From Gallionellaceae bacterium (GTDB lineage: Bacteria > Pseudomonadota > Gammaproteobacteria > Burkholderiales > Gallionellaceae), in NCBI GenBank assembly GCA_006218055.1, contig VBWD01000004.1:1-55281 (forward strand): a stretch of 55,281 nt of DNA, given 5' to 3'. Positions 1 through 55,281 of the stretch are shown here, piece by piece (position 1 is the stretch's first letter; every line of letters begins with the position of its first letter). The notes beneath the pieces are model-generated. The model made no database searches. It worked only from the letters and a program-made list of their open reading frames with translations, and had not been told where the DNA came from. The position numbers were made by a program, and so were the translations under genes.

Positions 1-1
1 G

Positions 2-169
2 GAGTTGGGCGGGACGAAAGATGTCGCTACGCCTGCGGCAGTGGAGCAACAGGTCAAGCAGACGCGTCAACAGCAGGCTGAAGAGGCCATCAGGCAAGAT
101 GTATTCGTAAGAGAAGCCCAGTCAAAGCTGGGCGCACAATTGATCGAAGGGTCTATCAGACCTGTGTAG
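2..169 (+). CDS. dnaX: DNA polymerase III gamma/tau subunit, C-terminal end (partial)
   Basis: Reading frame 2 is open from the window edge to a TAG at 167-169 and gives the last 55 residues of a protein. The Gln/Ala-rich stretch followed by a segment ending LIEGSIRPV matches the typical end of DnaX (tau), the clamp-loader subunit that links the polymerase core to the helicase. The position just upstream of ybaB and recR is the classic dnaX-ybaB-recR order. The 5' part lies outside the window, so nothing can be said about a gamma frameshift site. Confidence 0.85.
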   Translation, partial: ELGGTKDVATPAAVEQQVKQTRQQQAEEAIRQDVFVREAQSKLGAQLIEGSIRPV

Positions 170-217
170 CAAACGACCATGTTGCCGTCCATTTTGGACT
201 TCAACATGGTCGTTTGC
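169..217. terminator. Long perfect hairpin between dnaX and ybaB
   Basis: A 16-bp perfect inverted repeat (GCAAACGACCATGTTG at 169-184, its complement at 202-217) encloses a 17-nt loop that can itself fold (GTCC/GGAC at 187-190 and 196-199). It begins at the last base of the dnaX stop codon. No T-tract follows, so a simple intrinsic terminator is not assured. It may act as an attenuator or an RNA-stability element for the downstream ybaB-recR message. Confidence 0.5.
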
Positions 218-218
218 T

Positions 219-257
219 TCCTCACCCCCGTTCCCCCTCTCCCAGAGGGCGAGGGGT
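219..257. repeat. Short GC-rich palindromic repeat (REP-like), copy 1
   Basis: The stretch contains CCCTCTCCCAGAGGGCGAGG preceded by a CCTCACCCC box. The reverse complement of the same unit occurs at 54665-54700, and the CTCCC/GGGAG core with a CCTCACC flank recurs at 11219-11256 and 23276-23340. It lies in the dnaX-ybaB spacer directly after the long hairpin. The copies are dispersed and vary in the loop, as in REP-type repeats. Confidence 0.6.
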
Positions 258-306
258 ACAGTAAGTCGCGTTGCGGGATATTTGGATTTTTGTGGAGGAA
301 GTGAAG

Positions 307-624
307 ATGATGAAGGGCGGATTGGGCGGCTTGATGAAGCAAGCGCAACAGATGCAAGCCAATATGAAGAAGGCGCAAGATGAACTCGCCACTATTGAGG
401 TGGAGGGGCAATCGGGTTCGGGCATGGTCAAAGTGGTGATGACGTGTTCGCACGATGTGCGCCGGGTAAGTCTTGATCAGAGTGTGATGGACGACAAAGA
501 GATGTTGGAAGATCTGATCGTCGCGGCATTCAGCGATGCGAATAAAAAAGCGGCCGACACGACTCAAAAACGTATGAGTGGTTTCACTGCGCAATTGCCA
601 CCGGGCATGAGCCTGCCATTTTGA
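307..624 (+). CDS. ybaB: Nucleoid-associated protein, YbaB/EbfC family
   Basis: A 105-residue protein beginning [17 protein letters not shown], with the charged N-terminal helix and central beta region of YbaB/EbfC, a small dimeric DNA-binding protein of the nucleoid. The start at 307 is chosen because GGAGG at 294-298 lies 8 nt upstream; an in-frame ATG at 271 would add 12 residues but has no Shine-Dalgarno. The final TGA overlaps the TTG start of recR, so the two are probably translationally coupled. Full length for the family. Confidence 0.92.
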
Positions 625-1223
625 TCAAATCCCCTTCCAGTCTGGAAGAGCTTGTTGCTGCCTTGCGCTGTTTGCCGGGCGTTGGGCCAAAATCTGCGCA
701 ACGTATGGCGTATCACCTGTTGCAACGAGATCGGCAGGGCGCGCTACATCTATCGCACTCGCTTAAACATGCGGTGGAGAGCGTCAAGCATTGCGCTAAA
801 TGCAACAATTTTTCCGAGGATGAGGTTTGCTCGCTGTGTAGTTCGACGCGGCGTGAGCATGATTTGCTCTGCGTCGTGGAGATGCCAGCCGACCTGCTGA
901 TGATGGAGCAGGCGCAGTGCTATCGCGGTATGTATTTCGTGTTGATGGGGCGTCTATCTCCATTGGATGGAGTGGGCGCGCGCGCGTTGCCTTTGGAGCG
1001 ATTGCAGAGACGGGCGCAAGAGTTGTCGTGCGAAGTCATTTTGGCCACGAACTTCACCGTCGAGGGCGAAGCGACCGCGCATTACATCGCGACGATGTTG
1101 CGCGCGAATGGAATCAAGGTGTCACGCATCGCACGCGGTTTGCCGGTTGGTGGTGAGTTGGAGCATGTAGACAGTGGGACATTGGCACAGGCAGTGCTGG
1201 AAAGACGAGCAGTCACAGAATGA
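621..1223 (+). CDS. recR: Recombination mediator protein RecR
   Basis: A 200-residue RecR, which with RecO (encoded at 15912) and RecF loads RecA on SSB-coated single-stranded DNA. Visible parts are an N-terminal helix-hairpin-helix ([20 protein letters not shown], about residues 14-34), a four-cysteine zinc finger (CAKC and CSLC, about 58-73) and a Toprim domain after that. The start is TTG at 621, overlapping the ybaB stop; no better start lies upstream. The stop overlaps the next gene by 4 nt, so ybaB-recR-pseudouridine synthase form one unit. Confidence 0.93.
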
Positions 1224-2089
1224 CCGAACAAATCGAAAATAGTATTCCGGGTGAACGCCTGCAAAAAGTGTTGGCGCAGGCGGGTGTTGGTTCACGTCGC
1301 GAGATGGAAGAGTGGATCAGCGCGGGTCGTGTGACGGTGAATGGTGCGGTGGCAACCCTCGGCGTTAGAGTGGTCGATGGCGATAAGGTCATGGTCGATG
1401 GTCGCATCATCAAGCTCCACTTGGAAGAAGAACAGGCCTTGCCGCGCGTTTTGATCTATCACAAACAGGAAGGCGAGATCGTTAGTCGCGATGACCCCAA
1501 GGGACGCGCGAACGTCTTCGATAGTCTGCCCAAACTGCGCGGCCAGAAATGGATCGCCATCGGGCGTTTGGACTTCAATACCAGTGGTTTGTTGATATTC
1601 ACGACATCAGGTGAGTTGGCAAATCGCCTGATGCATCCGCGTTTTGAGGTGGAGCGTGAGTATGCGGTGCGTGTGCAAGGGGCAATGACGCCCGCACAGA
1701 TGCGTCAGATGACCAAGGATGGCATCGAACTGGAAGACGGTGTGGTGCGTTTCGAACAATTGAGCGACGAGGGCGGCGAAGGCTTCAATCACTGGTATCG
1801 GCTGGTGTTGAAGGAGGGGCGTAATCGTGTGGTGCGCCGCACGTTCGAAGCACTGGAGCTACCGGTGAGTCGTTTGATGCGTGTCCGCTTCGGCATCGTC
1901 AATCTGCCCTCCCGCATCAAACGCGGGATGATGGACGAGTTGGGAGAGACACAGGTGCGCGCTATTCTGGAATGGGTCGGGTTGCCTGCCGGATACACTC
2001 GGCAATTGTCAGAAAATGAGCGCGCAAAGAAGCTGACTCGTGTGCGCCCGCGCAAAAATGAACTGGCGAGAAAGCCAGACAATCGTTAG
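1220..2089 (+). CDS. rluB: 23S rRNA pseudouridine synthase, RluB/RsuA family
   Basis: This 289-residue protein has an N-terminal S4 RNA-binding domain ([20 protein letters not shown], about residues 14-33) and the RsuA/RluB catalytic domain with the motif [11 protein letters not shown], whose Asp is the nucleophile that isomerises uridine. The [10 protein letters not shown] and EGRNRVVRR stretches favour RluB (U2605 of 23S rRNA) over RsuA or RluE. It starts at an ATG overlapping recR by 4 nt. A basic tail of about 40 residues ([18 protein letters not shown]) extends past the domain, as is common in betaproteobacteria. Confidence 0.88.
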
Positions 2090-2157
2090 AATTCGCGGGG
2101 TTAAAAAGGATTCTTATGTGGTTTGTCCACTCTAGTTGGATGTGCCGGACAGGGTAA

Positions 2158-3321
2158 ATGGAACAACGTAACAACAAGACCATCATTTGCAGCGTCTTCT
2201 TCTTGGATATCGTCGAATACTCCAAGAAATCTGTCGCGGGTCAGATTTCGCTGAAGGAGCGTTTCAACGCCTTCCTGTCTATCGCCATTCGTGACGTTCC
2301 TGTCAATGACCGCATCATCTTGGATACGGGCGATGGTGCGGCGATCAGTTTTTTGGGTGATATAGAAGACGCTTTACAAGCGGCGCTGAGCATGCGCAGC
2401 AGTCTGTTGGGCGAGGGCGTCCGTATGGAGCCGACACTTCTCGTACGAATGGGCGTCAATCTAGGCCCCGTTCGTTTGGTTAAAGACATCAATGGGCAGC
2501 CGAACATCGTTGGCGACGGCATCAACGTCGCGCAGCGTGTGATGGGATTCGCCGACCCTGGTCAAATCCTTGTCTCTCGTTCCTACTACGATGCGGTGTC
2601 GCGTTTGTCGCAAGAGTATGCGGGCATGTTCCATTACCAAGGATCACGCACTGACAAACACGTGCGCGAACATGAGGTCTATGCTATCGGGTATCCAGGT
2701 GATTTCACCTCCACTCAGCGCAGTATCGCGTTGAAGGAAGAGATCGAGCATACGACAGGTTGGCGCAAGGCGCTTGCAACGAGCAAGATCTATTGGGAAG
2801 AGTTCATTCATAACGTCTCTGTTTGGGAGCGTCGCGGTATCGATGCATTCAGGAAGGCGTCTTCAACTCAAAAGGTGATGGTTGCAGGTGTGGCGAGTGT
2901 CATGATTTTTTCGATGATATTGGGGATATACAAACTCGCTCATCGACCTGTCGCGCTTGATGTTACACAGGCTGTTGCGACACAACCGATCAGTGTGAAT
3001 CCAGCATCTTCAGTTGTTGCTCCGTCTCAACCAGTCGTTGCTGAAGGTGAGCAGAAAGTCCAGGGAGTTAAGCAAAGCTCACGTGTCCGAACCTTGGCTG
3101 AGACCACAGGCGGCCCTGCAGTGATCGGTTTGGCTGTGTTGCCTTGGGGGGAGGTTTACCTCGATGGGAAATTGCAGGGTGTAAGCCCTCCGTTGCTTGA
3201 GTTGCAGGTGGTGGCGGGTACGCACAAGATGGAGATCAGGAATTCCAGTTTCCCTGTATACAAAGAAATCATCAAGGCAAAGCCTGGTGAGAAGATAAAA
3301 ATAAAACATAGTTTCAAATAA
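2158..3321 (+). CDS. Membrane protein with class III nucleotidyl cyclase domain and periplasmic PEGA domain
   Basis: A 387-residue protein. Residues 8-185 form a class III cyclase-like domain with both metal-binding Asp positions (D17 in FLDIVEYS, D59 in DTGDG) and the Asn/Arg pair that stabilises the transition state (N123, R127 in INVAQR). The residue usually Lys before TGDG is Asp56, so substrate choice and even activity are uncertain. One membrane helix follows at about 240-261, then a Ser/Pro/Gln linker and a C-terminal PEGA-like repeat (about 320-387), probably in the periplasm. The ATG at 2158 has AGGG just upstream. It sits directly before a lipoprotein and a Ser/Thr kinase, and the three probably act together. 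No type VI secretion structural gene is in the window. Confidence 0.75.
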   Translation: MEQRNNKTIICSVFFLDIVEYSKKSVAGQISLKERFNAFLSIAIRDVPVNDRIILDTGDGAAISFLGDIEDALQAALSMRSSLLGEGVRMEPTLLVRMGVNLGPVRLVKDINGQPNIVGDGINVAQRVMGFADPGQILVSRSYYDAVSRLSQEYAGMFHYQGSRTDKHVREHEVYAIGYPGDFTSTQRSIALKEEIEHTTGWRKALATSKIYWEEFIHNVSVWERRGIDAFRKASSTQKVMVAGVASVMIFSMILGIYKLAHRPVALDVTQAVATQPISVNPASSVVAPSQPVVAEGEQKVQGVKQSSRVRTLAETTGGPAVIGLAVLPWGEVYLDGKLQGVSPPLLELQVVAGTHKMEIRNSSFPVYKEIIKAKPGEKIKIKHSFK

Positions 3322-3341
3322 GTTTCGAATAGGAGAAGGTG

Positions 3342-3746
3342 ATGTCACGTTGGTTGATGGTGGGCTTGAGCACACTGCTATTCACAGGCTGTACTGTCGT
3401 CAGTACATGTGATGATGGCGGCGGCGGGATAAGGCTGTTCGGTAAGGACCAGGTCGAACAAAAACTCGAGATTGGCGTCAAAGAGTACGAGGACGGCAAT
3501 TACGTGACTTCGACCAATGCGCTGGAGGCTGTTCTGGCGACTAAAACGGCTAGCCGAGCGCAGAAGATACGTGCCAATAAATATCTGGCTTTCATCAGTT
3601 GCATCTCATCGCATGAGAAGAGTTGCAGGGAATATTTTAAGAACATCTTGGAGGTCAATCCTGACTTCAATCTGTCCGCCGCGGAAGCGGGGCACCCTAT
3701 CTGGGGGCCAGTCTTCCAGAGTGTGAAGATGAAGGCGGGTAAGTGA
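3342..3746 (+). CDS. Small lipoprotein with TPR-like helices (TssQ-like)
   Basis: A 134-residue protein with a signal peptide ending in a lipobox (LLFTGC, Cys16 as acylation site in this start), followed by a Gly-rich spacer and helical repeats. The tail motif AEAGHPIWGPVF resembles lipoproteins annotated as T6SS-associated TssQ, which are encoded beside Ser/Thr kinases in betaproteobacteria; this comes from memory of the family and has not been searched. The ATG at 3342 is preceded by AGGAGAAGG. It lies 20 nt after the cyclase-domain gene and 16 nt before the kinase gene, so the three are likely one operon. Function unknown. Confidence 0.6.
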   Translation: MSRWLMVGLSTLLFTGCTVVSTCDDGGGGIRLFGKDQVEQKLEIGVKEYEDGNYVTSTNALEAVLATKTASRAQKIRANKYLAFISCISSHEKSCREYFKNILEVNPDFNLSAAEAGHPIWGPVFQSVKMKAGK

Positions 3747-3762
3747 TCAAGGTAATAGCAGA

Positions 3763-4992
3763 ATGATTAGTCAGCTTGGACGTTATCAGATCATCAGTGA
3801 GCTTGGTCAAGGCGCGATGGGTGTCGTCTATAAGGCTAAGGATCCGCTCATCGATCGTGAGGTGGCGATCAAGACTATCAATCTGAGTTTGGCTCAAGAA
3901 GAACGTGAAGAGTACGAAGCACGTTTCTACCAAGAAGCCAAAGCGGCTGGGCGGCTCAGTCATCCGAACATCGTGACTATTTACGATGTCGGCCGCACGG
4001 AAGATATCGCCTACATCGCGATGGAATACCTGCATGGTCGCGAGTTGCGCGACATTCTGAACGACAACAAGATACTTCCGATAGGCCAGGTGATAGACAT
4101 CATCTCGCAGGTCGCTTTGGGTTTGTCGTATGCGCATGAACACGAGATCGTTCATCGCGACATCAAGCCGTCTAACGTGATGGTCATTCGCGATGGTCAT
4201 GTGAAGATCACGGACTTTGGTATCGCGCGCATGGCTTCGGCTGCCGTTCGTACGCAGACAGGGATGGTCTTAGGTTCACCCAAATACATGTCGCCAGAAC
4301 AGGTGATGGGTAAATTGACCGATCAGCGCTCCGATATCTTCTCGCTAGGCGTGATGCTGTATGAGATGTTGACGGGGCAGGCGCCATTCATGGGCGAGAA
4401 TGTCAATGCGATCATGTATCAGACATTGAACGCGACACCTGCGACCCCAAGCACAGTGAACGTCGATGTTCCGGAGATGCTGAATTTCATCGTGGCCAAG
4501 GCGTTAGCCAAAGACTTGGATTCTCGCTATCAGAACGCACGAGATTTGGCGAACGACCTGCGTGATTGCCGCGATGCACTGCCGCGCTCTACTTCAACTT
4601 CGGCAATCGACTCCACGCCCAAGAAATCAAGCCCTGCTAATCTTGAAGTCGCTGGAGCTTTATCGAGCGATGCGGGTGATGAATCCAATCAGGTGTCTGC
4701 CTTGGGTCTGTCGACCTCTTTTGATTCGATGGAGGCGACCATGCGCCTAGCCTCCATGACGGCAAGTGAAGAGGACGTCGAGGAATTGTCCAAGACGTTC
4801 CGCATGGCGCGCCCTAGCATGGATGATATCAACCGAGCCGCTCCCGCACCTCGCCCCGACCTCAGTTTGAAGAGTGCTTCGGCTTCGCGGTCCAATAACC
4901 AGCCACCTTCGCCAGCCAATGGAGGCGGTTATATCCTGTTGGCGATCATCGCCCTCGTTGTGATCGGCTTGATCTCTACCATCGTTTTCTGA
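3763..4992 (+). CDS. Hanks-type Ser/Thr protein kinase, C-terminally membrane-anchored
   Basis: A 409-residue kinase with the complete Hanks set: glycine loop LGQGAMGVV (14-22), catalytic Lys37 in VAIK, HRDIKPSN (131-138), DFG (151-153) and the SPKYMSPEQ activation segment, so it should be active. After the kinase domain (to about 270) comes a low-complexity Ser/Thr/Pro-rich linker. The protein ends with one hydrophobic helix (about 388-409) and nothing beyond it: a tail anchor, not a receptor kinase with an outside sensor domain. That fits a job in which signal input comes from a partner, possibly the neighbouring PEGA protein or lipoprotein (inference). Confidence 0.9.
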   Translation: MISQLGRYQIISELGQGAMGVVYKAKDPLIDREVAIKTINLSLAQEEREEYEARFYQEAKAAGRLSHPNIVTIYDVGRTEDIAYIAMEYLHGRELRDILNDNKILPIGQVIDIISQVALGLSYAHEHEIVHRDIKPSNVMVIRDGHVKITDFGIARMASAAVRTQTGMVLGSPKYMSPEQVMGKLTDQRSDIFSLGVMLYEMLTGQAPFMGENVNAIMYQTLNATPATPSTVNVDVPEMLNFIVAKALAKDLDSRYQNARDLANDLRDCRDALPRSTSTSAIDSTPKKSSPANLEVAGALSSDAGDESNQVSALGLSTSFDSMEATMRLASMTASEEDVEELSKTFRMARPSMDDINRAAPAPRPDLSLKSASASRSNNQPPSPANGGGYILLAIIALVVIGLISTIVF

Positions 4993-5007
4993 TTGGTACT
5001 TGCACGA

Positions 5008-5463
5008 ATGAGTGCAAGTTTGCAGCGACATTACAAGCTGCACCCCTCTAAGTACCTTACCTTCGCCATTTGCATTGTCTGCTTGCTCTCTTTTTGGACT
5101 TTGCTCATCCTGCCACTGGGGATGACGTTGCACGTGGCACTCGGTTTTTTTGTCTTGGTAGCAAGTACATTCATTTTATTCAGAGATGCTAGATTGAGCT
5201 TGGCTCTTTCCTGTGTCGCGTTTCGTCTAGAGGTTGACGACACTATTTCACTGATGTTGCGCGATGGGCGTCATCTGACGGGTAAGTTGAGAGCGGGAGG
5301 GGCGATTTTGCCTTACGTCGTTTTGATCAATGTTCGCTTGGGGCAGGGCGGCTATCGCAGCCTTGTGTTGCTGGAAGACAGTATGGATGCTGACAGCTTT
5401 CGACGTTTGAGAGTCGTACTGAGGTGGGGAGCTAGGCAGCAGGATCCAATATCGTCGGTTTAG
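5008..5463 (+). CDS. ygfX: YgfX family inner-membrane protein
   Basis: A 151-residue protein starting [17 protein letters not shown], with two membrane helices (about residues 17-60) and a C-terminal soluble part containing [13 protein letters not shown] and a closing [15 protein letters not shown] segment, which is the YgfX pattern. In enterobacteria YgfX (CptA) has been reported as a partner of SdhE (CptB) and as a toxin acting on FtsZ/MreB; no sdhE lies nearby, so only family membership is claimed. The ATG at 5008 is preferred over a TTG at 4993; neither has a clear Shine-Dalgarno. Its 3' end overlaps the convergent nadB by 32 nt. Confidence 0.7.
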
Positions 5464-7009
5464 CTTCGCTCAGTGTTAGCGGGTAATCCTTGCTGAAGTG
5501 CAATCCTCTGCTTTCGTGTCTAGCTAGTGCGCTTTGCACGACAAGGTCCGCGGTTTGCACCAAGTTGCGTAGCTCCAGCAGATCTGATGTCACATGGAAG
5601 TTTCGGTAGTATTCATTGATCTCTTCGTGCAATAGCCGGATACGGTGTTGCGCGCGTTGCAAACGCTTAGTGGTGCGAACAATGCCAACGTAGTCCCACA
5701 TGAACCGACGCAACTCATCCCAGTTGTGGGAGATCACTACCAATTCATCGGCGTCCGTGACGCGACTCTCATCCCAGACTGGCAGTGTGCGTGCCGCATT
5801 GGTCGATTTTCCTAAGATGTCTTTAGCGGCAGCATCTGCAAACACCAGACATTCCAGCAAAGAATTGCTGGCTAGGCGATTGGCGCCATGCAGTCCCGTG
5901 CTAGCCGTTTCGCCGATGGCATACAGATCTTTTATGTCAGTGCGGGAGGTGAGATCCGTCATCAACCCGCCACAAGTGAAATGCATGGCTGGAACGACAG
6001 GGATAGGTTGTTTGGAGATATTGATTCCCAGGTCTAAACAACGCGTGTAGATAGTCGGAAAGTGCTCCCGCAAGAAGGATTCTGGTTGGTGTGAGATATC
6101 CAAGTAGACGCAATCGATACCGCGCTTCTTCATCTCATAGTCGATGGCGCGAGCCACGATGTCTCGTGGGGCGAGTTCTGCGCGCTCGTCGTGCCAAGGC
6201 ATGAACCGAGTCCCATCGGGTAGTTTCAACAAGCCCCCCTCGCCGCGAACCGCCTCGCTGATCAAGAAAGATTTTGCATGAGGGTGATAGAGGCATGTCG
6301 GATGGAACTGCATGAATTCCATATTGGATACGCGGCATCCGGCACGCCACCCCATGGCGATGCCATCGCCAGTCGCGGTATCGGGATTGGTGGTGTACAG
6401 ATAAACCTTGCCTGCGCCACCTGTTGCTAACACCGTGTTGTCTGCGGAGATGGTTCGAACATCTCCCGAGGAAGAATCAAGAACATATGCGCCTAGGCAG
6501 GACTGCTCGGATAGACCGATTTTCTTGCCAGTGATCAGGTCGACTGCGATGTGATGTTCCAAAACGGTGACGTTGGGGTGCGAAAGCACTTTCTCGGAGA
6601 GCGTCTGTTGTACAGCTTTGCCTGTCGCATCGGCCGCATGGATGATGCGGCGGTGGCTGTGTCCGCCTTCGCGGGTCAGGTGGTAATCGCTCCCCCCGTT
6701 CTCGTCCTTTGAGAACGGCACTCCTTGCGCTATCAGCCAGTTGACTGCTGCTGCGCCGCGCTCGACTACGAATCGAGTGGTCACTGGGTCGCACAAGCCG
6801 CCTCCTGCAGTTTGGGTGTCTTTGATGTGCTCTTCGAGACTGTCTTCAGGGCTTAGCACGGCAGCGATACCCCCTTGTGCCCATGCACTTGCCCCGTCCA
6901 ATAAATTCTTTTTGGTGACGATGCCGACTTTTTGATGGTCAGCCAGTTTGAGTGCCAGCGAGAGTCCGGCTAGTCCGCTACCGATAATAAGGGTGTCAAA
7001 GCGCAACAC
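5432..7009 (-). CDS. nadB: L-aspartate oxidase
   Basis: A 525-residue flavoprotein that oxidises L-aspartate to iminoaspartate, the first step of de novo NAD synthesis; NadA (not in the window) uses the product. The N-terminus has the dinucleotide-binding motif [19 protein letters not shown]. Family landmarks include [22 protein letters not shown]-like spacing around [11 protein letters not shown], and [15 protein letters not shown] near residue 375. The C-terminal helical domain is complete. It starts with GTG at 7009 and is divergent from rpoE, with 188 nt between the two starts; its end overlaps ygfX. Confidence 0.95.
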
Positions 7010-7076
7010 GTTGCTGAGAGTGGGTGACTGAGATTGATGTGACTATAGCAAATCTAGCCATTCTCATCGGATAAAT

Positions 7077-7103
7077 GAACTAAATTTTTATATCGTTGTC
7101 CAT
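7077..7103 (+). promoter_or_regulatory. Candidate sigma-E (RpoE) autoregulatory promoter
   Basis: GAACTA at 7077-7082 and GTCCAT at 7098-7103 are separated by 15 nt, close to the RpoE consensus GGAACTT-N15-GTCTAA. The predicted transcript would begin near 7110, about 90 nt before the rpoE ATG. RpoE genes commonly drive their own operon, which supports the call. The match is partial (four or five of six bases in each box). Confidence 0.45.
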
Positions 7104-7197
7104 CCGCGCGTTACGGGCAAGGCTGACGATAGGCACCCGTCCAGTTATACTGGGCAGCCACGTAAGGTGGCTAATATTCATAAGACCGGGAAACGGG

Positions 7198-7797
7198 ATG
7201 GGTGACAGGGAGATTGATCAACAGCTGGTGGAGCGCGCGCAACGCGGCGATAAGCACGCGTTCGAACTGCTCGTGGTCAAGTATCAACGCCGTTTGGGGC
7301 GGTTGATCTCACGGTTTGTGCGCAATGCTGCCGAAGCTGAAGACCTGACACAAGAGGCATTCATCAAGGCCTATCGGGCATTGCCAGCCTTTCGGGGGGA
7401 TAGCGCCTTCTATACGTGGCTCTACCGTATCGGCATCAATACAGCCAAGAATCATTTATTGGCGCAAGGAAGGAAAGCACCTACCAGCACGCCTTTTGAT
7501 GCAGAAGAGGCTGAGGATTTCGAAGACGCTTCGTTGTTGCATGAAGTGGCCACGCCTGAAAACGAGTTGATGAGTAAGCAGGTGGTGGATGTCGTGAATG
7601 CTTCCCTGCAGCAATTGCCGGAAGATCTACGTACAGCGCTGACTTTACGCGAGATAGAGGGCTTGAGTTATGAAGAGATCGCGGCGGTGATGAATTGTCC
7701 GATCGGTACAGTTAGGTCGCGCATATTCAGAGCGCGCGAGGTGGTTGCTACGAATTTGCGACCACTGTTGGGAACAAGCGAAGATAAGAGGTGGTGA
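7198..7797 (+). CDS. rpoE: RNA polymerase sigma factor RpoE (AlgU)
   Basis: A 199-residue ECF sigma factor that directs the envelope-stress regulon. Region 2 shows AEDLTQEAFIKAYRAL (about 50-65) and SAFYTWLYRIGINTAKNH; region 4 shows LREIEGLSYEEIAAVM and GTVRSRIFRAR (about 150-180). The ATG at 7198 gives MGDREIDQQLVERAQRGD, the usual start; an upstream GTG at 7096 would add 34 residues with no homology and would overlap the promoter candidate. It is followed at 2 nt by its anti-sigma factor gene and then rseB, rseC and degP. Confidence 0.96.
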   Translation: MGDREIDQQLVERAQRGDKHAFELLVVKYQRRLGRLISRFVRNAAEAEDLTQEAFIKAYRALPAFRGDSAFYTWLYRIGINTAKNHLLAQGRKAPTSTPFDAEEAEDFEDASLLHEVATPENELMSKQVVDVVNASLQQLPEDLRTALTLREIEGLSYEEIAAVMNCPIGTVRSRIFRAREVVATNLRPLLGTSEDKRW

Positions 7798-7799
7798 AG

Positions 7800-8273
7800 A
7801 TGAAGCAAGAGATATCGGTATTGATGGATGGCGAGATGTTCGAGGATGAAGCGGAAGCTTTCTTCGATAAGCTGAAGCGAAATCCGGAGACTCGTCAGGA
7901 TTGGGCGACCTACCATTTGATCGGTGATGCCTTGCGTCAGCCGGATCATATCCACCGCGACCTTAGTGCAACTTTCAGAGAACGTTTGCAAGCCGAACCG
8001 ACCATCTTGGCACCCCATAGCCGCAGTCCTCAAAAGATCAAACATTACGCACTTTCAGCCGTGGCTTCCGTAATGGCGCTGGCTATCGTGGCGTGGATGT
8101 CGATGCAGATTGGCAATGAACCGGCACCTCAGATAGCATCGGTGCAGCAGAGCAATGCGATTCGCCCTGCCTCTTTCCATGCGAATGATTACCTGATGGC
8201 TCACCAAGAGTTCTCCCCTAGCGCCGATGTGCAAGGGGCTGCGACTTACATCCATACCGTGGCGGCAAAGTAG
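7800..8273 (+). CDS. rseA: Anti-sigma-E factor RseA (MucA)
   Basis: A 157-residue protein. The N-terminal cytoplasmic part (MKQEISVLMDGEMFEDEAE) is the RseA sigma-binding region, one membrane helix lies at about 85-102 (HYALSAVASVMALAIVAW), and the rest is periplasmic, where regulated proteolysis would release RpoE. The ATG at 7800 is chosen because AGAGGTGG lies 5-12 nt upstream; a GTG at 7791 would overlap rpoE. The stop TAG shares one base with the GTG start of rseB, so the two are coupled. Confidence 0.9.
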   Translation: MKQEISVLMDGEMFEDEAEAFFDKLKRNPETRQDWATYHLIGDALRQPDHIHRDLSATFRERLQAEPTILAPHSRSPQKIKHYALSAVASVMALAIVAWMSMQIGNEPAPQIASVQQSNAIRPASFHANDYLMAHQEFSPSADVQGAATYIHTVAAK

Positions 8274-9259
8274 TGAGAATCGAATCTCTAAAACTAGGTG
8301 CGAGTTTTCTGCTGTTGCAACTGGCGGCAGGTGTGGTTTGTGCCGACCCCTTGCTTGAGGATTCTGACTGGTTGAAGACCATGGCTTTCGCTGGGCATCA
8401 GACCAACTATTGTGGTGTCTTCGTCTATCAATCAGGTGGGCGGGTCGAGATGTCACGCATCACGCATATCGCTGACAGGACTGGTGAACATGAGCGTTTA
8501 GAGGGGTTGGATGGTCTCAAGCGTGAAGTTATCCGTAATAACGATAAAGTGTGGCTCTACCTGGGCGACAAGAAGGTCAGGATAGAGAAGCGCCGCGCTC
8601 AACGCGCTTTTCCAGCGTTGTTGCCTGAGCAGATACAGACGCTGAAAGAGAATTACCAGATCAGCCAGGGCGAGGAAGATAGGGTGGCTGACTATCACGC
8701 GCACACGGTGATATTCCAGCCCAAAGATGGCCTGCGTTACACACGAAAGATGTGGGCTCACAGTGAATCGGGGCTGTTGTTGAAGGCAGTGGTGCTGGAT
8801 GAACGTGGACGTGTGATCGAGGAATATGCCTTCTCTCAAATAGAGATTGGCGGTAAGAACATCGACCGTAAATGGATCGTACCGAATGAAACCGAAGCTG
8901 CTCGCTTGGCTGGACAGAAAAATCTTTCGCCTCTTCCCAAAGCAAGTTTCGAGAACGCTCCTAGTGGTTGGCAAGTTGATTCCGTCCCCGCAGGATTCAA
9001 AAAGATTCTTGAGATGCGCCGCGTCATCGCGGATAAGAAATTGCCCGTAGTGCATATCGTTTACTCGGACGGGCTGTCAGGTATTTCAGTGTTCATCGAG
9101 AAAGTCAGTGACGTAACTGATATTCCCGGTTTGTCCGGGCGTGGTGCGGTGCATATGTATAACCGTTTGGTTGGAGACAATCTGGTGACAGTGGTCGGAG
9201 AGGTTCCTCCTAGGGTGGTCATTCAAGTAGCCGATTCAGTTCGCTACGCAGGAGAGTGA
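8273..9259 (+). CDS. rseB: Sigma-E factor regulatory protein RseB (MucB)
   Basis: A 328-residue periplasmic protein with a signal peptide (hydrophobic LGASFLLLQLAAGVVCA, cleavage near residue 24). It contains the MucB/RseB pattern: AGHQTNYCGVFVYQSG near the N-terminus, a large lipid-sensing LolA-like fold, and a smaller C-terminal domain. RseB binds the periplasmic part of RseA and shields it from protease until lipids or LPS displace it. The GTG start overlaps the rseA stop. Full length for the family. Confidence 0.92.
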   Translation: MRIESLKLGASFLLLQLAAGVVCADPLLEDSDWLKTMAFAGHQTNYCGVFVYQSGGRVEMSRITHIADRTGEHERLEGLDGLKREVIRNNDKVWLYLGDKKVRIEKRRAQRAFPALLPEQIQTLKENYQISQGEEDRVADYHAHTVIFQPKDGLRYTRKMWAHSESGLLLKAVVLDERGRVIEEYAFSQIEIGGKNIDRKWIVPNETEAARLAGQKNLSPLPKASFENAPSGWQVDSVPAGFKKILEMRRVIADKKLPVVHIVYSDGLSGISVFIEKVSDVTDIPGLSGRGAVHMYNRLVGDNLVTVVGEVPPRVVIQVADSVRYAGE

Positions 9260-9260
9260 G

Positions 9261-9704
9261 ATGCTAGAGATGCGCGCCATCGTATTGAGTCTAAAAGGCC
9301 GAGAAGCTGAGATAAGCCCGCTCGGTGGTGGCGGTTGTGGTCATTGCAACAGCGAAGGCGGATGTGGCAGTGGCAAGTTGACGAAGATGTTTTGTAGCAG
9401 TCAGCCCCGCAGTTTCATCGTACTCAACCAAGCAGACGCCAAAGTGGGTGATGAGGTGAATATCACTTTGCCAGAAGGCAGTCTTTTGCACAGCTCTTTG
9501 CGGATGTATCTGCTGCCTTTGCTGTTCATGTTTGCTGCCGGTTTCGTCGGCGCAACATTCGCTACAGAAACCGCCAGTCGAGATGGTTATGCATTGGTCG
9601 GTTCAATGTTGGGGCTGATGATTGGTTTCGCTTTGGGCAAATTCTTGCCTTATTCCAATGGTTCAAGGGCTGTCGTTCAATCAGTCGTTGTATCTCGTTC
9701 GTAA
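9261..9704 (+). CDS. rseC: Sigma-E positive regulator RseC/MucC family protein
   Basis: A 147-residue inner-membrane protein. The N-terminal part has the Cys-rich cluster CGHCNSEGGCGSG plus a later Cys (KMFCSS), typical of RseC and suspected of binding a metal or Fe-S centre. Two membrane helices follow (about 79-95 and 105-122). RseC homologues act on SoxR reduction (with the Rsx/Rnf complex) and modulate sigma-E. It lies 1 nt after rseB and 26 nt before degP. Confidence 0.88.
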   Translation: MLEMRAIVLSLKGREAEISPLGGGGCGHCNSEGGCGSGKLTKMFCSSQPRSFIVLNQADAKVGDEVNITLPEGSLLHSSLRMYLLPLLFMFAAGFVGATFATETASRDGYALVGSMLGLMIGFALGKFLPYSNGSRAVVQSVVVSRS

Positions 9705-9730
9705 TCCCAATCTCTGTTGATGAGGAAAAT

Positions 9731-11128
9731 ATGATCAAGCGTCTTCTCGTGTTGGCCATGGGTATCTTTGTTACCCATGTCGCTTTGGCTAAGGATTTAC
9801 CTGACTTCACTGACTTGGTGGAGAAGCAAGGTGCGGCGGTCGTGAACGTAAGCACTACTCAAATCGTGCGTGCGCAACAAGGTTTGCAGGGGATGCCTAA
9901 CCTGCCAGAGAACGATCCGTTCTATGAATTCTTCAAAAAATTCGCCCCACAAATGCCGCGTGAGCAGGAGTCGCAGTCTTTGGGCTCCGGCTTCCTCATC
10001 AGTGCGGATGGTTACATTTTGACCAACGCGCATGTGGTGGATCGTGCGGATAAGATCACAGTCCGCTTGTCAGACAAGCGTGAGTTCAAAGCTAAGGTGA
10101 TCGGTGCGGATAAACGCACGGATGTAGCGTTGCTAAAAATCGATGCAACAGGTTTGCCGAAAGTCACTTTGGGTAATCCTGACTTGCTTAAGGTGGGGGA
10201 GTGGGTGTTGGCAATCGGATCACCCTTCGGCTTTGACAGTAGCGTCACAGCAGGAATCGTGAGCGCCAAGGGGCGTTCGCTCCCGCAAGAGAATTTCGTT
10301 CCCTTCATTCAGACTGATGTCGCAATCAACCCCGGAAATTCGGGTGGCCCTTTGTTCAATATGAAGGGCGAAGTAGTCGGTATCAATTCCCAGATATACA
10401 GTCGCTCGGGTGGTTACATGGGCTTATCGTTCTCCATTCCCATCGATGTGGCGATGGATGTGGTCAATCAATTGCGTTCAACAGGCAAGGTCACACGCGG
10501 TCGGATAGGGGTGAGTATCCAAGAGGTCACTCGCGAACTGGCGGATTCATTTGGCTTGGCAAAGCCTGCCGGTGCGCTGATTTCAGGGGTGGAAAAGGCG
10601 GGTCCGGCCGATAAAGCAGGAGTGCGTCCAAGCGACGTTATCCTGAAATTCGATGGTAAGGCGATAACTCATTCTGCTGACTTGCCACGTATCGTGGCCG
10701 CAACCAAGCCGGGCAATAAAGTCGCGGTGCAGTTATGGCGCAAGGGTACGACTTTGGAAGTGGCCTTGGTGGTCGGCGAGATACAAGACAATGCCGAGAA
10801 GATCCGTGCCAAGGAGAATAAAGAAGACCAGGCACAGTCTCAAAGTGTGAGCCGTCTTGGGCTGACGCTGAGCGAGTTGAACGATGAGCAAAAAGCCGAA
10901 CTTCAAGTTGAAGGTGGACTGCTAGTGGAAGAGGTGAAGGGCGCAGCGGCGCGCAGCGAACTGCAACGCGGCGACGTGATCTTGGCCATCGGCAACATCG
11001 AGTTGCGTACTGTAGAGCAATTCAACGAGGTGCTGAAAAAAGTGGAGCAAGGGCGCAATATCGCTCTCTTGGTGCGCCGCAACGACGGTACTGTCTATGT
11101 TCCTGTTAGATTGGACGAGAAACAATAG
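9731..11128 (+). CDS. degP: Periplasmic serine protease/chaperone, DegP/MucD (Do-like)
   Basis: A 465-residue HtrA protease. A signal peptide (MIKRLLVLAMGIFVTHVALA) is followed by a trypsin-like domain with His in TNAHVVD, Asp in RTDVALLKI and Ser in the GNSGGP motif (about residue 204), then two PDZ domains (about 255-345 and 375-460). It degrades or refolds misfolded envelope proteins and is the effector of the sigma-E operon it closes. The start ATG at 9731 has GAGGAAA upstream. All catalytic residues are present. Confidence 0.95.
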   Translation: MIKRLLVLAMGIFVTHVALAKDLPDFTDLVEKQGAAVVNVSTTQIVRAQQGLQGMPNLPENDPFYEFFKKFAPQMPREQESQSLGSGFLISADGYILTNAHVVDRADKITVRLSDKREFKAKVIGADKRTDVALLKIDATGLPKVTLGNPDLLKVGEWVLAIGSPFGFDSSVTAGIVSAKGRSLPQENFVPFIQTDVAINPGNSGGPLFNMKGEVVGINSQIYSRSGGYMGLSFSIPIDVAMDVVNQLRSTGKVTRGRIGVSIQEVTRELADSFGLAKPAGALISGVEKAGPADKAGVRPSDVILKFDGKAITHSADLPRIVAATKPGNKVAVQLWRKGTTLEVALVVGEIQDNAEKIRAKENKEDQAQSQSVSRLGLTLSELNDEQKAELQVEGGLLVEEVKGAAARSELQRGDVILAIGNIELRTVEQFNEVLKKVEQGRNIALLVRRNDGTVYVPVRLDEKQ

Positions 11129-11409
11129 AACCAAGGTCTAACGGACAAGGCAAGCAGCTATTTCTGAATGATGCAACTTACCGTGCCCGTTTCCCCCTAT
11201 CCAACTTTCCCCCTGATGCCCTCACCTCAATCCTCTCCCGCAAGCGGGAGAGGAGGCAAACGCGAAAGACAATCCCAAACTCCTGCGGGAGAAAGGGCAA
11301 ACGAACCGCTACGCGGGTTCCATGTTAACCACGTATCCCGTCAAAATCGGCTAGAATCCGCGCCTCGCGCAACCGCCGCTTTTGACGGGATATTTATATT
11401 TTGAGCCTC
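11129..11409. other. degP-lepA spacer with palindromic repeat
   Basis: This 281-nt spacer contains no supported gene. It holds the REP-like palindrome described separately and, near 11352-11357, a TAGAAT hexamer that could be the -10 box of a lepA promoter; no convincing -35 is visible. Other inverted, GC-rich short motifs occur around 11281-11330. Confidence 0.5.
11219..11256. repeat. REP-like palindromic repeat, copy 2
   Basis: A perfect palindrome of 10-bp arms (CCTCTCCCGC at 11232-11241, complement at 11244-11253, AA loop) is preceded by a CCCTCACC box. The reverse complement of the arm plus box recurs with one mismatch at 23316-23338. It lies in the spacer between degP and lepA and could form a strong RNA hairpin in readthrough transcripts. 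Confidence 0.65.
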
Positions 11410-13141
11410 ATGCAACAGATCCGTAATTTTTCCATCATCGCCCATATTGACCACGGTAAATCCACCTTGGCAGACCGTATCATCCACCTATGTGGCGGCT
11501 TGTCTGATCGTGAGATGGAAGAGCAGGTGCTTGATTCAATGGATATCGAGCGCGAGCGCGGCATCACCATCAAAGCGCAGACTGCTGCGTTGAGTTACAA
11601 AGCCCGCGATGGTCAGATATACAACCTCAATCTGATCGACACCCCAGGACACGTCGACTTCTCTTACGAAGTCTCGCGTTCACTCTCCGCATGCGAAGGT
11701 GCTTTGTTGGTTGTGGATGCATCGCAAGGGGTCGAAGCGCAGACCGTGGCGAACTGCTACACAGCACTTGATCTGGGTGTGGAGGTGGTGCCTGTATTGA
11801 ACAAGATAGATCTGCCATCTGCTGATCCAGCCAACGCTATTGCTGAGATTGAGGACGTGATTGGCATCGACGCGCAAGATGCAGTGCACTGTTCTGCCAA
11901 GACGGGGCTGGGTGTGCAAGATGTGATCGAGGCGCTGATCGTCAAAGTGCCGCCACCTAAGGGCGATACCAAAGCGCCTTTACAGGGGCTCATCATCGAT
12001 TCATGGTTTGACAACTATGTAGGCGTGGTGATGCTGGTGCGCATCGTCAACGGAACGCTCAAGCCCAAAGAAAAGATTCTGTTCATGGCTACCGGCGCAC
12101 AACATCTCACCGAGAATCTAGGTGTGTTCACGCCGAAATCGCAGCCGCGAGAGGAGTTGTCTGCGGGGCAAGTGGGTTTTGTTATCGCGGGTATCAAAGA
12201 ATTAAAGGACGCCAAAGTCGGCGACACCATCACCTCGCTGGCGCGTCCCGCCAGCAGCGCGTTGCCCGGCTTCAAAGAAGTGCAGCCGCAAGTGTTTGCT
12301 GGATTGTTTCCAGTGGAATCCAACCAATACGAAGCGCTACGTGATTCGTTGGAAAAGCTCAAACTGAACGATTCATCGTTGCTGTATGAGCCGGAAGTTT
12401 CGCAAGCATTGGGGTTTGGCTTTCGCTGCGGCTTCCTGGGTTTGTTGCACATGGAGATCGTGCAGGAACGTCTAGAGCGCGAGTTCGATATGGACTTGAT
12501 CACGACAGCGCCTACAGTGATCTACGAAGTCGTAATGCGCGACGGCACTATGTTGATGGTGGATAACCCGGCGAAGATGCCCGACGTGTCGAAGATCGAA
12601 GAGATACGTGAGCCTATCGTCGATGTGAATCTATACATGCCGCAGGAATATGTGGGTACGGTGATCACTTTGTGTACGCAAAAACGGGGTGTGCAAAAAG
12701 ATATCAGCTATCACGGCAAGCAGGTATTGCTGAAATATGAGATGCCGATGGGCGAGATCGTGATGGATATACCGTTCTGCGGACGTGGTCAAGGTGGACA
12801 TTCTCATCAACAGCGAAAAAGTGGATGCGCTATCCATCATCGTGCATCGTGCCAACAGCCAGCATCGCGGACGCGAAGTGGCGGCCAAGATGCGCGAACT
12901 GATCCCGCGTCAGATGTTCGATGTGGCGATCCAAGCAGCCATTGGTGCCAATATCATCTCGCGCGAGAATGTCAAAGCGCTACGCAAGAACGTGCTGGCA
13001 AAATGTTACGGCGGTGATATCTCGCGTAAACGTAAGCTGCTGGAGAAGCAGAAGGCGGGTAAGAAGCGCATGAAGCAAGTGGGCAGTGTCGAGATCCCGC
13101 AAGAAGCCTTCTTGGCGATTCTGCGTGTGGATGATAAATAA
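11410..13141 (+). pseudogene. lepA: Elongation factor 4 (LepA), disrupted by an internal deletion and frameshift
   Basis: LepA/EF4 is a ribosome-binding GTPase. The first frame (from ATG 11410, [20 protein letters not shown]) has a complete GTP-binding domain, domain II, and the C-terminal region up to GEIVMD (12769). From about 12780 the homology continues in the +1 frame: [20 protein letters not shown] through [10 protein letters not shown], ending at TAA 13139-13141. Compared with E. coli LepA, about 21 residues (FFDRLKS...YNFK) are missing at the junction, a net loss of about 62 nt. Unless the junction is an assembly error, the product is truncated with a foreign tail of about 80 residues. 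lepA is usually dispensable. TTG at 11401 is an alternative start. Confidence 0.88.
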
Positions 13142-13156
13142 GCGGAGCCAAGTGGG

Positions 13157-13960
13157 ATGACATTTGCATTGATCATGTTTTCGTTGTTGTTGGTGACCGG
13201 GGTGGTGTGGTTGCTCGATAAGTACGTTTTACGTGCGAAGCGCACTGCTGAGGCTAAAGAGCCTTGGTGGGTGGAATACTCCAAGAGTTTCTTTCCCGTC
13301 ATCCTCGCTGTGTTCGTGCTGCGTTCATTCGTGGTCGAGCCTTTCAAGATCCCATCCAGTTCGATGGTGCCGACATTGCATGTGGGTGACTTCATTTTGG
13401 TGAATCGTTATACCTACGGTTTGCGTTTGCCTATCGTGAATAAAAAGATCGTTGAAGTGAATCAGCCGCAACGCGGCGATGTCATGGTCTTCCATTTTCC
13501 TAATGACCCTTCAATAGACTACATCAAGCGCACCGTGGGTTTGCCTGGTGATGTTCTCATCTATCGTGATAAGCGGCTTTGGGTGAACGGGGTAGAACAA
13601 AGCAAAGTGCGCGGGGAGGATTATAATTTCCTCGAGAGTGGGCTGAATTTCGTACATACAGAACGATACACAGAGAATCTCACAGGCAAACAACATGCAG
13701 TACTGATCAATCCAGAGATGCCCCCCATTCACCTTGCCAGTGTGGACGAGTTTCCCTTGCATGAGCGGTGCAGTTATAGTGCGGAGGAGATGCGCTGTAC
13801 CGTCCCTGCAGGGCATTATTTCATGATGGGTGATAATCGGGATAACAGCCGTGACAGCCGCTATTGGGGGTTCGTGCCGGATGAGATGATTGTAGGCAAA
13901 GCCTTCTTCATTTGGATGAATTTTGGTGAATTGGACAGAATCGGTTTGTCGATCGAATAA
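13157..13960 (+). CDS. lepB: Signal peptidase I
   Basis: A 267-residue inner-membrane protease that removes signal peptides from exported proteins. N-terminal membrane helices (residues 1-20 and about 50-65) are followed by the catalytic Ser in IPSSSMVPTL and the catalytic Lys in DYIKRTVGLPGD. The signature GHYFMMGDNRDNSRDSRYWG is near residue 220. The lepA-lepB-DUF4845-rnc-era order is typical of betaproteobacteria. It starts at ATG 13157, 15 nt after the lepA stop. Confidence 0.95.
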   Translation: MTFALIMFSLLLVTGVVWLLDKYVLRAKRTAEAKEPWWVEYSKSFFPVILAVFVLRSFVVEPFKIPSSSMVPTLHVGDFILVNRYTYGLRLPIVNKKIVEVNQPQRGDVMVFHFPNDPSIDYIKRTVGLPGDVLIYRDKRLWVNGVEQSKVRGEDYNFLESGLNFVHTERYTENLTGKQHAVLINPEMPPIHLASVDEFPLHERCSYSAEEMRCTVPAGHYFMMGDNRDNSRDSRYWGFVPDEMIVGKAFFIWMNFGELDRIGLSIE

Positions 13961-13985
13961 GTGTTCGTTTAGAGGAGTAGTGCAA

Positions 13986-14351
13986 ATGAAAACACTGAAG
14001 GCTACACAGCGCGGTTTGAGTTTCACTGGGTTTATTTTTGTGGGATTTCTGTTGATTGTGGTTGCAATACTTTCCATGAAACTCATTCCAGCGTACATAC
14101 ACAGCGCGCAAATAAGTCAGATTTTCCGTGAGATCGCATCGGACTCCACTTTGCGAGGTGCTTCTATCGGGGAAATTGAAACCTCGTATCGCAAACGAGC
14201 TTCTATCAACGATATTAATGATCTGAACGTGGATGACATTTCTATCGACAGTGAGAATGGGAACATTACATTAAGTGCCCACTATTTCGTGAAGGTGCCT
14301 CTAGCGGGAAATGTCACGCTTCTGCTTGAATTTAATCCTAGTAGCAAATAA
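13986..14351 (+). CDS. DUF4845 membrane protein
   Basis: A 121-residue protein that starts MKTLKATQRGLSFTG, has one membrane helix (about 13-34, FTGFIFVGFLLIVVAILSM) and a small periplasmic domain. The family (DUF4845) is regularly encoded between lepB and rnc in betaproteobacteria and pseudomonads, and the Gly-Leu-Ser N-terminus resembles a pseudopilin-like anchor. Function unknown. The ATG at 13986 has AGAGGAG 8 nt upstream and is preferred to an upstream start overlapping lepB. Confidence 0.82.
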   Translation: MKTLKATQRGLSFTGFIFVGFLLIVVAILSMKLIPAYIHSAQISQIFREIASDSTLRGASIGEIETSYRKRASINDINDLNVDDISIDSENGNITLSAHYFVKVPLAGNVTLLLEFNPSSK

Positions 14352-14360
14352 CAACATTAG

Positions 14361-15029
14361 ATGAAGCACGCGGCGCTGTGTAGGCAACTTGGATATCAGT
14401 TCGATCAGTCTGCATTATTGCAGCGTGCATTGACCCACCGTAGCTATAGCTCAGCCCATAACGAGCGTTTGGAGTTTCTTGGCGATAGCGTTCTAAATTG
14501 CGCGATCGCCAAATATCTCTATCAAACTTATCCAGACGTGCCCGAAGGCGATCTTTCTCGCCTGCGTTCCAATCTGGTCAACCAGCAAACATTGGCCGTG
14601 CTGGCTCAACAATTGAACATCGGAGCATTGTTGGCGTTGGGCGAGGGCGAACTCAAGAGTGATGGCGCGCGTCGTCCTTCTATCCTTGCGGATGCTTTGG
14701 AGGCAGTGTTTGGCGCCGTGTTGCTGGATGCGGATTTCGCGACGGCAGAAAAAGTGGTGTTGGGGCTGTATGTCCCCTTTATCTCCGGTATGGATCTGCA
14801 GAGCTTGGGTAAGGATGCGAAGACCCAATTACAGGAATATCTTCAAGGCAAGAAATTCCCCTTGCCCAAGTACACCGTCATTGAGATCAAAGGTGAGGCG
14901 CATGCGCAGACCTTTGAGGTGGAATGTGAGATCGAGAAGTTGAAGATCAAGACGCGCGGAGAAGGCCATAGCCGCCGAGTTGCCGAACAAGTTGCCGCAG
15001 AAGCGGCTTACAAGAGAATCCAAAAATGA
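14361..15029 (+). CDS. rnc: Ribonuclease III
   Basis: A 222-residue endonuclease that cuts double-stranded RNA in rRNA precursors and mRNAs. The signature [13 protein letters not shown] (about 35-47) contains the catalytic acidic residues; [14 protein letters not shown] near 115 gives the second set; a dsRNA-binding domain occupies about 152-220. The last codons overlap the era ATG by 4 nt, a conserved coupling. The Shine-Dalgarno of rnc itself is weak. Confidence 0.95.
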
Positions 15030-15919
15030 CTGAAACAGAAAATCTTCACAGCGGCTTTATCGCCATCGTTGGCCGCCCCAACGTGGGCAAGTCGACCTTG
15101 CTCAACCACCTCATCGGCCAGAAGATCAGTATCACGTCGCGCAAGGCGCAGACCACGCGCCATCGCATCACCGGCATCCTCACCGAAGACAAGACGCAGT
15201 TCGTCTTCGTCGATACTCCCGGTTTTCAGACTCAACACACCAATGCGCTGAATCGCAGCATGAACCGAGTGGTCACCAACAGCCTGCGCGAAGTGAATGT
15301 CGTGCTGTTCGTGCTGGAAGCGCGCCACTTCGACGAGCGCGACAAACAAGTGTTGGAATTACTGCCGCAGGATCGTCCGGTTATCCTGGTCATCAACAAG
15401 GCGGACCTGATGCAGGACAAGAACGAGCTTTTACCATTCATTCAAGAGATATCAGTCTTGCGACATTTCGCTGCCATCGTGCCGGTCAGTGCGCGCCAAG
15501 ATAAACATCTGGACACCTTGCTGGAGGCCATCCGCCCATTCTTGCCGGAAGGCGAGCATCTGTACGCCGAGGATGACATCACTGATCGTAACGAACGTTT
15601 CCTTGCTGCCGAGCTGTTGCGCGAAAAGGTCTTCCGTTTCACAGGCGATGAGCTGCCATATTCGGTCAGCGTCATCATCGAACAGTTCAAGATCGAAGGT
15701 AAATTACGCCGTATCCACGCCGCCATCCTGGTGGACAAGGATGCACACAAGGCCATGCTCATTGGTAGCAAAGGCGAGAAGCTGAAAGAAATCGCCACCC
15801 AAGCCCGCCTCGATATGGAAAAACTATTCGATGGCAAGGTGTTCCTCGAAGTGTTCGTCAAGGTGCGTAGTGGTTGGGCAGACAGCGCGCAGATGTTGAA
15901 GTCTTTGGGGTATGAGTAA
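15026..15919 (+). CDS. era: GTPase Era
   Basis: A 297-residue GTPase for 16S rRNA processing and 30S assembly. G motifs are visible: GRPNVGKS (G1, about 16-23), a switch with [12 protein letters not shown] (G3), and NKAD (G4). A C-terminal KH domain carries [14 protein letters not shown] (about residues 243-256). It overlaps rnc by 4 nt and recO by 8 nt, so all three are probably translated as a unit. Confidence 0.96.
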
Positions 15920-16643
15920 CGCAGCTTCTAAACAGCGTATGCAGGACGAACTCGCCTTCGTTCTGCATAGTTACCCCTTTCGCGAGACCAGTCTGGTGTT
16001 GGAAGTATTCAGTCGCCAACATGGGCGTGTACCTTTGGTGGCGCGCGGTGCAAGGCGGCCACGGTCGGCATTGCGCGGATTGTTGATGAGCTTTCAGCCG
16101 CTGTCACTGAGTTGGTTCGGCAAGCACGAGCTGCGCACTTTGCACGGTGCCGAGTGGCAAGGCGGCCAACCTCAGTTGCAGGGTACCGCGTTGCTGTGCG
16201 GCTTCTATCTGAATGAACTACTGCTCAACCTGATGGCGCGCGACGACCCGCACGCGAGCTTGTTCGATTATTACCAGCAGACCTTGCAACGACTAGCGCA
16301 GGAAGAAGACCATGCCTTCACATTGCGCTGTTTTGAGAAGCATATGTTGCAAGAGCTGGGATATGCCTTGCAGCTGGAAAAAGAGGCTGTGAGTGGCAAG
16401 CCCATAGCCCCGGCACAGACCTACCGCTATATACTTGAGCTTGGCGCGATAGCGGAAACGGCAGATGCATCGCAGGGCATGCCGATTGCTGGAAAGACCT
16501 TGCTTGATATGGCTGCGGATGATTACCGCGATGCCAGCAGTGCGCGTCAAAGTAAACAATTGATACGCATGTTGCTCGATCACTATCTGGCAGGAAAGAC
16601 ATTGCACACGCGCGAACTGATGAGGGACTTACAGAAGCTATGA
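15912..16643 (+). CDS. recO: DNA repair protein RecO
   Basis: A 243-residue partner of RecR that anneals ssDNA and helps RecA loading. The N-terminal OB-fold is recognised by [20 protein letters not shown] and [16 protein letters not shown]; the C-terminal helical part contains [13 protein letters not shown]. The Cys zinc site of some RecO proteins is absent, as in E. coli. Overlaps with era (8 nt) and pdxJ (4 nt) mark a tight operon. Confidence 0.93.
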
Positions 16644-17353
16644 AACTCGGACTTAACATCGACCACGTCGCCACCCTGCGCCAGGCACGCGGTGCGCGCT
16701 ATCCCAATCTGGTCAGAGCCGCTCTGGTCTGTGAAGAAGCAGGCGCCGATGCCATCACCATCCATCTGCGCGAAGACCGCCGCCACATCCAAGATGCCGA
16801 TGTGGACATCCTGCGCGGCATGTTGCAGACGCGAATGAACCTCGAGTGTGCTGTGACTGACGAGATGATCGAAAACGCCTTACGCGTGAAGCCGCACGAC
16901 ATCTGCTTGGTGCCAGAGAAGCGCGAGGAATTGACTACCGAAGGTGGTTTGGATGTCATCAAACATTTCGAAGCTGTGCAACGTGCCACACAACGCTGTA
17001 CCGAGGCTGGCATTCGCGTGTCTTTATTCATCGATGCCGATGAACGCCAGTTGGATGCGGCGAAAAAGGCGGGCGCACCGGTCATCGAGATACATACCGG
17101 TAAGTATGCCGATGCCGATAGCGTGCCTGCGCGTGATGCTGAATTGGCGCGCATCCATAGGGCGGCATTGCATGCGCATGGTCTGGGATTGCAGGTGAAC
17201 GCGGGGCACGGACTCAATTATCACAACGTGCGACCTATCGTTGCCATCCCACATATCGCTGAACTCAACATCGGCCACGCCATCGTCGCCGAGGCCGTGT
17301 TCATCGGGCTGGAGCAGGCAGTCAAGAACATGAAGGCACTGCTGGTCGCATGA
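16640..17353 (+). CDS. pdxJ: Pyridoxine 5'-phosphate synthase
   Basis: A 237-residue TIM-barrel enzyme that condenses 1-deoxy-D-xylulose 5-phosphate with 3-amino-2-oxopropyl phosphate to form pyridoxine 5'-phosphate, the last ring-forming step of vitamin B6 synthesis. Landmarks are [42 protein letters not shown] and [12 protein letters not shown]. The start overlaps recO and the stop overlaps acpS, the standard recO-pdxJ-acpS arrangement. Confidence 0.96.
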
Positions 17354-17727
17354 TCTTCGGTATAGGCACTGACATCATCTCGGTCGCCCGTATCGAAACG
17401 GCGATTCAGCGACATGGTGATGCTTTTGCAAAACGCATCCTTAGTTCACAAGAGATCATGGAGTTTCCGAGTCACGCGCACCCAGCTCGATTTCTCGCCA
17501 AACGTTTCGCCGCCAAGGAAGCCTTCGCCAAAGCGACCGGTCAGGGCTTGCGTCATCCCGTCAGTCTGCAACGCATCGCCGTCAGTCACGACGCATTAGG
17601 CAAACCTGTTTTTGTATTCGATGAATTGCTGGCGGAGCATCTGATCAAGCTGGGTGTCATGCGCCATCACCTGAGCCTCAGCGATGAGAAAGAGTCCGCA
17701 GTGGCATTCGTTATTTTGGAAGGTTGA
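17350..17727 (+). CDS. acpS: Holo-[acyl-carrier-protein] synthase
   Basis: A 125-residue enzyme that transfers 4'-phosphopantetheine from CoA to acyl carrier protein. The signature [13 protein letters not shown] near the N-terminus and [15 protein letters not shown] (about 53-67) carry the Mg2+-binding Asp and Glu. Full length. Its stop is 8 nt before a MITE-like element that separates it from nagZ. Confidence 0.94.
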
Positions 17728-17735
17728 ATCGTGTT

Positions 17736-17880
17736 AAACACCTCCAGAAATTCGGTTTCTATGGATGCAGCGCAAGGCGCACGGAGCGCAGCAGCCGAGA
17801 CATATCGTGTTGATAGGCGAAGGTTGCGAGTACCGCGCAACGCAGCGATGCGCCAGAGAAATGAATTTATGGAGGTGTTT
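17736..17880. mobile_element. MITE-like element with terminal inverted repeats, between acpS and nagZ
   Basis: A 145-bp element is bounded by 18-bp terminal inverted repeats with one mismatch (AAACACCTCCAGAAATTC at 17736-17753; complement at 17863-17880). With a one-base gap the similarity extends to about 28 bp. It codes for nothing credible and has GC-rich direct and inverted motifs inside. It exactly fills the acpS-nagZ spacer. The right terminus reads GGAGGTG 5 nt before the nagZ ATG and so supplies its ribosome binding site. No clear target-site duplication is visible. Confidence 0.7.
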
Positions 17881-17882
17881 TG

Positions 17883-18932
17883 ATGGGTATCGGACCTGTA
17901 ATGTTGGACGTGGCGGGCAAGACACTCACGCCAGAAGACGAGGCGCGACTCAAGCATCCACTGGTCGGGGGCGTCATCCTGTTCGCGCGCAACTATGAAT
18001 CTCCCGGCCAGCTCGCCGAGTTGACTGCCAGCATCCGCGCCTTGCGCACGCCGCCTTTGTTGATCTCGGTCGATCATGAAGGTGGCAGGGTGCAACGTTT
18101 CCGTGAAGGCTTCACCAAGATCCCACCGATGCGAGAGCTGGGTAAGATCTACGATCAACATCCAAAACGTGCCAAGCATCTCGCCGAGCAGGTGGGGTAT
18201 GTCCTTGCCTCAGAGTTGCGTGCCTGCGGAGTCGACTTCAGCTTCACGCCGGTATTGGATGTGGACTATGGAGCGAGCAGTGTGATTGGCGATCGTGCTT
18301 TTCATGCCGAACCGCAAGCCATCGCCGAGCTGGCACACAGCCTGTTGATCGGTCTGAAGAGGGGAGGCATGCCTACCGTAGGTAAGCATTTCCCGGGGCA
18401 CGGCTACGTCTGCGCAGACTCTCATCTGGAGATCCCTGTGGATGAACGCAGCTACACCGATATCGAATTGTGCGACCTCATCCCATTTCGTCAAATGGTC
18501 AACTTCGGTCTGACCGCAGTGATGCCGGCCCATGTCATCTATCCCAAAGTCGATCCGCGTCCTGCCGGATTCTCCAAGGTATGGTTGAAAGACATCTTGC
18601 GCGGAGAATTGGGTTTTGAAGGATGCATCTTCAGTGACGATCTGAGTATGGAAGGTGCGACTGTCGCAGGCGGTATCGTGCAACGTGCCGAGGCGGCACT
18701 CCATGCGGGGGCCGACATGGTGCTGGTCTGTAACAAGCCTGAGTCTGCGGATGAACTGTTGGCTGGCCTGAAATGGGAGATGACAGCACCGACCAAGGCT
18801 AGATTGGCTCAGATGCATGGCAAGCACCACCCTAAGTCGCTCGCCCAATTGCACGAAGACCCGGATTTCATCAAAGATTTGCAAGACATTAGTAAGGTTG
18901 GGATACGCGAAGGCGAACTGCCTTTGGTATAG
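17883..18932 (+). CDS. nagZ: Beta-N-acetylhexosaminidase NagZ
   Basis: A 349-residue glycoside hydrolase family 3 enzyme that removes GlcNAc from anhydromuropeptides in cell-wall recycling. Recognisable are [16 protein letters not shown], the substrate loop [17 protein letters not shown], the catalytic His/Asp pair in [16 protein letters not shown] (about 171-186) and the nucleophile Asp in [10 protein letters not shown] (about 250). The ATG at 17883 is preferred over TTG at 17880 because GGAGGTG (end of the MITE-like element) is then 5 nt away. Confidence 0.94.
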
Positions 18933-18971
18933 AATCTCGCCTGTTGATTTCCGCTTGTTACATCTAAAGAG

Positions 18972-21906
<2,935 letters not shown>

Positions 21907-21907
<1 letters not shown>

Positions 21908-22455
21908 TGCTGACCAACCAACAAGCGCGTGACACCCTGGCTGATGCCGAGATGCTATTCAGCGCGGACGAGGTGCAAGCAGCCTTGGTGCATGTGGCCA
22001 AAGAGATCAACGCCACACTCGCAGACCAACATCCGCTCGTGCTATCGGTGATGGGCGGTGCAGTCATTTTTACAGGACAGTTGTTACCCATGCTGGATTT
22101 TCCATTGGACTTTGATTACCTGCATGTCTCGCGCTACGGCAACGAGAAGCAGGGGGGGGAGTTGCACTGGAGGGTCGCACCGCGCGAGAACGTCAAAGGC
22201 AAGGTCGTGTTGGTGCTGGACGACATCCTCGACGAGGGCCACACCATGCACGCGATCAAGCAGCGCGTGATGGAACTGGGGGCGACGAAGTTCTATTGTG
22301 CGGTATTCGCGGACAAAGAGAACGGCAAGGCCAAACCCATCCAAGCCGATTTTGTCGGGATGGGACTGCCTGACCGGTTCGTGTTCGGCTATGGGATGGA
22401 CATACACGGCGCATGGCGTAATCTGCCTGCCATCTATGCGGTAAAGGAAGACTAA
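21907..22455 (+). CDS. hpt: Hypoxanthine-guanine phosphoribosyltransferase
   Basis: A 182-residue phosphoribosyltransferase that converts hypoxanthine or guanine plus PRPP to IMP or GMP. The PRPP-binding motif VLVLDDILDEGHT lies at about residues 95-107, and FVGMGLPDRFVFGYGMD marks the purine-binding loop. The ATG at 21907 overlaps the ligA stop and has GGGAG 10 nt upstream; a GTG at 21892 is the alternative. It lies 2 nt before the S-methylthioinosine phosphorylase gene, whose product releases hypoxanthine, so the two form a salvage pair. Confidence 0.9.
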
Positions 22456-22457
22456 TC

Positions 22458-23204
22458 ATGTTGGCAATCATCGGCGGCACCGGCCTCAATCAACTCGGCA
22501 ATCTCAAGATCACCCATCGGCAGGTGATGCGCACGCCTTATGGCGAGCCATCCGGCCCGATGACGTTCGGCACCATCAACGATCACGAAGTCATGTTCAT
22601 CGCGCGCCACGGTTACGGCCACACCATCCCGCCGCACATGGTCAACTACCGCGCCAATCTGTGGGCTTTGCGCGACCAAGGGGCGAAGCGCGTCATCGCG
22701 GTGGCATCGGTCGGCGGCATCCGTGCCGATCTGGTGCCGGGCACACTGGTCGTGCCGGACCAGGTCCTCGATTACACGCATGGGCGTGCCTTCACATTCT
22801 TTGATGGACGAGAGAACTCGGTCACGCATATCGACTTCACCTTGCCCTATACCGAGTCATTGCGTCGCCGTATCTTGGAGGCGGCAAAGAGCGCGGGAGA
22901 AGCGTGCTTGAGTGGTGGCATCTATGCGGTGACCCAAGGCCCACGCTTGGAGACAGCTGCCGAGATCAATCGTCTCGAACGTGACGGCGCGGACATGGTT
23001 GGCATGACGGGCATGCCGGAAGCGGCACTCGCGCGTGAACTCGGATTGGAATACGCAGCGATCACCGTCGTGGTGAACTATGCCGCCGGACGCGGGACAA
23101 GCGAGAAGGCGATTCCCTTGGATGAGATCGGCACCTTTGCACAACCCGCGATGGCACGTGTACGCAAGATATTGGAAGGCGTGGTGGAACACGATGCGGG
23201 TTAA
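22458..23204 (+). CDS. S-methyl-5'-thioinosine phosphorylase (MTA phosphorylase family)
   Basis: A 248-residue phosphorylase of the MTAP/PNP family. N-terminal MLAIIGGTGLNQL gives the phosphate-binding Thr; ARHGYGHTIPPHMVNYRANLW and GVYAVTQGPRLETAAEI-like residues (IYAVTQGPRLETAAEI, about 157-172) follow. Proteobacterial homologues such as Pseudomonas aeruginosa PA3004 prefer methylthioinosine over methylthioadenosine; MTAP-type activity remains possible. It lies immediately after hpt, which can use the hypoxanthine formed. Confidence 0.85.
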   Translation: MLAIIGGTGLNQLGNLKITHRQVMRTPYGEPSGPMTFGTINDHEVMFIARHGYGHTIPPHMVNYRANLWALRDQGAKRVIAVASVGGIRADLVPGTLVVPDQVLDYTHGRAFTFFDGRENSVTHIDFTLPYTESLRRRILEAAKSAGEACLSGGIYAVTQGPRLETAAEINRLERDGADMVGMTGMPEAALARELGLEYAAITVVVNYAAGRGTSEKAIPLDEIGTFAQPAMARVRKILEGVVEHDAG

Positions 23205-23275
23205 GGCAATCATCGCGCAGCGATTCGGTTGCTTCCTCGCCCGAGGATTGAAGGTTGCCCTTCACGTTTGTTCTT

Positions 23276-23340
23276 TCTCCCGCTTGCGGGAGAGAGTTAG
23301 AGAGAGGGGCGTTATGCGGGAGAGGGTTGAGGTGAGGGGG
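23276..23340. repeat. REP-like palindromic repeat, copy 3 (leader of def)
   Basis: Two linked parts are present: a perfect hairpin TCTCCCGC-TT-GCGGGAGA (23276-23293), and GCGGGAGAGGGTTGAGGTGA at 23316-23335 running into a G-tract. The second part is the reverse complement of the copy at 11219-11256 with one mismatch. The GAGGTGAGGGG end lies 2-12 nt before the def start and probably works as its Shine-Dalgarno. Confidence 0.65.
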
Positions 23341-23341
23341 C

Positions 23342-23881
23342 ATGCATATGACCGCTAGGCCCGTCCTGCGCATGGGTGATGCGCGCTTGTTGCAGCGCGC
23401 CGAACCCATCACCAACTTTGGCAGTCGCGAATTGGACATCTTGCTGGCGGACATGCGCGACACCATGCACGAGTTGGATGGCGTGGGTCTTGCCGCACCA
23501 CAGATCGGTATCAGCCTGCGCGTGGTCATCTTTGAAGTAAATGCCAATCCGCGTTATCCCGGTGCGGAGACCGTACCGCAGACCGTGCTCATCAATCCCG
23601 TCATCACACCTTTATCCGATGCGATGGAAGAGGATTGGGAGGGGTGCTTGAGTGTGCCGGGCATGCGTGGCCTGGTGCCGCGTTACACAAAGTTGCGCTA
23701 CCAGGGACGTGATGAAAAGGGTGGGTTGATAGATCGCACAGTGAGTGGTTTCCATGCGCGGGTGGTGCAACACGAGTGCGATCATCTGGAAGGTGTCTTG
23801 TATCCGATGCGCATCCGCGACATGAGCAATTTTGGTTTCTCTGATGTATTGTTTCCCAATCAGAACGTGCAGGATGAATGA
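23342..23881 (+). CDS. def: Peptide deformylase
   Basis: A 179-residue metalloenzyme that removes the formyl group from nascent proteins. All three motifs are present: GVGLAAPQIG (about 47-56), EGCLSVPG with the metal-binding Cys (about 99-106) and HECDHLEG (about 141-148). Distance from fmt and the RARPVLRMGDARLL-type N-terminus suggest the second, def2-like copy found in many betaproteobacteria. ATG at 23342 or 23348 may be the start; both lie just after a G-rich repeat that supplies the ribosome binding site. The stop overlaps the next gene by 4 nt. Confidence 0.92.
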   Translation: MHMTARPVLRMGDARLLQRAEPITNFGSRELDILLADMRDTMHELDGVGLAAPQIGISLRVVIFEVNANPRYPGAETVPQTVLINPVITPLSDAMEEDWEGCLSVPGMRGLVPRYTKLRYQGRDEKGGLIDRTVSGFHARVVQHECDHLEGVLYPMRIRDMSNFGFSDVLFPNQNVQDE

Positions 23882-24897
23882 TGAAAGCACAACTATCGAC
23901 AACCACACGCAATTTGTTGTGGTCTCTATTGGCGGCACTGATGGTGATGTTGATCGGCACCCTTGGCTATCGCTGGCTGGGTGGTGATCAGTATTCCTGG
24001 TTGGATTGTTTCTACATGACCTTCATCACCGTTGCCACTATTGGTTATGGCGAGATCGTCGATGTCACCGATTACGAATACGGCAGGCTGTTCACCGTCT
24101 TCATCGCACTCTCGGGGATCGGTATATTGGGCTATGCCCTGTCGGCAGTGACAGCATTCATGTTGGAAGGTGAATTCAATGAAGTCAGGCGGAGAAATAG
24201 AATGGAAAAGAAAATCGGGCAGTTGAAGGGGCACTACATCGTTTGCGGTATGGGGCAGATCGGCAGCAACGTCGCCCACGAGCTGGCCATCACGGGGCGC
24301 CACTTCGTCATGGTGGATAGGGATAAGGCGAACCTTGAACATTACGTCGAGCAGCATCCCGCGCAACTCTATGTGATGGGTGATGCCACCGATAACGAAG
24401 TGCTGTTGGCTGCGGGAATAAAACATGCCATCGGCATCTTCGCCGTTGCGCATGAAGACAATCAGAACTTGGTCATCAGTTTGAGCGCGAAGCAACTCAA
24501 CCCGGAAGTGCGCGTCATCGCGCGTTGCCATGATGTGAAAAACGTGGTCAAGATCAAGAGCGCCGGGGCGGATGAGATCGTCTCTCCCGACTTCACCGGC
24601 GGCGTGCGCATGGTCTCTGCCATGGTGCGCCCGAATGTCGCAGGCTTTCTCGATGAGATCACCAAGGCCGAAGGCGACCTGCGCATGGAAGAACTCGTCA
24701 TCCCCGGACGTCTGCATGGCAAGACCTTGGACATGTTCTATCAAGACAACCAGGAGTGCCTGGTCATGGCAGTGAACACCCAAGGCAAGTGGTATTTCAA
24801 GCCATCGGCCGATTACCTCCTGCATGGCGGTGATGTGCTGATGGTGATGGCATCCGTGGCGGCGCGTGCACGTATGGAAGCAATCGCGCAGGGCTAA
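23878..24897 (+). CDS. Two-helix potassium channel with RCK (TrkA-N/TrkA-C) domains
   Basis: A 339-residue channel protein. Two membrane helices (about 14-31 and 74-96) flank a pore loop with the K+ selectivity filter TIGYGE (about 55-60). A cytoplasmic RCK domain begins GHYIVCGMGQIGSNVAHELA (about 118-137), with the GMGQIG Rossmann motif and the acidic VDRD that binds nucleotide or ion, and a TrkA-C domain ends the protein. The plan is that of MthK-like gated K+ channels, probably tetrameric in the inner membrane. ATG at 23878 or 23881. Confidence 0.88.
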   Translation: MMKAQLSTTTRNLLWSLLAALMVMLIGTLGYRWLGGDQYSWLDCFYMTFITVATIGYGEIVDVTDYEYGRLFTVFIALSGIGILGYALSAVTAFMLEGEFNEVRRRNRMEKKIGQLKGHYIVCGMGQIGSNVAHELAITGRHFVMVDRDKANLEHYVEQHPAQLYVMGDATDNEVLLAAGIKHAIGIFAVAHEDNQNLVISLSAKQLNPEVRVIARCHDVKNVVKIKSAGADEIVSPDFTGGVRMVSAMVRPNVAGFLDEITKAEGDLRMEELVIPGRLHGKTLDMFYQDNQECLVMAVNTQGKWYFKPSADYLLHGGDVLMVMASVAARARMEAIAQG

Positions 24898-24917
24898 TTT
24901 TGATTGGAGTAAATCTC

Positions 24918-25403
24918 ATGAAGAACGTATCGATGATGTTCGTCCTTGCGCTGTTGTTCGGCATGAATAGCGCCAACGCAGCGGAAGAGCTATCTCAAGG
25001 ACAGACTTTGTATCTGCCTATCTACTCCCACATATGGCATGGCAACAAGATCGTCGATGGCAAGTACCCGATCAAATCTCAGGTTTCGGCATTGGTCAGC
25101 ATTCGCAACACCAGCCTCAAGACACCCATTCGTATCACTACCGCGCGTTACTACAGCACCGATGGCAAGCAGCTTAAAGAATTCCTGGCCAAGCCGGTAG
25201 AAATCGGCGCAATGGGGACGCTGGAACTCTTCGTCGAACGCAAAGAATCCGAAGGCGGTTCCGGCGCGAACTTCATCATCCAGTGGGATGCTGCCGTATC
25301 CACCAATCCTCCCGTAGTCGAAGCCGTCCATGCAGATATCAAAGGCGGCGGCCCCGCACTGACCTTTATCACCACGGCCCGTCTGATCAGAGCGGATAGA
25401 TAA
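24918..25403 (+). CDS. DUF3124 secreted protein
   Basis: A 161-residue protein with a signal peptide (MKNVSMMFVLALLFGMNSANA, cleavage near residue 21) and a beta-rich domain with YLPIYSHIWHGN, the start of the DUF3124 family. Function unknown; expected in the periplasm. The ATG at 24918 has GGAG 8 nt upstream. It lies 20 nt after the K+ channel gene and may be co-transcribed with it. Confidence 0.8.
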   Translation: MKNVSMMFVLALLFGMNSANAAEELSQGQTLYLPIYSHIWHGNKIVDGKYPIKSQVSALVSIRNTSLKTPIRITTARYYSTDGKQLKEFLAKPVEIGAMGTLELFVERKESEGGSGANFIIQWDAAVSTNPPVVEAVHADIKGGGPALTFITTARLIRADR

Positions 25404-25797
25404 GGAATTAGCGGATGGGGATGTGTATATGAAAATGGCATATCGAAAAAGGGGGGGAGCGTAGCGGTACCCAACCATTTGCCAGAGTCAAGAATGCACA
25501 GGTGTTGTGGTGAGCTTAACGCCAAGGGCATGCATGATTTTTACCACCCCTATTAAAATGACATCGCAATGTCGATAAGCTGTAATCTCTGCGTACAAAC
25601 CGTTAATTACTGGGTCATCCTTGCAGGATTAGGAATCTGTGTTCTCTTTGCCTTTGGGATGGCGGCATTCCTTAGTGGGAACTGTTTCAGTATTAAGCAG
25701 TTTGAAGAATGGCAAGCTGTGAAGTGGATGCAGCTCAACGGTTCTGTTTGCCAGCGAACTTAGACCGTACGAGAATTCGCACTCTTGGGCACACACT
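25404..25797. other. 394-nt spacer with gene debris
   Basis: No intact gene can be supported here. It contains the antitoxin-like fragment described separately and a 64-codon open frame (25569-25763) encoding one hydrophobic helix, without a Shine-Dalgarno or recognisable relatives. The edges of this spacer mark the change from conserved housekeeping order to the c-di-GMP region, so it may be an old insertion boundary. Confidence 0.45.
25488..25559 (-). pseudogene. C-terminal fragment resembling an Xre/HigA-type antitoxin
   Basis: On the minus strand the frame ending at the TGA at 25490-25488 reads VVKIMHALGVKLTTTPVHS. The pattern of a helix followed by ALGxKLTxxP is typical of the end of HTH antitoxins of addiction modules. 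No N-terminal part or toxin is present, so this is at most a remnant. The fragment is short and the assignment is from pattern only. Confidence 0.3.
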
Positions 25798-27243
25798 ATG
25801 TTCAATCTTAGTTCCAATAATACTGACCTGACGCTCCGCCCCAAGGTGGTATTCCTCAACAGCGTCTTTCTATTTGCCGGAATCGTGGCTTTCGGAATGG
25901 GCTTCTACCGCTGGCAGGCAAGCGCGGTCATGGGCGCTATCGATTTCATCTTTACGTCATGCTGCTTCACACTGGTCTATTATCTCAACCGCCACCAAGG
26001 GCGCGTCGAAATCATCAGTTCGATCGCACTGCTACTTTCATACGGCCTGTTTACCGCCATCTACCTGTTGGCTCCCTATAACACGACGCGCATTGCACTA
26101 TTCTTTTTGTTGTCAGCATCAGCCTTCTTCCTGAAAGGAAAGAGAGTTGGTTTCATCTGGCTGATTATCATTCTGTCGACCCTCGTAATGGGTCACTATT
26201 TGCCCGGTTTCGACACCGCCTATTCTCACATCGACATTGTTACAGCTTGTCTGTATTTGCTGGCGTTGTTCTTCATCTTTCTCAATTACGAGATATTCAA
26301 GGAGAAGGTCAATGAGGTTGAACGTGACAAGGATGTGCTGCGACTGAGCGAGGAGCGCTTCCGCGCGATGGTCGAAAACGGCAACGACATCATCAGTATC
26401 ATTTCCAATGCTGGCGTGGTGCATTTCATCTCGCCTTCCGTCAAATCGGTATTGGGGTTCGAACCCGGCGAACTGCTTGGCAAAAGCATCAATGAGCTGA
26501 TCGACCCTAATGAGCAACCAAAAGCCGCAGCGGCTTTGGCCAATGCACTGGCGCACCCTGATGGGGAAGCGCTGGAGCAGTATGAGTTTCGGATGAAGCA
26601 CAAGGATGGCAGCTACCGTGACGTCGAGATGGTCGGTCGCAATATGATCGAAAACCCCATGATTGGCGGTATCGTACTGAATGGACGCGACATCACCAAG
26701 CACAAGCGGCTAGAGCGTGAACTGGAGCGCCATGCGCACATTGACGTGCTTACCGGACTTAACAACCGGCGCTATTTCTTCGAACTGGCGGAACAGGAAT
26801 TGGCACGCTCCAAGCGGTACGGCGCCCCACTCGTAGTGCTGATGCTGGATGTGGATCACTTCAAGTTGGCTAACGACACCTATGGGCACCATGTAGGTGA
26901 CATGGTGTTGCAGAAACTCAGCGAAGTTTGTGTTCAAACCCTGCGCGCAATCGACATACTGGGCCGTATTGGCGGCGAGGAATTCGCCTTTCTGTTACCG
27001 GAAACCCTAAGCGGGCAAGCGTTAGAAGTGGCAGAGCGGCTGCGACTGGCCGTTGCTGGCGCGACCGTGATACTTGAGACGGGTAAATCTGTTCACTTTA
27101 CGGTTTCAATCGGAGTAGCCCAGCTTGCAGCTACTGACACCAAGATTGAAGACATGCTCAATCGTGCCGACATCGCATTGTATTCGGCCAAAAGCACGGG
27201 GCGCGACCGGGTATGTTGTGAAGGGATTCAATCCGGGCGATAG
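25798..27243 (+). CDS. Membrane diguanylate cyclase (PAS-GGDEF)
   Basis: A 481-residue protein. Five or six membrane helices (residues about 19-165) form an N-terminal sensor of unknown type, then a PAS domain (about 180-300, NGNDIISIISNAGVVHFISP), then a GGDEF domain. The active motif is GGEEF (about 391-396), compatible with diguanylate cyclase activity, and an inhibitory RxxD site (RAID) lies five residues before it. No EAL domain. The C-terminus after RDRV is short and runs into a spacer with mobile-element debris. The ATG at 25798 has no strong Shine-Dalgarno. Confidence 0.88.
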   Translation: MFNLSSNNTDLTLRPKVVFLNSVFLFAGIVAFGMGFYRWQASAVMGAIDFIFTSCCFTLVYYLNRHQGRVEIISSIALLLSYGLFTAIYLLAPYNTTRIALFFLLSASAFFLKGKRVGFIWLIIILSTLVMGHYLPGFDTAYSHIDIVTACLYLLALFFIFLNYEIFKEKVNEVERDKDVLRLSEERFRAMVENGNDIISIISNAGVVHFISPSVKSVLGFEPGELLGKSINELIDPNEQPKAAAALANALAHPDGEALEQYEFRMKHKDGSYRDVEMVGRNMIENPMIGGIVLNGRDITKHKRLERELERHAHIDVLTGLNNRRYFFELAEQELARSKRYGAPLVVLMLDVDHFKLANDTYGHHVGDMVLQKLSEVCVQTLRAIDILGRIGGEEFAFLLPETLSGQALEVAERLRLAVAGATVILETGKSVHFTVSIGVAQLAATDTKIEDMLNRADIALYSAKSTGRDRVCCEGIQSGR

Positions 27244-27246
27244 GAC

Positions 27247-27306
27247 GTTCGCCGATCGCAGCGCTTCCAGTTTGAAATCTCGGCTGTATCCTTCGTATTT
27301 GGCCAA
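27247..27306 (-). pseudogene. Possible N-terminal remnant of an IS transposase orfA
   Basis: On the minus strand from an ATG at 27306 the first 19 residues read MAKYEGYSRDFKLEALRSA, similar to the start of helix-turn-helix transposase OrfA proteins. The resemblance stops after about 20 residues, where the frame enters the 3' end of the diguanylate cyclase gene. No inverted repeats were found. A weak call. Confidence 0.3.
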
Positions 27307-27448
27307 AGGGTACCCAATCTTTGTATTTTGTCCTTGAATCCGCCTGACATCAATATACCCATAGGATAGGTAAGTAATAGTCCGTGGCCTATATATTCCG
27401 GCATATATCTATGGATATCTTTATCTGATAGCGTTCGTCTGACTCAAA

Positions 27449-27525
27449 AGGGCAAAACCGTCGAAAGGCGGTGACGCAAAATTACCGGACCTCATTTTCG
27501 CCAATTAGGTCAGCGGGATTGCAAA
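27449..27525 (+). promoter_or_regulatory. Cyclic-di-GMP-I (GEMM-I) riboswitch aptamer
   Basis: The sequence follows the GEMM-I consensus in order: GGGCAAAACC, a GAAA tetraloop (27463-27466), GGTGACGCAAA, a CCGGACCT arm, and AGGTCAGCGGGATTGC at the 3' side. The first helix closes as CCG..CGG around the tetraloop and the second as ACCT/AGGT. This matches the Vibrio cholerae Vc2 aptamer element by element. It lies 39 nt before a small gene and about 250 nt before a GGDEF-EAL gene, the usual kind of target. The outer P1 helix is weaker than in Vc2. Confidence 0.88.
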
Positions 27526-27530
27526 GTGAT

Positions 27531-27569
27531 CAGCATTTGCCCCTGTTGAAATAAGGAGAACAAATGCTG
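27531..27569 (+). promoter_or_regulatory. Start-codon-sequestering hairpin (riboswitch expression platform)
   Basis: CAGCATTTG (27531-27539) pairs perfectly with CAAATGCTG (27561-27569). The loop holds the Shine-Dalgarno AAGGAG (27553-27558) and the right arm contains the ATG (27564-27566) of the next small gene. The left arm directly follows the 3' side of the aptamer, so aptamer folding and this hairpin could compete. This suggests translational control; whether c-di-GMP turns it on or off cannot be read from sequence. Confidence 0.65.
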
Positions 27570-27779
27570 GAACGGTCAAATCTGCTGTACCCCCATATAT
27601 CCGGCCTGCTGACGGCTAGAAGTTTTCTGGTGTCTTCCGCACGGCGGCATTTTGCTAGGGCTGAGAATTACAGCCAGTTGTGGCAAAGGTTCACCAAATT
27701 TCCGGTATCTATATCCCGCTGTCCTATCAGGCATCTGATTGAATCTATCTGGAATTCAGAAGGGTTGCGATGCCGATAA
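27564..27779 (+). CDS. Small protein under riboswitch control, overlapping the MHYT gene
   Basis: A 71-codon frame with a strong Shine-Dalgarno (AAGGAG, 5 nt before ATG) placed right after the riboswitch. The peptide is basic, with no membrane helix and no family I recognise. Its stop (27777-27779) lies 10 nt into the next gene (ATG at 27770), which suggests that ribosomes finishing here restart on the big c-di-GMP enzyme. It may be a true small protein, a leader whose translation matters more than its product, or the relic of a longer gene. Confidence 0.5.
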   Translation: MLERSNLLYPHISGLLTARSFLVSSARRHFARAENYSQLWQRFTKFPVSISRCPIRHLIESIWNSEGLRCR

Positions 27780-30700
27780 GCTGGAATATCCCCTTGGTCA
27801 TTCTTTCGATACTGATCGCGATGATTGGATCGTTCACCGCCCTCACCCATGCCCAGCGTATGCGCGAGAGCAATGGTCTATGCGCGTGGGTTTGTTCGTG
27901 GGTCTGGCTGTGTACCGGCGGGCTGACGCTGGGGGTGACCATCTGGACCACGCACTTCATCGGTATGCTGGCGTTCCATCTGCCCACTCAGATTTCTTAT
28001 GACATCCCGCTGACATTGTTGTCGGGCGCATTCGCCATTGCGGCGGCACTGCTGGGTTTTTATCTGCTGTGTACGCCCGAGCTCAAAGTGAAACGCATCG
28101 CGGGTGGGGGGGTGTTGATGGGGTTGGGCATCAGTGCGATGCATTACACCGGCATGGCCGCTCTTGAGATGTCGCCGCCCATTATCTATTCCCTACCCAT
28201 CGTTGCGCTTTCCGTGCTGATTGCGATAGCCGCCGCACTTGGCGCATTGCTGCTCGTCTATGCCAGTGAGAAGCACGGCTGGAATTACTGGCTGCGTTAT
28301 GGTGCCGGTGGCGTGATCATGGGCTCGGCCATCGCCGGTATGCACTACACCGGAATGGCAGCGGCCGAGTTCTCTGCCGGCAGCATCTGTCTGTCTGGCG
28401 CATCGCGTATCGAGCCGGAGCTGCTCGCCATGTTGGTGTCTATGGGAGCGTTGACCCTATTTGCCGGGGGTATGCTGGCGAGCCTGTTTGATCAGCGCAT
28501 GGCCTGGCAGAAGAGCCAAGCCTTGGCACAATTGCAAGTTGTCCATGCGGAATTGGAACAACGTGCACGACACATGGCCGAGAGCATGACCCGAGATTTG
28601 CACGCCAGCCACAATATGCTCAATCTCGTTTTGGATGCCGTGCCGCAATCGATATTCTGGAAAGACCGCAACGGCGTTTACTTGGGATGCAACAAGGTGT
28701 TTGCCCAAGATGCCGGTTTGGCCCACCCCGAAGAGGTCATCGGGAAAACGGATTTCGATTTGCCGTGGACGCAGGCAGAAGCTGAAGCATTTCGGGCCGA
28801 CGATGCCGAGGTAATGAGAAGCAATGCGGCAAAGCCGCACATCATCCAGCAGCAACACAACGCCGATGGAAAACAGGTCTGGTTGGATACCAGCAAAGTA
28901 CCGCTGACCAATGGCGAGATGCTTGGTGTATTGAGTGTGTATGAAGACGTTACTGCACGCAGAGCCGCCGAAGCGCAGATCAAACGGCTGACTGAGCTGT
29001 ATGCCGCGTTGAGCCAATGCAACCAAGCGATCGTGCGCTGCACCAGCGAAGAAGAGTTGTTTCAGGAAATCTGCCGCGATGCGGTGCAGTTCGGCGGCAT
29101 GAAGATGGCCTGGATAGGCTTGCTGGATGAGGCCAGTCGCAAGGTCAAGCCAGTGGCTTGTTACGGTTCGGGCATCGAATATCTGGACGGGATTGAGATT
29201 TCGGATGATGCCGACGAACCCTCCGGTCGCGGACCGATCGGCATCGTGATGCGTGGAGGTCAACCGTACTGGTGTCAGGATTATCTGAATGAACCATTGC
29301 TCGTTCTATGGCATGAACGCGGCGCACGTTACGGCTGGGCTGCCTCGGCCGTACTGCCACTGCACCGTCAAGGAAAAGTCATCGGCGTCTTCATGCTGTA
29401 TGCCGGAGAGGTCAATGCCTTTGACGAGCTTGCGCGTAATTTACTGGTGGAAATGGCGATGGATATCGGCTACGCATTGGATAGATTTATTCTGCAGGCA
29501 GAAAAGGGGCAAGTCTTGGAAGCGTTGCGCGAAAGCGAGGCGCGCACCCGGCTGATTCTGGATACGGCCATGGATGCCGTTGTCAGTGCTGATCAGGAGG
29601 GCAGGGTGACAGGCTGGAACCGCGAGGCGGAGCGCATGTTTGGTTATGCTGCCGATCAGGCAATCGGCAAGGAGTTGGCCGAACTCATTGTGCCGCCAGT
29701 TCACCGTCAGGCGCATCGACAAGGGATGCAGCGTTACGTGGAAACCGGTAGTGCCACCATCATTGGCAAGCGCATTGAAATCATCGGGATGCATGCCGAT
29801 GGTTCTGAATTCCCGATTGAGCTAACGATTGCAGCCGCTCAGCGGCGGGGGCAATACTTGTTCAATGCCTTTGTGCGTGACATCAGCGCACGTAAACGGT
29901 CTGAAATTGCGATACGGAAGCATGAAGCCGATTTGGCGCAATTCAAGTCAACCCTGGATCAATCACTGGATGGCGTGTATATTTTCCAGCCCGACACGCT
30001 TTGCTTCGCTTATGTGAATAGGGGGGCCATGCAGCAGGTGGGTTACAGTGAAGGTGAATTGTTGCAAATGACGCCGCTGGACATTAAACCGGAATTCACC
30101 GAGCAGCACTTTCGCGAAAAACTAAAGGGGCTCCAGCACGGAAGCACAACGGTTGACACCTTCGAAACAGTGCACCGGCACAAGGATGGGCACGATATCC
30201 CCGTGGAAATTGTGCTCCAACTTGTGCATCACGGGGAGATAGGAGGGCGTTTCATCGCTTTTTCGCGCGACATCAGCGAACGCAAGCGGGCAGAGGAAAC
30301 TTTGCGCATCGCTGCGTCCACCTTCGAAATCCAGCAGGCTATTCTGATCACCGATGCGGATGCCAACATCCTGCGCGTCAATCAGGCATTCCAAGACATT
30401 ACCGGCTATTGCGAGGAAGACTTGATTGGGAAAAACCCGCGTGTGTTCCAGTCCGGACAGCACGATGCGGCTTTTTACCAGGACATGTGGACAGCGCTGC
30501 TTGGCAAAGGCAAATGGTCGGGCGAGATTTGGGACCGCCGCAAGAGTGGCGAGATCTATCCGAAGTCCATGACCATCACGGCAGTCCACGATGATGAGCA
30601 CAGGGTGAGCCATTATGTGTCGGTGTTTCGCGATATCAGTAATCGTAAAAAATCGGAACAGGAGATCCATCAGCTGGCCTTCTACGATCCGTTGACGCAA

Positions 30701-31990
30701 CTGCCGAACCGCCGCCTGCTGATGGATCGTTTGCAACAGGCGATGGTAGTCAGCATGCGCAATGGTCACTATGGTGCGCTGCTGTTTTTAGATCTGGATC
30801 ACTTCAAGACGATCAACGACACACAAGGCCATGCGATGGGCGACCTGTTGCTGATCGAAGTGGCGCACCGTTTGCAAGCCTCCGTGCGCGAGGGCGACAG
30901 TGTGGCCAGGTTGGGCGGTGATGAATTCGTCGTATTGCTTGAAGAGTTGAGCAGCCAGACGGATGTGGCAGCCGCGCAAGCTGAACTGGTCGCGGAAAAA
31001 GTTCGCAACGAGTTGAACCGAACTTACCTGCTTAAAGATTATGAGTGCCACACCACGCCCAGCATCGGCATTTGCCTATTCCTGGGCAATCTGGACGGCA
31101 TAGAAGATTTGCTCAAACATGCCGACGTCGCCATGTATCAAGCCAAGTCATCCGGGCGCAATGCCATCCGCTTCTTTGATCCCAAGATGCAAATGGCATT
31201 GGATATGCGAGCCAAGTTGGAAGCGGATTTGATTCAGGCGCTGGCTAAACAGCAATTCCAACTGTACTACCAGGTCCAAGTGGACAGCCTGCAACGCCCA
31301 TTAGGTGCGGAAGCATTGATACGCTGGCAACACCCCGAGCGCGGTTTGGTTTATCCGGATCAATTTATACCGTTGGCCGAGGAAAACGGACTGATTGTTC
31401 CGATCGGATTGTGGGTGCTGCAAGCCGCCTGCGCCCAACTGAATGCATGGCAGAACGATGCGTTGACCCGAGACCTAACGCTGGCCGTGAACGTCAGCGC
31501 CAGGCAACTTCGTCAGCCCGACTTTGTTTCACAGGTGCAGCGCACGTTGCTGACGAGCGGCGCAAAACCATCATCACTCAAGTTGGAATTGACGGAGAGC
31601 ACGGTGCTGGAAAATGTCGATGACACCATCGCCAAGATGCGCGAGATCAAAATACTGGGGGTGAACTTTTCCATGGATGACTTCGGCACCGGCTATTCAT
31701 CACTGCAATATCTGAAACGCCTGCCGCTGGATCAAATCAAGATTGACCGTTCCTTTGTGAGCGACATCACCAGCGACCCCAACGATGCGGCCATTGTGCA
31801 GACCATCATCGCGATGACACGGGCTTTGGGATTGAACGTGATTGCCGAGGGCGTTGAAACCACGGAGCAACTTGAATTTCTCAACTTGCGCGGTTGTCAT
31901 GCTTTTCAGGGTTATCTGTTCGGCAAGCCTGTGCCGATTGAGCTATTTAATGCAAGATTGAATTCTATAGACGGGGAACGGACTACTTAA
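27770..31990 (+). CDS. MHYT-PAS-GAF-PAS-PAS-PAS-GGDEF-EAL signalling protein
   Basis: A 1406-residue bifunctional c-di-GMP enzyme. The membrane sensor (1-245, seven helices) has MHYT motifs ([31 protein letters not shown]), proposed to bind copper and sense O2, CO or NO. PAS domains lie at about 280-400, 583-710, 722-840 and 843-960, with a GAF at about 407-577. The GGDEF domain (about 962-1137) has an intact GGDEF and an RxxD inhibitory site (REGD); the EAL domain (about 1145-1397) has EALIRW, DDFGTGYSS and the catalytic Glu and Lys residues. Both activities look possible. It lies downstream of a c-di-GMP riboswitch and ends at a shared terminator with acnA. Confidence 0.92.
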   Translation: MPISWNIPLVILSILIAMIGSFTALTHAQRMRESNGLCAWVCSWVWLCTGGLTLGVTIWTTHFIGMLAFHLPTQISYDIPLTLLSGAFAIAAALLGFYLLCTPELKVKRIAGGGVLMGLGISAMHYTGMAALEMSPPIIYSLPIVALSVLIAIAAALGALLLVYASEKHGWNYWLRYGAGGVIMGSAIAGMHYTGMAAAEFSAGSICLSGASRIEPELLAMLVSMGALTLFAGGMLASLFDQRMAWQKSQALAQLQVVHAELEQRARHMAESMTRDLHASHNMLNLVLDAVPQSIFWKDRNGVYLGCNKVFAQDAGLAHPEEVIGKTDFDLPWTQAEAEAFRADDAEVMRSNAAKPHIIQQQHNADGKQVWLDTSKVPLTNGEMLGVLSVYEDVTARRAAEAQIKRLTELYAALSQCNQAIVRCTSEEELFQEICRDAVQFGGMKMAWIGLLDEASRKVKPVACYGSGIEYLDGIEISDDADEPSGRGPIGIVMRGGQPYWCQDYLNEPLLVLWHERGARYGWAASAVLPLHRQGKVIGVFMLYAGEVNAFDELARNLLVEMAMDIGYALDRFILQAEKGQVLEALRESEARTRLILDTAMDAVVSADQEGRVTGWNREAERMFGYAADQAIGKELAELIVPPVHRQAHRQGMQRYVETGSATIIGKRIEIIGMHADGSEFPIELTIAAAQRRGQYLFNAFVRDISARKRSEIAIRKHEADLAQFKSTLDQSLDGVYIFQPDTLCFAYVNRGAMQQVGYSEGELLQMTPLDIKPEFTEQHFREKLKGLQHGSTTVDTFETVHRHKDGHDIPVEIVLQLVHHGEIGGRFIAFSRDISERKRAEETLRIAASTFEIQQAILITDADANILRVNQAFQDITGYCEEDLIGKNPRVFQSGQHDAAFYQDMWTALLGKGKWSGEIWDRRKSGEIYPKSMTITAVHDDEHRVSHYVSVFRDISNRKKSEQEIHQLAFYDPLTQLPNRRLLMDRLQQAMVVSMRNGHYGALLFLDLDHFKTINDTQGHAMGDLLLIEVAHRLQASVREGDSVARLGGDEFVVLLEELSSQTDVAAAQAELVAEKVRNELNRTYLLKDYECHTTPSIGICLFLGNLDGIEDLLKHADVAMYQAKSSGRNAIRFFDPKMQMALDMRAKLEADLIQALAKQQFQLYYQVQVDSLQRPLGAEALIRWQHPERGLVYPDQFIPLAEENGLIVPIGLWVLQAACAQLNAWQNDALTRDLTLAVNVSARQLRQPDFVSQVQRTLLTSGAKPSSLKLELTESTVLENVDDTIAKMREIKILGVNFSMDDFGTGYSSLQYLKRLPLDQIKIDRSFVSDITSDPNDAAIVQTIIAMTRALGLNVIAEGVETTEQLEFLNLRGCHAFQGYLFGKPVPIELFNARLNSIDGERTT

Positions 31991-32044
31991 GAGAATTATG
32001 GCTAGCTGCGAGGCCTCGAAAGTAATCTCTCGAATTTCAAAATC

Positions 32045-32077
32045 AAAGAAGCCCGCACAATGCGGGCTTCTTTATTT
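32045..32077. terminator. Bidirectional intrinsic terminator
   Basis: A 13-bp perfect stem (AAAGAAGCCCGCA at 32045-32057, complement at 32061-32073) has a CAA loop and T-rich flanks on both sides. It lies between the convergent ends of the MHYT enzyme gene (31990) and acnA (32105) and would stop transcripts from both. Confidence 0.9.
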
Positions 32078-32104
32078 GATGTAGCGTGAACTTCTCACTT
32101 ACGC

Positions 32105-34792
<2,688 letters not shown>

Positions 34793-35151
34793 GGCGGTGG
34801 CTCCGAGGTGGAAGTGAAAAACGATGCGCGATTATATCGCTTGCGTGGCGGATATACCTGTACTGAGTAATATCAAAGTGCCTGTCCTGAACCTGACAAA
34901 ACGCCTTGCCACCACAATTATTCCAAGCTTGAGAGGAACTGTGATTAAGTCCCCTCTCCCCATAGGGAGTTGAAGGCACTTAATTGCCGTTTCCCTTAAG
35001 GAATCGGGGAAGTTGACGATAAGGACGTTGGACTCGTTTAGAATCGATGAGTTCGAGCGGGGGAAAAGAGGGTGATTTCTGGTGTTCTTCTGTATTTTCC
35101 TGATCACTCACTTGGGTAGCATCGCATCGAGTTCAATTAAAAAGGGGTGTT
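34793..35151. other. 359-nt divergent spacer between acnA and an MHYT gene
   Basis: No gene is supported. On the minus strand a TATAAT box (34836-34831) lies about 40 nt before the acnA ATG and may be its -10; no good -35 is seen at 16-18 nt. On the plus strand a TAGAAT (35038-35043) may serve the MHYT gene. CCCCTCTCCCCATAGGGAG near 34951-34969 resembles a degraded REP-like repeat. No riboswitch-like pattern was found here. Confidence 0.4.
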
Positions 35152-38043
35152 GTGCCTATCACTTGGAATATCCCGTTGGTCGTCTTATCCGTGTTGATCG
35201 CCATCTTTGGCTCGTTCACGGCATTGACTCATGCTCAGCGCATGCGCGAGAACACTGGACGTACCGCCACGATTTGGATGCTGGCGGGTGGCTCTACATT
35301 GGGAGTTGCCATCTGGTCTATGCATTTCGTGGGCATGCTGGCCTTTCATTTGCCCATTCTTATCGGTTTCGATATTCAGCTCACCGCTTTGTCTTTGATT
35401 CCTGCGGTCATCGCTGCGTTGCTCGGCTTCCACGTTTTGCGGGATGAATATATCAAAGTTAGGCGCATCCTATTCAGCGGCATCTTGATGGGGGGCGGAA
35501 TCAGCACCATGCACTATATGGGCATGGCTGCCCTCAAGATGTCGCCTGCCATCACCTATGAGCCTTGGATATTCGCACTCTCCGTGTTGATCGCCATCGT
35601 CGCCTCTTGGGGGGCGATGCTCATCATGTATCGGCACGATTGGGTCAAGCTTCCCGATTTTTGGCGCACCCTATTGGGCGCACTGGTGATGGGGCTGGCG
35701 ATCTCATCTATGCATTACACAGCCATGCTGGGAATGGATATCCCAGAGGGCGGCGTGTGCCTCACCGATGCTTTGCGTATCGAGCCGAACATCATGGCTG
35801 CGATGTTGACGATGACCGCATTGGTCTGGTTCGGCGGTGGTTGGTTGGCGAGTCTGTTCGATCAACGCATGGCCCGTAAGAACACACAAGAACTGGCCGA
35901 CCTAGAGAAGGCGCATCGTGAGTTGACCGCCCATTCCGATCAAGTCTCCGAGGCCATGATCCAAGCCGTGCGCGAAAGCGAAGACCGGCTACGTATGACT
36001 TTGCAGAACGCCCCCGATGCCGTATTCATCACCGAGCAAAGCGGACGCATCACCTATGTGAATGACAATGTGATCGAATTGCTGGGCTATGGCCGCGACG
36101 AGTTGTATAGCAAGACCGTATTCGATCTCGTTCCAGAAGATTGGCGCGAAAGATATCGCCACGGTGGCCAGCAGATCGTTGCCACAGGAAAGCGTCATGT
36201 GTTCGAGATACGTCTGGTCACCAAAGGCGGCATCAAGATACCGATGGAGTTGAATGCGGTGTTGTTACCAAATGGTAGAGTCTATGGCGCTTGTCGTGAC
36301 ATCCGAGATCGGAAGGCGGCGCAGCGGGCTTTGGAGGAGTCGCAACAGAATCTGCAGCGCATGATGGATGCCATCACCGAGGGGATGTACGGTGTGGATG
36401 TGGAAGGTAACTGTACCTTCGTCAACGCGGCGTTCTTGAAGATCCTTGGTTTCGACAGTGAGCAAGAGGTATTGGGGCGACACATCCATACCCTGATCCA
36501 CCACTCGCATGTCGATGGCAAGCCTTATCCTGCGAGTGACTGCATCATGTACCAAGCATTCAAGCTCAACCAACCCTCCAACACTGACAAAGAAGTGTTC
36601 TGGCGAAAAGATGGGGTAGCAGTGCCTGTGGAGTATTGGTCACATCCGATCATCAAGGAAGGTAAGACCATCGGTGCGGTCGCCACCTTCCTGGACATCT
36701 CGGAACGCAAAGAAAAAGAACATCACATCCATCAGTTAGCCTTCTACGATGCCCTCACCCATCTACCGAACCGTCGCTTGTTGATGGAGCGCGCGCTGCA
36801 AGCGTTGGCAGTGAGTGCGCGTAATGGCCGCTACGGTGCATTGATGCTGCTCGATCTGGATAACTTCAAAAAACTCAACGACACCAAAGGACATGATGTC
36901 GGTGACATGCTGTTGCGCGAAGTCGCCCGGCGCTTGCAGGGCGCGATGCGTGAAGGTGACACGGTCGCCCGTTTGGGCGGCGATGAATTCATCGTCATTC
37001 TGGATGGATTGAGTACCGTACAGCAAGAGGCGGCGACGCATGCGGAGGGGGTGGCCGAGAAAATACGCGCGGCTTTGAGTGAACGTTACATCTTGGCAGA
37101 ACATACCCATCAGACTTCGCCCAGTATCGGTGTGATGATGTTCAGGGGGTATGCAGAGAGCGTAGATGATTTGTTCAAGTACGCCGACATTGCCATGTAT
37201 CAGGCAAAGCAGGCTGGACGCAACACCATCCGTTTCTATGATCCCGCGATGCAAGCCGCCATCAATGCGCGTATCGAGCTAGAAGCTGAATTGGATGTGG
37301 CGATACAAGGGCAACAACTACGCCTGTACTACCAGATACAAGTGGATGCACAACAACGTCCATTGGGTGCCGAGGTCTTGATGCGTTGGGAGCACCCGCA
37401 GCGAGGATTGGTATCGCCAGCGCAATTCATCCCGCTGGCCGAAGAGACAGGACAGATCGTGGCAATGGGGTTGTGGGCCCTGCGTGTTGCCTGCCAACAA
37501 TTGAAGGCTTGGCAACACGACAGACTGACCCGCGACCTCACCTTGGCGGTCAACGTCAGCGCCAAACAGTTCCGCAATAAAGATTTCGTCGATCAAGTGC
37601 GCCGAGTATTGGTTGAGACGGGTGTGAGACCTTCACACCTAAAATTGGAGCTGACCGAAAGCATCGTGTTGGAGAACGTCGAGGAGACTATCGCCAAGAT
37701 GCGCGAACTGAAACTGCTCGGCATCAGCTTTTCTATGGACGACTTCGGTACGGGCTATTCATCGTTGCAGTACTTGAAACGCCTGCCACTGGATCAGATC
37801 AAGATCGACCAGAGCTTCGTGCGTGACATCACCACCGATCCCAACGATGCCGCCATCGTGCAGACTATCATCGCGATGACCGAGGCGCTCGGCTTGAACG
37901 TCATCGCCGAGGGTGTGGAGACCAAAGAGCAACAGGAATTCCTGGATCTGCGCGGTTGCCATGCTTTCCAAGGGTATTACTTTGGCAGGCCTGTGCCGTT
38001 GGATGAGTTCCATAGACAATTGAACGAAAGAAGATCGTTGTGA
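35152..38043 (+). CDS. MHYT-PAS-PAS-GGDEF-EAL signalling protein
   Basis: A 963-residue relative of the protein encoded at 27770: the same MHYT sensor (1-245, [29 protein letters not shown]), two PAS domains (about 271-393 and 394-520), then GGDEF (ARLGGDEF at about 608, RxxD as REGD) and EAL. The EAL signature reads EVL at about 740 but the metal-binding Glu is kept, as are ELTES, DDFGTGYSS, KIDQSFV and AEGVE, so phosphodiesterase activity remains likely. The start is GTG 35152 with AAGGGGTG upstream. The gene 3' to it begins with a decayed PAS fragment. Confidence 0.92.
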   Translation: MPITWNIPLVVLSVLIAIFGSFTALTHAQRMRENTGRTATIWMLAGGSTLGVAIWSMHFVGMLAFHLPILIGFDIQLTALSLIPAVIAALLGFHVLRDEYIKVRRILFSGILMGGGISTMHYMGMAALKMSPAITYEPWIFALSVLIAIVASWGAMLIMYRHDWVKLPDFWRTLLGALVMGLAISSMHYTAMLGMDIPEGGVCLTDALRIEPNIMAAMLTMTALVWFGGGWLASLFDQRMARKNTQELADLEKAHRELTAHSDQVSEAMIQAVRESEDRLRMTLQNAPDAVFITEQSGRITYVNDNVIELLGYGRDELYSKTVFDLVPEDWRERYRHGGQQIVATGKRHVFEIRLVTKGGIKIPMELNAVLLPNGRVYGACRDIRDRKAAQRALEESQQNLQRMMDAITEGMYGVDVEGNCTFVNAAFLKILGFDSEQEVLGRHIHTLIHHSHVDGKPYPASDCIMYQAFKLNQPSNTDKEVFWRKDGVAVPVEYWSHPIIKEGKTIGAVATFLDISERKEKEHHIHQLAFYDALTHLPNRRLLMERALQALAVSARNGRYGALMLLDLDNFKKLNDTKGHDVGDMLLREVARRLQGAMREGDTVARLGGDEFIVILDGLSTVQQEAATHAEGVAEKIRAALSERYILAEHTHQTSPSIGVMMFRGYAESVDDLFKYADIAMYQAKQAGRNTIRFYDPAMQAAINARIELEAELDVAIQGQQLRLYYQIQVDAQQRPLGAEVLMRWEHPQRGLVSPAQFIPLAEETGQIVAMGLWALRVACQQLKAWQHDRLTRDLTLAVNVSAKQFRNKDFVDQVRRVLVETGVRPSHLKLELTESIVLENVEETIAKMRELKLLGISFSMDDFGTGYSSLQYLKRLPLDQIKIDQSFVRDITTDPNDAAIVQTIIAMTEALGLNVIAEGVETKEQQEFLDLRGCHAFQGYYFGRPVPLDEFHRQLNERRSL

Positions 38044-38253
38044 CGTGTTTAGAAAACATCAACCGCATACTTCAAGCAAATCGTAGCGGTGCGGAATCAC
38101 AGCGGGAGTTGGGCCGCGTCTCGGCCGAACTTGAACAGCAGAAATTCGCGCTCGACCAGCATGCCATCGTGGCGATCACCGAAAGGCAGTATCTCTTATG
38201 GCAACGACAAGTTTTGCGCCAGCAGTGGCTGCGCGCGTGAAGAGTCGAGATGA
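38040..38253 (+). pseudogene. Decayed PAS-domain fragment
   Basis: A frame starting at 38040 reads EQQKFALDQHAIVAITE (about 38130-38183) and homology continues in the next frame as GSISYGNDKFCASSG (38185-38229). Together they match the PAS start of the protein encoded at 50498 ([13 protein letters not shown] then [14 protein letters not shown]). The fragment is frameshifted and stops at 38253. It is probably what remains of another PAS-GGDEF gene, or of a longer neighbour, lost by deletion. Confidence 0.65.
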
Positions 38254-38291
38254 TTTCCTGATGGATAGGCTGGCTGAATTGAACGGAGGCA

Positions 38292-41108
38292 ATGATGAAT
38301 TGGTTGGCTAGATTTAATCCGACTACCAGTCTGCGTGCCGAGATCAGTCTTGCCAGTGGTGGCATCGTATTGCTGCTATCCACGCTGTTGAGTTTCTATG
38401 CCTCGGATGTGAGCAAACAACAGATCGAAAAAGAATCGGGCCTTGCTTTCGTTCAGAGAGCGAAGAACGCATTGGATGTGCTGGATCGCGGCATGTTCGA
38501 GCGCAGCCGCGAGATCCAGAATGCGGTGATCCTGGACGAGATCCGCAATCCAAAAGTGGGAGTGGACCGTAAACGTGAAGTCTTGGAGCGATTGCAGTCC
38601 AGTTTCAATTCCTACGCTTGGATCGGCATCTGTGATGAAAAAGGTATAGGACTGGTTGGCACGGGAAAGTATCTGGAGGGTAAAGATCTGATCAAGCGTC
38701 CTTGGTGTACCAAGGGGCGTGATGGTGTGTTCATCGGTGACGTACATGACGCGCTCTTGCTGTCCAAGCTACTGCCCAATCCCAGCGGTGAGATGTTCTA
38801 TCTGGTGGATGTGGCAGCACCCGTGATCGACCACAACGGCAAGTTGCAGGGTGTGCTGTGCGGTCACATCTTTTGGACTTGGGCGGCAGAGGTGTTGGAC
38901 AGCAAGAAGACGCCAGGTCAGGACATCTTCCTATTGAGTAAGGATGGCAAGATCCTGTCGGGTACCGAAAAGCCGTGGGAAGACTTTTCTTTACTGGCTT
39001 CGCACACGGCCAAAATTGTCGAATCCAAGGAGATGGCCGATGGCTACCACCTAGAAACATTCAAGGATGGCAAAGTCTATCTGGTGGGTTACGCCAAGTC
39101 GGTGGGTTATCGGGATTATTCCGGCCTAGGCTGGACGGCAGTCGTGCGCGAGGATGTCACCTCCGCATTTGCACCCGCCCGAGAGTTGCAACGCGATATT
39201 TTGTCCGTTGGGGTGTTGCTCGGCCTGTTCTTCGCATGGCTATCGTGGTTGATGGCGGGGCGCATCGCCGATCCGATTCGGCGCATCAGCAATGCCGCTG
39301 ACAAAGTCGCCGGGGGAGACTTGGAGTCTGAAGTGCCGCAGGTGAAAGGGGACGGCGAGGTGGCACATCTAAGTCGCGCCATCCATGAAATGGTCCTCAG
39401 TCTGACGCAAGAGATCAAGCAGCGCCGATTGGCAGAAGCGGATCTGAGACTGTCGGCCAAGGTGTTTGAGCAGAATAGCGAAGCGATCATGGTGACCGAT
39501 CATGAGAATCGCATCATCACGGTGAACCGTGCTTTCAACGACATAACGGGTTATGCCACAGAGGAAGTGATCGGAAAGAATCCCAGACTGATGTCATCGG
39601 GCACACACCCAATGAAGTTCTACCGCGAGATGTGGCAGAAGTTGAACGAAGAGGATGTCTGGCGCGGCGAGATATGGAACAAGCGCAAGAATGGCGAGGT
39701 GTTCCCCGAGTGGCTGACCGTCAGCAACGTGCGCGATGAAGCAGGTGTGCTGACCCATCACATTGCAATATTCATCGACATCACGGAACGCAAGAAAGAG
39801 GAAGAACGTATCAAGCAACTGGCCAACTACGATGTCTTGTCTGGTTTGCCCAACCGTAATCTACTGGCAGACCGCATGGAGCAGGGTATTGCGCAAGCCT
39901 TGCGGCACCAGACCAAGATGGCTGTCTTGTTCATCGACCTCGATCACTTCAAGAACATCAACGATTCTTTGGGACATGATGTGGGGGACGGGCTGCTCAA
40001 GCAGGTTGCCTTGAGTTTGCGCGCCTGCTTGCGTCGATCGGATACCTTGGGGCGTTTTGGCGGCGATGAGTTCATCGGTTTGCTCACCGATCTGAACGAC
40101 GAATCCGAAGCTTCGCTGGTGGCGGAAAAGATGATCGACGTATTGAGCAAACCCTTCGTGATCGGCCAACACAAATTGCATGTCACGCCCAGTATCGGTA
40201 TTTGCATCTGCCCGAACGACGGTGACACGGCGATGCAGTTGATGCGCAACGCGGACTTGGCGATGTATCGCGCCAAGGACAGAGGGCGCAATCGCTTTGC
40301 CTTCTACGAAGAAGAGATGAACCGTAAGGCGATTGAGCGCTTACGACTGGAGAATGACCTGCGTACCGCCATCAATCAGCAGCAGTTGATGCTTTACTAC
40401 CAACCCAAGGTGCGCGTGGACGACAATGCAGTCATCGGCATGGAGGCACTACTGCGCTGGGTGCATCCCGAATTCGGTTTTATTGCGCCTGCCATCTTCA
40501 TTCCTGTGGCTGAGCAGAGCGGCCTCATCAATGAGATCGGTGATTGGGTGTTGCGTCAGGCCGTGTTGCAACAACGCATCTGGCAATCACAGGGATTCAA
40601 TATTGTTCCCATCGCAGTGAATCTCTCGGCGGCCCAATTCCAACAGTCCGACTTGGTCGAGCGCATCCAGAGCATCGTGCGCGATGGCGGCATCGACAAT
40701 CACTTCATCGAATTTGAATTGACCGAGAGCATGTTGATGGAAAGTGGCGGCAGCAACGAGGCCATCATCAACCGCTTGAGTGATGCGGGATTTAGTCTGT
40801 CCTTGGACGATTTTGGTACGGGTTATTCCTCCTTGAGCCGATTGAAACTGTTGCCGATGAACTCGCTCAAGATCGACCAATCTTTCGTGCGCGACATCGC
40901 CACGGATGAGAACGATGAAAGTATCGTCAGCGCGACGGCTGTCTTGGCCCATGCGATGGAGATGAAAGTGATCGCTGAAGGGGTGGAGACGCCCGTGCAG
41001 CTGGCCTTCATTCGCGATCTGCATTGCGAGGAATATCAGGGGTATCTATTCAGCAAGCCAGTGCCCGCTGAGGATGCGGTGCGCTTTTTGAGTAGGAATG
41101 AAAGTTGA
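38292..41108 (+). CDS. Cache-HAMP-PAS-GGDEF-EAL signalling protein
   Basis: A 938-residue protein. A first membrane helix (about 18-37), a periplasmic double-Cache-like sensor (about 40-300, with GVFIGDVHDA and VDVAAPVIDHNGKLQGVLCG), a second helix (about 303-325), HAMP (about 326-378), PAS (about 393-510), GGDEF (GRFGGDEF at about 589, RxxD as RRSD) and EAL (MEALLRW at about 717, DDFGTGYSS, KIDQSFV, AEGVE). All key residues are present. It senses a periplasmic ligand, whereas its MHYT neighbours have an integral-membrane sensor. ATG 38292 or 38295, with GGAGG just upstream. Confidence 0.92.
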   Translation: MMNWLARFNPTTSLRAEISLASGGIVLLLSTLLSFYASDVSKQQIEKESGLAFVQRAKNALDVLDRGMFERSREIQNAVILDEIRNPKVGVDRKREVLERLQSSFNSYAWIGICDEKGIGLVGTGKYLEGKDLIKRPWCTKGRDGVFIGDVHDALLLSKLLPNPSGEMFYLVDVAAPVIDHNGKLQGVLCGHIFWTWAAEVLDSKKTPGQDIFLLSKDGKILSGTEKPWEDFSLLASHTAKIVESKEMADGYHLETFKDGKVYLVGYAKSVGYRDYSGLGWTAVVREDVTSAFAPARELQRDILSVGVLLGLFFAWLSWLMAGRIADPIRRISNAADKVAGGDLESEVPQVKGDGEVAHLSRAIHEMVLSLTQEIKQRRLAEADLRLSAKVFEQNSEAIMVTDHENRIITVNRAFNDITGYATEEVIGKNPRLMSSGTHPMKFYREMWQKLNEEDVWRGEIWNKRKNGEVFPEWLTVSNVRDEAGVLTHHIAIFIDITERKKEEERIKQLANYDVLSGLPNRNLLADRMEQGIAQALRHQTKMAVLFIDLDHFKNINDSLGHDVGDGLLKQVALSLRACLRRSDTLGRFGGDEFIGLLTDLNDESEASLVAEKMIDVLSKPFVIGQHKLHVTPSIGICICPNDGDTAMQLMRNADLAMYRAKDRGRNRFAFYEEEMNRKAIERLRLENDLRTAINQQQLMLYYQPKVRVDDNAVIGMEALLRWVHPEFGFIAPAIFIPVAEQSGLINEIGDWVLRQAVLQQRIWQSQGFNIVPIAVNLSAAQFQQSDLVERIQSIVRDGGIDNHFIEFELTESMLMESGGSNEAIINRLSDAGFSLSLDDFGTGYSSLSRLKLLPMNSLKIDQSFVRDIATDENDESIVSATAVLAHAMEMKVIAEGVETPVQLAFIRDLHCEEYQGYLFSKPVPAEDAVRFLSRNES

Positions 41109-41225
41109 CGGTGCGCTGATAAGGCTCAACGAGCATTTTGAGAGACGGCGCTGGGTGTATAAAGGGGGGCGCATGTCGGACGAGAGTGGAAGACATTATC
41201 CGCATCGTCACAGGGGGAGTGGTAA

Positions 41226-42959
41226 ATGCAGGTGTTTAAGAAAAATAACTCACTGGATGCGGGTATGAAACTCAATACCCGCTTCTTGTATTTGCGCGGC
41301 GCTATCTTTTTGATATTCGCCGTGCTGTCTTGGGCTGCTTTCTATGCGATGGTGGGTACTATCAATGAGCAATGGGGTAAACAGTTCGCACATCGCCAAG
41401 TGTTGTTCGACAAATATCGCACGCTTTCTCCTCTGATACGCGAGATCAAAATGGCGCGCCAGATGGCGGCAGAGCCGGCCTTGATAGGGATGGGGATGCA
41501 TGAGGAGGATATGGTCGCGCGACAACGTGCCATCAGGGTGATGGAGCGTTATCGAATCGGCTATCGCGATCACAGCTATTTCGCCGCTTTCGCGCGGAGT
41601 GGGAAGTACTACTTCAACGACGAAGATAATAAGTACAGCGGCAGACAATATCGCTACACGCTCTCCCCAAACAAGAAAGACGACCGGTGGTTCTACGCCA
41701 CCCTCAAGGACGGCAAGGACTATCAGGTCAATCTCGATCCCGATACACACCTGGGTGTGGTGAAGGTGTGGATCAATGTATTGCTCAAGAATGGGGACGA
41801 GGTGCTTGGGGTGATCGGTACAGGCATCGACCTGACAGATTTCTTGAATGAGAGCGTGGGAATCGAGCAAGAGGGTGTTCACAACTTCTTCGTGGACAAG
41901 AACATGGCGATCCAATTATCGGCCGATCCAAAGTTGATCGACTACGCCAGCATTGCCAAAGATGCCAGCGAACGCATCAAGATCGATGTTTTATTCAATG
42001 ACCCCTCCGAGGTGGTGCGCTTGCGTCAACTCACCGATGAGCTACAACAGGATCCTGCTTCTGGTGAAGTGCGCACGATGTGGGTGACCTTTCAGGGGGA
42101 GAAGCATCTGTTGGGTATCGCCTATTTGTCCGAGGTGGGCTGGTATGACCTGACACTGATGAATGAAAAGAGCTTGGCTGTGCTACATGGTTTTGCATGG
42201 TTTCCCGTGGTGTTCGGCTTGCTGTTCCTCGTTGCTTTGTTGGTCTTGAATTTCTTCTTGCAGCGTTGGGTTCTCACACCCATTGGCAAACTGCAACGTG
42301 CTACCGATGAAATACAACGCGGGAATCTCGATATCGAATCGCCCTTGGTGGGCAAGGGCGAGGTCGCAGCCTTGTCTATCTCTTTCCGCCACATGGTGGA
42401 AGTCGTGCGCAAGACGAATCATGAGTTGGAGCGTAGGGTGCAGGAGCGGACTGAAGACTTACATCGACTGACTGAGATCGACCCGCTGACGGGGTTGTTG
42501 AATCGGCGCGGCATGACCGACCGCTTCGAGAAGGAAGTCGCGCGGCAGGCACGGCAGGGGGGGGCGATGGGTCTGCTATTGCTCGACCTCGATCATTTCA
42601 AACAAGTGAACGATATCTATGGCCATGCTGCCGGCGATGTGGCTTTGTGCGCAGTGGCCAAGATATTGAGTTCGATGAAGCGTAGCTACGACCACGCTGG
42701 CCGTTGGGGCGGGGAAGAGTTTTTGATCTTGTTGCCGGAGTGTAGTGATGAGGATCTGCTCGCCATCGCTGAACGTATCCGTGCTGCCGTGGCTATATTG
42801 CGTATCGAGACGGGTACACAGGCGTTCTCGTTCACGGTCAGCATTGGTGCCCATCATCCGTCGACACCACAAACGATGGATGCGATGCTGCAACAGGTAG
42901 ACAGAGCTTTGTATGCTGCGAAAGACGCAGGACGCAATCGGGTGATGTCGTCTGTGTAA
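41226..42959 (+). CDS. Cache-HAMP diguanylate cyclase
   Basis: A 577-residue protein with membrane helices at about 22-44 and 318-340, an extracytoplasmic sensor between them (typical IGTGIDLTDFL of Cache domains), HAMP (about 341-393), a short coiled coil and a C-terminal GGDEF domain with GRWGGEEF (about 494) and an RxxD (RSYD). It is a diguanylate cyclase without EAL. The ATG at 41226 has AGGGGGAG upstream. It follows the 38292 gene in the same direction with a 117-nt gap. Confidence 0.9.
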   Translation: MQVFKKNNSLDAGMKLNTRFLYLRGAIFLIFAVLSWAAFYAMVGTINEQWGKQFAHRQVLFDKYRTLSPLIREIKMARQMAAEPALIGMGMHEEDMVARQRAIRVMERYRIGYRDHSYFAAFARSGKYYFNDEDNKYSGRQYRYTLSPNKKDDRWFYATLKDGKDYQVNLDPDTHLGVVKVWINVLLKNGDEVLGVIGTGIDLTDFLNESVGIEQEGVHNFFVDKNMAIQLSADPKLIDYASIAKDASERIKIDVLFNDPSEVVRLRQLTDELQQDPASGEVRTMWVTFQGEKHLLGIAYLSEVGWYDLTLMNEKSLAVLHGFAWFPVVFGLLFLVALLVLNFFLQRWVLTPIGKLQRATDEIQRGNLDIESPLVGKGEVAALSISFRHMVEVVRKTNHELERRVQERTEDLHRLTEIDPLTGLLNRRGMTDRFEKEVARQARQGGAMGLLLLDLDHFKQVNDIYGHAAGDVALCAVAKILSSMKRSYDHAGRWGGEEFLILLPECSDEDLLAIAERIRAAVAILRIETGTQAFSFTVSIGAHHPSTPQTMDAMLQQVDRALYAAKDAGRNRVMSSV

Positions 42960-43129
42960 ATGTCGCGACGTTGTGAATCTCTTCCTTCACACAAGCAGCT
43001 GTCCCAGTCGAAGGTTTCGAAGTGCTAATTAGCAATAAACTATTCAAGTAGGCAGGAACTATTCCTGTCCTCGTAGGGTCTTTAGCCGCCAGCCAGTTTT
43101 GGTTAGTCGAGGATGGTTGGACTGTCAAG

Positions 43130-43157
43130 TTGGCAAATCCCAGAACCGCGTTAGAAT
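43130..43157 (+). promoter_or_regulatory. Sigma-70 type promoter of the cytochrome cluster
   Basis: TTGGCA (43130-43135) and TAGAAT (43152-43157) are separated by 16 nt. The transcript would begin near 43164, about 23 nt before the cytochrome b561 ATG. Upstream, GGCAGGAA and TTCCTGTCC (43051-43070) form an imperfect inverted repeat that could be an operator or a hairpin. Confidence 0.55.
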
Positions 43158-43186
43158 CGCGCCCGTTTTTGAACGAGTGGAACCGC

Positions 43187-43780
43187 ATGGAACAAGAAAA
43201 CAAGCAGATCAAGATATGGGACGTGCCCGTGCGCCTATTCCATTGGTCTTTAGTTTTGGGCTTCGTACTAGCCTATGTCTCGGCCGAAGTGGGTATCTTG
43301 GATGCCCACGTGCTGATAGGTTATTTCTTGATCGCTTTGCTCGTGTTCCGCGTCCTGTGGGGTTTTATCGGCACCCAGTATTCACGTTTCAGTTCATTCC
43401 TGTTTTCGCCAGCCGAAACGATGGGGTACGTAAAGTCTATCCGTACCGGTCAGCCTGCCCACTATTACGGACACAATCCGGCGGGTGCGCTGATGGTGTT
43501 CGGCTTGTTGGCCTTGTTGGCGGCCATTTTTATGTCTGGCTTGGTGACATTAGCGACTGTGGATTACGAAGGGCCGTTGCTGTTCTTGGCGAATCAAGTG
43601 AGCGACGACACCAGCTATTTTTTCCGCCACGCACATGATTTCTTTGTCGACGTTGCGTTGTTAGCGATACCGTTCCATTTGTTGGGGGTGATCTCGGGCA
43701 GCATCCAACACAAAGAGAATCTGGCAAGGTCAATGGTCACGGGCATGAAGAAAGTAGCACCCAATTCAACGCATCAATAA
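43187..43780 (+). CDS. Cytochrome b561-like membrane protein
   Basis: A 197-residue protein with four membrane helices of the bacterial cytochrome b561 fold. Likely haem-b ligands are His in RLFHWSL (helix 1), DAHVLIGYF (helix 2), and two late His (HAHDFF and PFHLLG). It should pass electrons between the quinone pool and periplasmic cytochromes. The start at 43187 (MEQENKQIKIWDVPVRLFHW) is preferred over TTG 43130, which coincides with the -35 box. It heads a cluster of b561, unknown protein, SHP-like and diheme cytochrome. Confidence 0.88.
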   Translation: MEQENKQIKIWDVPVRLFHWSLVLGFVLAYVSAEVGILDAHVLIGYFLIALLVFRVLWGFIGTQYSRFSSFLFSPAETMGYVKSIRTGQPAHYYGHNPAGALMVFGLLALLAAIFMSGLVTLATVDYEGPLLFLANQVSDDTSYFFRHAHDFFVDVALLAIPFHLLGVISGSIQHKENLARSMVTGMKKVAPNSTHQ

Positions 43781-43809
43781 ATCATCAGTAACAAGACAGG
43801 GAGGAAGTA

Positions 43810-44439
43810 ATGCAAGGGAAGCAATTATTTAGAGCATGGACAGCCAGCATCGCGCTACTGGCCATGGCCATGGCGAGCGCAGCGCAAGCGCAAGACATCA
43901 GCTTGAATTTGCCAGCGCAGACTTATGTGCAGAACGCGGGGTCGTTCATGTTGGCAGCCAATGAGACCGATGTGCTGGTGAAAAAAGAAGTGACAACGGT
44001 TGCTACCACGCCGAAAGAACCTTATGAACCGCCATTGCTGTCGGGTAGCAATGCACACCTGGTATTGGGATTGGCGACTATCGCCGCGGCAGGGCTGACG
44101 GGTATGACTGCACCAGAAGAGGGGTGTGAGGGCGTATGTGTCGGGCCGCAACCCCCGCGTGATGTGAATGGTACGCATGCACAATTGGCTAAATTAACCG
44201 TGGCATTGGCTGCCGCAACTATTACCACTGGTCTGATCTACCATTGGGATGATTTTAGTTTAGAGGACGGCATTACAGACCCAGACAATCTGCACGCCTT
44301 ATTGGGCATCACTGGGGCAGCGATGATGGCGGTGGCAACGGCCAATTCGGCGAAAGTAAAAACTGGAACGGCTAGTCACGCCGGGCTTGCGATAGCGGGC
44401 GCTGCGGGCATGGTCGTGGCCATCAAGTTGACTTGGTAA
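43810..44439 (+). CDS. Unknown four-helix membrane protein with one His at the start of each helix
   Basis: A 209-residue protein with a signal peptide (cleavage near AQAQ, residue 28), a periplasmic stretch of about 50 residues, then four hydrophobic helices. Each helix opens with a His near its start: SNAHLVLGL, NGTHAQLAKL, NLHALLGITG and ASHAGLAIAG. A Cys pair (EEGCEGVC) lies in the first loop. No family is recognised. The regular His placement and the location between cytochrome genes suggest membrane haem binding; this is inference. A good Shine-Dalgarno (GGGAGG) precedes the ATG. Confidence 0.7.
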   Translation: MQGKQLFRAWTASIALLAMAMASAAQAQDISLNLPAQTYVQNAGSFMLAANETDVLVKKEVTTVATTPKEPYEPPLLSGSNAHLVLGLATIAAAGLTGMTAPEEGCEGVCVGPQPPRDVNGTHAQLAKLTVALAAATITTGLIYHWDDFSLEDGITDPDNLHALLGITGAAMMAVATANSAKVKTGTASHAGLAIAGAAGMVVAIKLTW

Positions 44440-44451
44440 CTGGAGAAGATA

Positions 44452-44847
44452 ATGAAAAAATCGTTCGTACTATTTTGTTTCACTGCGCTGTTCACAACGG
44501 TGGCATACGCTTCTCCCGCCAGTGATTCTTTGCTGGCCAAATATAAAGCAGAGGGTGTGGCCAAGACAGATGTGGCCAAGGCGAAGAAAGACTGGACGGC
44601 TGAAGTCGTGGTGGAGGGCGAGAAGATGTCATGCGCATCTTGTCATGGGACTGACTTCTCCAAGTCGGGCAAGCATCACAAGACTGGCAAGGTGATCGAG
44701 GCGATGTCACACAAGGTGACAGCAGATCGCTACACCGAAGAGAAGAAGATCGAGAAATGGTTCAAGCGTAATTGCAAAGATGCTTGGGGGCGTGAGTGCA
44801 CTGCCCAAGAGAAGGCGGACTTTCTGACCTTCCTCATCGCTCAATAA
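44452..44847 (+). CDS. SHP-like monohaem cytochrome c (DUF1924)
   Basis: A 131-residue periplasmic cytochrome with a signal peptide ending near AYA (residue 20) and one haem-binding motif CASCH (about 62-66). It resembles Rhodobacter sphaeroides haem protein SHP, in which the sixth haem ligand is Asn and is replaced by O2 or NO on reduction; here WFKRNCKDAWGREC offers the Asn region and a disulphide candidate. It lies 12 nt after the four-helix protein and 17 nt before the diheme cytochrome, its presumed electron donor. Confidence 0.8.
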   Translation: MKKSFVLFCFTALFTTVAYASPASDSLLAKYKAEGVAKTDVAKAKKDWTAEVVVEGEKMSCASCHGTDFSKSGKHHKTGKVIEAMSHKVTADRYTEEKKIEKWFKRNCKDAWGRECTAQEKADFLTFLIAQ

Positions 44848-44864
44848 TCCAGGAGATAGACACG

Positions 44865-45425
44865 ATGCAAATGAAATCAAAGATCGCCGCTTTACTGATC
44901 GGCTTGCTGTTGGGCAGCGGCTCAGTGGTGGCCGAAGAGAATCTGCTTGAAGCGATGTTCACCCCGCTGCGCCAAAAGGAAGTCAATCCGGTGAACAACA
45001 AGCTGTACAAAGACGAGTGCGGTTCCTGTCACTTCGCTTATCAACCAGGTTTGTTGCCGCCCCAGTCGTGGGAGAAATTGTTGAATGAAAAGGCTCTGGC
45101 TGATCACTTTGGTGAGAATGCCGAGTTGGAAAAAGCGGACCTCGCTACTATTTACGATTTTGTGATGGCGAACGCGGCAGACAAGTCTTACTACAAACGT
45201 GCACGCAAGATCGCCAATGCGACAGAGGGCATCGAAGCACCGTTGCGTATAACAGAAGTGCGTTACATCAAGCGTAAGCACCACGAGATCCCTGACAGCA
45301 TGATCAAGGGCAACAAGGATGTGAAGTCGTTAAGTTATTGCGATGCTTGCCACACCCAAGCCGACAAAGGTGTGTTCGATGAAGACACGGTCAAGATCCC
45401 GAATTTCCCAGACTGGGATGATTAA
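44865..45425 (+). CDS. Diheme cytochrome c (DHC)
   Basis: A 186-residue periplasmic protein with a signal peptide (MQMKSKIAALLIGLLLGSGSVVA cut into short parts here: hydrophobic residues 7-23) and two haem motifs, CGSCH (about 52-56) and CDACH (about 162-166). DHC is the usual partner of SHP and cytochrome b561: quinol to b561 to DHC to SHP. The ATG at 44865 has AGGAG 9 nt upstream. An intrinsic terminator follows 22 nt after the stop. Confidence 0.86.
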   Translation: MQMKSKIAALLIGLLLGSGSVVAEENLLEAMFTPLRQKEVNPVNNKLYKDECGSCHFAYQPGLLPPQSWEKLLNEKALADHFGENAELEKADLATIYDFVMANAADKSYYKRARKIANATEGIEAPLRITEVRYIKRKHHEIPDSMIKGNKDVKSLSYCDACHTQADKGVFDEDTVKIPNFPDWDD

Positions 45426-45447
45426 GATCTCGCAACGATGAGTCATC

Positions 45448-45474
45448 AAGGGCAGCCTAGGCTGCCCTTTTCAT
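45448..45474 (+). terminator. Intrinsic terminator of the cytochrome cluster
   Basis: A 10-bp perfect stem AAGGGCAGCC (45448-45457) and its complement (45460-45469) with a TA spacer is followed by a T-rich run. It ends the b561-unknown-SHP-DHC unit. Confidence 0.85.
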
Positions 45475-45622
45475 TGTTGTGAAGGCGAACAGATATAGGC
45501 CGAGATATAGACCAAACGGCATATGGTTCTCTGGCGTCTTGGCGGTTATAGTGCGCACGCGCTGTTCTGGGAGAAGGGCGAGAGGCTGGTGAAGATGACC
45601 GGCTTACCTGAGTCGAGAGGGG

Positions 45623-46621
45623 ATGGATATGCAGACGCATCAACAACCGCAAGAGCATGCTTTTGAATTCACCGGAAGCGGCTGGGAATTCTTCAAGATA
45701 TGGATCGTCAATCTCTTGCTGTCTATCCTGACGCTTGGTATCTACAGCGCATGGGCGAAAGTGCGGCGCTTGCAATATTTCTACCGCAATACGCGTTTGG
45801 CGGATGCCAGTTTCGAATATCACGGCTTGCCCATGTCCATCCTCAAAGGGCGGCTCATCGCCTTCGGCTTGCTGTTGGTCTATTACGCGGCCGCGGCGAT
45901 CAGTCCGGTGTTGGTCATCATTGTTTTATTGCTCATCGCAGCGGTGATGCCTTGGCTGATCGTGCGCTCTTTGCGTTTCAAGTTGCACAACAGCAGTTAT
46001 CGCGGTTTGCGTTTCTCGTTCGCGGGAAGCGACGCGGCGGCTTACACGGTGTTCCTGTTATTCCCATTCCTTACTATTTTGACTTTGCTCGGGCTGGCGC
46101 CGTTCACCCATCAACGGATTAAGCAGTATCAGCACAGCAACGGCCAGTTCGGTGATACCTATTTCAACTTTGATGCTTCAGTAGGCAGTTTCTATGGCAT
46201 CTATCTGCGCCTGTTGGGGATGGTGGTAGGACTGGCGATTCTGGCGGGTGTGTTGACTGTGCTCGGCTTACCGCTGATGTTGATGCTGCTTCCCGTTGCC
46301 TACCTGTTCATCGCCGGATACTACGCGGTGCGCTTGCCCAACCTGATCTGGAATGGAACTGGCCTCGGTGAACACACTTTCTACAGCCGCTTGGAGATCA
46401 AGCCCTACGTTTGGATATTCTTCACCAATATGTTGGGCATCATCCTCACGTTAGGCCTGTTCGTTCCTTTCGCGCAGATCCGCATGATGCGTTACAAGAT
46501 CGAGAACATGGGCTTGATGGCGCAAGGAGACTTGGCCGAGTTCGTGGCGGGGCAGTCGCAAGATGCCAATGCGACGGGCGAAGAGACCGCCGAGATGTTC
46601 GATCTGGACATCTCACTCTAA
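45623..46621 (+). CDS. YjgN family (DUF898) membrane protein
   Basis: A 332-residue protein with the repeated YjgN pattern: FEFTGSGWEFFKIWIVNLLL followed by TLGIYSAWAKVRRLQYFYRN near the N-terminus and a second LGLFVPFAQIRMMRYK near the C-terminus. About six membrane helices. Function unknown, but the gene is often next to an M48 peptidase gene, as here. ATG at 45623 with GAGAGGGG directly before it. Confidence 0.88.
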   Translation: MDMQTHQQPQEHAFEFTGSGWEFFKIWIVNLLLSILTLGIYSAWAKVRRLQYFYRNTRLADASFEYHGLPMSILKGRLIAFGLLLVYYAAAAISPVLVIIVLLLIAAVMPWLIVRSLRFKLHNSSYRGLRFSFAGSDAAAYTVFLLFPFLTILTLLGLAPFTHQRIKQYQHSNGQFGDTYFNFDASVGSFYGIYLRLLGMVVGLAILAGVLTVLGLPLMLMLLPVAYLFIAGYYAVRLPNLIWNGTGLGEHTFYSRLEIKPYVWIFFTNMLGIILTLGLFVPFAQIRMMRYKIENMGLMAQGDLAEFVAGQSQDANATGEETAEMFDLDISL

Positions 46622-46779
46622 CGGACGCAAATCATGGCTATCGTCATTGCGTCCGTTCCCTCACTTCAACTCTCTGATGGGACTACTAGCCATTCGACTA
46701 AGCCCGCAAGCGGGCAAGTCGCTGGTTATCCCACAGGGAGAGAGGGCAATCGAAGCGCTTCGCGCCTTTTAAATTAACT
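46620..46779. repeat. Spacer with inverted repeat and degraded REP-like repeat
   Basis: An 11-bp perfect inverted repeat (AACGGACGCAA at 46620-46630, complement at 46647-46657) with a 16-nt loop begins at the yjgN stop codon; no T-run follows. Further on GCCCGCAAGCGGGC (46702-46715) and GAAGCGCTTC (46753-46762) are palindromes, and CACAGGGAGAGAGGGC resembles the REP-like repeats elsewhere in the window. Confidence 0.45.
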
Positions 46780-47814
46780 GTGTTAACTGCGCGTTATTTC
46801 GATGGCAAGACCACCGCAGCAAGGGCGGTGGAGCTTTCTTTAGAAGGCCAAGAGTGGGTGTTGCGGGGCGACGATCTCGAACTGCGCTATCCGTTCGTAC
46901 AGGTCCAGATATCAGAACGACTAGGCAACACGCCGCGTTTGCTGACTTTCTCGGATGGTGGGCAGTGCGAGGTCACCGATCACGCTGTGCTCGATCAAAT
47001 GTTGCATGCGGCAGGCGTGCGTCGCTCATGGGTGGATGGCATGCAGCACAGTCTGGGATGGGCATTGATCGCCTCGCTGGCCATCGTTGCCGTCCTGATC
47101 GCATCGTATGTCTATCTGTTGCCGTGGAGCGCAAGCGTGATCGCCAAGCGTGTGCCAGATGCAGTGCTGCAAAAGATGGGCAACTCTACCTTGGATACGT
47201 TGGACAAGTTCATGCTGCAACCAAGTAAATTGGATGCGGTGCGGCAACAGGCTTTGGTTGACGCGTACGCCAAGCTGCAGCCCTTGGCTGATTCCAATAT
47301 GAGTTACCACATCGTGTTCCGCAGTTCGCCGCGTATGGGGCCGAACGCATTCGCCTTGCCTGATGGCACCATCGTGATGTTGGATGAGTTGGTTGCGCTG
47401 ACTGAGAATGATGACGAGATCGTTGCCGTATTGGCGCACGAACGCGGCCACATCGAGCAACGCCATGCCATGCGCATGGTGTTGCAAAGCTCTGCGGTCG
47501 GCTTGATGATGACTTGGTATATGGGCGATGTCAGCACTCTGTTGGCGACCGTGCCCGCCGTCATCCTGCAAGCCAGTTACTCGCGCGACATGGAGCGCGA
47601 ATCGGACGAATACGCAGAGCGCACCTTGCAGCTCAATAGCCTATCGCCGTGCTTGTTGGCGACGGCGCTAGAGAAGCTTGAGGCAGCGCATCTTTCACGT
47701 AATGAGAAACTGAAAACCACGAAGGATGATGCTCAGGATGTCGCAAGGGACTACCTCTCCAGCCATCCGGCGACACCAGAACGCATCCGCCAGATGTGCC
47801 CTGAACGTCCGTAG
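46780..47814 (+). CDS. M48 family metallopeptidase
   Basis: A 344-residue membrane protease. A cytoplasmic N-terminal part (about 1-85), one membrane helix (about 90-112), then an M48 domain with the zinc motif HERGHIEQRH (HExxH at about 219-223) and the third ligand region in SRDMERESDEYA. The neighbour YjgN often accompanies such a protease, so they may act together on membrane proteins. The start is GTG 46780; there is no Shine-Dalgarno, and the preceding repeat may have displaced the original leader. Confidence 0.85.
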   Translation: MLTARYFDGKTTAARAVELSLEGQEWVLRGDDLELRYPFVQVQISERLGNTPRLLTFSDGGQCEVTDHAVLDQMLHAAGVRRSWVDGMQHSLGWALIASLAIVAVLIASYVYLLPWSASVIAKRVPDAVLQKMGNSTLDTLDKFMLQPSKLDAVRQQALVDAYAKLQPLADSNMSYHIVFRSSPRMGPNAFALPDGTIVMLDELVALTENDDEIVAVLAHERGHIEQRHAMRMVLQSSAVGLMMTWYMGDVSTLLATVPAVILQASYSRDMERESDEYAERTLQLNSLSPCLLATALEKLEAAHLSRNEKLKTTKDDAQDVARDYLSSHPATPERIRQMCPERP

Positions 47815-47844
47815 TTATTGGGCTGCGTGCTATCATCGCGCCCT

Positions 47845-48726
47845 ATGAAAAATCCTACTGACACCCTGCATCGCTTCCTGTTCGAACACCTGCCGATACG
47901 CGGCGAGATCGTGCGTCTCGATAGCGTCTGGCAATCCGTCATCGAGCGTCATGACTATCCGCCTGTGCTGAAAAATCTGATGGGTGAGTTGTGCGCCGCT
48001 GCCGTCTTGCTGTCCGCCACGCTCAAACTGCAAGGCTCCATGGTGTTGCAGATACACGGTAAAGGTGCAGTCAAATTGTTGGTGGTGGAATGCACGGGTG
48101 ACCTGGAAGTGCGTGCCACGGCCAAGTGGGAAGGTGACCTGACGCGCGACAAGTTGCAAGACTTGGTGGGTGATGGCCGTTTCGTCATCACACTCGATCC
48201 GAAAGACGGCAATCAGGCGTATCAGGGCATCGTTGCCCTCGAAGGCGACACCATCGCCGAGATATTGCAGAACTACATGACTCGCTCAGAACAATTGGAG
48301 ACGCGCTTATGGTTGGCGGCGGATGACAAAGTGGCGGCAGGGATGTTGTTGCAGAAACTGCCTGAGAAGAGCGAGTCGCATGATGCCGATGCATGGGGCA
48401 GGGCAGGACAGTTGGCCGATACCCTCAAGCCTGAAGAGCTGTTGCAACTCCCTGCGGATGAGTTGATCCATCGCCTCTACCATGAAGAAGATATTCGCTT
48501 GTTCGATGCACAGACCATCGTATTCCAGTGTGCATGTTCACGTGAGAACGTGGGCCGTATGTTGCAGATGTTGGGACGGGAAGAGGTGAGTTCCATTCTC
48601 GCCGAACGCGGCGAGATCGAGGTGCACTGCGAGTTCTGTAACGAACGCTATGTGTTCGATGCGATCGATGCCGAGGCTGTCTTTATCGAAGCGGCGGCAG
48701 TGGCTGCAAGCAAGACGCTACACTAA
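47845..48726 (+). CDS. hslO: Redox-regulated chaperone Hsp33
   Basis: A 293-residue holdase activated by oxidative unfolding. The N-terminal substrate-binding domain includes LHRFLFEHLPIRGEIVRL and GEGDTIAEIL-like segments (LEGDTIAEILQNYMTRSEQ, about 140-158). The C-terminal redox switch has the four zinc-binding Cys, CAC and CEFC (about 236-271). The ATG at 47845 is the start usual for the family. Its 3' end overlaps the convergent FAD-protein gene by 4 nt. Confidence 0.94.
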   Translation: MKNPTDTLHRFLFEHLPIRGEIVRLDSVWQSVIERHDYPPVLKNLMGELCAAAVLLSATLKLQGSMVLQIHGKGAVKLLVVECTGDLEVRATAKWEGDLTRDKLQDLVGDGRFVITLDPKDGNQAYQGIVALEGDTIAEILQNYMTRSEQLETRLWLAADDKVAAGMLLQKLPEKSESHDADAWGRAGQLADTLKPEELLQLPADELIHRLYHEEDIRLFDAQTIVFQCACSRENVGRMLQMLGREEVSSILAERGEIEVHCEFCNERYVFDAIDAEAVFIEAAAVAASKTLH

Positions 48727-50327
48727 GTCTGCTGCAACATACTCAACGCCACCGCCTCGGCGACTTCGATGCCATCGATGGCGGCTGACATGATGCCCCC
48801 CGCGTAACCCGCACCTTCTCCTGCTGGATACAAGCCCTTGGTGTTCAAACTCTGATAGCTCGCGTCGCGTTTGATGCTGACGGGAGACGAAGTGCGCGTC
48901 TCCACGCCGGTGAGGATGGCATCGTGCATGGAGAAGCCTTTGATGCTCTTTTCGAACGCAGGCAAGGCCTCGCGCACGGCATCGATCACATAGTCCGGTA
49001 ATGCCGTAGCGAGATCGCCCAGTGTCACGCCCGGTGTGTAGGAAGGAAGGACTTCGCCAAGTTTTGTCGAGGGCCGCTGTGCGATGAAATCGCCGACCAG
49101 TTGTGCGGGGGCGTTGTAGTTGCTGCCGCCTAACACGTAAGCGCGGCTCTCCCATTGACGTTGGAATTCGATCCCTGCCAGTGGGCCACCGGGATAGTCG
49201 GCGGGGGTGATGCCCACCACGATGCCGCTGTTGGCATTGCGTTCGTTGCGCGAGTATTGGCTCATGCCGTTGGTCACTACGCGTCCTTCTTCGGAAGTGG
49301 CTGCCACCACCGTGCCGCCAGGGCACATGCAGAAGCTATACACCGAGCGGCCGTTGCTGGCGTGATGCACGAGTTTGTAATCTGCCGCGCCTAGAAGTGG
49401 GTTGCCTGCGTTTCTGCCGAAGCGTGCCGCGTCGATGAGTGATTGCGGATGTTCGATACGGAAGCCAATGGAGAACGGTTTCGCCTCCATGTACACACCG
49501 CGCTGGTGCAACATCTCTACTGTGTCACGCGCACTGTGGCCGACGGCCAGCACCACGTGGCGGGTGGCGATCTGGTCTCCGTTCGCCAAGGTCACACCGC
49601 GTACTTGCCCATTGTCGATCTCGATGTCGCTCACGCGACTTTGGAAACGTACCTCGCCGCCCAACTCGATGATCTTCGCGCGCATCACCTCCACCATGCC
49701 GACCAAGCGGAAGGTGCCGATGTGCGGCTTGCTCACGTATTCGATCTCGGGTGGTGCGCCCGCCAGGATGAATTCCTTCAACACCTTGCGGCTGTAGTGT
49801 TTGGGGTCTTTCACCTGGCTGTACAACTTGCCGTCGGAGAACGTGCCCGCACCGCCTTCGCCGAACTGCACGTTCGATTCCGGGTTCAATTCATGTTTGC
49901 GCCACAAGCCCCAAGTGTCTTTGGTGCGTTCACGCACTTCTTTGCCGCGCTCAAGGATGATGGGGCGGAAGCCCATCTGTGCCAGGATCAAGCCGGCAAA
50001 CAGGCCGCACGGCCCAGTGCCGATCACAACGGGGCGTTCGGACAATCCTTCGGGCGCTTGGGCAACGGGGTGGTAACGGGTGTCCGGTGCGACCTTCACA
50101 TGCAGGTCGTTCTTGAAACGAAGCAGCACTTTGGCTTCATTCGCCACTTCCACATCCAGCGTATAGATGAACATGATGGCGGAGGGTTTGCGCGCATCGT
50201 AGCCGCGACGGAAGAGGGTGAAGCCCTTCAATTCATCCACGCGGATGCCGAGGCGCTGGATGATCGCGTCGTGCAGGGCGTGTTGCGGATGGGTCAGCGG
50301 AAGCTTGATTTCAGTGAGGCGTAACAT
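48723..50327 (-). CDS. FAD-dependent oxidoreductase of the COG2509 type
   Basis: A 534-residue flavoprotein with an N-terminal RNA-binding-like segment and the FAD motif VVIGTGPCGLFAGL (about 98-111). Later FGEGGAGTFSDGKLYSQVKD and the closing YPAGEGAGYAGGIMSAAIDG (about 505-524) are typical of this uncharacterised family of large FAD-dependent dehydrogenases. The substrate is unknown. It is convergent with hslO and divergent from the MHYT gene at 50498. Confidence 0.85.
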   Translation of the reverse strand: MLRLTEIKLPLTHPQHALHDAIIQRLGIRVDELKGFTLFRRGYDARKPSAIMFIYTLDVEVANEAKVLLRFKNDLHVKVAPDTRYHPVAQAPEGLSERPVVIGTGPCGLFAGLILAQMGFRPIILERGKEVRERTKDTWGLWRKHELNPESNVQFGEGGAGTFSDGKLYSQVKDPKHYSRKVLKEFILAGAPPEIEYVSKPHIGTFRLVGMVEVMRAKIIELGGEVRFQSRVSDIEIDNGQVRGVTLANGDQIATRHVVLAVGHSARDTVEMLHQRGVYMEAKPFSIGFRIEHPQSLIDAARFGRNAGNPLLGAADYKLVHHASNGRSVYSFCMCPGGTVVAATSEEGRVVTNGMSQYSRNERNANSGIVVGITPADYPGGPLAGIEFQRQWESRAYVLGGSNYNAPAQLVGDFIAQRPSTKLGEVLPSYTPGVTLGDLATALPDYVIDAVREALPAFEKSIKGFSMHDAILTGVETRTSSPVSIKRDASYQSLNTKGLYPAGEGAGYAGGIMSAAIDGIEVAEAVALSMLQQT

Positions 50328-50497
50328 GGCGCTATTCTACTATGACGGCTCGCGCCTCTCTGCGCCCCCCATGATATTTGACTGCAATTTGGGGGGGTAC
50401 ACTGCGCGGCGTGGGGGTATGTCGTGCATTGCCCCTTACTCGGACAGAGTGTGAGTTCGGAGATGCGTTGGCATGAACACAAAGCGGGGAGCGTAAA

Positions 50498-52162
50498 TTG
50501 CCAATCACTTGGAGTGTCTCGCTGATAGTGTTGTCCGTGCTGGTCGCGATGGTCGGCTCGTTCACGGCACTCACCCATGCCCAGCGCATGCGCGAGAGCA
50601 GCGGGAGTTCGACGTGGGTATGGATGGCAGCCGGGGGCATCACACTGGGTTTGGCGATCTGGTCCATGCACTTCATCGGCATGCTGGCCTTCCATCTGTC
50701 CATTCCACTCGGTTATGACCTGTCCTTGACCCTGCTTTCTGCCTTGCCTGCCATTGCCGCAGCCCTGCTTGGCTTTTATGTGTTGCGTGAAGCGGACATC
50801 CATCCCATGCGCATCATCTTGAGCGGTCTGCTGATGGGGGTGGGCATCAGTACCATGCATTACACCGGCATGGCAGCACTCAGGATGTCGCCTCCAATCA
50901 GTTACGACCCGATTTATTTTGTCTCATCCGTGGTCATTGCCGTCGTCGCATCATGGGGGGCGCTACTGATGATGTGTCAGGGAGAGCGCATAAAGATACC
51001 TGCGTTGCTCCGTTTCGTACTGGGGAGCGTGGTCATGGGATTGGCGATCTCCGGCATGCACTACACCGCCATGCTGGGCACGCATATCCAGCCCGGCAGC
51101 CTCTGCCTCAGCTATGTACCTGATGGGCGTGATCTGCCGGCGATGATGGTGGTGCTGATCTCTCTGATCTCCGTGCTCTGGTTCGGCGGCGGGATGCTCG
51201 CCGTGCTGTTCGATCAGCGCATGGCGCGGCGCAACGCACAGGCGCTGTCACAACTCGAACAAACACATAAGCAGGTATTGAAGGATCTGGAGTATCAGAA
51301 ATATGCGCTGGACCAGCACTCGATCGTGGCGATCACCGATGTGCGCGGCACGATCACTTACGCCAACGACAAGTTCTGTGCCATCAGCCAGTATTCGCAC
51401 GATGAGCTGCTTGGGCAGAATCACCGTCTGCTTAATTCCGGCACGCATCCGAAAGAGTTCTTTCAAGACATGTACCGCACCATTGCAGCAGGCAGGGTAT
51501 GGCACGGGGAGATCTGCAATCGGGCCAAGGACGGGCATCTGTATTGGGTGGATACGACCATCGTGCCCAACATGGGCGGTGACGGTAAACCGTTCCAGTA
51601 CGTTGCGATCCGCACGGATATCACCGAACGCAAGCTAGCCGAGGAGAAGATCCATCAATTCGCTTTTTATGATGTACTCACCGGCTTGCCCAATCGTCGT
51701 TTGTTGATGGATCGCCTGCATCAGGCTCTCGCCGCCAGCGCGCGCAACGGACAGCATGGCGCAGTGATGTTTCTGGATATGGACCGCTTCAAGGCGCTCA
51801 ACGATAGCAAAGGGCATGATATCGGTGATCTGCTACTGATCGAGGTCGCCCTGCGGCTGCAGGATTGTGTGCGCGATGTCGATTCCGTGGCGCGTCTGGG
51901 CGGTGATGAGTTCGTCGTGGTGCTGGAAGGCCTGAGCAGCGCCGATCTTGAAGCTGCCTCTGCCGCCGAATCGGTCGCAGACAAGATCCGTGCATCGTTG
52001 AGCCAGCCATGCCAGCTACGGGAATATGAATATCAAACCACTGCCAGTGTCGGTGTCTGCATGTTCTACGGAAACAGGCACAGCGTCGAGGAGCTGCTCA
52101 AACATGCAGATGCCGCGATGTATCGAGCCAAGACAGCGGGGCGCAATGCCCCGCGCTCCTAG
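50498..52162 (+). CDS. MHYT-PAS-GGDEF diguanylate cyclase
   Basis: A 554-residue protein with the same MHYT sensor as those at 27770 and 35152 (1-245; [29 protein letters not shown]), one PAS domain (about 264-381; [20 protein letters not shown]) and a GGDEF domain with ARLGGDEF (about 465-471) and RxxD (RDVD). It ends shortly after AKTAGRNA with no EAL domain. The start is TTG 50498, with GGGGAG 8 nt upstream; all three MHYT genes begin at the same residue (MPI[ST]W). It lies apart from the main c-di-GMP group. Confidence 0.92.
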
Positions 52163-52269
52163 ATAGGAATAACTGGCGGTGGTACAGGTGATGAGGAATC
52201 ACCACTTTCCGGTTATCCTTCGCAGTATTCGATCCCGTCACCGGATGGCACGTTCAATATCAGACAGTC

Positions 52270-53614
52270 ATGGCAAAAGCAAAAACCATCTATAGCTGCA
52301 CCGAGTGCGGTGGGCAATCTCCCAAATGGCAGGGCCAGTGTCCGCATTGCGGCGAGTGGAACACGCTGGTGGAATCGGTGGCGGAAGTGCTGCCCTCGGC
52401 GGGCAAGAACCGCTTCAGCGCCTTGGCGGCATCGGGCAAGTTGCAGCAACTGGCCGAGGTGGAAGCAAGCGAAGTGTCACGCACACCGACCGGCATCGCC
52501 GAGTTCGACCGTGTGCTGGGCGGCGGGCTGGTGGAAGGTGGCGTGGTACTTATCGGCGGTGATCCCGGCATCGGCAAATCCACACTGCTGTTGCAAGCCT
52601 TGGCGCATCTGTCGCAATCACAGAAGGTGCTTTACGTCAGTGGCGAAGAGTCGGCGCAGCAGATCGCGTTGCGTGCCAAACGTCTTTCGTTGGATGCGCG
52701 CTCCGTTAATCTTCTACCTGAGATTCAGCTAGAAAAAATCCAAGCCACCATCGCCCACGAGAAGCCGGACGTGGTGGTCATCGACTCCATCCAGACCGTG
52801 TATTCCGAACAACTGACCTCGGCACCAGGTTCGGTGGCACAGGTGCGCGAATGCGCGGCACAGCTCACGCGGCTGGCGAAGAGCAGCGGCGTGACCATCA
52901 TTCTTGTTGGCCACGTCACCAAGGAAGGCGCGCTGGCCGGGCCGCGCGTGTTGGAGCACATCGTCGACACCGTGTTGTACTTCGAGGGCGATACCCATTC
53001 CAGTTTCCGCCTTATCCGCGCGTTCAAGAATCGCTTCGGTGCGGTGAACGAGCTGGGTGTGTTTGCCATGACTGAGAAAGGCCTGCGCGAAGTGAGCAAT
53101 CCGTCCGCCCTGTTCCTGTCGCAGCACGGCACGCAAGTGGCAGGCTCTTGCGTCATGGTCACACAGGAAGGTACGCGTCCCTTGTTGGTTGAGATACAAG
53201 CCTTGTTGGATGCATCGCACGCTCCCACGCCGCGTCGCCTCTCATTGGGTTTGGAACAGAACCGCTTGGCGATGTTGCTCGCCGTGTTGCATCGCCACGC
53301 GGGAGGATGTGTTCATCAACGCGGTAGGCGGTGTGAAGATCACTGAGCCGGGGGCTGATTTGGCGGTATTGCTCGCCATTGTTTCTTCCCTGCGCAGCAA
53401 ACCCTTGCCGGAAAAGATGGTGGTGTTCGGTGAAGTCGGTTTGGCGGGCGAAGTGCGCCCCGTGCAGCGCGGGCAGGAACGTCTAAAAGAAGCTGCCAAG
53501 CTGGGTTTCACTCACGCTATCATCCCCAAAGCCAATGCGCCCAAGCACAAGATTGAGGGCATGACCATCATTGCGGTGGAGCGGGTGGAAGAAGCGGTTG
53601 AGAAGATGCGTTAA
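52270..53614 (+). pseudogene. radA: DNA repair protein RadA, disrupted by a small deletion and frameshift
   Basis: RadA (Sms) is a RecA-like ATPase that helps branch migration in recombination. The first frame (ATG 52270) has the zinc finger (CTECGG and CPHCGEWNT, about 10-30), the Walker A motif GGDPGIGKST (about 96-105) and the family motif KNRFG (about 255), up to LAVLHRHAG at 53298. Homology then continues in another frame from EDVFINAVGGVKITEPGADL (53302 on) to VERVEEAVEKMR, ending at TAA 53612-53614. Compared with E. coli RadA about six residues (net about 17 nt) are missing at the junction. The C-terminal Lon-like domain would be lost unless this is a sequence error. Confidence 0.88.
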
Positions 53615-53623
53615 AGGGAGATA

Positions 53624-54016
53624 GTGGTGTCAACAACTGGAATATATGGTGCGTATCATCTGACGATACGTCGTTGGAAGGTGGTCGAGGTCCAATTGAA
53701 AAGTGGTGAAGTGACCCGTCATCTATGTGGACATGAAGTGTCGCAGGATGTGGGACGTGCCAGCAGCCCGATCAAGAGTTTCGATCGGGAATCGATGGTG
53801 CTGACTACGCAAAGCGGAAGTCGCTATCGTTTGCATGGCTTGCCCGGCACTTCGAACGCGGCGGACAAGGCATGGCACAATTGGTGCAAGAGTAACAAGG
53901 TCATTAGCGAACGTGATGTGACGCACGAATATCTGGATGTCAGCCAAGTATCGACGGTAGGTTTCGAAAAACTCATCCGTAATTCGACGAAAAAAACAGG
54001 GGAGCAGAATACCTAG
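53624..54016 (+). CDS. Hypothetical protein
   Basis: A 130-residue protein without signal peptide or membrane helix, rich in beta-strand-forming stretches, with GEVTRHLCGHEVSQDVGRAS and a GSRYRLHGLPG motif. I do not recognise the family. AAGGGAG lies 5-8 nt before the alternative GTG starts 53624 and 53627. It follows radA by 9 nt in the same direction and may be co-transcribed. Confidence 0.6.
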   Translation: MVSTTGIYGAYHLTIRRWKVVEVQLKSGEVTRHLCGHEVSQDVGRASSPIKSFDRESMVLTTQSGSRYRLHGLPGTSNAADKAWHNWCKSNKVISERDVTHEYLDVSQVSTVGFEKLIRNSTKKTGEQNT

Positions 54017-54043
54017 CTTCTACCTGCGGTGTTGCAGCGAGCG

Positions 54044-54373
54044 TTATTTCCGCTCGATACTTTCGATCACCCATTTCTTGTTCTTACCTTGCATTATCTT
54101 GAAGCTCACGTGATTGCCCACTTGGATGCTCTGACCGGCATGGCCTTGCAATTCGAACCACATGGTCATGGCGGGCCAATCGAGAGAAGGGATAGGTTCG
54201 TGAGCGATCTGCATCTTGCCTGCGCCGACTGTCCTTACCACGCCCATGCCTTGATGTAGGGTGGCATGCTCGGCGTGTGATGTCATGTTCTGATGACTGT
54301 CATGCTCATGTGACGCAGCTTGAGCAAAACCGATCATGGACGCTAATGCGATGGCGAGTGAGATTGACTTCAT
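54044..54373 (-). CDS. cusF: CusF-like periplasmic copper-binding protein
   Basis: A 109-residue protein with a signal peptide (cleavage near AQAA, residue 19), a His/Met-rich linker (HEHDSHQNMTSH) and a CusF domain with the copper ligands: His in AHEPIPSLDWPAMTMWF together with Trp and two Met (about 62-72). CusF hands Cu(I) or Ag(I) to the CusCBA efflux complex. It lies 10 nt after the cusA-type gene in the same direction, so they belong to one operon. An AAAGG precedes the ATG. Confidence 0.85.
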   Translation of the reverse strand: MKSISLAIALASMIGFAQAASHEHDSHQNMTSHAEHATLHQGMGVVRTVGAGKMQIAHEPIPSLDWPAMTMWFELQGHAGQSIQVGNHVSFKIMQGKNKKWVIESIERK

Positions 54374-54383
54374 GGAGTACCTT

Positions 54384-55281
54384 TCAAAGTGATTTGTATG
54401 TTGAAGAGAGTTCGTGTTGTTTGATCAGTGCATAGATCACTGGGATCACCAGCAACGTTAATACCGCCGAGGAGATCATGCCGCCGACCATCGGGGCGGC
54501 GATGCGGCGCATCACTTCCGAGCCGGTGCCGCTACTCCACAGGATGGGCAGTAGTCCGGCCATGATGGCAACCACGGTCATCATCTTCGGGCGCACGCGT
54601 TCCACCGCACCGTGCATGATGGCATCGTGCAAATCCTCGCGGCTGGCCAGCCGCGAAGCGATTACCCCCTCGCCCTCTGGGAGAGGGTTGGGGTGAGGGC
54701 GACTTGCACATTCCGCCAATTTTGCCTGCCACGCCTGTTCCAGATAGATCAGCATCACCACTCCCGTCTCCGCCGCCACACCCGCTAGCGCGATGAAGCC
54801 GACCGCCACCGCGACGCTCAAGTTGTAGTCGAGCAGCCACAGAAACCATATTCCACCCACCAAGGCGAACGGCACCGACAACATGACCACCAGCGATTCG
54901 GTGACGCGTTTGAAGTTGAGATACAGCAGCAGGAAGATAAGCAGCAGCGTGATGGGAATCACGACCTTCATCTTCGCCGTGGCGCGCTCCATGTACTCGA
55001 ACTGCCCGCTCCAGGTTGCGTAATAACCGGGCGGGAACGTCACCTGTTCGGCCACCGCCTTGCGTGCTTCATCCACATAGGAGCCGATGTCGCGCTCGCG
55101 GATGTCCACATAGATGTAGGCGGAGAGCAGGGCGTTTTCGGTGCGGATGGAAGGTGCGCCCTTGCTGAGGCTCACTCTGGCGAGTTGTCCGAGCGGGATC
55201 ATCGCGCCATCCATGGTAGTCACCAGCACCTCGCGTGCAATCTGCTCCGGCGTGCTGCGCAGATCGCGCGGGTAGCGCACA
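54384..55281 (-). CDS. cusA: CusA/CzcA-type RND heavy-metal efflux pump, C-terminal part (partial)
   Basis: The last 298 residues of an RND pump that exports Cu(I)/Ag(I) from the periplasm; the rest lies beyond the window. Visible are a periplasmic segment (YYATWSGQFEYMERATAKMK), the membrane helices VVIPITLLLIFLLLYLNF and three or four later ones, and VRPKMMTVVAIMAGLLPILW, which is characteristic of the heavy-metal RND branch. Between WQAKLAE and EDLHDAI about 20 residues (including RPHPNPLPEGEG) are inserted in frame; they are the translation of a REP-like repeat and fall in a cytoplasmic loop between helices. Confidence 0.9.
   Translation of the reverse strand, partial: VRYPRDLRSTPEQIAREVLVTTMDGAMIPLGQLARVSLSKGAPSIRTENALLSAYIYVDIRERDIGSYVDEARKAVAEQVTFPPGYYATWSGQFEYMERATAKMKVVIPITLLLIFLLLYLNFKRVTESLVVMLSVPFALVGGIWFLWLLDYNLSVAVAVGFIALAGVAAETGVVMLIYLEQAWQAKLAECASRPHPNPLPEGEGVIASRLASREDLHDAIMHGAVERVRPKMMTVVAIMAGLLPILWSSGTGSEVMRRIAAPMVGGMISSAVLTLLVIPVIYALIKQHELSSTYKSL
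54665..54700. repeat. REP-like palindromic repeat inside the cusA reading frame, copy 4
   Basis: CCCTCGCCCTCTGGGAGAGG followed by GTTGGGGTGAGGGC is the reverse complement of the unit at 219-257. On the coding strand it reads RPHPNPLPEGEG without a stop. A GCGGCTGGCCAGCCGC palindrome lies beside it (54640-54655). Confidence 0.75.

Follow-up and report, generated by a model that had tools for sequence, protein, structure and literature searches.

The described systems closest to the locus considered here are the class-I c-di-GMP (GEMM-I) riboswitches, among which Vc2 of Vibrio cholerae precedes a tfoX-like gene (PMC3971182) and has been described as a translational OFF switch (PMC9262584). GEMM RNAs have also been placed upstream of diguanylate cyclase (DGC) and phosphodiesterase (PDE) genes, in a review (PMC3971182), so that neither the class of target nor the feedback idea discussed below is new. 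The RNA described here was found in 55,281 nt of DNA from a Gallionellaceae bacterium (the whole stretch analyzed, hereafter the window). It shares aptamer sequence, structure and pocket bases with the Rfam family c-di-GMP-I (RF01051, sub-model RF03167), differing in a P3 loop that lacks CTAA[AG]. Control appears to act at translation, as in Vc2, whereas the window RNA puts the start codon itself in a hairpin arm, has an apparent relay through a leader open reading frame (ORF) and serves a GGDEF-EAL target. The kind of target is the one known from GEMM RNAs before DGC and PDE genes; cassette duplication and a leader-ORF relay are not mentioned in the accessible portion of the review, and no description of either was found in the literature searched, which covered few subscription papers. 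A leader-ORF relay behind a class-I c-di-GMP riboswitch is unusual. Translation of a leader ORF can open a downstream start (translational coupling). Overlapping stop and start codons, and a start buried until ribosomes pass, are shared with leader-ORF coupling generally; here, by contrast, a riboswitch hairpin contains the leader's own start, and the leader lacks a coding signature.

The c-di-GMP-I Aptamer

The aptamer (Table 1) was the sole match listed at the gathering threshold in the 55-kb window, a single lower-scoring match of the same clan being omitted from the listing. RF01051, searched genome-wide, gave 64.5 bits against a curated cut-off of 35 (E 1.5e-12), and RF03167 (c-di-GMP-I-GGC), searched over the whole window, 60.1 bits against a cut-off of 59 (E 9.5e-12), a margin of just 1.1 bits. 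The covariance-model search that an earlier, sequence-only reading of this DNA had proposed as a check was thus positive with both models, and the aptamer elements named in that reading were all recovered where it had placed them.

The modelled pairs (20/20) and the ligand-contact bases are retained in the window copy, and its pocket bases, positioned from the cmscan alignment, are G27451, A27478 and C27522, which we take to be the equivalents of Vc2 G20, A47 and C92. An A at the decisive pocket position is the rule for the cGAMP type; the window has G there, and a cGAMP-type pocket was rejected. By reading, the window P3 loop (27493-27506) lacks CTAA[AG], a stretch that 50 members of an examined set of 64 family aptamers carry; the set consists of the 59 of 71 loci that matched the aptamer pattern, less one repeat of the window (L002), plus six. 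CTAA[AG] in the P3 region is presumably the sign of a tetraloop receptor, accessory and not defining; because the window loop lacks it, the GAAA tetraloop may dock differently. Judged by its sequence, the window RNA is a genuine class-I c-di-GMP riboswitch for which binding of the ligand is predicted, G20 being the base that decides for c-di-GMP over cAMP-GMP according to a review (PMC10333796).

Table 1. Features of the riboswitch locus in window coordinates, with the evidence for each.
Feature	Position	Strand	Evidence
Near-palindromic promoter/operator element ATATATTCCGGCATATAT	27391-27408	+	Common to other cassette copies
Candidate -10 hexamer TGATAG	27426-27431	+	Fixed distance, 17 nt past palindrome
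c-di-GMP-I (GEMM-I) aptamer	27442-27527	+	RF03167 60.1 bits, RF01051 64.5 bits
GGGCAAAACC aptamer element	27450-27459	+	Sequence
6-bp aptamer stem capped by GAAA tetraloop	27457-27472	+	cmscan alignment
GAAA tetraloop, first aptamer stem	27463-27466	+	Sequence; a GNRA tetraloop
GACGCAAA aptamer element	27473-27480	+	Sequence
Aptamer stem P3, A27480-U27520 ... U27492-A27507	27480-27520	+	cmscan alignment
CCGGACCT / AGGTCAGCGGG aptamer element pair	27485-27492 / 27507-27517	+	Sequence
Candidate anti-aptamer helix versus P3	27510-27517 with 27542-27549	+	Ligand-free pair probability 0.18-0.94
Start-codon-burying hairpin	27531-27569, arms 27531-27539 and 27561-27569	+	27/27 pair cells in three copies; platform fold
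Hairpin arms CAGCATTTG and CAAATGCTG	27531-27539 and 27561-27569	+	9 bp
Shine-Dalgarno (SD) AAGGAG	27553-27558	+	Sequence
Leader ATG, in 3′ hairpin arm	27564-27566	+	Sequence
71-codon leader ORF	27564-27779	+	Protein-coding status unsupported
Second hairpin, GGCATC 27730-27735 with GATGCC 27769-27774	27730-27774	+	Opening cost; shuffles; sequence
1406-aa MHYT-PAS-GAF-PAS-GGDEF-EAL protein	27770-31990	+	Pfam; catalytic motifs

Expression Platform and Direction of Control

The 9-bp hairpin, the AAGGAG and the ATG of the sequence-only reading are all in place. Its placing of AAGGAG in the hairpin loop holds as to location, but the motif is not free, being partly paired with CCCU (27541-27544) in the fold, and the 6 nt that it gave as the gap between aptamer and hairpin depend on where the aptamer is taken to end: the hairpin begins 8 nt beyond C27522, the last base in contact with the ligand, and 3 nt beyond the point where the covariance-model match stops. 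When the stretch 3′ of the aptamer is folded alone, the two hairpin arms pair with each other and the SD pairs with the same CCCU. The platform has a minimum free energy of -14.9 kcal/mol, a value that shuffling of its 5′ part reached once in 300 trials, and the fold of 27525-27580 was matched in stability by 7 of 200 shuffles of that entire stretch. Every hairpin pair cell is kept across the three closest copies (27/27), three pairs through one-sided changes; covariation of the whole structure in these copies was not beyond that of shuffles (164/500). Opening the leader start costs 10.7 kcal/mol, computed in the same frame as the enzyme-start comparison below, an unremarkable value that 127 of 400 shuffles reached. 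No intrinsic terminator was found in 27240-27800, and a terminator platform was rejected; the translation-level platform proposed earlier is upheld by the helix over SD and start, by this result and by a start distance that is constant in nine switches.

The lowest-energy ligand-free fold of 27440-27580 is a different, competing structure. The candidate anti-aptamer helix pairs without ligand at a probability of 0.18-0.94, depending on the transcript end, and at 0 with the aptamer enforced. The probability of the start hairpin is ~1 at four transcript ends when the aptamer is enforced and the pocket bases are held, and only 0.11 when the aptamer helices alone are enforced in 27430-27620 and the pocket bases are free; the predicted outcome therefore depends on assuming that these bases are held. 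Formation of the aptamer in the window RNA costs 2.9-6.2 kcal/mol, which the ligand must pay.

The direction of control was examined as the cost of opening the start with the aptamer enforced versus free, in seven switches and with transcripts ending 9, 30 and 60 nt past the start (+9, +30 and +60). At +9 the enforced aptamer raised the cost in all seven, by +0.6 to +5.6 kcal/mol (5.6, 5.1, 2.2, 2.0, 0.6, 3.1, and 1.8 kcal/mol). The differences at +30 were 0.6, 0.4, 1.9, -0.5, -0.1, 1.0, and 0.1 kcal/mol, and those at +60 were mixed likewise; over the two longer transcripts the bound-free difference ranged from -0.6 to +1.9 kcal/mol, and with its sign mixed in this way equilibrium folding failed as a proof of direction. 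The OFF direction is weakly favored, by modelling, since the cost rose in seven of seven switches at +9, and by analogy, since Vc2 has been classed as an OFF switch of translation (PMC9262584).

Leader ORF and Enzyme Start

The domains and motifs of the 1406-residue GGDEF-EAL enzyme, which the sequence-only reading had placed downstream of the switch, were found: Pfam matched GGDEF (E 8.3e-46) and EAL (E 4.2e-73), and the GGDEF, RxxD and EAL motifs, presumably the catalytic set, are present. The protein is predicted to be a bifunctional diguanylate cyclase/c-di-GMP phosphodiesterase, and its best named relatives (best segment) come from a Nitrosomonadales bacterium (66%) and a Gallionella sp. 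(74%). At least six GGDEF genes lie in the 26 kb at 25798-52162 (starting at 25798, 27770, 35152, 38292, 41226, and 50498), three of which also encode EAL and three MHYT. One review (PMC10333796) places Gallionella capsiferriformans in the group of species where c-di-GMP turnover proteins are densest.

The 71-aa ORF had been read as a small gene, a claim that did not survive. It has no Pfam match, and a search of 149 other family genomes returned noise only (best E 0.003, 33% over 33 residues). Its codon score of -0.275 was equalled or exceeded in 571 of 1000 shuffles, and all 82 of the 71-codon windows taken from ten genes, on which the score had also been trained, lay above it. Codon use, homology and Pfam thus reject the ORF as a gene; it reads as a leader ORF that the cassette ATG happens to open.

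The enzyme start is placed so that passage through this leader could matter. The second hairpin lies inside the leader ORF and buries the enzyme's own SD candidate (AAGGG, 27760-27764) and ATG (27770-27772), from which the enzyme ORF overlaps the end of the leader (stop at 27777-27779) by 10 nt. Opening the enzyme start (27754-27775) costs 15.0 kcal/mol; the 16 further window ORF starts compared with it, taken as listed and not as verified starts, need 1.7-13.0 kcal/mol. A cost as high was reached in 9 of 400 shuffles of the 5′ flank, and without the upstream arm of the second hairpin it drops to 8.9 kcal/mol. Overlap and buried start form the pattern expected for re-initiation coupling, and the coupling of the upstream ORF to the enzyme put forward in the earlier reading is plausible, with re-initiation as its putative means.

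Duplicated Copies and Related Switches

A search of 34 genus genomes with 27380-27800 gave matches in seven, and matches longer than 42 nt only on contig C12 of the source genome itself (own C12) and in genome G101. The own-C12 copy is 77% identical at query positions 3-194 (~192 nt; E 6.3e-35) and the G101 copy 67% over 153 nt (E 1.6e-5), and the alignment of the three opens at GTAATAG, on the 5′ side of the palindrome, spans aptamer and hairpin and closes with ATG CTG RAA. On this alignment the promoter-aptamer-hairpin-ATG unit is a duplicated cassette with homologous copies. The duplication and the promoter element, like the lack of this switch at other MHYT loci described below, go beyond the sequence-only reading. 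In own C12 the cassette ATG can start a PAS-PAS-GGDEF gene, for which an earlier in-frame start exists too. In G101, as in the window, the ATG begins an ORF that runs into the next gene, there one of 34 codons with overlapping stop and start (TGATG). The G101 copy (L204:723-854) is degenerate: with 25.7 bits against a cut-off of 35 its aptamer was rejected as a working switch, and no SD is visible by eye, yet hairpin, ATG-opened leader and TGATG overlap are kept.

The source genome (71% complete) holds two switch copies, those of the window and own C12. Across the family, RF03167 matched at E <= 0.001 in 105 of 150 sampled genomes and above its cut-off in 48 of the 150. A cassette model built from the three copies and run on 158 family genomes matched at E <= 0.001 in 86, and seven matches stand out: the three builders (151, 147, and 131 bits) and four new ones in G065 (85 bits), G141 (84), G120 (75), and G092 (70), the next best having 55 bits. 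Among 300 sampled genomes of the order, E <= 1e-9 was reached in the source genome only, genomes with the other known copies not being among those listed. Two weaker or partial switches were found on relatives of the own-C12 gene, in G138 (51 bits) and on contig C205 of G120 (42 bits, starting inside the aptamer at the contig end).

In nine switches (window, own C12, G101, G065, G138, G141, two in G120, and G092) the start codon lies 40-43 nt behind the C92-equivalent; in G141, both G120 switches and G092 it was chosen among neighboring ATG or GTG codons, and the spacings there may shift by some codons, while for one G120 switch the opening-cost and geometry analyses used different start codons. 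In the platform folds the start codon is fully paired in 5/9, partly in 3/9 (G065, G120, and G092) and unpaired in 1/9 (G138). The arms diverge strongly, from CAGCATTTG/CAAATGCTG in the window to GGTCGCGGTT/AATCGTGACC in G141. Out of 300 shuffles of the 5′ part, folds as stable numbered 1 for the window, 4 for own C12, 1 for G101, 9 for G141, 5 for G120 C205, 12 for G120 C98 and 5 for G092; those of G065 (82/300) and G138 (36/300) put the stability of these two platforms within chance.

All six complete downstream proteins searched with Pfam contain GGDEF and five of them EAL, a count that excludes both G120 genes (that of C98 is cut). The proteins of G065, G141, G138, and G092 are PAS-GGDEF-EAL, and that of own C12 is PAS-PAS-GGDEF (678 aa) without EAL; the G101 gene runs off its contig after 209 aa, and its sole match, to dCache, fell short of the cut-off of that model. 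The own-C12 gene (L203:5265-7298) stops after GGDEF, and its relatives in G065, G138, and G141 have 928-929 aa with EAL. Targets of this kind are not the rule in the family, since single-sequence phmmer found GGDEF or EAL behind none of the other family aptamers with complete first ORFs (0/42); 57 of the 64 aptamers have a first ORF of at least 100 aa and 42 of these are complete, and the cassette-type genes, all of them cut, did not get a fair score. By eye, the other class-I c-di-GMP aptamers (L003-L160) precede varied genes, including MotB-like, hemerythrin-like, secreted peptidase and secretion protein genes.

A riboswitch was present at 5 of 22 loci examined for relatives of the C12 gene, C12 itself counted (22 of 37 listed matches, upstream length unchecked locus by locus), and at 1 of 30 MHYT loci, that one being the window (0/29 others; L194 has only ~207 nt upstream). 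These 30 are the members of a longer list of MHYT places for which a locus was available. The other MHYT genes of the window (35152 and 50498) lie outside these 30 loci, and the window-wide Rfam search gave one aptamer only. Inheritance of the switch along with MHYT genes was rejected on the 1/30 count. Most simply read, these counts (5/22 and 1/30) suggest that the switch was first that of a C12-type gene and would then have been copied before the MHYT gene; other MHYT genes may instead have lost it, or it may have come from a donor outside the sample.

The Promoter Element

No sigma-70-type promoter was found in 27240-27800, and such a promoter was rejected. None of 100 shuffled versions of the window contained the ATATATTCCGGCATATAT pattern, which, with up to one mismatch, occurred in 11 of 34 genus genomes (reversed control 0). 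It is aligned in the three cassette copies, its core slightly changed in own C12. At the -10 position TGATAG is common to window and own C12, and G101 has TGTTAG; TGNTAN occupies this offset at 10 of 12 sites and other offsets in 6 of 708 cases (L213, in G066 C18, was left out as its core differs, and L207 and L214 are near-identical). Transcription would start near 27437-27441, as counted from the candidate -10 position.

The longer pattern CTATATATTNNGGCATATAT-N17-TGNTA (27389-27431 in the window), with up to three mismatches, occurs in 66 of 158 family genomes, many times in some, against one match of the reversed control, and by eye the element can be extended to a longer near-palindrome (L304, L314). 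With no riboswitch in view, it precedes an HDOD gene (L206), a DUF3391-HD gene (L209) and, in L205, L207, L212, and L214, the gene of a similar 127-128-aa protein that has no Pfam match (L207 tested); its orientation at these six loci is, by eye, that of the gene. In L216 (G066 C25) it lies behind a gene resembling the upstream neighbor of the own-C12 switch (metallo-beta-lactamase-like by eye), and no aptamer is visible by eye in the ~200 nt before the stretch ends. The element may possibly define a family-wide regulon under a putative regulator.

Proposed Mechanism and Alternatives

We lean toward regarding the window RNA as a translational c-di-GMP OFF switch that relays to the enzyme through the leader ORF and belongs to a duplicated cassette. 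The mechanism that we infer, with respect to ligand, OFF direction, re-initiation and direction of copying, would run as follows. With c-di-GMP bound, P3 and the C92-equivalent would be locked in the aptamer and the downstream strand left free, allowing the hairpin over SD and ATG to form and turning the start OFF. Without ligand, TCAGCGGG would pair with the CCCTGTTGA stretch and GCAAA with TTTGC, pairings that would remove the 5′ arm of the hairpin and open the start. Ribosomes from the released ATG would translate the 71 codons, melting the second hairpin over the enzyme start, and may re-initiate at the overlapping enzyme ATG, which would hand control to the MHYT-GGDEF-EAL enzyme. The cassette sits directly on PAS-GGDEF(-EAL) genes in relatives and, here, before an MHYT gene with its ATG opening a non-conserved ORF.

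An ON switch, in which ligand binding frees the start, appears unlikely. Homologous GEMM-I aptamers (c-di-GMP, cGAMP) occur as both ON and OFF switches (PMC9262584), and the ligand-free long fold of 27440-27580 pairs the ATG too (unpaired probability 0.01), so that the free state need not be open; the near-certain start hairpin with aptamer enforced and pocket bases held, at four transcript ends, and the cost raised in 7/7 switches at +9 both speak against it. Nor do we give much chance to a switch that governs the leader start only, the enzyme being translated independently from the SD at 27760-27764 with no translational feedback through the RNA. AAGGG is a plausible SD, and none of the 29 other MHYT loci examined has such a riboswitch, but the enzyme start is buried more deeply than the 16 other ORF starts, by a hairpin that has its arms in the leader ORF and without whose upstream arm the cost is lower.

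That the cassette copy before the MHYT gene is a decaying relic without function is decidedly improbable: the switch at just one of 30 MHYT loci and the G101 copy under its cut-off would fit decay, against which the window aptamer keeps its ligand-contact bases and all 20 modelled pairs and passes both cut-offs. A true small protein that works together with the enzyme would explain why the 71-aa ORF comes with SD and ATG and with a stop overlapping the next start; with a codon score that most shuffles match and all 82 training-gene windows surpass, no Pfam match and no better relative in 149 other family genomes than E 0.003 over 33 residues, it is very improbable indeed.

Implications for the Gallionellaceae

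Under the favored reading of a relayed OFF switch, feedback of c-di-GMP on its own turnover enzyme is plausible; its sign would depend on the dominant activity, as GGDEF, the RxxD site and EAL are all present in the window enzyme; for the own-C12 gene, which has GGDEF only, OFF would mean negative feedback. At this locus, control of the synthesis of a turnover enzyme by the very messenger that it turns over can be put to a concrete test. It also suggests that riboswitch control can reach a new gene without being fitted to that gene's own start: the switch carries a start codon and passes control through a meaningless leader ORF, and so control can spread. The broader proposal, of a portable cassette copied between c-di-GMP enzyme genes of the family that either becomes the gene start or opens a throw-away relay leader ORF, is advanced with slightly less than even confidence. 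With an ATG of its own, such a cassette would not need to land at a set distance upstream of the gene, and if this proposal is true, new same-messenger feedback loops would arise by copy and paste.
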